30,626 nucleotides of DNA, taken from positions 1 to 30,626 of IMG/VR virus record IMGVR_UViG_3300034013_000121; one strand, written 5' to 3'. The position numbers were made by a program, and so were the translations under genes. Position 1 is the stretch's first letter; every line of letters begins with the position of its first letter. Source of the DNA: a virus. The notes below the pieces were generated by a model. It worked only from the letters and a program-made list of their open reading frames with translations, ran no database searches and was not told where the DNA came from. Positions 1-30,626 of the stretch are shown piece by piece.

Positions 1-1
1 A

Positions 2-409
2 CTATACAAACCAACAAAACTAACCTGCGACATCATTGTTCCCGACCTTGAGAAATCACACGGAGTTCAAAAGGTAATCGGCTTCAGCAGAGGTTGGCAT
101 CATTACAATTCAATCCGTTTAGGCATCCGAAAAGAGGACACCTACATTGTGTTGTATTTTTATGCTTATATCAATGGCAAAAGAGTCATCCAGCGTTTAG
201 GAAGATTCGAGATAGGCGAACAAGTATCGGTTACGTTGCAATGGGGTTACTACATTGAGTGCAAAGCCAATGACAAATACGCATTTAGAGTAGCACCAAA
301 GCGTTGTTTTCCGATTGGCTACCAACTTTATCCCTATGCCGAGAAAGATGGTGTGAGAGGTGTTGAAGTGCCGATTGAGATACAGATAAGTAACTTATGC
401 GTATCTTAA
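2..409 (+). CDS. Hypothetical protein, 5' end outside window
   Basis: The frame is open from the left edge and ends at the TAA at 407-409, so only the last 135 codons are visible. A GTG at 149 could be called as a start, but the upstream residues in the same frame look like ordinary protein (for example FSRGWHHYNSIRLGIRKED), so I treat the gene as cut by the window edge. The visible part is rich in aromatic and basic residues and in beta-type segments, with no signal peptide or membrane helix in view. It is the first gene of a tightly packed plus-strand block that contains the lysis genes. I do not recognise the family. It could be the C-terminal part of a structural or host-interaction protein, but nothing in the sequence decides this. 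Confidence 0.6.
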   Translation, partial: LYKPTKLTCDIIVPDLEKSHGVQKVIGFSRGWHHYNSIRLGIRKEDTYIVLYFYAYINGKRVIQRLGRFEIGEQVSVTLQWGYYIECKANDKYAFRVAPKRCFPIGYQLYPYAEKDGVRGVEVPIEIQISNLCVS

Positions 410-501
410 TTTTATTAATGATTTGGATGCTATTCAATAGTTGCCATACCGCAGAATATAAACAATTTAAAAAAACTGTTAGATGCCCACAAAACAGATA
501 A
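397..501 (+). CDS. Small putative lipoprotein, 34 aa
   Basis: An ATG at 397 opens a 34-codon frame ending at TAA 499-501. It overlaps the previous gene by 13 nt and the next by 19 nt, and it fills what would otherwise be a 73-nt gap. The first 16 residues are a short hydrophobic signal (MRILILLMIWMLFNSC) ending in Cys16, preceded by Asn-Ser, a plausible lipobox for Bacteroidota. The mature part would be only 19 residues. Small outer-membrane lipoproteins in phage lysis modules often act as o-spanins or lysis helpers, and this gene lies in the same block as an endolysin and a holin-like gene. That role is inference. The frame could also be fortuitous, since it is very short. Confidence 0.42.
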   Translation: MRILILLMIWMLFNSCHTAEYKQFKKTVRCPQNR

Positions 502-680
502 GCGCAGTTGATTGGTTAGCTAACGAAATAGAAATTAATGATAAGTTGTATAAATTAGCCAAAGAAATCGAAAAGCAAAATGTTATCAATGGCTACCACG
601 TAGGCTATTCAAGGGCTATTATGCCAAAGGATTACAATGCTCAAGAATATTATGAACAAAATTTTAATAAACAAGACTAA
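483..680 (+). CDS. Small hypothetical protein, 65 aa
   Basis: The frame starts at ATG 483 and stops at 678-680, where the last A of its TAA is the first base of the next gene's ATG (TAATG junction, translational coupling). The product is a soluble, charged, mostly helical protein. An N-terminal segment around SAVDWLANEIE is followed by a Lys/Glu-rich helix and a C-terminal tail with a YNAQEYYEQNF motif. Short proteins of this kind are common between structural and lysis genes of Bacteroidota phages, but I know of no function. There is no signal peptide or membrane segment. I believe the gene is real because both ends are coupled to neighbours on the same strand. Confidence 0.7.
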   Translation: MPTKQISAVDWLANEIEINDKLYKLAKEIEKQNVINGYHVGYSRAIMPKDYNAQEYYEQNFNKQD

Positions 681-901
681 TGGAAGCAAAAGAAAAAGCA
701 GAAGAATTATTTAATAAATATAAGCCAATTTGTGCTGGATATAATGGCGGTCAATCAAATAAATACTTTTCAAAACAAGCAGCATTGATAGCAGTTGATG
801 AAATATTAGAATGCTATCCTGCTCAATGTCCTAAAGAAAGCTATGAAATGGAACAACACATTTACTGGCAACAAGTTAAAACCGAAATAAACAAAATATG
901 A
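680..901 (+). CDS. Small hypothetical protein, 73 aa
   Basis: It begins in the TAATG junction with the preceding gene and overlaps the endolysin gene by 4 nt (ATGA type, 898-901), so it sits in a continuous translationally coupled chain. The protein begins with a helix (MEAKEKAEELFNKYKPICAG), then a stretch around KQAALIAVDEILECYP, and ends in a helix with WQQVKTEINKI. The pattern AKEKAEELF...ALIAVDEIL recurs in many small Bacteroidota phage and prophage proteins of unknown function, recognised from general familiarity rather than from a search. There is no export signal. A regulatory or assembly role cannot be told from the sequence. Confidence 0.75.
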   Translation: MEAKEKAEELFNKYKPICAGYNGGQSNKYFSKQAALIAVDEILECYPAQCPKESYEMEQHIYWQQVKTEINKI

Positions 902-1320
902 AACCAAAAGATGAAACCAAGCCCTATGAATCGAGATTAATTGAGGATTTACACCCAACATTAGCACACGCATATAAGAAAGCCGAAGCGCAGTTTAACG
1001 CAACACACAACGATGTTCACGTGATAATAGTTTGCACGTATAGAAACAACGCAATGCAGGAGGCTTATTATCGTAAGCGACCGAAAGTTACCAATGCGAG
1101 AGCGGGTCAATCACCCCACAATTACTACCCATCAAGAGCATTTGACATAGCGTTTGTAAAAGTCGGTAAGCGTGAACTTGATTATTCGCCAAAGCATTTC
1201 AAAGAGTTTTGGGAACTATTGCAAGTGGCATCGAATAAGCTAACTTGGGGCGGTAACTTTAAGAATTTAAAGGATTTACCCCACGTAGAATTAACCAACT
1301 GGAAAATGACAATAGTATGA
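898..1320 (+). CDS. M15-family L,D-peptidase endolysin
   Basis: A 140-residue single-domain zinc peptidase of the M15 (VanY/T5 endolysin) type, which would cut the peptide stem of peptidoglycan at the end of infection. The expected metal site is visible: SPHNYYPSRAFD supplies His74 and Asp83, and KDLPHVEL supplies catalytic Asp126 and zinc ligand His129 in the DxxH arrangement of T5-type endolysins. The segment LTWGGNF (115-121) before the last motif is also usual for the family. Length matches single-domain phage enzymes. There is no signal peptide, so release would depend on a holin, and a holin-like gene lies two genes downstream. It overlaps both neighbours by 4 nt. The exact bond (L-Ala-D-Glu or D-Ala-D-Ala) cannot be decided from sequence. 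Confidence 0.9.
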   Translation: MKPKDETKPYESRLIEDLHPTLAHAYKKAEAQFNATHNDVHVIIVCTYRNNAMQEAYYRKRPKVTNARAGQSPHNYYPSRAFDIAFVKVGKRELDYSPKHFKEFWELLQVASNKLTWGGNFKNLKDLPHVELTNWKMTIV

Positions 1321-1502
1321 CACGAGGCACACGCTACACCAACGGAAAGGAAGTAATAACCTTTGTTAAGATAGATTTTATTGCAATAGGTGGTCGAAAA
1401 ATTGACCACGTTTACTTTCGCAGGAAAGATAAAGTAGATTTGATAATGCCTTTGCTTGAATGGAATATTAAGGGTAAATTTGAATGGTTAATTACGAACT
1501 AA
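1317..1502 (+). CDS. Small hypothetical protein, 61 aa
   Basis: The ATG at 1317 overlaps the endolysin stop by 4 nt (ATGA), the commonest coupling geometry in this block, and the frame ends 1 nt before the holin-like gene. The product is a basic, beta-rich protein (TRYTNGKEVITFVKIDFIAIGG) without a signal peptide or membrane helix. A predicted C-terminal amphipathic part carries MPLLEWNIKGKFEWLI. I do not recognise it. Its position between endolysin and holin-like gene suggests a lysis or late-function accessory, but that is context only. Its tight fit between two confident genes is the main reason for calling it. Confidence 0.65.
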   Translation: MTRGTRYTNGKEVITFVKIDFIAIGGRKIDHVYFRRKDKVDLIMPLLEWNIKGKFEWLITN

Positions 1503-1503
1503 A

Positions 1504-1785
1504 ATGAGAAAAATAGCAAACAAGATTTTAAACAGTTTCAGCACCGATAAGATGGGCTTTTCTGCCCGAAAACTATCAGCATTTGCAGCAGTTTTAGTAT
1601 CGGTTATAATCACAATGAAGAAGATACCAGAGATTGCAATGATAGATGCCTTGTACGCTTGGCTTTGCTTTGGTTTATTGTGTTTGGGCATCGTTACAAT
1701 TGAGCAAATTATTAACTTAAAAAATAGTAATCCACCACCGCCTTTAAGCCCTACGAAAGTTGAGGATGGGAGTGTAGGTTGCTAA
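1504..1785 (+). CDS. Holin-like two-helix membrane protein
   Basis: A 93-residue protein with a basic N-terminus, two hydrophobic helices (about residues 24-41 and 47-70) joined by a short charged turn (MKKIPEI), and a polar C-terminal tail with a PPPPLSP stretch. Two short helices with a charged tail next to an endolysin is the usual picture of a class II holin, which would form inner-membrane holes that release the peptidase. The FSARKLSAF motif before helix 1 and CLGIVTIEQII in helix 2 occur in a family common in Bacteroidota phages, usually annotated as holin or membrane protein without experimental proof. Start ATG 1504 is 1 nt after the previous stop. A structural membrane protein is the alternative. 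Confidence 0.65.
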   Translation: MRKIANKILNSFSTDKMGFSARKLSAFAAVLVSVIITMKKIPEIAMIDALYAWLCFGLLCLGIVTIEQIINLKNSNPPPPLSPTKVEDGSVGC

Positions 1786-1794
1786 CCAAACAAT

Positions 1795-2361
1795 ATGAAA
1801 CCACACAACCAAATAATCACATTCGCAGTCCTATGCCTATTGTTAGTCATAGCGTTAAGCAAGTGCGCCAAAGAGCAACCGAAGACCATTCCATTCGACT
1901 ACAAAACAGAAGCGGAACTAATGAAAAAACAATTCGGAATAGAACAAGCTATATTGCTCAACCAATTGGAATCAGCAACCCGAAGACTGCAAAGTGCAGT
2001 AAACGCAAAAGATTCGATTAGAAAGCGTGAAATATCTTTGAGCAACACTAACATAGCTTTGATGAAGAAACTGCGCCAACCATTACCAAAAGAGTGTGAC
2101 ACAGTCTTTGTTCTGTGTGATGAGATAATCAATGTTAAGGATTCAAGTTATGCTGCATTATTTACTGCGTTTCAAAGTTGCGTAGATGTTTCAACGATTA
2201 AGGATAGTTTAATAGTTGCATACAAGGCTGAAAACGTAACCGATAGCACTCTGTTGGCGGTTAGTAAGCAAGAAACAAAACAACAACGCAAAGGTAAGGT
2301 AGCAGCGTGGTGTGTGGGCGGTGCTATGTTTATTCTGTGGCTTGTTGTGGGATTGAAATAA
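1795..2361 (+). CDS. Spanin-like protein, membrane segment at both ends
   Basis: A 188-residue protein with an N-terminal hydrophobic segment (about residues 7-22) ending at Cys24, a long charged helical middle (about 35-165, heptad-like from 38 to 105), and a second hydrophobic segment at the very C-terminus (about 169-187, around GGAMFILWLVVGL). This is the layout of a unimolecular spanin (T1 gp11 type): an N-terminal lipid anchor for the outer membrane and a C-terminal inner-membrane helix, joined by a periplasmic linker. The lipobox is imperfect, because Lys precedes the Cys (LSKC) where Gly, Ala or Ser is normal, so a two-helix i-spanin-like or structural protein is also possible. It is the last gene of the lysis-type block, followed by a terminator at 2408-2440. 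Confidence 0.55.
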   Translation: MKPHNQIITFAVLCLLLVIALSKCAKEQPKTIPFDYKTEAELMKKQFGIEQAILLNQLESATRRLQSAVNAKDSIRKREISLSNTNIALMKKLRQPLPKECDTVFVLCDEIINVKDSSYAALFTAFQSCVDVSTIKDSLIVAYKAENVTDSTLLAVSKQETKQQRKGKVAAWCVGGAMFILWLVVGLK

Positions 2362-2374
2362 TTTAGTATCTTTG
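2342..2374 (+). promoter_or_regulatory. Bacteroidota-type promoter, rightward
   Basis: TATCTTTG at 2367-2374 matches the -7 consensus TAnnTTTG, and the following CAGC is also typical. A weak -33 element (TTGT, 2342-2345) lies 21 nt upstream, inside the end of the spanin-like gene. Transcription would start near 2379-2381. No plus-strand gene follows; a terminator hairpin comes about 30 nt later. Confidence 0.6.
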
Positions 2375-2379
2375 CAGCG

Positions 2380-2440
2380 TGTTCAATGTTAGTTAAGTTA
2401 TTAGGTCGAAGCCCTTGCAGAAATGTGAGGGCTTTGTTTA
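2380..2440 (+). ncRNA. Candidate small RNA of about 60 nt
   Basis: The RNA is defined by the promoter at 2367-2374 and the terminator at 2408-2440. It has no usable open frame: the only in-frame start-like codon near the 5' end (GTG 2379) meets TAA after five codons. The 5' half (2380-2407) is unstructured by eye and the 3' half is the terminator stem-loop, the layout of a short trans-acting or decoy RNA. It would run antisense to only the last codon of the minus-strand gene ending at 2438. Function is unknown. Confidence 0.35.
2408..2440 (+). terminator. Intrinsic terminator at convergent gene ends
   Basis: The stem GAAGCCCTTGC pairs with GTGAGGGCTTT around the loop AGAAAT, including two G.U pairs on the plus-strand RNA, followed by GTTTATT. 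It closes the rightward lysis block and the candidate small RNA. On the minus strand the same hairpin comes right after the stop codon at 2438 but lacks a T tract, so termination there would be weaker. A near copy with covarying bases sits at 15475-15504 in the opposite orientation. Confidence 0.7.
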
Positions 2441-2611
2441 TTCATCTATTATACCCAACATTACCAACAACGCTATTACACCGCCCTTGATAGACATTGC
2501 CACCATTTTAACTTGCAGCCGATACTGGTAAAGCATCAGCAATATAAATGCTATCACTATTGCGCCAACGGTTATTAATGGAGGAATGTTAGCAGCATCC
2601 TCATTACTCAT
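2438..2611 (-). CDS. Small membrane protein, 57 aa
   Basis: The start is placed at the ATG at 2609-2611 (MSNEDAANIPP), because an upstream ATG at 2635 would add eight residues and overlap the previous gene by 32 nt; the chosen start overlaps by 8 nt. The product has two hydrophobic helices (about residues 10-27 and 38-53, ending LVMLGIIDE) linked by a short basic segment (QYRLQVK). It is the last gene of the long leftward structural transcript, facing the lysis block. Together with the preceding two-helix protein it could be a holin/antiholin-type pair or a virion membrane component. I do not recognise the family, and the role is inferred from topology and position only. Confidence 0.62.
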   Translation of the reverse strand: MSNEDAANIPPLITVGAIVIAFILLMLYQYRLQVKMVAMSIKGGVIALLVMLGIIDE

Positions 2612-2813
2612 TGTTCTTGTTTTTCTTTGCCACACGATACGATGCCCACATTGAAACGATTAATGCACCAAGTTTAGCGCAATCGTAAATAGTGTCATAG
2701 ATGCCAGTTAGGTTGACATTACCGAACCAATCAGAAGTCCACACTCCTGCTTGAATTATAACGCTTGTAATGATGACTAAAATGCTATTGTCTGGGTTTT
2801 CTTGATGTATCAT
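2604..2813 (-). CDS. Small membrane protein, holin-like topology, 69 aa
   Basis: It starts at ATG 2813 in a 4-nt overlap with the upstream 54-codon gene. The sequence shows a polar N-terminus (MIHQENPDNS), a hydrophobic helix (ILVIITSVIIQAGVW), a polar loop with several Asp and Asn residues (DWFGNVNLTGIYD), a second helix (CAKLGALIVSMWASY) and a strongly basic tail (RVAKKNKNNE). Two helices with a basic C-terminus fit a class II holin, giving this phage a second holin candidate besides 1504-1785. It lies downstream of the tail fibre gene in the late transcript, so it would be made with virion proteins. A structural role or host-surface modification is also possible. Confidence 0.65.
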   Translation of the reverse strand: MIHQENPDNSILVIITSVIIQAGVWTSDWFGNVNLTGIYDTIYDCAKLGALIVSMWASYRVAKKNKNNE

Positions 2814-2974
2814 AAAATTAAATCTGTGATAGCGGTTTGTAATTCTTCCATAGTAGTAAATTCAGTATCCTCTAAATAAACAAACCTAACACTATTAGCA
2901 AGTTCAATATGGCAACCACTTGAATCTATTTGTTCAAAAAAATTACTTGTTACTTTTAGTCCGTATATTTCCAT
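2810..2974 (-). CDS. Small hypothetical protein, 54 aa
   Basis: This frame is easily missed because of its size. Its ATG (2972-2974) lies 1 nt after the stop codon of the tail-fibre gene, and its TGA (2810-2812) overlaps the next gene's ATG by 4 nt, so both junctions are typical of coupled translation and the gene fills the gap exactly. The protein starts MEIYGLKVTSNFFEQI, continues with a beta-type middle (LANSVRFVYLED) and ends in a helix (FTTMEELQTAITDLIL). No motif I know is present. A small tail-tip accessory or fibre-assembly protein fits the position, but this is inference from order alone. Confidence 0.68.
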   Translation of the reverse strand: MEIYGLKVTSNFFEQIDSSGCHIELANSVRFVYLEDTEFTTMEELQTAITDLIL

Positions 2975-2975
2975 T

Positions 2976-5900
2976 TTATTTTAAAGATATTAAATTACAA
3001 TTTGATGAATCTGAAGCACTTCCATTTTGTATTGAAACTATTATAAATCCAGCAGATGTCCAATTAATAGCAATTGGCACTATTGCGCTTGTACTTTGTA
3101 CATACGGATTATTTATCCCAGATACTGGTTGAACTATTTGAGTCCCATTGCCACCACCTCCTGCAACCTCAATACCCATATGCCTTATAAGTGCTTGAGA
3201 TAAAGTATTTGCAGCAGCAGCACCAGTACTTGCTATTAAAATTGCACCAGTTAAAGAAGCAGAAGTATTCCAATATACCCTTATAAATTGAGTACCATTT
3301 ATTAAATTTTTTGTTGTTTGAACATATAATTCTAAAGCATCACCTGCTGTAAATGAATTGGCTGGTATTGATAATGTTTTACAAAGGGTAATTCCAGTAG
3401 TTCCAGTTACCGCAGTTCCATTACCAACTGAAACTATTGGTGATTTTAACCCACTTATATCAGTTGTTAAGGTTTGCCTTGCTTCCCATAGTGAAGTTGA
3501 TGTGTTGTAGAACAAACCATCTTTATTTGCAGGGCTTGATGCACTAACATTATGTATCTCATCTAACTCATAGCCATTCTGCATACGATAAACTATTGCT
3601 CCTTGTGTAGCTGGACCTACATTTACAACTTTCCCAATATAAACTATGTGATTTGGCGCAGATGGCTTTACATTAGTAACGTAACCTGCAATAGTAGGGT
3701 GTAGATAAATAGTTTCTCCTACTGCTAATGTCACATCCGTAAATGGGTTTGTAGCAATTGTTCGGGTATCAAGGTTTTCAACTAAACCTATTGTAGCTAC
3801 CCACCCATTTGAATTGTTAGCAATATCAGCAATTACAACACCAAATGTACCAGCAGAAGTTGCCTCTGTATTTGCTTGTGCTTTTACAAAATTAGGTAAT
3901 TGACCAGTTGCACCATTTAAATAAATTATTGTTCCCTTATACAAAGTAACTCCAGTTGAATTGCGACCTTGTGTAACTATTGATTGCGCTTTATCAACTA
4001 TCCCATTATTGTTAATATCATAGGTAGATTTAAACATATCACCACCACCACTGCCACCAATGTAACTAATTAAAAATGTAGATAAATTAGTTAATACTAT
4101 TCTGTCATTAGCTGGGTCATAATAGCTATGAAAGTTACTTGTACCATCTGTAAATATTTTTGCTGGATAATTTTGTCCATACATAAATGCATAACCACCA
4201 CTTGTGTAATTTTGACCAGTTGTACCAGCCTCAATAGTTACATTTTGCAATCCAGCACCAAAAGTAAAACCATTGGCATATTGTTCAAAGGTATTACCGA
4301 TACAATTAGTGTCAAGTATATTATTTGTTGCCCCTTGCTTAAATATGTTATTATTACAACTATCAGCAAGTGTATTGCTACTTGCACCTATTTCAAAAAC
4401 ATTACTATTAGAACTATCTCCTACAATATTATTTTGTGCTGATTGATGAAATGTATTACCGTAGCCATCATTTGTTAAACTATTATTTGTCGCACCTTGA
4501 TGAAATATATTATTAGTACAAACACCTACTAATGTTGTAGTAGTTTCAACACCACTATAAAATACATTATCATTTGCATCATTAATGTACACTCCACCAC
4601 TACCACCAATGTAAGTTTCAACCAATGTAGATAAATTAGTTACAACGATTCTATCGTTTGCTGGGTCATACCAACGATGATAGTTATATACATCATCTGT
4701 AAATATTGTTGAAGCGTATGGTTTATTATATAAAAATGCGTATGCTACTGGGTCACTATAATCACCACCAGAGACACCAGCCTCAATAGTTACGTTTAGC
4801 AGATTATCATAAAATATAAATCCATTTGCGCCTTGCTTAAATGTGTTGTTGTAACAATATTTTCGTAAGTAGTTAGTGTTTGCACCTTCCTCAAATATGT
4901 TATTATTGGAACTATCTCCGATTGAATTATTACTTACACCTTGCTTAAATGTGTTATAACCGCAATTAATTTCAAGTACGTTATTAGCTGCTCTTTGAAA
5001 AAATGTATTATAATTGCAATCATTTCCTAATGTATTATTGGATGCTTTTTGAGCAAAAGTATTATAATTACAAGATTCTCCAATTTCATTAGCACTTGCC
5101 TCTGAACCAAATGTATTAAATGAACAATCATCTAAAAGTTGATTTCCTTGTGATTCTTGTTGAAATGTGTTCTTTTTGCAACCAATTAATAAAGTATTAC
5201 TTGATGCATTTTGCATAAATGTATTATCTTCACAATTATCTCCAAGTGTATTAGATGTCACTTGATAAAATTGATTACGGGCGCAATCTGCTCCAAGTAC
5301 TGTACTTGCAACAATAGCCCCATTCCAAGTATTACCTTGTCCATCACAAATAGTTCCATTAAAATAATTATTTGTTGTTACATCGTAAAAAACAGTGCCA
5401 CTATAAGTAAAGTCAATTATAGTGCCATTTGCACCTAATTTATTCGATGCTTCTGCTTTCATAGCTATTCTAAAAGGAGCATCTATTACAATGTAAATTG
5501 TTGTTAAATCTAATGTTCCAGCAGTTTGCAAATCTGCTAATGCTGCTGAACCTATTTGTATAATATAACCACTCCCTCTATTAACCCAAGTGCCACTTGC
5601 AGCATCTATGCATTCATAAGTAGTGCCATTGTCTAATGTCCACAATGAGCCATCTTGATAGCCCATTGATGCATCATCACTTGTTGTTGGAGGTATATCA
5701 AAGTTATATAATGATTGTCTAATTCCAATACCATCTTGCTGCATTACATATTGTCTTCCTGCTTCCCATTTTAGTTCATAGTCTAATGAACATACTTGAG
5801 CAACACCTTTCCCACCACCTAAACCAGCATCAGTAGTCCCCTCACGTAATCTTGAATTATTGTCAAATTTTATTCCTTGTGCGGAATTAAATTGAATATC

Positions 5901-6314
5901 ATTTGCGCCAGATGTATTACCATTTGTTAATGTGTCTGCAAGTGTCTGTGAGCCTCCTGCAACTGGAGTAAACACTCCACTAACCAAGTCAAATGTGCCA
6001 AACAAACCACTTGTAACATCAATAGCATACTGATAAATTTGATTACCAACACCTCCTGCTGCCATAACAAGATACAATGTGCTACCATCATCAATGAGAT
6101 AATTTTTTAACGATACCAAATCACCAGCCAATGCTAATGCTTGAATGTCAGCTAACAAAATTTGCTCAATGTTTTCCGATAACATATATGCCTTGACTAA
6201 AGATACTGGCACTTTTTGTGACTGATAAACACCAGCACTTACATATTGGTCAATGTCAAGGAAGGACAAATCCTTCATTTCTGAAGCGGTTACTGCATAT
6301 TGGTTAATTTCCAT
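2976..6314 (-). CDS. Tail fibre/spike with repetitive beta-helix, 1112 aa
   Basis: The likely receptor-binding or spike protein. Residues 1-340 hold an N-terminal attachment and linker region (the stretch around GSLWTLDNGTTYECIDAAS suggests a small beta domain). Residues 344-497 are nine 18-residue repeats with consensus xxCxxNTFxQxAxxNxLx, and residues 579-683 are six more, a pattern expected to coil into a right-handed beta-helix with stacked Asn, Phe and Cys. Each block is followed by a related module with NVTIEAG, YDPANDRIV and YIGGSGG (507-574 and 691-757). The C-terminal 340 residues look like a Gly/Ala/Thr-rich beta region, possibly a trimerisation or receptor head. It begins in a TAATG junction with the next tail gene. 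A fibre function is inferred from size, repeats and position. Confidence 0.75.
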   Translation of the reverse strand: MEINQYAVTASEMKDLSFLDIDQYVSAGVYQSQKVPVSLVKAYMLSENIEQILLADIQALALAGDLVSLKNYLIDDGSTLYLVMAAGGVGNQIYQYAIDVTSGLFGTFDLVSGVFTPVAGGSQTLADTLTNGNTSGANDIQFNSAQGIKFDNNSRLREGTTDAGLGGGKGVAQVCSLDYELKWEAGRQYVMQQDGIGIRQSLYNFDIPPTTSDDASMGYQDGSLWTLDNGTTYECIDAASGTWVNRGSGYIIQIGSAALADLQTAGTLDLTTIYIVIDAPFRIAMKAEASNKLGANGTIIDFTYSGTVFYDVTTNNYFNGTICDGQGNTWNGAIVASTVLGADCARNQFYQVTSNTLGDNCEDNTFMQNASSNTLLIGCKKNTFQQESQGNQLLDDCSFNTFGSEASANEIGESCNYNTFAQKASNNTLGNDCNYNTFFQRAANNVLEINCGYNTFKQGVSNNSIGDSSNNNIFEEGANTNYLRKYCYNNTFKQGANGFIFYDNLLNVTIEAGVSGGDYSDPVAYAFLYNKPYASTIFTDDVYNYHRWYDPANDRIVVTNLSTLVETYIGGSGGVYINDANDNVFYSGVETTTTLVGVCTNNIFHQGATNNSLTNDGYGNTFHQSAQNNIVGDSSNSNVFEIGASSNTLADSCNNNIFKQGATNNILDTNCIGNTFEQYANGFTFGAGLQNVTIEAGTTGQNYTSGGYAFMYGQNYPAKIFTDGTSNFHSYYDPANDRIVLTNLSTFLISYIGGSGGGDMFKSTYDINNNGIVDKAQSIVTQGRNSTGVTLYKGTIIYLNGATGQLPNFVKAQANTEATSAGTFGVVIADIANNSNGWVATIGLVENLDTRTIATNPFTDVTLAVGETIYLHPTIAGYVTNVKPSAPNHIVYIGKVVNVGPATQGAIVYRMQNGYELDEIHNVSASSPANKDGLFYNTSTSLWEARQTLTTDISGLKSPIVSVGNGTAVTGTTGITLCKTLSIPANSFTAGDALELYVQTTKNLINGTQFIRVYWNTSASLTGAILIASTGAAAANTLSQALIRHMGIEVAGGGGNGTQIVQPVSGINNPYVQSTSAIVPIAINWTSAGFIIVSIQNGSASDSSNCNLISLK
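4266..4580 (-). repeat. Second block of 54-bp repeats (six 18-aa units)
   Basis: Six further 18-residue units follow the first GGSGG module. The Cys column is kept at residues 599, 653 and 671 and replaced by Asn, Gly and Ser at 581, 617 and 635. The unit beginning DSSNSNVF closely resembles the DSSNNNIF unit of the first block, which suggests block duplication together with the adjoining module. Confidence 0.75.
4824..5285 (-). repeat. First block of 54-bp repeats (nine 18-aa units)
   Basis: Within the fibre gene, nine tandem 54-bp units encode 18-residue coils. The Cys column falls at residues 344, 361, 379, 397, 415, 433, 451 and 487, with Ser at 469; only the first interval is 17. Each unit keeps an N-[TI]-F core. 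DNA identity between units is moderate, so the array is old or diversifying rather than freshly duplicated. Confidence 0.8.
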
Positions 6315-7240
6315 TAGTTACGATGTTTTTTATAATTATTATATCTTTGGCGCACCTCTAATTTTACTGGTGCTAATTTACTAATTAATGGCTTCCAAAC
6401 TGGTTTATATTCGGTTTGAAACATTATTTCTTTATCAACATACTTTTCAGCGTTTCTTGAATTATAGTCTGTTATAGTGCATCTATCTGATTGCATTATT
6501 GAAATCCTAAATAAGTTGTGCAGTTGTGCAGGAATTCTTTTCGTTTCTAAAATGTAAATAGGTTCTTGCTCATCAAATGTCCACTCACGCACACCATTTT
6601 GATATTGTATTTCTTCCTTCGTGTAATCAGCAGTTGGATAGCCAAAATAGCCAGACAATCTTATTTGATTTACCCAATTTAAATTCAAGTAATTTACTGT
6701 TAGTTTATCATCACTTAAACTGCCTATTAAACCATTTTGATACCATTGTAATCTAATAGTCATCTCTGCTCTATCTGCTCTGTATTCGCATAGTTTAAAA
6801 TCAAATGAGAATATTGATACATTGCCCAACACACCATCAGTAACCGCTAATTCAACTTTGTAAATCCCACCTCCGTGCAATGTCAACACCTTATGCCATT
6901 CTATCTTATAACCTACATACTTTTGATTGTTGACAGTTTGAAAACCAAATAAATAGTCAACACCATAAGTGCTACCACCACTCATTGTAGCTAACAAAAC
7001 ATTGTCTTTGTATAGCTTGTAAACTGCACCAGTAGCAGTAGGTGAGCAAATGTCCATAAACGTGAAGAAATCATTCTTCATTGCATCGCTCCCATCACCA
7101 TATGCTAACTGTAATAATTTAAAGTCAGCGCAACAATCCCACAAATCTGTGTTAGGCAATAGTAAGGTAGGCACTACTGCACTTGCTGCTGGTAGTGTGT
7201 AGAATATCTGTGTTGCTGCTTCTCCGTCAAATGTTGGCAT
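6314..7240 (-). CDS. Putative tail-tip/baseplate protein, 308 aa
   Basis: It shares one base with each neighbour (TAATG junctions at 6314 and 7240) and lies between the fibre gene and a large tail protein. The protein is beta-rich, with a stretch around DLWDCCADFKLLQLAYGDGSD, a central Gly-rich loop (LHGGGIYKVELAVTDG) and a basic C-terminal region (KLEVRQRYNNYKKHRN). There is no signal peptide or membrane segment. I do not recognise a named family. In siphoviruses of Bacteroidota, genes in this interval encode distal tail or fibre-adaptor proteins, and that is my inference. The Cys-Cys pair near residue 36 may be structural. Confidence 0.65.
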   Translation of the reverse strand: MPTFDGEAATQIFYTLPAASAVVPTLLLPNTDLWDCCADFKLLQLAYGDGSDAMKNDFFTFMDICSPTATGAVYKLYKDNVLLATMSGGSTYGVDYLFGFQTVNNQKYVGYKIEWHKVLTLHGGGIYKVELAVTDGVLGNVSIFSFDFKLCEYRADRAEMTIRLQWYQNGLIGSLSDDKLTVNYLNLNWVNQIRLSGYFGYPTADYTKEEIQYQNGVREWTFDEQEPIYILETKRIPAQLHNLFRISIMQSDRCTITDYNSRNAEKYVDKEIMFQTEYKPVWKPLISKLAPVKLEVRQRYNNYKKHRN

Positions 7241-9717
7241 TATGCTATAGTTTTATAATTACCATCTGTTGTTGTCTTAAATGTCCCATCTGTCATTGTT
7301 TTGTCAAATTCTGGGTCTGGTTTTTTTTCAACCTCATAAATTCTTGCAACGATGTCATATGTTATGTTACCTACTGGCAACGCATTGTGGTCAAGCACCG
7401 CTTCTGCCTTTATCGTAGTTGAATTTATTTGCGTTAAAACAACCTTGTCATCTATTCCAGAAATAGGCACAAACCAAGTTAATGGAAATGTTGTTTCCCA
7501 TACACTTGAAAACCTCACTCTGCCACCTATACCACCTTGTTCGTGAATTTCAATGCCAAATACTACTTTACTTTCTTCAATTAATAGACCAGTTGGCTTT
7601 GTGAATGTCGCTCTTACTATTGTGTTGCTACCTGCTTGAATGTAATTTACACCTCCAGCAGTTAATGGTGTTCCACCGCTTGTAAATGTTTCAACTTTCT
7701 TTACTGAATAGGCTGGATTACTTGCATAATCATTGATAGGTATCAAAATATCCTCATCGAAATGGTAAGGATTTACACTTGACACCACATCATATCCAGT
7801 TCTAAAATATATCTCCCAATTAGCATTCAAGTAATGATACCAATCTTGATTTTGTCCATTGTTTTGTTGCGATGGGTTGAAGAAATCTGAATTTACCCCA
7901 AGCAATGCTACCCACGCTTCCCAACGAATCATAAATGGATAGCTAATTTTAAACTTTGCGCTTGATGGTGTTGGAACTGCATCAACAATTGTAACTGTTA
8001 TCGGTTTTCTGATTTCAGTTGTCGGAATATTGAAGACTGTGTTGTTTGAATAGTTAATAAATGGCGCACCTCCTTGAAAAATAACTGGCACATTCAATTG
8101 AAAATCCTCCAACAAGAATTCAGCACCATCACTTATTCTTTTCGCAACTACTTGCTGATAAATTTTAGTTAAATAAACTGAATCTACAGTAGATGGGAAT
8201 TCTTCCCAAGTACCATAGATAAGGCTTTCCATAACACACTCATCGTTCTTGAATGTAGTGATGTCATCGGTTATCCCAGCATCATTAGCATCTTCATAAT
8301 GCCTTTTAAATGTTTGCAGGCAGTTGAGGTCTGCTGGTCTTACTACATTATTAAAGTTCTTTACACCACTCCAAATTACTTGTTTGTTTTGCGTTAAAAC
8401 AGTAGTCAATGCTGGGTTTGCAATCGTTGTCCAAAAGCAAAAACGTGGTGTTAAACTTTCGTTTAATATTGAAATTGTATCAGCAACCAAAACCAAATCC
8501 ATAGTAATATGAATGGTGTTTGCATCAATCAAATCTGCTTTCCAACCATCAATAAAATTACCATCGTTGGCATAAGGATTAACGTAATATAAACCATTAA
8601 CAAATCCATATATATTTGCAAACAAAAAGTTTTCTGTTAATAGCCTACCATTGTTTTGATATTCGATTTGATTGTTTGGCAATTTCATTGCACCAATGGA
8701 AATTCTTTGCCCTGCTGCAAAATCACCAGTTGCGCTGGTTATATCAAATTCAATAGTTTGGTCATAGCCAATAAAACTACTTAATTCAGTAGTTGGAACT
8801 GCGTTGTTAAAGTATTGAATATTCTGAATAAAATAATCTTGCGCCCCTTGATTAAAAGACTCATCAAACCAACCGCTATTGCCTAATAAATCTGTGTTTG
8901 TTTCAACAACTTGCAATGAATTTGGGTCATTAATACTGCGTAATCCAGATATCTTAACAATGTATTTTAAACAATTTCCATTCAAATAATAAGCAGGTGC
9001 AATATTGTTAGTTGCATCAATAATTTGTGATGCCAAAAACAATGGTGTTACTATCGTTGAATGCCTTATCTTGAATACTTGTCTACCATTGTTAGCATCA
9101 TAGCTTACACGATAGGCATCAGTTACATTTGTACCATCCATTGCGTTAGGTCTCCATTCGCCACTACCTTGCGGAATCATAACAACTGGAGAACCACTAC
9201 TTGATGCTGCAATGTTATATGCTTTAAACCATTGCAGTTGATTTGTGGTTAATGAATTGAATTGATTTGGCTGCCCATTTTCAATAAAATTATATTGAAA
9301 ATCTAAACTTTGAATCTCGGTTAAATTATAAAGAATAGCATCTGCATTACTTTCGTTATTTGCTACTGGCAAACCGCTTACAATGGCATTAGAAACTAAT
9401 ATTTCATTGTTTGAATACTTAACTAAAACAGTAACTTTTTGATTATTTGCAGTAGCAAAAAAACCTGCCCCACAAATTATTCTTATGGTATCACCAACGC
9501 TTACATTTGCAAATCTATTGCTGCCATATAAATGGTTTTGATTTACCACGCTACCAGTAACTAAAGGAACTGCAGGAGTAAATTTTACTTCAGTGAAAAA
9601 TTCAACATCTGTCCAAACCAATATTGATTCAGCAATATTAAACAAAGAGAAATTGCTTGAACTTGAACCTCCGTGAATGCCTTCGTAAAATGTTTGACCA
9701 ATTATATTTACTGCCAT
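7240..9717 (-). CDS. Large tail protein, 825 aa, function unassigned
   Basis: An 825-residue beta-rich protein coupled by TAATG overlaps to both neighbours. It starts MAVNIIGQTFYEGIHGGSSSS, which looks like a flexible N-terminal arm, then alternates beta segments with Asn-rich loops. Near the C-terminus (about 690-790) Ig-like or carbohydrate-binding features are suggested by GGRVRFSSVWETTFPLTW and VKAEAVLDHNALPVG-type strands. The last residues end with repeated DGTFKTTTDGNYKT units. No enzymatic motif or membrane helix is visible. Position between the tail-tip protein and the hub-like protein suggests a minor tail or baseplate component, perhaps with host-glycan contact. That is inference from order and composition. 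Confidence 0.65.
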   Translation of the reverse strand: MAVNIIGQTFYEGIHGGSSSSNFSLFNIAESILVWTDVEFFTEVKFTPAVPLVTGSVVNQNHLYGSNRFANVSVGDTIRIICGAGFFATANNQKVTVLVKYSNNEILVSNAIVSGLPVANNESNADAILYNLTEIQSLDFQYNFIENGQPNQFNSLTTNQLQWFKAYNIAASSSGSPVVMIPQGSGEWRPNAMDGTNVTDAYRVSYDANNGRQVFKIRHSTIVTPLFLASQIIDATNNIAPAYYLNGNCLKYIVKISGLRSINDPNSLQVVETNTDLLGNSGWFDESFNQGAQDYFIQNIQYFNNAVPTTELSSFIGYDQTIEFDITSATGDFAAGQRISIGAMKLPNNQIEYQNNGRLLTENFLFANIYGFVNGLYYVNPYANDGNFIDGWKADLIDANTIHITMDLVLVADTISILNESLTPRFCFWTTIANPALTTVLTQNKQVIWSGVKNFNNVVRPADLNCLQTFKRHYEDANDAGITDDITTFKNDECVMESLIYGTWEEFPSTVDSVYLTKIYQQVVAKRISDGAEFLLEDFQLNVPVIFQGGAPFINYSNNTVFNIPTTEIRKPITVTIVDAVPTPSSAKFKISYPFMIRWEAWVALLGVNSDFFNPSQQNNGQNQDWYHYLNANWEIYFRTGYDVVSSVNPYHFDEDILIPINDYASNPAYSVKKVETFTSGGTPLTAGGVNYIQAGSNTIVRATFTKPTGLLIEESKVVFGIEIHEQGGIGGRVRFSSVWETTFPLTWFVPISGIDDKVVLTQINSTTIKAEAVLDHNALPVGNITYDIVARIYEVEKKPDPEFDKTMTDGTFKTTTDGNYKTIA

Positions 9718-9920
9718 TACTTTTGCAAGTCTTTAAGTTTTTCTCTTACTATTTCAAATTCTTTTAAAATGCCACTCTGCTCTAATTTATGTGCAAACAT
9801 AGCTTTCTCTTCGTTCGTTGCAATGCCTTCTTTAGCCTTGCTAATAAGTGTTTCCACCTCACTAAACATCCCAGCTAATCCACTTAATGCTATTTTTGCG
9901 TTATTCTCCAGTTGGCTCAA
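9717..9920 (-). CDS. Small helical tail-module protein, 67 aa
   Basis: Starts at ATG 9920, overlapping the end of the hub-like gene by 20 nt, and is coupled to the next gene by TAATG at 9717. The product is almost entirely helical and highly charged (SEVETLISKAKEGIATNEEKAMFAHKLEQS ...), with no hydrophobic segment, which suggests a short coiled coil or helical bundle. It may be an assembly chaperone or a small clamp in the tail tip. I recognise no family. The unusual size of its overlap with the upstream gene suggests it is translated by coupling or re-initiation. Confidence 0.7.
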   Translation of the reverse strand: MSQLENNAKIALSGLAGMFSEVETLISKAKEGIATNEEKAMFAHKLEQSGILKEFEIVREKLKDLQK

Positions 9921-11724
9921 TTGTAGTCTTGATTAAATTAGTGGTGTAAATATACGGAGTTTTTGTTTTAATGTCACAAATTTTATTCCAAATGTTGTAT
10001 TTTGCTGATTCAATTAACCCAACTGCTGAACCATTAAACACCAATGGATTTATTCTTATTTGATTAAAACTAACTGTATTGAATGGTAAACCTGCCCAGT
10101 CTTGATACTTGTATTGCGTAAAGTAGTCAATTGTGTAGAACAAATCAAACTGCTCTCTGGCAGTTGGCTGCGTTGTTGTTAGCTTCCCATCACTCTCTAT
10201 TCGCAATAGTTTATCAACCATAAAACTATCCTTTTCAAGCAGCAACATTCCTATTCTATTATCCAACAATTCGCCTAATGGTGAATAGGGTATCTCTGGT
10301 ATCTGTGGTATGTCTGGAATTGTAATGTCAAAGCCAACAAGACCACCCAAATCTTCAAAGAAATCAACTATATTATTAATACCATCAATAACATCATTAA
10401 TTACATAAATGATTGTATTAAGTAGGTTTACCGAACCTCCTACAATGTTATCAATCTGCTCATTTATCTCATCAAAGAAACGCTCTACTGCGGTTAATTC
10501 AAGTTTTCTTTTTCCAAGTGCATAAGCAAATTCAACTTGGTTCAATCCTTTCATCAAAACAAATTGCGAATTGATTATATTTATTGGTCTTAAAGTAACT
10601 TGATAATTAGTGCCTAAATAATCTGTGATAGAATTACTTTCAGTTACATCTGTTTGAAATGTGCATACAAAATTGCTTGTAAATTCATCGGTGTTCAACT
10701 GATACTTTGTGTTTATGACACTTGGAATAGTATATTGTGGTGTAGCAATTTGAAAATCTTTGCGCTCAAACAATAACTGATTCCCATTGAACAAAACTTT
10801 GCCATTGTACAAGTCTTTCATTTTAATAATGAAATCAGCAAATGTCCCATCTGGAAAGCCATACTGCACAAATTCGTTAGGTGTAAATGCGCCCAACAAA
10901 TCTAAATTAAATGGGTTTGATGGGTTCTTTGGCACATAATATTTCTTTGGCAATATTACATCATTTGCAACAATAATGCTGCTTTGAAATGATAATCCTA
11001 AATATTGGCAACCTCTTATGAATAGTGTTCTTATCGGAATTGCTTTGTGATACTTTACTCTCTGAATTATTACCGCAAACATTCGCTTAATTAAAGCAAA
11101 TGCAGCAATCATTAAGCCAATGAATTTAAGTATTTCACCAATCAACAAAAAGTAATTTCCCCAATCTGGAGATGCAGTAATAACCGAAGCAATTGCGCCA
11201 CTTAAACTATTGGCAGATGCAACAAGTCCATCAATTATTAGCGTTAAACCGATGACTGTAATGGCTAACTTTTCGTAATCTGGAATTGAAGATATTACAT
11301 AAGGAATATCAACGAAATCAGACTGCGTTATTATACCTGCTTCAGTATACAAGTAGTCAAAACTAAAACCACTTGCAACATCGTTCAACCAATCAATAGA
11401 ATATTTTGGTTTGCTTTTGGCAACAATGCCATACTCATCAAATTGTGTTTGGTCGGAAAGGTCAATGTAACCATCAAAGAACGTAGTTATAACACCATTT
11501 AAGTCTGTTTCTTCAATACGAAATGGCATACCTTCAAAAATAAATCCAGCAGTTATCCAGCCATTAATTGCATCAATGTTTTCACGCACAAATTCAAAAT
11601 CATTAATAGTCAATTGTTGATTTGCAAATTCACCATCTTGAAAGTTAACTTCAACCGCTAATTCTCTTAAATTCTTTGGAGGATTTATGAGAACATTGTT
11701 AAGATACAGTTTCAAGTTTACCAT
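9901..11724 (-). CDS. Tail hub-like protein with two hydrophobic helices, 607 aa
   Basis: Directly downstream of the tape measure gene (TAATG at 11724), the place of the distal-tail or hub protein in siphoviruses. Residues 1-150 look like a beta-rich distal-tail-type domain (MVNLKLYLNNVLINPPKNL; FEGMPFRIEETDLNG). Residues 153-182 and 191-221 are strongly hydrophobic helices followed by a basic segment (KRMFAVIIQRVKYHK), unexpected in a soluble virion protein. Residues 235-430 return to beta structure. Around 430-490 a helical segment leads into a Pro-Ile linker (IPDIPQIPEIPYSP). The hydrophobic pair could insert into the host inner membrane during DNA entry, which is inference. A hub role rests on gene order, since I cannot show homology by eye. 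Confidence 0.68.
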   Translation of the reverse strand: MVNLKLYLNNVLINPPKNLRELAVEVNFQDGEFANQQLTINDFEFVRENIDAINGWITAGFIFEGMPFRIEETDLNGVITTFFDGYIDLSDQTQFDEYGIVAKSKPKYSIDWLNDVASGFSFDYLYTEAGIITQSDFVDIPYVISSIPDYEKLAITVIGLTLIIDGLVASANSLSGAIASVITASPDWGNYFLLIGEILKFIGLMIAAFALIKRMFAVIIQRVKYHKAIPIRTLFIRGCQYLGLSFQSSIIVANDVILPKKYYVPKNPSNPFNLDLLGAFTPNEFVQYGFPDGTFADFIIKMKDLYNGKVLFNGNQLLFERKDFQIATPQYTIPSVINTKYQLNTDEFTSNFVCTFQTDVTESNSITDYLGTNYQVTLRPINIINSQFVLMKGLNQVEFAYALGKRKLELTAVERFFDEINEQIDNIVGGSVNLLNTIIYVINDVIDGINNIVDFFEDLGGLVGFDITIPDIPQIPEIPYSPLGELLDNRIGMLLLEKDSFMVDKLLRIESDGKLTTTQPTAREQFDLFYTIDYFTQYKYQDWAGLPFNTVSFNQIRINPLVFNGSAVGLIESAKYNIWNKICDIKTKTPYIYTTNLIKTTIEPTGE

Positions 11725-14570
11725 TAGATTCTACGTTGTCTTTTGTGGATTAATACACGCTTTACTCCAGCAGTTATTTGCGTTTCAATTACATCACCCA
11801 AATTGCTTAAATTGGTATGGTTTACTGGCTTGTTTTCAATTGCTCTCTTAACCTCCAGTAACAAGTTGTTAGTGCTTCTTAAATCAATGTGTTGATTTGG
11901 CACATTAATAATTGGCTGCGTTACATCTCCATAGTTGAATAGTTTTCCACTCTGGTAGTCCGATAGTATTTGAGCAGCCTCATCGTTGCTTATATCACCT
12001 ATTTTAGCGTTCTGCTTGGGATTAAATATGCGCTCATCACCATCAACTGCAATTACATAACCATCTTTACCATTATGCACCTTGTTTCCACTTAAATCAC
12101 GCTGAACATTTTCTGTTCCATCAATAAAGCTACCTGCAACTATTTCAGCTAACGTAGTTTCTAAAATTGCCTTCTGCAAAGCAGTTGCTGGTTCTGTTTT
12201 TGCATAACCACTTAACAAGTTGTAGAATGCAACACGCTTTTGCTGCTTAATTTCTTGTTCCTGCAATCTTTTACGTTCAAGTTGCAACTTTGCTGCCTTG
12301 CTTTGCTCAAATGCTAATGTGTTTGCAAGACCACGCTCTGCAAGTCTTTGCTGCTGCTCTATGGCTTTTTCATTATCAGATATTTTAGTATCTAATTCTT
12401 CATTTGCTAATTCATTTCTTCTTTGAACTGCCTTTGAAATTGCGTTTGTTACCTTGTCAATCTCATCTATAACAATTTCAGTTTGTTTTTTTCTTAACGC
12501 TTCAGTTTCTTCTTTAGTTTTTTGCGTTGCATCCTTTTCAGCCTCATATTTTTTGTTAGCTAATTTGTCTAAATCAATAGCTAATTTTTCATTTATTTTT
12601 TTTATTTCTTCTGCCCTTATTTTCTCATCAGCAATTGACTCTGCTGCTTTGATTCTTTCATCTTCTGCCTTTGCTTCTAATGCTAATTTTGCGGTGTCAT
12701 ATTCTTGTTGTATTAAATTATTTTGAATTGATATGTAATACTCTCTTAATTTTAATCTCTTTAAATTAAAAGCCTTGTCACCCTCTAATAATTTAGCATT
12801 GTTTTCATCACGCTTTTTGTTGACATTTTCAGTTGTTTGTTGTGCTATTTCAGCATCATAATCTAACTGATTCTGCAATATTTGTCTATCAATTTCAGCA
12901 ATCTTTTGCGTTCTTTTTATTTTCTCTTCTTCTTGCTTTGCTATGGTTTCATTGTTGGCAATAACATTGTCTTGATAAATCTTAACTATTTTTGCAAGTT
13001 CGGCAGTTGCTGCTTCGCCTAATCCTAATGCTTCTAATCTCTTTTTTAAGGCTATTGCATTCTCCTCATTAAATAGTTTTGTCTCATCAAATTGGATGCC
13101 TATTCCTTCCTTAAAAATTCTAATCTCTTCTTGACTTGTTGCCTTTTGTGATGCCAGTAATTTTTTATTGATGTCTATTCTCTCCTCTAATTGTCTCTGC
13201 TGGTCTTCAAGTTGTTGCTTCAATATTTGTTCTTCACCTTTTGCATTTAACTTTTTGCTTCTGGTCAATTCAATTTCAGCAATTGTAGCATTAAGATTTG
13301 CTTCTCTGGTTCTTTGTTCATTTATCCTAATTAAATCTCCTTGCTCATCTAATGCTGCATTTAATTTTAAAGTAGCCTCATTTTGTTTTTGATAATACTC
13401 TGGGTTTGCACCACCAACTGGGATTAGCGGATTTGCTTCTTGTGCTGCAACTGCAGCATCAGCAATATCCTTTTCACTTTGAGCAATTTTTACTGCTACT
13501 GCTGCCCTTTTTTCACTTAAACCAATTGCTATTGCAAGTGCCTCATTTCTCTTTTGAAAAGACAATGTTGAATCTTGAGAAATCTCATTGTAATCCTGCT
13601 CATCAAGTGATAACTTTTGAAATTCTAAATTTAACTTTAACAATTCCTTACGAAATGAAATAGTAAGTCTTTCTAAATTTTCAAAAGGTTTTCCACTTAA
13701 AAGCAAATCCTTACCTTGTGCTATCTTAATATTTACCGCATCTTGTGCTGCTTGATTCATATCATATAACTCTTTTGCAGATGCCGCTGCTGCCAATGCT
13801 ATGCCAATAAGCGTAAGTTTTACTACTTTACCAAACTTGCCACTACCTTCTGCTGCCTCATCTTGCTGCTCTTTTAATTTCTTTAATGTACCAATAAGTT
13901 TACCAATCCCATTATTAAACAAACCAGTTTCACCAACAACATCACGCAATGCTTCTTTGTAATTACCAACCGACCTTTGAAATTCACCAACACTTTCTTC
14001 AGCACCTCTCACACGCTTATCTAATTCGCCAAATTCTTTACTTAATGACTGATAAACTTTGGTGTTTTCTTGTCCAGTAAACTTTAATTCTTTTAGTTGT
14101 ACTTTTATTTCTGCTAACCTCTTAACACCCTGCTTGTATTCTGAATTTAAATCCTTTAAAGATTTTAACTGCTTTGCCTTTTGTTTTTCTTCTGCTTCAA
14201 TGGCTTTTGTTAAGTCTTGTTCCGCTTTTAACTGCTCTCTGGTTAACCTATTCTTCTCAATCGTAGTTTTGATTATTGACTGCTCCAATGATTGTTGTTG
14301 TTGCAATACTTTCAATTCAGCAATTTCTAACTGCTGCTTCATCTTGATGAGGTCAGATGTCTGCTTTAGTTCGGTGTTTACCTTCTTAACATCATCAAAA
14401 GATTTCGGTTTAAAAGCAGAAACAAACTGCTTCTGGGAAGCTAAACTACCCTTTATTTCTTTGTTGGTTTCACGAATAATTTTAAGCAATTCATCAGCAC
14501 CTTTAATGGCATCACTAAATGCATCACTTTCAAATAAATCATCTTTGCCTAACGCTTTACCTTCTGCCAT
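11724..14570 (-). CDS. Tape measure protein, 948 aa
   Basis: The longest helical protein of the tail module. Most of residues 1-800 is coiled coil rich in Lys, Glu, Gln, Ala and Leu, with a single hydrophobic stretch near residues 250-267 (VKLTLIGIALAAAASA). The C-terminal part (about 815-948) is globular and has KDGYVIAVDGDERIFNP followed by QNAKIGDISNDEAA, a signature often seen at the end of tape measure proteins in Bacteroidota phages. At about 0.15 nm per residue, 948 residues would set a tail of roughly 140 nm, by analogy with other siphoviruses. It lies between the chaperone-position gene and the hub-like gene, and both junctions are TAATG overlaps. Confidence 0.88.
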   Translation of the reverse strand: MAEGKALGKDDLFESDAFSDAIKGADELLKIIRETNKEIKGSLASQKQFVSAFKPKSFDDVKKVNTELKQTSDLIKMKQQLEIAELKVLQQQQSLEQSIIKTTIEKNRLTREQLKAEQDLTKAIEAEEKQKAKQLKSLKDLNSEYKQGVKRLAEIKVQLKELKFTGQENTKVYQSLSKEFGELDKRVRGAEESVGEFQRSVGNYKEALRDVVGETGLFNNGIGKLIGTLKKLKEQQDEAAEGSGKFGKVVKLTLIGIALAAAASAKELYDMNQAAQDAVNIKIAQGKDLLLSGKPFENLERLTISFRKELLKLNLEFQKLSLDEQDYNEISQDSTLSFQKRNEALAIAIGLSEKRAAVAVKIAQSEKDIADAAVAAQEANPLIPVGGANPEYYQKQNEATLKLNAALDEQGDLIRINEQRTREANLNATIAEIELTRSKKLNAKGEEQILKQQLEDQQRQLEERIDINKKLLASQKATSQEEIRIFKEGIGIQFDETKLFNEENAIALKKRLEALGLGEAATAELAKIVKIYQDNVIANNETIAKQEEEKIKRTQKIAEIDRQILQNQLDYDAEIAQQTTENVNKKRDENNAKLLEGDKAFNLKRLKLREYYISIQNNLIQQEYDTAKLALEAKAEDERIKAAESIADEKIRAEEIKKINEKLAIDLDKLANKKYEAEKDATQKTKEETEALRKKQTEIVIDEIDKVTNAISKAVQRRNELANEELDTKISDNEKAIEQQQRLAERGLANTLAFEQSKAAKLQLERKRLQEQEIKQQKRVAFYNLLSGYAKTEPATALQKAILETTLAEIVAGSFIDGTENVQRDLSGNKVHNGKDGYVIAVDGDERIFNPKQNAKIGDISNDEAAQILSDYQSGKLFNYGDVTQPIINVPNQHIDLRSTNNLLLEVKRAIENKPVNHTNLSNLGDVIETQITAGVKRVLIHKRQRRI

Positions 14571-14986
14571 TATTTGTCTATTTTAACTTGCTGCTTTGAA
14601 TAATTTTTAACATAACTGAACCATTCAGCTACTGTTATCGTATGCAAAGATAAATGAAATCCTTTATATTTTTCCAAATAATCTTTTATCTCATCAGTAG
14701 TTGAACTTTTGCGGTTTGTCAACTCCTTTAATTCACTCTCTGCAATGCCAATTAATGTTTTGTTAAACCTATCATCGGTAATGTGCAAATCAATCTGCAA
14801 ACACGCTATTTCGCACCTTTTTTCAAGTACTTCCATATAACTTTCCGAAATGCCAAATCTATTTACTAATTGTCGCTGGATATCTTCCAATGCAATGGTG
14901 AAATTGCGCTTAAATAGTCCCCATTTGCAAATTAATGCATTCTTGTTGCCCTGCTCCACAACTTGTAGGTAGTTGTAGATTGGCAT
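14570..14986 (-). CDS. Putative tail assembly chaperone-position protein
   Basis: Sits immediately before the tape measure gene, where siphoviruses encode tail assembly chaperones. I place the start at ATG 14986 (MPIYNYLQVVEQGNKNALI), 10 nt after the upstream stop; an ATG at 15022 in the same frame would add 12 residues and overlap the upstream gene by 26 nt. The 138-residue product is mostly helical and charged, with a Cys-containing segment (KRCEIACLQIDLHITDD) and a C-terminal part with HTITVAEWFSYVKNY. I see no clear slippery sequence producing a longer frameshifted form, so a G/GT-type arrangement is not shown. Function is inferred from position. Confidence 0.7.
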   Translation of the reverse strand: MPIYNYLQVVEQGNKNALICKWGLFKRNFTIALEDIQRQLVNRFGISESYMEVLEKRCEIACLQIDLHITDDRFNKTLIGIAESELKELTNRKSSTTDEIKDYLEKYKGFHLSLHTITVAEWFSYVKNYSKQQVKIDK

Positions 14987-14996
14987 CGTGTCAATG

Positions 14997-15458
14997 TTAT
15001 TGTAGTATTGTGTTCTTAACATAATCTAAAACTATTGGTTTTGATTTTATAATTAACTTTTCCTTGCTATACTCATCAAGACCCACGAATTGTCCCCAAG
15101 TTTTTTGCAGGTCTTTACCCTCCTTTATTGAATCAACATCCAGCATCAACTCATCACCAACTATTTTAGTTTTAAATGTACGATACATTGCGCCAGTATC
15201 ACGCAAAGTGACTCTATTGGTTGGTTGATTTTTATCATTTTTAATTGCTATGGTGTAATCAGCATAAACATTGCTTCCTCTGGCATATTGTGACCTCATC
15301 GAAACACCAAATACATCTACACCCCTTTTAAATAATTGCTCATCACGATTCAACCTAATAGCCTCAAGTTGTATGGCTGGAGTGCTAATAACCTTTTTAA
15401 ACGCAGTTTCCTCGTTTAATTTCTTGACATTTCGTGCAATTACTTCAAGATTCCACAT
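14997..15458 (-). CDS. Neck/tail-completion protein, HK97 gp10-like
   Basis: The start is placed at ATG 15458 (MWNLEVIARNVKKLNEE), because the possible upstream ATG at 15473 lies inside the -7 promoter box. The 153-residue protein has an N-terminal helix, a middle segment (DVFGVSMRSQYARGSNVYADYT) and the pattern NRVTLRDTGAMYRTFKTKI, which resembles the LRDTG...L motif of gp10-like and gpS-like tail-completion proteins that join head and tail. It is preceded by its own promoter only 4 nt from the start codon, so its mRNA is probably leaderless. It follows the major tail protein gene after a terminator, and would be expressed at a level set separately from the tube protein. Confidence 0.68.
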   Translation of the reverse strand: MWNLEVIARNVKKLNEETAFKKVISTPAIQLEAIRLNRDEQLFKRGVDVFGVSMRSQYARGSNVYADYTIAIKNDKNQPTNRVTLRDTGAMYRTFKTKIVGDELMLDVDSIKEGKDLQKTWGQFVGLDEYSKEKLIIKSKPIVLDYVKNTILQ

Positions 15459-15462
15459 ATTG

Positions 15463-15470
15463 CAAAGATA
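15463..15470 (-). promoter_or_regulatory. Promoter of the tail operon, abutting the start codon
   Basis: TATCTTTG (minus strand, 15470 to 15463) followed by CAAT and then ATG at 15458. It matches the Bacteroidota -7 box. A TTTG 23 nt upstream (15497-15494) is slightly too far for a normal -33 element and lies in the terminator stem. Because transcription starts about 5-7 nt after this box, the mRNA would begin at or next to the start codon. Confidence 0.65.
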
Positions 15471-15471
15471 C

Positions 15472-15504
15472 AAAAAAAGCCTTCACATTTCTGCAAAGGC
15501 TTTT
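15472..15504 (-). terminator. Intrinsic terminator after the major tail protein gene
   Basis: On the minus strand AAAAGCCTT pairs with AAGGCTTTT, extended inward by U.G, G.U and C-G pairs around the loop AGAAAT, and is followed by a run of T (15478-15472). It starts 17 nt after the stop codon of the major tail protein gene and runs straight into the promoter at 15463-15470. It is a near copy of the hairpin at 2408-2435 with compensatory changes in the stem. Confidence 0.8.
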
Positions 15505-15521
15505 CAATTTTAATGGTTAAA

Positions 15522-16472
15522 TTAAATTACTGTACCAGTTGTTCCAATCATTGTAACACCATCTAATCCGTTTTTCTTGATTAAAGGTTGCAACACTTCA
15601 GAAGCTACTGCACCAGTATAAGTTAAGGTATAACGACCATCAACAGTTGTGCTTTCAGTAGCAGCAACAGTTAAATCAGATGCATCAGTAATGTTATACA
15701 TTTTACTTGTTGAACCAGTATCACTTGAAACGAAATCAGCAGTAACAAGACCTTCGATTGGGTAGTTAGTAACGATGTTTCCAACTTTAGCATATAAATC
15801 AAGTACCATTGTAGTAGTGCTTGTGCTTACTATTGTTGCGTAAACATTCATTAAACCTTTCAAGTTTACGATGTTAGCAGCAGAGATAGATGATGCAGAA
15901 ATCATTCTTAAATCATCATCCTTTTGCAACACATCCCATTGACCTTGCAACATTATCTTTTGGATAGTTGTGTCGGTTGTGAATACTGGCTTTGCGTAAA
16001 AAGTAGCAGCATCAACCGCAATTGGGTAAAGGTAATTACTTCCAGTTTTGGTAGTGCCTAAAATGTTACCATCTAAATCAACGATAAAGATTCCGAAAGT
16101 TGAACATCTGTTAGCGTTGAATTGTTTTGCTAATTCAAAGCTACCTTTGATAATCATTGCGGTAAAATTTCTGATACCATCACGGATAAATACACTTGAA
16201 CCATCTTCAAATGTTTCAAGGATAGGGTCTGCTCTATCAGTAGTAACATTCTTTAATTTGCCAGTTGGATACCAACGCTTACTATCATCTGCTTCGTTAA
16301 TTAATGCAGTAAAGTAAGCATCATTCAAAGTATCAGTTGGGTCAATGTAGTTAAATGTACCATCGTTGGCAATTAACGGAACTAAAATAAAATTTGCTGC
16401 AACACCCATAACTGGGGCGCAACTTGGTGAACCAGTGTTTTGAAGCGACACATCGCAAGAACATAATGACAT
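15522..16472 (-). CDS. Major tail (tube) protein, 316 aa
   Basis: A 316-residue beta-rich protein placed between the tail-completion genes and the tape measure region, as expected for the tube protein. The N-terminus is Cys-rich (MSLCSCDVSLQNTGSPSC). The core has KRWYPTGKLKNVTTDRADP and a following FEDGSSVFIRDGIRNFTAM, a pattern I associate with tube proteins of Bacteroidota siphoviruses. The last 90 residues (from about IEGLVTADFVSSD) look like a separate Ig-like domain exposed on the tube. The gene is bounded by a strong terminator, which fits a need for many copies. The leader is A-rich with no Shine-Dalgarno. The assignment is by order, length and composition. Confidence 0.75.
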   Translation of the reverse strand: MSLCSCDVSLQNTGSPSCAPVMGVAANFILVPLIANDGTFNYIDPTDTLNDAYFTALINEADDSKRWYPTGKLKNVTTDRADPILETFEDGSSVFIRDGIRNFTAMIIKGSFELAKQFNANRCSTFGIFIVDLDGNILGTTKTGSNYLYPIAVDAATFYAKPVFTTDTTIQKIMLQGQWDVLQKDDDLRMISASSISAANIVNLKGLMNVYATIVSTSTTTMVLDLYAKVGNIVTNYPIEGLVTADFVSSDTGSTSKMYNITDASDLTVAATESTTVDGRYTLTYTGAVASEVLQPLIKKNGLDGVTMIGTTGTVI

Positions 16473-16509
16473 ATTTTTTTTGTTTTAAATATTAATAATT
16501 TGTTTTAAT

Positions 16510-17193
16510 TTAATTTTCGCAGCAGGAAAAACACTTGTTGAATGGAATGTTAATTAGCAGTTCAGTACCAGAGGTGTTGTCAGCAAAGATTTGACTCTTC
16601 ACTCCTTCCCATTGCACCTTCCCGAAATTGGCATAATCATTTTCAACGTATGTAATCTTACTACTTGCGTTAGTTCTACTATACGCAAATAAAGAACGAA
16701 TAAACTCGGCACATAGTGATTTCATTGGTTTTATTGCTTGTTCTAAATGTGTTGACCTCAACCAATTTTTAGGGTCGGCATCAACCAGAAAATAGATAAC
16801 GCAATCACTTACAAAATCAATAGTAGCTTCCTCATCAGCAAATCTTTCTGGTGCATTCATATGCAGGTATATCAATGGTAATTTATTGTTACTGCTTGAC
16901 ACCTTAATCAACTCTGAATTGGTTTCTAAAAATGTTCCAAAATAAAAGAATGGTGCTGCTAAATTATAGATGCCAGTTGCAGGTTGTGTAGCTGATGCAA
17001 TAGTGATTGATTCATTGAATACAACCTCCTTAATTACCTTACCACTTAACACTTTTCCAAATGTTGCCCACTTCGTATTTGTTGTCATCAGTTTCCAGTT
17101 GCTACCATCGGCAACAACTGAATTAACCACAATCGTTTTATTGATTGAGTCAACAACATTTTTTATATGGTCTTTAGTAGTTATTAAGCCCAC
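16510..17193 (-). CDS. Putative tail terminator/completion protein, 227 aa
   Basis: Lies between the connector gene (10-nt overlap) and the major tail protein gene, a place usually held by the tail terminator or completion protein. The N-terminal part (MGLITTKDHIKNVVDSINKTI) is helical; a beta-rich middle follows (FFYFGTFLETNSELIK), then IYLHMNAPERFADEEATIDFVSDC, which resembles the conserved core of minor capsid/tail terminator-like proteins only loosely. The C-terminus ends with closely spaced Cys residues (NKCFSCCEN), perhaps for metal or disulfide contact in the neck. There is no membrane segment. I assign the role from gene order, and the family is not recognised with confidence. Confidence 0.6.
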   Translation of the reverse strand: MGLITTKDHIKNVVDSINKTIVVNSVVADGSNWKLMTTNTKWATFGKVLSGKVIKEVVFNESITIASATQPATGIYNLAAPFFYFGTFLETNSELIKVSSSNNKLPLIYLHMNAPERFADEEATIDFVSDCVIYFLVDADPKNWLRSTHLEQAIKPMKSLCAEFIRSLFAYSRTNASSKITYVENDYANFGKVQWEGVKSQIFADNTSGTELLINIPFNKCFSCCEN

Positions 17194-17690
17194 GACATAT
17201 AATGTTTTAAAACACCTTTGAATGTTGGATAATCGGCAACTTTTACCGACTCAATATAGTTTTGAATTGCCTTGAAAGTGCTAATCATTTTGTTGTAATC
17301 AATGCATAATGATGTGTAACTCATTGCGCTGGGCATATTAATAGTGCCTTCTGCTTGTGTGTTACCTTGAATGGTATTGGTTTGTGGCTGCGTTCTAACG
17401 TAGTGGAAAAATACCCATTTAACCAACATAACCTTCATACCATCACTTGTAATCATCTCATCATCTATTTCTTTAACAAACGCTTCGTAAATGGTCACAT
17501 ACTTCGCAGTTTGTGGCACACCTCCAACAAGGTCTGCAATGAATAAATCATACAACTCAATGCCCATTAATTCATAAAGTAACTTTGCCTCATAAAGCGT
17601 AATGAAAACATCTAATTCAGCATCCGTGAATACATCAGTTGCTATTTTATTTTCGCCAGTAAAGTCGGAGGCTGATATTAGAATTCCCAT
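17184..17690 (-). CDS. Head-tail connector protein, 168 aa
   Basis: A 168-residue helical protein just downstream of the capsid genes, matching the size and position of head-tail adaptor proteins (HK97 gp6 / SPP1 gp15 type). The N-terminus contains a short helix pair with DAELDVFITLYEAKLLYELMG, and the middle has YEAFVKEIDDEMITSDGMKVMLVKWVFFHYVR, a long helix rich in aromatic residues that is usual in such adaptors. A Gly/Thr-rich loop (NTIQGNTQAEGTINMP) follows. The gene begins 1 nt after the upstream small gene ends and overlaps the next by 10 nt. Assignment is by fold-like pattern and gene order. Confidence 0.65.
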   Translation of the reverse strand: MGILISASDFTGENKIATDVFTDAELDVFITLYEAKLLYELMGIELYDLFIADLVGGVPQTAKYVTIYEAFVKEIDDEMITSDGMKVMLVKWVFFHYVRTQPQTNTIQGNTQAEGTINMPSAMSYTSLCIDYNKMISTFKAIQNYIESVKVADYPTFKGVLKHYMSWA

Positions 17691-17691
17691 A

Positions 17692-17907
17692 TTATTTTAC
17701 AAGCCCTTTATTAGTTAATAATTCAGCAATATTTTCAGATACAATTACTTTTTCACCTGCTTTTAAGCCTTTAAAATCCTTAATAACAACAACCTCAACT
17801 TCTCTTTTTGATTGCGTTACTTCTTTCGCTTCTGATTTCTTTTCAGAAGGAGCAGCAGCAGAGGTTTGCACCTCCGCTACTACTTCTTTAGATTTTACTT
17901 TGCTCAT
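17692..17907 (-). CDS. Small capsid-adjacent protein, 71 aa
   Basis: The first 35 residues are low-complexity and charged (Lys, Glu, Ala, Ser), likely disordered. The last 32 form a compact basic domain (VVVIKDFKGLKAGEKVIVSENIAELLTNKGLVK) that resembles the small beta-barrel-like proteins found next to major capsid genes in many siphoviruses. It starts 4 nt after the capsid gene and ends 1 nt before the connector gene, so it will be co-translated with them. It may decorate or close the head, but I can only say that the position and the GEKV.VSE.IAE.L...G.V pattern are common in this neighbourhood. Confidence 0.7.
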   Translation of the reverse strand: MSKVKSKEVVAEVQTSAAAPSEKKSEAKEVTQSKREVEVVVIKDFKGLKAGEKVIVSENIAELLTNKGLVK

Positions 17908-17911
17908 TTTA

Positions 17912-19219
17912 CTATGCAGTTTCTAAAGCAGCAATGTCAGTTGCAAATGTACCTTTCACAAACGCAGTTCTGTCGTTGTTTTTAGTTACTAATGCACCTC
18001 TCCACTCTGCAATGATAGTACGCAAGTTTTTAGTCCAGTCATTACCATCAAGTCCCATATTGATAGTTACTGCATTCTTCTGATACATTGTTGACATATT
18101 GAAATTACCAACTAAATAAGTTCCAGCAGTAACCAATGTGCTTCCAATCATCGGCACACCATCAAGTGTAAGTGTATTGCCAATGAATATTAATCTGTCA
18201 ATGTATCTTCTATCAGTAGCTGAAACCTTGTACAACTTCAATTTAGTGATGTCAGATGGGTGCATCATAATTGCGTTCGGTGCTTCTTGGTTAGCAATTG
18301 CAATCTGGTTAATAGCAACTGTCAACACATCGGCTTCGTTTGCATTATCAACTGTCCCTGCGAAAGTACCAGCAGCGAATGCAGTAGCAACTGTTCTGAT
18401 ACCATTTAAGTTAGGTGCAGTTCCGTTACCAGAGTAAGCAGTTGATTCGATGTCTAACATCAATAAACGCATCAATTCATTGTTGATTTCTGATTGAATA
18501 AAATCAATATCATCTAACATTTCAGTTGATATTTTGATGTAAGCAGTACGCTTAACAACTGCTTGACTTGCAACTACCAAATCAAAATCAATTTGATTCT
18601 TTGTGTCACCTTCAGCAGTACCACCAGCAGCACCATCTCTGTTTGCTTGATACACCCAAGAAATGATGTTTGAACTTGCAGCACCTTTTGCGAATAAGTC
18701 CATTAAACGTAATTGTCTTGTAGCAATAAGGTTCAATCCAGCAATACGTTGTTCAACTGGAACATTACCACCACTTACGTTAGTAGACTCTAACATAGTA
18801 CCAGCAGCCTTAATTTCAAAGGTGATACCATTCTGTTCAGCAGATGCTTTGTTTAAGCCTTTTAATGCGCTTAATTTAGCTTTGTTTTCTTCAGTTGATA
18901 AAGAATCCTTTACGCTTGTAGCGTTTGAAATCAAACTTCTTTCAGAATTGTTTTTGTTCAATTTCTCAATTGCCAAACCATACTCTTTTAAAGTTTTGTT
19001 TAACTGCACCATTTGCTCTTTTTGTGAAGATGCAATTTCTGATTTCAAAGACTCAATGTCTTCTTTACTTGCACTTTTAGCAACCGCATCCTCTAATGCT
19101 TTTCTTGCTTCTTCGTTGTATTCGTTATACAACTTTGCCATTTCTTCTGCTTCTTGACCTGCGAAAGATATGGTGTTCAATCCTTTTGTTTCAAGGAATA
19201 ATTCAAATTTACTCTTCAT
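17912..19219 (-). CDS. Major capsid protein, HK97 fold
   Basis: A 435-residue HK97-type shell protein. Residues 1-100 are a charged helical region (coiled coil around SKEDIESLKSEIASSQKEQ) that should act as the scaffolding delta domain, removed by the protease encoded next door. The mature part begins somewhere near residues 115-140. Family-like features follow: GGNVPVEQRIAG and LRLMDLFAKGAASSN, then VKRTAYIKISTEMLDDIDFIQSEINNELMRLLMLDIESTAYSGNG (the spine helix and G-loop region), PNAIMMHPSDITKL, and a C-terminal FNMSTMYQKNAVTINM. It follows the protease by 2 nt. No chainmail cross-link residues can be identified by eye. Confidence 0.92.
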   Translation of the reverse strand: MKSKFELFLETKGLNTISFAGQEAEEMAKLYNEYNEEARKALEDAVAKSASKEDIESLKSEIASSQKEQMVQLNKTLKEYGLAIEKLNKNNSERSLISNATSVKDSLSTEENKAKLSALKGLNKASAEQNGITFEIKAAGTMLESTNVSGGNVPVEQRIAGLNLIATRQLRLMDLFAKGAASSNIISWVYQANRDGAAGGTAEGDTKNQIDFDLVVASQAVVKRTAYIKISTEMLDDIDFIQSEINNELMRLLMLDIESTAYSGNGTAPNLNGIRTVATAFAAGTFAGTVDNANEADVLTVAINQIAIANQEAPNAIMMHPSDITKLKLYKVSATDRRYIDRLIFIGNTLTLDGVPMIGSTLVTAGTYLVGNFNMSTMYQKNAVTINMGLDGNDWTKNLRTIIAEWRGALVTKNNDRTAFVKGTFATDIAALETA

Positions 19220-19221
19220 TT

Positions 19222-20154
19222 TTAAATGTTTTTTGTAAGATTAATAAAAAATTGTTTTTGTTTTTGTTTACTTTTTTGTAGTGATAAATCGGCTACGTTT
19301 GTTTGCGTGTTTATTAACGGCGCAATATTTTTGCGTGGCATTCCACAAGATGAGCAATATTCGCCACCCATTTCATTGCCACAACTTTCACATTCTTTTG
19401 TTTGTTCTTCAATTTCTGGATTCTGAAGCAATGGTGTTGCATCATTGCTACCTTTAACTACCATACTACCCTCATCCCTAATCTTTAATTCCAAAACTGC
19501 CCAAAAGTAACCTGCCATATCAGCATCCGCTTTATTCGCAATCATTTTGTAGTACTTATCCCAATTCGCTTTTTCAACTTTATACTCTGGTCTTTTATCA
19601 TCAATGCAGGTTACGAATGTTACATACTGCATCCTTATGCTATTTTGAACTGGTCTATTATATTCAATAATGTCTTCAATGCTTTCGCTTTCAACTAACG
19701 CATCTTTGCTTATCTTAAATATCAAACATTCAGCATTTCCACTATAGTCTTTACCTAATGTAGAAAATGGTAATTCAGTTACCATCATTTCAACATCTGA
19801 TTGCCAAGCTATGATAGTGTCAACACTTATGTTGTGGTCTTTGCAATAAAGTATTTTGCCTTGTTGTTCTTGAACTGTTTTTTTAAAGCAGCCATTAATA
19901 TGCACATCTCCGTGACTATCTAAATAGTTAGTAGTGCTAATTACTGGATAAATATAACCATCTTCAATAGTCAATGCTTTTGTAGTAGCATCCTTTATTT
20001 TGATTGATGACTTTGATATGTGATTACGTTCGTGACTAAATATTATTTCGGCTTTTTTTAATGCCTTGATTCTAACCTCATCATTCTTAATAGCATCAAA
20101 CAACTCTGCTTTAGAACTAAATTCTTTATTTGGAAAGTATATTGATGTTATCAT
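19222..20154 (-). CDS. Prohead protease with C-terminal zinc ribbon
   Basis: The N-terminal 220 residues resemble U35/S78 head maturation proteases, which cleave the delta domain of the capsid protein during head assembly. DSHGDVHINGCFKKTVQ (79-95) is the usual motif before the catalytic His, taken as His107 in ILYCKDHN, and NSIRMQYV supplies a candidate nucleophile, Ser172. After a linker, residues 255-270 form a CxxC-x8-CxxC zinc ribbon (CESCG...YCSSCG), and the protein ends in a basic Lys/Gln-rich tail (SLQKSKQKQKQF). Such a ribbon is not part of the canonical enzyme. It could direct self-incorporation into the prohead or bind DNA or scaffold. The gene is coupled by ATGA to a 27-codon leader gene and 2 nt from the capsid gene. 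Confidence 0.75.
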   Translation of the reverse strand: MITSIYFPNKEFSSKAELFDAIKNDEVRIKALKKAEIIFSHERNHISKSSIKIKDATTKALTIEDGYIYPVISTTNYLDSHGDVHINGCFKKTVQEQQGKILYCKDHNISVDTIIAWQSDVEMMVTELPFSTLGKDYSGNAECLIFKISKDALVESESIEDIIEYNRPVQNSIRMQYVTFVTCIDDKRPEYKVEKANWDKYYKMIANKADADMAGYFWAVLELKIRDEGSMVVKGSNDATPLLQNPEIEEQTKECESCGNEMGGEYCSSCGMPRKNIAPLINTQTNVADLSLQKSKQKQKQFFINLTKNI

Positions 20155-20234
20155 TTATTTACAATATTTTGTTTTTTTAATGCACTTTTAGCCTTTATTT
20201 CTTCTAATTCTTTTTTTGTTTTGGTCTTTCCCAT
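20151..20234 (-). CDS. 27-codon leader peptide gene, probably leaderless
   Basis: A short frame from ATG 20234 to TGA 20151-20153, whose stop overlaps the protease ATG by 4 nt. The peptide is basic and helical (MGKTKTKKELEEIKAKSALKK...). The promoter -7 box (TACTTTTG) ends 4 nt before the start codon, so the transcript should start at or near the A of ATG. This gives the protease/capsid transcript an entry point for 70S initiation, with the protease translated by coupling. Too short for a confident protein call. Confidence 0.5.
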   Translation of the reverse strand: MGKTKTKKELEEIKAKSALKKQNIVNK

Positions 20235-20238
20235 AGTA

Positions 20239-20271
20239 CAAAAGTATTTAATAATTATTGATTAATGCAAA
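20239..20271 (-). promoter_or_regulatory. Promoter of the protease-capsid operon
   Basis: TTTG (20271-20268) and TACTTTTG (20246-20239) are 21 nt apart, the full Bacteroidota consensus for both boxes. Located just after the portal gene. The start codon of the 27-codon gene follows after 4 nt (TACT). Confidence 0.78.
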
Positions 20272-20283
20272 TTAATTTATTTT

Positions 20284-21657
20284 TTATTGTGCAGGTTGTG
20301 TAAATGAACTTGCTGCTTGTGCGCCAACTTTGGGTAAATCACTATGTCCTAATCCAACTAATGCTCTTATCTCATCTTCAGTCAACTGCCCAATCACTTG
20401 AGTAGCTAATAATGGACTCATACCACTTAACGCTTCAAGTGTTGCATTAGGTTGCTCAAGTTTTGGCATACCTAACATTTCAGCAGCAGTACTGGCTGAA
20501 ATAATACCATTTTCCTTCAACAATGCTATTCTATCAGCCTCTTCTTTATTGTTGCTTTGTAGGCATTTTACACCGCTAAAGTCTTGTCGCATTCTCACAT
20601 TTTCATAAGGAAAGTGATTCTTGCATAGAAAGCCAGTTAGTGCCTCACTTAATTTATCACTTAATGGGATGATGCAATTGGTGTACATAGCTTTTTCAGC
20701 CTCTACCCTATTGTTATAAGTCTTGTTTTCGGGGTCATTTAATAGTGATGAATCAATGCCTAATACATTGCATAATGTTCTGGTTGTTACTACACCTTTT
20801 TCAAGTAGTTGCATATCGGCACTACTCATACCTAATTGAATGTAGCCCAAATCTTTGTTGGTCGCAACTACTTTGCCAAATTTATTAGCACCACCTATCT
20901 TATCACGCAGGGCAGAGTCAATCAAGTCAAATTCATCTTGAGTCATTGGCAACTGACTCTTATCGGTAATGAATCCACTTGCACCCTTGTTGCTCAATAT
21001 ACTTGCATCAGCTATCCAACGCTCATTACCTACTTGAACTACGTTAGCAGCTACTTGAATAGGACTTAAACCATAGTCAAAATTAATTAGGTTTGGATTA
21101 AAAAACTTGATGTGCTTTAAATTATCATTCGTGTATAAGCCTTGAGATGAGCCAAATGTAAATTGGTACTCATATTGTGGCATAAAAAATGAAGAATTTT
21201 GATTAAATATTGTTACCGATTGGCTGGGCAATATGTCAACCTCTTCAATTAATGAAGAATTAAATTGCGTGTTGCCTATTAAATAGGTGTTGCCAGTAAT
21301 CAATAAGTATAGTAATATTTGTTCTTCAATGTCATCCCAAGTATACGCTTTTGCCATATTAGGAGCAGCCATTAATTCGTGTAAGGTAGTGTCTTTTAAC
21401 TCCTTCCAGTTGCCATTTGACTGCTTCTTTTCAACTATCCACGGAACGCTTTTACTAATGTCAGTAATTTTTTTGATGATTGAATAAACATCAACATTTT
21501 GTGAATATCCTTGACTTATTTGATTTGATAAATTATTGTTAAAATTTAATGGCATAAATCCACCAAAAAAACTAAAAAGATTAGATGGGTTATGCCCTGC
21601 AAGGTTTCCACCTAAACTTTTTATGATATAATCTTTTGCGTTTTTTACAAATCCCAT
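20284..21657 (-). CDS. Portal protein, HK97 family, 457 aa
   Basis: A 457-residue portal protein of the Phage_portal (PF04860) type, forming the dodecameric vertex through which DNA is packaged. Recognisable segments are DVYSIIKKITDISKSVPW (N-terminal helix-beta region), LLYLLITGNTYLI, LKHIKFFNPNLINFDYGLSPIQVAANVV, and the C-terminal half with VLGIDSSLLNDPENKTYNNRVEAEKAM, all typical of this family. Length is usual. It lies between the large terminase and the protease, the expected order. The 3' end is followed by the capsid promoter, and a possible promoter (TACATTTG, 21687-21680) precedes it. The C-terminal tail is Ala/Gln/Ser-rich. Confidence 0.9.
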   Translation of the reverse strand: MGFVKNAKDYIIKSLGGNLAGHNPSNLFSFFGGFMPLNFNNNLSNQISQGYSQNVDVYSIIKKITDISKSVPWIVEKKQSNGNWKELKDTTLHELMAAPNMAKAYTWDDIEEQILLYLLITGNTYLIGNTQFNSSLIEEVDILPSQSVTIFNQNSSFFMPQYEYQFTFGSSQGLYTNDNLKHIKFFNPNLINFDYGLSPIQVAANVVQVGNERWIADASILSNKGASGFITDKSQLPMTQDEFDLIDSALRDKIGGANKFGKVVATNKDLGYIQLGMSSADMQLLEKGVVTTRTLCNVLGIDSSLLNDPENKTYNNRVEAEKAMYTNCIIPLSDKLSEALTGFLCKNHFPYENVRMRQDFSGVKCLQSNNKEEADRIALLKENGIISASTAAEMLGMPKLEQPNATLEALSGMSPLLATQVIGQLTEDEIRALVGLGHSDLPKVGAQAASSFTQPAQ

Positions 21658-21679
21658 TTTAAATGAATATTAATTGATG

Positions 21680-21687
21680 CAAATGTA
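21680..21687 (-). promoter_or_regulatory. Possible promoter before the portal gene
   Basis: TACATTTG on the minus strand matches the -7 consensus and lies in the 37-nt gap after the terminase stop. The best upstream element is ATTG with a 22-nt spacer, so this is weaker than the sites at 20239 and 30460. The leader to ATG 21657 would be about 18 nt. Confidence 0.45.
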
Positions 21688-21694
21688 TTAATTT

Positions 21695-22888
21695 TTATTT
21701 ACTAATTAACAATGCACTCTGTGTTAAGTAGTCAAATGCATACCTTAAAGGGTCAATTTGATGGTTGTATGCATCTATTGGCACTTGTGACCGCTTATCG
21801 TGCCAGATGTAATTTCGTAACTCATTGATGAGGTTTAGGCTATTTGCATCTACTATTATTTCGTAATCTTGTATTCTCTTTATTCCATTTCTTACACTAT
21901 CAGCACCTTTTTTTGCTGGATAAATGTTCAATCCTCTTTGCCTTATGTCATTTATCGTGCGTGGGTCAGCAGAATCGGCAACAACAACACTCTTCAATGG
22001 GTTTAACCTATTGTTTAAGATGTCAATTAATTGGTCTGTGCTATTACCAGTCTTGTAAAGCACCTCACTTGCGTATATTATTTTTCGTTTTTTATCTACT
22101 GCAACCTTTATTAAAGAATCTGGGTCATTACTGAACCCGAAATCCAAACCATATACGTGAGGTAAACTCTCATCGAATAAACCGATTTGCCAATTTTGAA
22201 ATATTGCACCCTGCAATGTGCCTACTTCACCATCAATGTACACCTTGCACCAGTTATGCCAGTAATCACTCTTAATGTTTTTCGGGTCTGTTCTATCACC
22301 AGATGGGTTATTGTATGCCTTACCTAACTTTATATTTAACTCCGAAAGTATTTCTGGAGGACAAGCCTCATTGTCTTTGTAGGTCAATAAAAGAAATTCA
22401 GAATCGGCTTCAGTCAATATTTCATCGTGTACCCAAAATTGTCTATCTGGGTTAAAGTCAATCCAAATAGTGTTACTCCTTGTTATTAGTGCATCGGCAA
22501 TCTCATAATCAATGTGATTAGCCTCATTCAAGAACAACACATCACGCTTACCTGCTGCCTTTGCCTTACCAACTGAATCAAACGCAGTAAACTGAACTAT
22601 TGCACCATTTGAGAATTTGTATTCCATCGGGTTGCTTCTCCAATGGTCTTCAATCCAACGATTCGTATCAAACATCGTGTCTTGGAATATCTTTACCGCT
22701 CCATTCCTTACTGCTGGTATTGATTCAGCTACTACTGTGATGAGGTGTCTTGGGTGTTTTGTTGCGTAATCAATCACCGCAACTGGAATAATGCCAAAGG
22801 TCTTCCCTGCACTTGTGCCACCTTGTACAACACGCTTTCGGGCTTTCATAGCCAATAGTTTGTTTATGGCGGTTGTTCTGCGAAACAT
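21695..22888 (-). CDS. terL: Terminase large subunit
   Basis: The 397-residue packaging motor, with ATPase and nuclease. GGTSAGKT at residues 23-30 is the Walker A motif, and DVLFLNEAN holds the Walker B and catalytic Glu. DFGFSNDPDSL opens the RNase H-like nuclease domain, with further acidic ligands in VVVADSADP and in the C-terminal DAYNHQIDPLRYA. This pattern is that of PBSX/Terminase_3-type enzymes. The gene starts 2 nt after the small subunit gene and precedes the portal gene. The N-terminus is short before Walker A, as in this subgroup. The packaging strategy (cos or pac) cannot be read from the sequence here. Confidence 0.94.
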   Translation of the reverse strand: MFRRTTAINKLLAMKARKRVVQGGTSAGKTFGIIPVAVIDYATKHPRHLITVVAESIPAVRNGAVKIFQDTMFDTNRWIEDHWRSNPMEYKFSNGAIVQFTAFDSVGKAKAAGKRDVLFLNEANHIDYEIADALITRSNTIWIDFNPDRQFWVHDEILTEADSEFLLLTYKDNEACPPEILSELNIKLGKAYNNPSGDRTDPKNIKSDYWHNWCKVYIDGEVGTLQGAIFQNWQIGLFDESLPHVYGLDFGFSNDPDSLIKVAVDKKRKIIYASEVLYKTGNSTDQLIDILNNRLNPLKSVVVADSADPRTINDIRQRGLNIYPAKKGADSVRNGIKRIQDYEIIVDANSLNLINELRNYIWHDKRSQVPIDAYNHQIDPLRYAFDYLTQSALLISK

Positions 22889-22890
22889 CT

Positions 22891-23349
22891 TTAATTGAAC
22901 AATGGTTGCTCACCTACAACTTTTACTTCTGTTTTCGCAGGGGCATAATCACCTCCCATCTTATTAAGTTCTGCTATGGCTGCTCTTCTTTCCCCAAACG
23001 ATGGTTTGACTAATAAAGTTACTATCCCACTTGGAGTGCTTACTTCTTCTTCAATGCTTAACTCACCTCTTAATATTTTGGTAAGCATCTGCATACGTTC
23101 AGCAGCATCGGCAATACTTCCATCGGCAATAACTTGAGATGCTTTCTCATTAGCCATTGCAACTATCTTTTTGTTTTCAAGTTGCAGTTCAGAAATGTAA
23201 GACTTAATTTTATCGCTTTTAAGCAATCTTGATGATGCTGCCTTACTTGTACCTTGTTTAGCAATAGTAAATGCAATAGAATAAGAATCTGTAGCGTTTT
23301 TACCACTAACAAACAACTTGCAGAACTCTTTTTGTTTCTCGGTTAACAT
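22891..23349 (-). CDS. terS: Terminase small subunit
   Basis: A 152-residue DNA-recognition subunit of the Terminase_2 type. The N-terminus LTEKQKEFCKLFVSGKNATDSYSIAF is the family's helix-turn-helix region, followed by a helix with SKAASSRLLKSDKIKSYISELQ. The middle part (MQMLTKILRGELSIEEEV) and C-terminal segment (VKPSFGERRAAIAELNKMGGDY) fit the usual oligomerisation and large-subunit contact regions. It is the first gene of the packaging-head transcript, behind a promoter at 23379-23386. The start codon region contains one of three phased GGTTA boxes, so the gene may be regulated by a factor binding there, possibly itself. Confidence 0.88.
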   Translation of the reverse strand: MLTEKQKEFCKLFVSGKNATDSYSIAFTIAKQGTSKAASSRLLKSDKIKSYISELQLENKKIVAMANEKASQVIADGSIADAAERMQMLTKILRGELSIEEEVSTPSGIVTLLVKPSFGERRAAIAELNKMGGDYAPAKTEVKVVGEQPLFN

Positions 23350-23377
23350 TTGGTTATATGTTGGTTAACAATTGTTC
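23341..23377. promoter_or_regulatory. Candidate operator at the terminase start
   Basis: Three GGTTA boxes on the plus strand begin at 23341, 23352 and 23363, exactly 11 bp apart and so on one face of the helix. The outer two extend to GGTTAACA. A perfect palindrome, AACAATTGTT, occupies 23367-23376 at the predicted transcription start. The array runs from the promoter into the first codons of the terminase small subunit gene. Confidence 0.45.
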
Positions 23378-23378
23378 A

Positions 23379-23411
23379 CAAAGATAAGTATTATTTTAAT
23401 AACATAACAAT
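23379..23411 (-). promoter_or_regulatory. Promoter of the packaging operon
   Basis: TATCTTTG (23386 to 23379), with ATTG (23411-23408) 21 nt upstream, a good -7 box with a near-consensus -33 box. The predicted start is near 23373, giving a leader of about 24 nt to ATG 23349. The -33 element lies in the end of the nuclease gene. Confidence 0.68.
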
Positions 23412-23729
23412 TAGTGATTGAAACTCTGGTAGTGACCTAATGATGTGATATTGAAAACCATTGCTTGTAACCAACGATTGCCACTCCTTTTGCCCTGCTG
23501 ATTGCGCCCCATCAGATGTTTTAAACTCAATCATAAACGCTTTAGCATCATAATAAAGCACCATATCAGACCTACCAGCTATTAGACCTTTAGCCTTGTT
23601 TCTTGCGCCATCAATTTTGTTTTTTGAATTGTTTAAGTTATAGCACAATAGCCCACGATGTTGTGGGTAGGTGTTGTGAAACCAAACGTAGCAATCACTT
23701 TGTATTTTATCCTCCGACTCTTTTATCAT
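23391..23729 (-). CDS. VRR-NUC family nuclease, 112 aa
   Basis: A minimal PD-(D/E)xK nuclease of the VRR-NUC group. GRSDMVLYY gives the metal-binding Asp55, MIEFKT gives Glu68 and Lys70, and AGQKEWQ supplies the conserved Gln80, all in the family order. Phage members are stand-alone proteins of about this size, thought to act on branched or flap DNA intermediates during replication or packaging. The gene overlaps the upstream helicase gene by 23 nt in another frame and has no alternative Met, so the two are translationally coupled. It may work with the helicase on recombination intermediates made by the Bet-type annealing protein encoded further upstream. Confidence 0.85.
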   Translation of the reverse strand: MIKESEDKIQSDCYVWFHNTYPQHRGLLCYNLNNSKNKIDGARNKAKGLIAGRSDMVLYYDAKAFMIEFKTSDGAQSAGQKEWQSLVTSNGFQYHIIRSLPEFQSLIVMLLK

Positions 23730-25188
23730 TTAGTAATTTTGTTATTAGTTCTTGATGCCATTTATTATTATTCACTTTATATTTATCACACCATTTGCTT
23801 AATTCTGTCCCTGCCAATTGCAATGAATAAGATGGTGTTACTATGTTGCTATACTTTTGCTCATACGCAATGATGTGTTCAGCTATTTTGTGCAAAACTG
23901 CATAAGGCTTCCATTGCCTCTCATCTGCCAAATCAAACAATCTTTGTGTCGGAATGTTTATGGGTCTTTCTTTAGTTAATTTTACTAATTCCTTAACTTT
24001 TTCTTCTGCTACTTGGTTTGCTCTTTCCTCTTCAAAATCGTGTCCACAATTTTCGCACACTACTTTTCTTGTATGCTGAAGATGGTTACAACTTGGACAC
24101 TCCTTAACTGGTGACATTCCAACACTTGTCTTTTCTTTTTTAGTGCCATTTCTGAAATATGTTTCCCAATCAAAATAGTCATCATAATATCCGTGCCTTA
24201 CTGTGTTTTTGCCCAAATCAATAACAGTAAATTTGCTCTTATTTTCGCTGGGTCTGCTCCCCCTACCTATCATTTGCAGATATAATGATAGAGATTTTGT
24301 TGCTCTGTTAAGTATTATCGTTTCAATGGTTGGCTCATCAAATCCAGCAGTCAACACACCAACATTACAAATTATGGCATCATTTTCAGCCTTGAATTTT
24401 TGCAATATTTCACTACGTTCTTTTTTTTCCGTATCTCCAGTAATCGAATAAACATTTAAGCCCTCATTTTTAAATGCATTATAGACTGCTGCATTATGAT
24501 TTAAATTTACGTTAAACACCATTGTTTTTTTACCTGCTGATAATTTCCAGTAACTTTCAATGACATTATTAACCATCTTTTCGCTGGAGTAAAATTCCTC
24601 CATTTGCCTCTCATCAAATTCACCCCCTTTAATTTTGAATTTTTGCGCTCCAACCAAATCAGATGCAAAACCAAATGCATCACAATTTACCAAGTGACCA
24701 TCTTCAATAAGATTGCTGATTGATACTGGCTGAATAAGTTCAGCATAATAATCTGCTAATGGGTATTCGTTAATAGGTGTTGCAGTAACTCCAAGCACTT
24801 TACATTCTTGGTCTTGAAAGAATGGCATTTTCTTGAAATTACCGATGTGGCACTCATCAATTATAGTAAGACCAAATTTAGGTAACTTGTTGATGCGCCT
24901 TGCAACTGTTTCCACCATTCCGACATAGTAATTGTAGTCACTTGGTATGGCTTTGACACCTGCTTCAATCAAGAAGCACTTTTCACCCAAACTATTTTTG
25001 GATTGTTGCAATAGTTCATTACGATGCACCAATATTAGCACTCTATTGATGTTTTCAGCATAGTAACGCTTTGCATATTCGCAAAAAGTAAAAGTTTTGC
25101 CAGAGCCAGTTGGCATTTGTAACGCAATGTTCTTGTTTGCGCTACTTTCGATTGTCATTATTGCTTTGTTTTGGTATTCTCTTAACAT
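23707..25188 (-). CDS. SF2 DEAD/DEAH-type helicase with zinc ribbon
   Basis: A 493-residue superfamily 2 helicase. MPTGSGKT (motif I, 25-32), IIDECHIG (motif II, DECH), GVTATP (motif III) and QMIGRGSRP (motif VI) are all present. The central region also has NVGVLTAGFDEPTIETIILNRAT, usual for motifs IV-V. A C-terminal CxxC-x10-CxxC zinc ribbon (Cys364, 367, 378, 381) is followed by a helical tail, a layout shared with phage DNA helicases of the RadD/UvsW-like type. It would unwind forks or branch-migrate recombination intermediates. The gene is downstream of the repeat-rich region at 25189-25385 and overlaps the nuclease gene by 23 nt. Confidence 0.9.
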   Translation of the reverse strand: MLREYQNKAIMTIESSANKNIALQMPTGSGKTFTFCEYAKRYYAENINRVLILVHRNELLQQSKNSLGEKCFLIEAGVKAIPSDYNYYVGMVETVARRINKLPKFGLTIIDECHIGNFKKMPFFQDQECKVLGVTATPINEYPLADYYAELIQPVSISNLIEDGHLVNCDAFGFASDLVGAQKFKIKGGEFDERQMEEFYSSEKMVNNVIESYWKLSAGKKTMVFNVNLNHNAAVYNAFKNEGLNVYSITGDTEKKERSEILQKFKAENDAIICNVGVLTAGFDEPTIETIILNRATKSLSLYLQMIGRGSRPSENKSKFTVIDLGKNTVRHGYYDDYFDWETYFRNGTKKEKTSVGMSPVKECPSCNHLQHTRKVVCENCGHDFEEERANQVAEEKVKELVKLTKERPINIPTQRLFDLADERQWKPYAVLHKIAEHIIAYEQKYSNIVTPSYSLQLAGTELSKWCDKYKVNNNKWHQELITKLLNDKRVGG

Positions 25189-25196
25189 AATTTTAT

Positions 25197-25385
25197 TGTT
25201 ACAGATGTTACACTTTGTTTACACTTTTTTTTCAATCTGTAACCTACTGCTGCAAGGATGTTACAGATGTTACAGATTATTATCATTATTATACTTAATA
25301 TACTATACACACACACGCACACACACGCACACATTATTTTATATGGGATAATTGAAATATGCATTTTATCTGTAATCTGTAACAT
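25197..25385. repeat. Iteron-like TGTTACAGAT repeats between helicase and primase
   Basis: The 197-nt gap between the helicase start and the primase stop holds repeats of TGTTACAGAT with a 10-bp period. Copies are at 25197-25212 (one and a half units) and 25259-25278 (two units) on the plus strand, and AATCTGTAAC at 25234-25243 and an inverted double unit at 25368-25385 on the minus. A further half unit (GATGTTACA, 25420-25429) lies in the end of the primase gene. The spacing and inverted pairs suggest a binding array for a replication initiator or repressor. The gap is otherwise AT-rich. Confidence 0.6.
25305..25333. repeat. CA dinucleotide tract
   Basis: An alternating purine-pyrimidine tract of CA units interrupted by two CG steps, in the middle of the gap between helicase and primase. 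Such tracts can take unusual DNA forms and are rare in phage genomes. It is flanked by AT-rich sequence and by the inverted TGTTACAGAT repeats. Confidence 0.8.
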
Positions 25386-27497
25386 TTATAGAGTATCTGA
25401 TTCATTATCAACATTATAGGATGTTACACTTCCTTTGATTTTTACCTCATAAGCACGAATAGTCTTTGAACCATTCCTAAAAATGGTCTGTTCATAGCCA
25501 CATTTTTTCAATGCTTGACCCATTCTTTTGGTGTTAGTTTTAAAAGTAGGATGTAATTTTTGCAATTCCAGAATTACATCGGTATTTGTCATTTTGCTTA
25601 ATGGGTCATTTTGGATATGTCTATTAATCAATTCGACCTCACTCATTACCTCGATGTTTTTTTCGTTGGCTTTGTTTAAGTATTCGATTTCTCTTTTGGT
25701 TAGAAACCAAGCCTCCTTATCCGACTTCCATTCGTTGTATAGTTCGATAAATAGTTTATCCTTATCAATCTTTATGTAAGCATCAAAATCAAAGCTAATT
25801 AAGTTTATGGGTATAATACGCCTATTTCCAGTTGGGTCATTAATTACTTCAGCATCATTCGATGTGCCTCCTAATACTGCTAAACGCAATAAGTCTTCAG
25901 ATACTCTTCCGTATGGCATACGAATTGAGAATGTTTGTTGACTGCTCATACGTTTTAATTTTGTAGCATCTTTTTTTGACTTACCTCCAAACTCATCATC
26001 CACAATGAGCCACTTTTTTGTCATTAGTATTTCGGAGTCCTTGCCCTCATCCAAGTTACTTTCAGCATAAAATTTACGCAAATCTTTTGGCAATAAATTT
26101 CTGTAAAATTCAGTTTTCTTGATTCCTTGTTCTCCAGTAATAACTAAAATCATTAACGAATAAGTGCCATAGGCAGAACCAATAAGACCTAACAACCACT
26201 TTTTAAGGTATGTATCTAAATAATCATCAAAATTATAGACACCATCATTCTCATAGATTAACTGCTCAATTTCAAAGCACTTTTTTAGCTTATCAAATTC
26301 ATTATCAGTTGTCAGATGTGAATTATTCTCAAACCATTTTTTAATTGGGTTATAAGATGTGCTATTGTCTTTATTTTGAATTAACGTAAAGACTTTGTCC
26401 TTTGAAATACCATCATCAATTTTTTGCCAAACTTTAGTGTAGAAATTTGCCAGAATTCTGTCGGTCATTTCTTCACCATTAAATTCAAAATTGCGTGTGA
26501 TTTCATTAAATTTTACATTGTTTAATTTTATAAGTTCAATTATGTCATCAATCTCTGTATTTTCTTTTTTTAAATTAGGTTTAAGAAATTCATCTGCATC
26601 GGTAATGTTTAATTTTTTTAGGTCTTCTTGCGGATTATCAGATAACTTTACTATACTCTTTATTTTTTCAGTTCTTTCCGATGTGGTGCTGATACCTGCT
26701 TGTCGAAAAATATAGTAGATACTTGCAATGCTAACTCCAGTTCCGCTTCTTTGCAAAGCTACATTGTAATCTCTTTCTGCTTGTCGGTGTGAATATTTTG
26801 GTGATGATTGGCAAAGTGAATGAAAATAGTTGCGACCACTTTCGCTAAATTCCTGCGTTAATGCAAATGCCAATCGAATGTAATCTTCATAGTTGTCGAA
26901 TAAATTCATTGGTGCTGCCTTAACTACCATCTCATCAAAATCAGTTTTAACAACTACTGGCTTCGGTTTTGGTTTGTCTTTTTTCTTTAGGTAGGTCTTA
27001 AATGTTTTCGATTTTTTGTTTATGTAGATGTCTGGGTCATATGACACAAAACGCAATCTGCTTGTGTCTTTGCAACTTTTGTCCAGCACAATAGAAAACT
27101 GCACCATAAAGTAATTTTCAAGCGAAAGAAACGCATCTAAATGCCTTGCACCATCTATACGAATAAATACTGCATAGCCATTACCAGATAGTGAACGATG
27201 CACCGAGTAAACGTACTCATTGCTTTTAATTCTCTCAATGTCAACTTCAGCAATTTGGTCTTTCGCATCAATATCAAGACAAATGAAACCACTATGTTCA
27301 AGCAATTTATTGGCTGCCCTTTGCTTGAATGAACCACTCGCAGTTACGCAAGTAGTTAACTCTTTTTGTGTGCGACCAGCACGAAAGTTTAGCACCTCAT
27401 CTTGCCAACGACCATTTTTAATACCATCAAAATACTCATCAACCTCAATACTGGCATCTGATTGGTTACTCTTTGCACTCTTAAATAATGATATCAT
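25386..27497 (-). CDS. VirE-type primase-helicase, 703 aa
   Basis: A bifunctional replication protein. The N-terminal 170 residues are a BT4734/VirE-N primase-like domain with FICLDIDAKD (71-80), SLSGNGYAVFI (102-112) and DTSRLRFVSYDPDIY (144-158), a pattern seen in archaeo-eukaryotic-type primases of Bacteroidota elements. A linker and PriCT-like helical region follow (200-270). Residues 430-570 form a VirE ATPase: P-loop GEQGIKKT at 455-462, Walker B WLIVDDEF at 496-503, and DPTGNRRIIPI near 554-564. The C-terminal part is helical and DNA-binding in look. Its mRNA has a long structured leader (27498-27601). The last codons contain a GTNAC repeat like the adjacent iteron array. It would prime and unwind DNA at the phage origin. 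Confidence 0.88.
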   Translation of the reverse strand: MISLFKSAKSNQSDASIEVDEYFDGIKNGRWQDEVLNFRAGRTQKELTTCVTASGSFKQRAANKLLEHSGFICLDIDAKDQIAEVDIERIKSNEYVYSVHRSLSGNGYAVFIRIDGARHLDAFLSLENYFMVQFSIVLDKSCKDTSRLRFVSYDPDIYINKKSKTFKTYLKKKDKPKPKPVVVKTDFDEMVVKAAPMNLFDNYEDYIRLAFALTQEFSESGRNYFHSLCQSSPKYSHRQAERDYNVALQRSGTGVSIASIYYIFRQAGISTTSERTEKIKSIVKLSDNPQEDLKKLNITDADEFLKPNLKKENTEIDDIIELIKLNNVKFNEITRNFEFNGEEMTDRILANFYTKVWQKIDDGISKDKVFTLIQNKDNSTSYNPIKKWFENNSHLTTDNEFDKLKKCFEIEQLIYENDGVYNFDDYLDTYLKKWLLGLIGSAYGTYSLMILVITGEQGIKKTEFYRNLLPKDLRKFYAESNLDEGKDSEILMTKKWLIVDDEFGGKSKKDATKLKRMSSQQTFSIRMPYGRVSEDLLRLAVLGGTSNDAEVINDPTGNRRIIPINLISFDFDAYIKIDKDKLFIELYNEWKSDKEAWFLTKREIEYLNKANEKNIEVMSEVELINRHIQNDPLSKMTNTDVILELQKLHPTFKTNTKRMGQALKKCGYEQTIFRNGSKTIRAYEVKIKGSVTSYNVDNESDTL

Positions 27498-27601
27498 ATT
27501 TTATAAATTAAAGAAACCCCTAACAAAGTGCGCCACCGCCAAGAGGCTGCACGATGATAGGGGTTATATTATTAAATTTCTTCAAGTTGGCGGTTATTTC
27601 G
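27498..27601 (-). ncRNA. Structured 5' leader RNA with pseudoknot, upstream of primase
   Basis: The leader runs from the promoter at 27606-27613 to ATG 27497. On the minus strand AACCCCTA (27565-27558) pairs with TAGGGGTT (27522-27515) over 8 bp. Inside it GTGC/GCAC and GCC/GGC form a second helix with one bulged base. The 10-nt loop TCTTGGCGGT carries TTGGCGGT, complementary over 8 nt to ACCGCCAA at 27594-27587, giving a pseudoknot. A U-rich run (TTTCTTT) follows the closing helix, so it could also act as an attenuator. The structure could equally be drawn on the other strand, but promoter and gene orientation favour the minus strand. Confidence 0.6.
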
Positions 27602-27605
27602 TTTG

Positions 27606-27637
27606 CAAATATAAGTAATAATTACTTAATCTGCAAG
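27606..27637 (-). promoter_or_regulatory. Promoter of the primase gene
   Basis: TATATTTG (27613 to 27606) with CTTG (27637-27634) 20 nt upstream, close to the TTTG consensus. It overlaps the last codons of the Gp157 gene. It gives the primase gene, and probably the helicase and nuclease genes, a transcript of their own with a leader of about 103 nt. Confidence 0.6.
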
Positions 27638-28116
27638 TTCCGATGTGTTTCTATCCTGCATCCAGTAACCTCAAAACCATCCTTTAACGCTGCCTTAATA
27701 GCTGCCTTATCGGCTTGTTCTGTTACTTTTACCACCTTGTAAAGTGATGGCAGTTGGTTTACATCATCCACTTCAACTGTTTCCGATTTACGAAAGTTGA
27801 TTTTTACTAAAGGTGTCTTAATCTCATCAATCTGGAATGTGTCCATTGCGTGTTTGATTCGCTCCTTTAGATATTCTGAAGCCTTTTCACGTTGCTTTTT
27901 TAATGCTTGTAACCTTTTTATTTCAGCATCAATGGTATCAACATCAGCATCCATTTGCTTGATAACAAAGGAATAGGCAACTGATTTGTTTTGCAGTTGT
28001 TCTTCAGTAATGGCAAGTGCTTCCTCAAGAGAGGGGGTTAACTCACCCCCATTCTCTATAAGTTCTTCTGCTAACTGATTGTAATTTTGCTCAATTTGGA
28101 ATATTGTAGTTTTCAT
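27622..28116 (-). CDS. Gp157-family protein, 164 aa
   Basis: The sequence matches the siphovirus Gp157 pattern (PF05565): an N-terminal helical segment with NYNQLAEELIENGGELTPSLEEAL, then a long coiled coil (DAEIKRLQALKKQREKASEYLKERIKHAMD), a beta stretch with IKTPLVKINFRKSETVEVDD, then LPSLYKVVKVTEQADKAAIKAALKDGFEVTGCRI. Length is normal. Family members sit next to phage recombinases and SSB genes, and a Streptococcus thermophilus phage homologue was linked to phage resistance, but the biochemical role is not known. It shares one base with the upstream Bet-like gene (TAATG), showing coupled translation of the recombination genes. Confidence 0.85.
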   Translation of the reverse strand: MKTTIFQIEQNYNQLAEELIENGGELTPSLEEALAITEEQLQNKSVAYSFVIKQMDADVDTIDAEIKRLQALKKQREKASEYLKERIKHAMDTFQIDEIKTPLVKINFRKSETVEVDDVNQLPSLYKVVKVTEQADKAAIKAALKDGFEVTGCRIETHRNLQIK

Positions 28117-28841
28117 TATTGTGCTGGTGTTAATTTGGTTTTCATATCATCCTTTGCTGCTAATACTCGCAAATCAGTTTTTTGATTAAGTGTCAACTTC
28201 TTCCAAACTGCTTTAATCTCATCTAACGAAACACACACTTGAATGTCATTAATGATTTCATCAATAGATACTTTACCGCTTTGCTCAATAACCTGCACCT
28301 CTGGAACTTCTCTATAAACAACATCTTCAATTTCTTGTATTTCTTCTTTCGTGTATGGCATACCACCTAATTCATCATTAAAACACAATCTAAAGCCTTG
28401 CGCCATTGCAACCTTTTTAATCATTGTGTGCGCTTTTTGCCAAAATTTATTAGGATTGCCTTCTTTTAATTGAACATATTCTGAATAATAAACTTCGTGT
28501 ATAAATGGCATTTTGCGGTCTTTACGATAAATTGTAATGATTGCCTTTAGACTTTTGTCATCAACTTTGCCTTCAGTAATTACTCCCCATCCATCAAGCA
28601 TACCGCTTCTTTCTGCTCTTTTAATATAGGTTTCATAACCTACAATGATACTCATTTGATTACCATACTTTGAGCAATAAATCTCACGCTTAAATGGGTT
28701 TAACCCAAATGCTTGACTAATTTCTAAAAACTGATTTTTTTCTTTATCAGTTAATTGGGCTGCAAGTCCCATAATGTCTAAATATCCAGTCAATTGCTTG
28801 GTTGATATTTGTTGTACTGTAGTTAATTTGTTGTTTTCCAT
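28116..28841 (-). CDS. bet: Bet/RecT-family single-strand annealing protein
   Basis: A 241-residue recombinase that anneals complementary single strands during phage recombination and replication. The core FLEISQAFGLNPFKREIYCSKYGNQMSIIVGYETYIKRAERSGMLDGW is the signature region of Bet-type proteins, followed by MPFIHEVYYSEYVQL and WQKAHTMIKKVAMAQGFRLCF, also characteristic. The C-terminal third is helical and acidic. Neighbours are a DUF3127 protein (SSB-like) upstream and Gp157 downstream. No exonuclease of the lambda or RecE type is seen in the window, so the VRR-NUC protein or a gene beyond the edge could serve as partner. Confidence 0.9.
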   Translation of the reverse strand: MENNKLTTVQQISTKQLTGYLDIMGLAAQLTDKEKNQFLEISQAFGLNPFKREIYCSKYGNQMSIIVGYETYIKRAERSGMLDGWGVITEGKVDDKSLKAIITIYRKDRKMPFIHEVYYSEYVQLKEGNPNKFWQKAHTMIKKVAMAQGFRLCFNDELGGMPYTKEEIQEIEDVVYREVPEVQVIEQSGKVSIDEIINDIQVCVSLDEIKAVWKKLTLNQKTDLRVLAAKDDMKTKLTPAQ

Positions 28842-28861
28842 TGTTAGTTATTTATTAGTTA

Positions 28862-29185
28862 TTAAAATGGTACTTCTTGATTATCACTTGGTGCTTCAGT
28901 CTGGGTAAATGGATTACCATCCACTTTCCAGCACACTATTGTGTTAAACACCTTAACTTCACCTTGTGGTGATGTCCATTCTCTACCACGAATGTTAATG
29001 TGCGCCTCAATGTCTTGACCTACTGATAAAGAATCTGCAAGTGCGCAGGATTTCTGCTGCAGTTCAATTGATACTATCTGTGGGTACTGGTCTGCAGTTG
29101 TGAGTACTAATTCTCTTTTGGAAAACTTTCCATCACTTAATGTTACTGTTGCGCCTATGCGCTTGATTGTTCCTTTGATTGTCAT
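28862..29185 (-). CDS. DUF3127 OB-fold protein, SSB-like
   Basis: A 107-residue protein with the DUF3127 pattern: IKGTIKRIGATVTLSDGKFSKRELVLTT, YPQIVSIELQQKSCALADSLSVGQDIEAHINIRGREW and a C-terminal FNTIVCWKVDGN. This family has an OB-like fold and is widespread in Bacteroidota phages next to recombinases, where it likely takes the role of single-stranded DNA-binding protein. The C-terminus ends DNQEVPF, an acidic-hydrophobic tip resembling the DDDIPF end of SSB that recruits replication proteins. The tip match is by eye. It starts ahead of the annealing gene with a 20-nt gap and has an A-rich leader. Confidence 0.85.
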   Translation of the reverse strand: MTIKGTIKRIGATVTLSDGKFSKRELVLTTADQYPQIVSIELQQKSCALADSLSVGQDIEAHINIRGREWTSPQGEVKVFNTIVCWKVDGNPFTQTEAPSDNQEVPF

Positions 29186-29207
29186 TTTTTTATTGTATTA
29201 ATTATTA

Positions 29208-29489
29208 TTAAACGTGAAGAAATTGTGAAAGCACTATTGAAAGAAATGCATTGTTAGGGATGAAGTTGCCATCTGGCAAATCCATTCTATTGAATCCAGC
29301 AGAAATAAGTGCATCGCATTTCTTTAGTATGTCTGCTGCATCTTTTTGCTCAAATGAGGCTGCTATTCTGCCATCAAACCAAAAGTAAAATGTTGCTGAA
29401 TCTGATTCGTGTTCAATCTTTTGTTTTTGCTCATCGTTAATCCAAGTTGTAACTGTGGTAATTTGTTTTGTGATGTAAATTGCGTTCAT
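29208..29489 (-). CDS. Small early hypothetical protein, 93 aa
   Basis: Starts MNAIYITKQITTVTTWINDEQ and reads as a mixed alpha/beta protein with FYFWFDGRIAASFEQKDAADILKKCDALISAG in the middle. There is no signal peptide or membrane segment. The leader (AAACCCAATAAAA..AACAAAATG) is shared with neighbouring early genes. Such early small proteins often take over host functions, but I recognise no family. Its place between the SSB-like gene and other small genes suggests it is expressed early from the promoter at 30460-30490. Confidence 0.75.
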   Translation of the reverse strand: MNAIYITKQITTVTTWINDEQKQKIEHESDSATFYFWFDGRIAASFEQKDAADILKKCDALISAGFNRMDLPDGNFIPNNAFLSIVLSQFLHV

Positions 29490-29514
29490 TTTGTTTTTTT
29501 TATTGGGTTTGTAA

Positions 29515-29751
29515 TTATCTTAAATTGTTAGCTTGTTTGCACTCATTGAATAGGCTCATAAATGCTTGTTTCTTGGTCTTGTAATATGTATCGTGATTGA
29601 TACCATCATTGTCATCAGAGATTCTATCAGTTGCGCTGGTGTTAGTAGATGTGCAAGAATATTGCTTACCTCTGAATGTAATAACTACTCTTTGGTGTCC
29701 GTAACCTGCAAAACTGAAAGATACTTTTTTTTGTAATTGTGTTGTGTTCAT
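29515..29751 (-). CDS. Small early hypothetical protein, 78 aa
   Basis: Starts MNTTQLQKKVSFSFAGYGHQRVVITFRGKQYSC, a short beta-rich domain, then a Ser/Thr/Asp-rich loop (TSATDRISDDNDGINHD) and a C-terminal helix (KKQAFMSLFNECKQANN). The pattern of a GYGH turn followed by an RGK.Y strand recurs in small Bacteroidota phage proteins whose function I do not know. The leader follows a G-run hairpin at 29781-29798 and carries the same AAACCCAATAAAAACTAACAAAATG signal as other early genes. Expressed with the early operon, by position. Confidence 0.75.
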   Translation of the reverse strand: MNTTQLQKKVSFSFAGYGHQRVVITFRGKQYSCTSTNTSATDRISDDNDGINHDTYYKTKKQAFMSLFNECKQANNLR

Positions 29752-29780
29752 TTTGTTAGTTTTTATTGGGTTTTATAATT

Positions 29781-29798
29781 GGGGGGTATTAGCCCCCC
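29781..29798 (-). other. Intercistronic hairpin, early module A
   Basis: On the minus strand GGGGGG pairs with CCCCCC around the loop CTAATA. It lies between the stop of the 82-codon gene and the leader of the 78-codon gene, with no T run after it, so it is more likely a processing or stability element than a terminator. A matching hairpin is at 30087-30103. Confidence 0.65.
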
Positions 29799-29807
29799 TT
29801 TGATTTA

Positions 29808-30056
29808 TTAATCGTTGTCTTCATTTCTAATCCAACCGCAGCAATCAAGATTTTTTGCATTGATTGGGTCAAGTTTTGTAATCAATCTTTTTTCTGCAAG
29901 TATGCTGCATAATTTATAAGCAGCATTTGTTGTCAAGTTAAATTGCGCTGCAACTTCTTTTGTTAATTTTTCTTCCAAATCTGCACGATGTGTTTCTGAA
30001 TTAATCCAGTTTAATACTTGTTCTGAAATTCCGATGTTTTGTGTTGTGTTGTTCAT
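29808..30056 (-). CDS. Small early protein, possible winged-helix, 82 aa
   Basis: An 82-residue protein with a Ser/Thr-rich start (MNNTTQNIGISEQVLNWINSETH), a helical middle (LEEKLTKEVAAQFNLTTNAAYKLCSILAEKRLITKL) and a short C-terminus with two adjacent Cys residues (LDCCGWIRNEDND). The middle segment, with AAQFNLTTNAAYKLCSILAEKRLI, has the spacing of a winged-helix DNA-binding domain, so a transcription regulator is possible. That is a weak inference. It follows the 102-codon gene after a hairpin/leader module and shares the A-rich initiation signal. It may be a candidate for binding one of the palindromes in the window. Confidence 0.7.
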   Translation of the reverse strand: MNNTTQNIGISEQVLNWINSETHRADLEEKLTKEVAAQFNLTTNAAYKLCSILAEKRLITKLDPINAKNLDCCGWIRNEDND

Positions 30057-30086
30057 TGTTATTGTTTTTTATTAGGTTTTATAAAT

Positions 30087-30103
30087 GGGGGTGTTTAGCC
30101 CCC
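30087..30103 (-). other. Intercistronic hairpin, early module B
   Basis: On the minus strand GGGGG pairs with CCCCC around the loop CTAAACA. It sits 7 nt after the stop of the 102-codon gene. Together with the following ATTTATAAAACC and AATAAAAAACAA segments it repeats the layout of module A at 29752-29807. Confidence 0.65.
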
Positions 30104-30110
30104 TTGTTTG

Positions 30111-30419
30111 TTATGCAAATGTTGTTACTTGCTCGTTTGTTTTGATTTTTTTAGCTATGCAATAATTTTTTAAATGAATATACGCTTTAGTATTACTGCC
30201 CCAATTATGGTCATCAAATGCTTTTTGAATTTCACTGTCAATATCAACTATAATTATTTCATCGTAATTAAAATCACAAGTATCAAATCTGCCATCACAT
30301 ATTTCGCTTGGAATTAGAATTGCACAGAATGATGAAAATAATTCTTTAACTTGAAAGGTATGACCATTTAAGTGTGAGAATCCAGAGGTTTTGGTTTTGA
30401 TGTTAATGATTGCGTTCAT
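30111..30419 (-). CDS. Small early hypothetical protein, 102 aa
   Basis: First complete gene behind the strong early promoter (30460-30490), with a leader of about 35 nt. It begins MNAIINIKTKTSGFSHLNGHTFQVKELFSSF, an alpha/beta start, and continues with ICDGRFDTCDFNYDEIIIVDID and a C-terminal helix ending KKIKTNEQVTTFA. Acidic in the middle, no export or membrane signal. Early genes at this position in phages often encode host-takeover or anti-defence proteins, but nothing here shows which. The ATGAACGC start and AACAAA leader match the 93-codon gene at 29489, showing that initiation signals were duplicated. Confidence 0.75.
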   Translation of the reverse strand: MNAIINIKTKTSGFSHLNGHTFQVKELFSSFCAILIPSEICDGRFDTCDFNYDEIIIVDIDSEIQKAFDDHNWGSNTKAYIHLKNYCIAKKIKTNEQVTTFA

Positions 30420-30459
30420 TTTGTTAGTTTTTAAAATTAGTAATTGTTATTTGTTGGGA

Positions 30460-30490
30460 CAAATGTAGTTATAGTAATTAAACCTACAAA
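30460..30490 (-). promoter_or_regulatory. Strong early promoter
   Basis: TTTG (30490 to 30487) and TACATTTG (30467 to 30460) are 19 nt apart, a full match to the Bacteroidota consensus. It reads leftward into the small early genes. The -33 box lies between the arms of a palindrome (30479-30505), so binding of a repressor there would block the polymerase. Confidence 0.8.
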
Positions 30491-30505
30491 TTTATTTTAG
30501 GTTTA
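30479..30505. promoter_or_regulatory. Palindrome over the -33 box, candidate operator
   Basis: TAAACCTA (30479-30486) and TAGGTTTA (30498-30505) are perfect 8-bp inverted arms with an 11-nt spacer that contains the -33 box TTTG. The right arm ends at the stop codon of the upstream partial gene. The geometry suits a dimeric repressor. As an RNA hairpin it would lack a U tract, so a terminator role is less likely. Confidence 0.55.
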
Positions 30506-30626
30506 TTTATATCTGTTAACACTTTTTAACATTTCGTTAGATAAAGTTGATGGAGGATAGTTAGCCTCCATCGTTCCAAACATTGGATTATTGCTCCAAT
30601 CTTTGTAGTACAATGTACATTCATTG
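30503..30626 (-). CDS. C-terminal end of a gene cut by the right edge
   Basis: The minus strand is open from the right edge to a TAA at 30503-30505. The visible 40 residues read as ordinary protein (NECTLYYKDWSNNPMFG..., ending SNEMLKSVNRYK), so I treat the frame as the end of a gene whose start lies outside. An internal Met could give a shorter frame, but this would be too small to call. Another frame starting at an ATG near the edge (30624) ends after 32 codons and looks random. Function unknown. It would be the last gene of an upstream leftward unit. Confidence 0.5.
   Translation of the reverse strand, partial: NECTLYYKDWSNNPMFGTMEANYPPSTLSNEMLKSVNRYK

Follow-up and report, generated by a model that had tools for sequence, protein, structure and literature searches.

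The window, by which we mean the whole stretch of DNA analysed, is a virus record of 30,626 bases, and on its minus strand, between a Gp157-like gene and a primase gene, sits a structured leader RNA (Table 1). The leader lies behind a -7 element of the TAnnTTTG type, the Bacteroidota promoter consensus (PMC7366714), and is about 103 nt long after TATATTTG; transcription is expected to start a few nucleotides downstream of this element, near 27598-27600. A letter-by-letter check of the minus strand recovered each part that the preliminary description had drawn: an 8-bp closing helix, an inner helix of 4 + 3 bp with one bulge, an 8-nt match between the hairpin loop and an upstream segment at exactly the positions claimed, the promoter, the leader length and the U-rich run behind the closing helix. 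That description had also proposed that the loop pairing and the closing helix might compete or combine. Since they use different bases, the two can form together, so that the combined fold stands and the competition falls away. The loop strand UUGGCGGU adjoins the 3' arm of the inner helix, and the two may stack, while the stem around ACCGCCAA is weak or absent in the window and amounts to 4 bp in a relative of the same sequence type (L031).

Table 1. Genes and leader features of the window, with positions counted from its first base
Feature	Positions	Strand	Remarks
DEAD/ResIII helicase gene	23707-25188	-	Next gene after the primase
Primase gene, VapE/BT4734-type (PF08800, PF08707, PF05272)	25386-27497	-	Downstream of the leader; the regulated gene in the proposal
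U-rich tract UCUUUAAUUUAU	27503-27514	-	Immediately follows the closing helix; together they have the shape of an intrinsic terminator, placed between promoter and start codon
Closing (terminator) helix, 3' arm UAGGGGUU	27515-27522	-	
Inner helix, 3' arm GGCGCAC	27528-27534	-	Pairs as GGC-GCAC
Pseudoknot 3' strand UUGGCGGU	27535-27542	-	Hairpin loop; complementary to ACCGCCAA
Inner helix, 5' arm GUGC(A)GCC	27545-27552	-	Two pairs with compensatory changes
Closing (terminator) helix, 5' arm AACCCCUA	27558-27565	-	Compensatory changes in relatives
A/U-rich linker TTGAAGAAATTTAATAATAT	27566-27586	-	Length and A/T-richness conserved across unrelated types
Pseudoknot 5' strand ACCGCCAA	27587-27594	-	In most other types, the loop of a 5'-terminal hairpin with 4-7 bp
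-7 promoter element TATATTTG	27606-27613	-	Bacteroidota TAnnTTTG type
Gp157-like gene	27622-28116		Other flank of the leader

Elsewhere in the window, the strongest local hairpin (17842-17896, minus strand), at -29.9 kcal/mol per 55 nt, falls at the beginning of a small gene (17692-17907), and positions 2976-6314 of the minus strand encode a virion-like protein of 1112 aa in which repeats of the NNTF-x-Q/E type form long runs. Close to where the primase gene ends at its 3' side, TG/GT dinucleotides are repeated in runs, both in the window (25182-25385) and in a relative, L034 (2489-2617). A snoRNA match in the Rfam search was caused by these repeats and was rejected as spurious.

The leader folds more stably than shuffled versions of itself (z = -2.74; 3 of 200 shuffles equally good, with the pseudoknot not counted), and an 8-nt loop match as good as that of the window has a probability of about 0.007 against shuffled 5' segments. 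For 22 leaders combined, the loop matches give a Fisher p of about 5e-21, a value that is overstated, as several of them share lineages or genomes. A descriptor of the whole layout, defined as a terminator-shaped hairpin whose inner 7-mer is complementary to a segment at most 60 nt upstream, matched twice in 735,000 bases of simulated sequence, picked out the leader site alone in the window, and recovered essentially all known leaders plus new ones. A simple terminator scan passed over the window hairpin, whose loop exceeds the length that the scan allows. The earlier remark that the leader matches no known riboswitch held up, in that no Rfam family was found: Rfam 15 gave no match in the window; among 10 loci of type J and other kinds, none reached the gathering score; and in 7 loci carrying types A-F the leader stayed unmatched up to E = 5, the matches listed there being eukaryotic RNAs outside the leader.

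A protein search of IMG/VR with the primase returned 65 loci, a set that was later extended. In phages whose primases are 63-99% identical the leader is always found in the same place, and these same-place leaders belong to at least 10 unrelated sequence types. Written as 5' segment/hairpin loop, the pairing sequences are ACCGCCAA/UUGGCGGU in type A (the type of the window), ACCCGCCAA/UUGGCGGGU in A', GUUGCGGC/GCCGCAAC in B, GUUGCGC/GCGCAAC in C, AGGGACG/CGUCCCU in D, AGCUGGAA/UUCCAGCU in E, AUGCAG/CUGCAU in F, ACGACCAA/UUGGUCGU in G, GGGUGAGAA/UUCUCACCC in H and GUAGCUC/GAGCUAC in I. Relatives that keep the gene and lose complementarity, which would have spoken against the preliminary description, were not found; every intact close relative keeps complementarity despite complete sequence change. 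One 39.6-kb record, IMGVR_UViG_3300042310_000167 (L016 and L030), has the primase twice, in copies that are not identical and lie toward opposite ends of the record, and may be a chimeric assembly.

What the types have in common is a layout: a TAnnTTTG promoter, a 5'-terminal hairpin, an A/T-rich linker, a terminator-shaped hairpin, a U-tract and the ATG, with the inner loop of the terminator-shaped hairpin pairing with the 5' loop over 6-10 nt. In nearly all leader types the spacing between the promoter element and the 5' hairpin is constant. In 18 representatives, this hairpin mostly starts 4-6 nt past the element (range 4-14) and is usually 16 nt long (a 4-bp stem with an 8-nt loop), the A/T-rich linker measures 17-24 nt, and the terminator-shaped hairpin spans 38-51 nt, or 69 in type J. 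All 18 have 5-8 U in the first 9 nt after the hairpin, and the ATG follows 10-25 nt past the hairpin. Inside the hairpin of L023, L033, L036, L520, L556 and L303 there is a loop-E-like module, AGUAGG...CCGAAA, the remaining sequence being unrelated.

Promoter, stable hairpin with U-tract and then a start codon with no second promoter make up the anatomy of an attenuator, and since the ATG lies just past the U-tract hairpin, expression from the leader promoter needs read-through. A different reading of the same anatomy is that the leader is a 5' UTR element whose knotted end protects the messenger or gates ribosome entry, the terminator shape being incidental. The 5' hairpin does lie near the expected transcription start and the closing helix does end near the ATG, and an element acting on translation or mRNA stability would yield much of the same sequence evidence; control of that kind, however, has no need of a U-tract, and one follows the hairpin in every representative, so we regard this reading as decidedly unlikely.

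In relatives with 36%-identical primases the gene order is reversed: the helicase-primase operon begins with the helicase or a small gene, and the leader lies ahead of it. In L041, leader and primase are separated by an HNH gene. The place at the operon head is kept despite a change of gene order or an HNH insertion. Further leaders precede genes for a C5 DNA methyltransferase, an MT-A70 methyltransferase-domain protein, NUMOD4/HNH and GIY-YIG endonucleases, DUF6291 proteins and an ATPase/GNAT protein. Close relatives of the window (L270, L523, L545 and L552, from G016, G017 and G007) have a second leader, GUAGGAG/CUCCUAC, before a C5 DNA methyltransferase gene, and in G016 and G007 a type A primase leader is present alongside the one for the methyltransferase. 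The preliminary description dealt with the RNA as a leader of the primase gene; it is indeed found there, but other genes are preceded by it too, and it is not specific to the primase.

Covariation was assessed in two alignments with the pseudoknot considered. Type J, with the scaffold GGCUGCGAG...CCGCAGCUU, was aligned as 39 distinct sequences with the pseudoknot included in the structure: paired cells make up 97.6%, both sides have changed in 180 cells where shuffles give 54, and the covariation score is 0.433, compared with 0.147 when shuffled and at most 0.063 in slid registers. Its pseudoknot helix is 97.7% paired, and four of its pairs are each double-changed in 10-20 sequences; the counts for the closing helix are slightly low owing to a one-column shift in a few rows. 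Among the 17 distinct sequences of type A, 98.8% of cells are paired, with 20 double-changed cells against 5.7 after shuffling. The shuffle counts overstate significance, the sequences being related, a weakness from which the slid-register controls are free. Covarying pairs in all three helices, which the preliminary description had named as support, were found in part within the window's own type: type A covaries in the closing and inner helices, whereas its pseudoknot varies only by one matched extra C-G pair. That the match arose by chance in an ordinary terminator might have been argued from the single window site, where the loop match taken by itself has a p of about 0.007, but it is refuted by covariation in two independent alignments and by a layout that recurs in unrelated types, and we give it practically no credence. 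Together, the relatives with the same layout and the covariation support the initial view of a pseudoknotted leader as a candidate new regulatory RNA.

The comparison of two loci, L031 (type A) and L032 (type C), bears on what might read this RNA. Their primase genes are 99.2% identical over 2.1 kb, their leaders cannot be aligned, and their upstream flanks differ too. Leaders that are unalignable before near-identical primases indicate that the leader moves by recombination, and equally that it is not read by the primase through conserved sequence. Control by a small-molecule ligand or by primase binding, both raised in the preliminary description, is for this reason unlikely, and an autogenous protein-binding leader was rejected, co-conservation of RNA and protein being absent from this pair. 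In phage T4, the gene 32 leader has a pseudoknot near the 5' end of a replication mRNA that is bound by the gene's own protein; unlike it, the leaders here differ completely before nearly identical genes. A metabolite riboswitch, for instance a relative of the glutamine riboswitches (glnA, Downstream-peptide), is suggested by the AGUAGG...CCGAAA found in the hairpin of several types, which, together with the pseudoknot, presumably resembles the core and AGUAGG/CCGAA loop-E module of those RNAs. Yet the module is absent from the window and from types A, G, H, J and K, covariance models (RF01704 and RF01739 among them) give no match, neither at gathering score in 11 sources nor up to E = 5 in seven others, the pairing sequences are not conserved, there is no unpaired core conserved across types and the regulated genes are not metabolic, all of which leaves a riboswitch very improbable. 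A ribozyme was considered as well and rated low.

While scaffolds are retained within a type, the pairing loops change quickly and in concert. In close relatives they diverge about three times faster than the scaffold, always on both strands; in type J pairs at 5-10% scaffold divergence, 27% of loop sites differ compared with 8% in the scaffold, and the codes are different in 18 of 20 such pairs. L406 and L412, for example, differ at 1 of 90 scaffold sites and at 2 of 9 positions in each loop strand, both changes being complementary, and identical codes reappear on diverged scaffolds. The codes are also largely orthogonal: loop duplexes, calculated as duplexes only and not as pseudoknots, have a mean energy of -13.4 kcal/mol for cognate and -4.4 for non-cognate pairs, and 1.3% of non-cognate pairs match the stability of the weaker cognate pair. 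Genomes with more than one leader carry different codes, namely three in G441, two each in G017, G428, mumin9-1 and snusmum6-1, and at least two in G439. The three codes of G441 lie within an 11.4-kb record (L556, G441:C1:1-11432), before DUF6291-like, small unknown and MT-A70-domain genes. That the loops change fast and together, and that codes differ inside one genome, suggests that molecules can pair with one another and that such pairing is either used or avoided.

Promoter and terminator in close succession, and a discrete length near 90-120 nt, would also suit a standalone phage small RNA, a decoy or regulator of host or phage targets that merely happens to lie upstream of operons. We find this improbable: the leader always stands directly before a gene with no space for another promoter ahead of the ATG, the window loop ACCGCCAA/TTGGCGGT recurs only once in the genome, in another region, and different codes per genome point to self-pairing and not to a shared target.

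We therefore propose, at about even confidence, that the leader acts as a transcription attenuator of early operons, folded as a pseudoknot and carrying a loop code of its own. RNA polymerase would initiate a few nucleotides before the 5'-terminal loop or hairpin and then transcribe the A/U-rich linker and the intrinsic-terminator hairpin. The 5' loop, being made first, would pair with the inner loop as the terminator hairpin emerges, and the pseudoknot would probably form on the nascent RNA before the last terminator arm exists. By stacking on the inner helix of the terminator, it would set how often the polymerase stops before the start codon, such that part of the transcripts would end as an RNA of about 90-120 nt and the rest would read through into the early or replication operon. 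We infer that termination occurs and that the pseudoknot modulates it, and we favour a direction in which pairing promotes termination. A private code for each leader would let leaders in one cell avoid pairing with each other's products. As for a switch within the leader, no antiterminator fold conserved across types was recognised by inspection; the terminator 5' arm of type J contains a conserved GCCC-N5-GGGC repeat, with G-U pairs retained in the long stem (for example L442:1094-1237), and this repeat could form a small competing, antiterminator hairpin.

The same parts could work between molecules. The terminated leader would then pair with nascent leaders of the same code and force their termination, which would provide feedback on copy number or dose in the course of an infection, or would shut out co-infecting phages that have this code. 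Precedent comes from the CI RNA of satellite phage P4, which derives from the leader of the replication operon and pairs with sequences of the same transcript to terminate transcription (PMC4825925). The orthogonal codes, the exchange of leaders between phages with 99.2%-identical primase genes, and loop change some three times faster on both strands, as expected if identity matters between molecules, all fit this trans-acting version. However, loops on one molecule should meet first and leave little free loop, recombination could equally produce the fast loop change, and the 37 viral records contain no lysogeny genes, so that we hold trans action to be unlikely, although somewhat ahead of the 5' UTR reading. 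A broader idea, RNA-only self-recognition in virulent phages, would have every early operon begin with a leader whose two loops bear a matching, hypervariable code, control being limited to transcripts of the same code, so that phages and operons would regulate themselves and possibly exclude same-code rivals; we put it forward tentatively, as slightly more probable than that specific mechanism.

The lifestyle of the carriers constrains these ideas further. The family occurs both in metagenomic phages of Bacteroidota type and in two Flavobacterium phages in culture, mumin9-1 and snusmum6-1, which belong to isolates that PMC7077304 describes as virulent. Searches of viral records, many of them fragments, revealed neither a tyrosine integrase (37 records) nor a large serine recombinase (26 records), and no prophage copy appeared in the genomes and records searched. 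A role in lysogenic immunity is thus unlikely, given the lack of lysogeny genes in the records and the isolates' description as virulent. The exact type J pattern occurs in none of 395 Bacteroidia genomes; a covariance-model search of the same 395, in which a fast pre-filter left 8 candidates per genome to be scored, yielded one marginal match lacking the architecture, which is weak evidence of absence. A scan of genome contigs did find one relative, in a Flavobacteriales MAG contig. Scans of viral sequences with the pattern returned mostly unrelated contigs and a few new members, DNA similarity searches against named phages and plasmids gave nothing, and the descriptor found no element in Cellulophaga phi46:1, Nonlabens P12024S or Flavobacterium 6H.

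Among known systems, P4 CI RNA is by analogy the nearest in function. Like the P4 leader with its seqA, seqB and seqC, the RNA described here is a structured leader of a primase or replication operon with self-complementary segments. Control there works by premature termination, which is predicted from sequence here. The complementary segments here are, unlike those of P4, a 5'-terminal loop and the interior of an intrinsic-terminator hairpin; several copies with different codes occur per genome; no sequence relation is evident; and the phages appear virulent, whereas P4 CI RNA belongs to a temperate setting in which lysogeny is maintained. In the antisense attenuators and copy-control RNAs of plasmids (pT181, ColE1 RNA I/II, CopA/CopT), loop-loop recognition sets specificity between two RNAs from opposite strands, and changes of the loop create orthogonal pairs (orthogonal attenuators: PMC3753616), whereas both loops here lie on one RNA from one strand. 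The put RNAs of phage HK022 are hairpins of early transcripts that act on termination, with conserved sequences acting on polymerase; here, by contrast, almost no sequence is conserved across leader types and the terminator is built in.

Literature searches, limited to open papers and chosen terms, returned no prior description, and the leaders appear to form a widespread family of phage regulatory RNAs, so far undescribed, that would control operons for replication and DNA modification. Sequence homology searches miss them because almost only the layout is conserved. As natural, dense collections in which orthogonal loop pairs sit on a conserved scaffold, they would offer a view of how RNA specificity evolves, and such pairs could supply ready-made control parts for Bacteroidota. 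For the phages themselves, the timing of early genes in virulent lineages without known repressors becomes testable.
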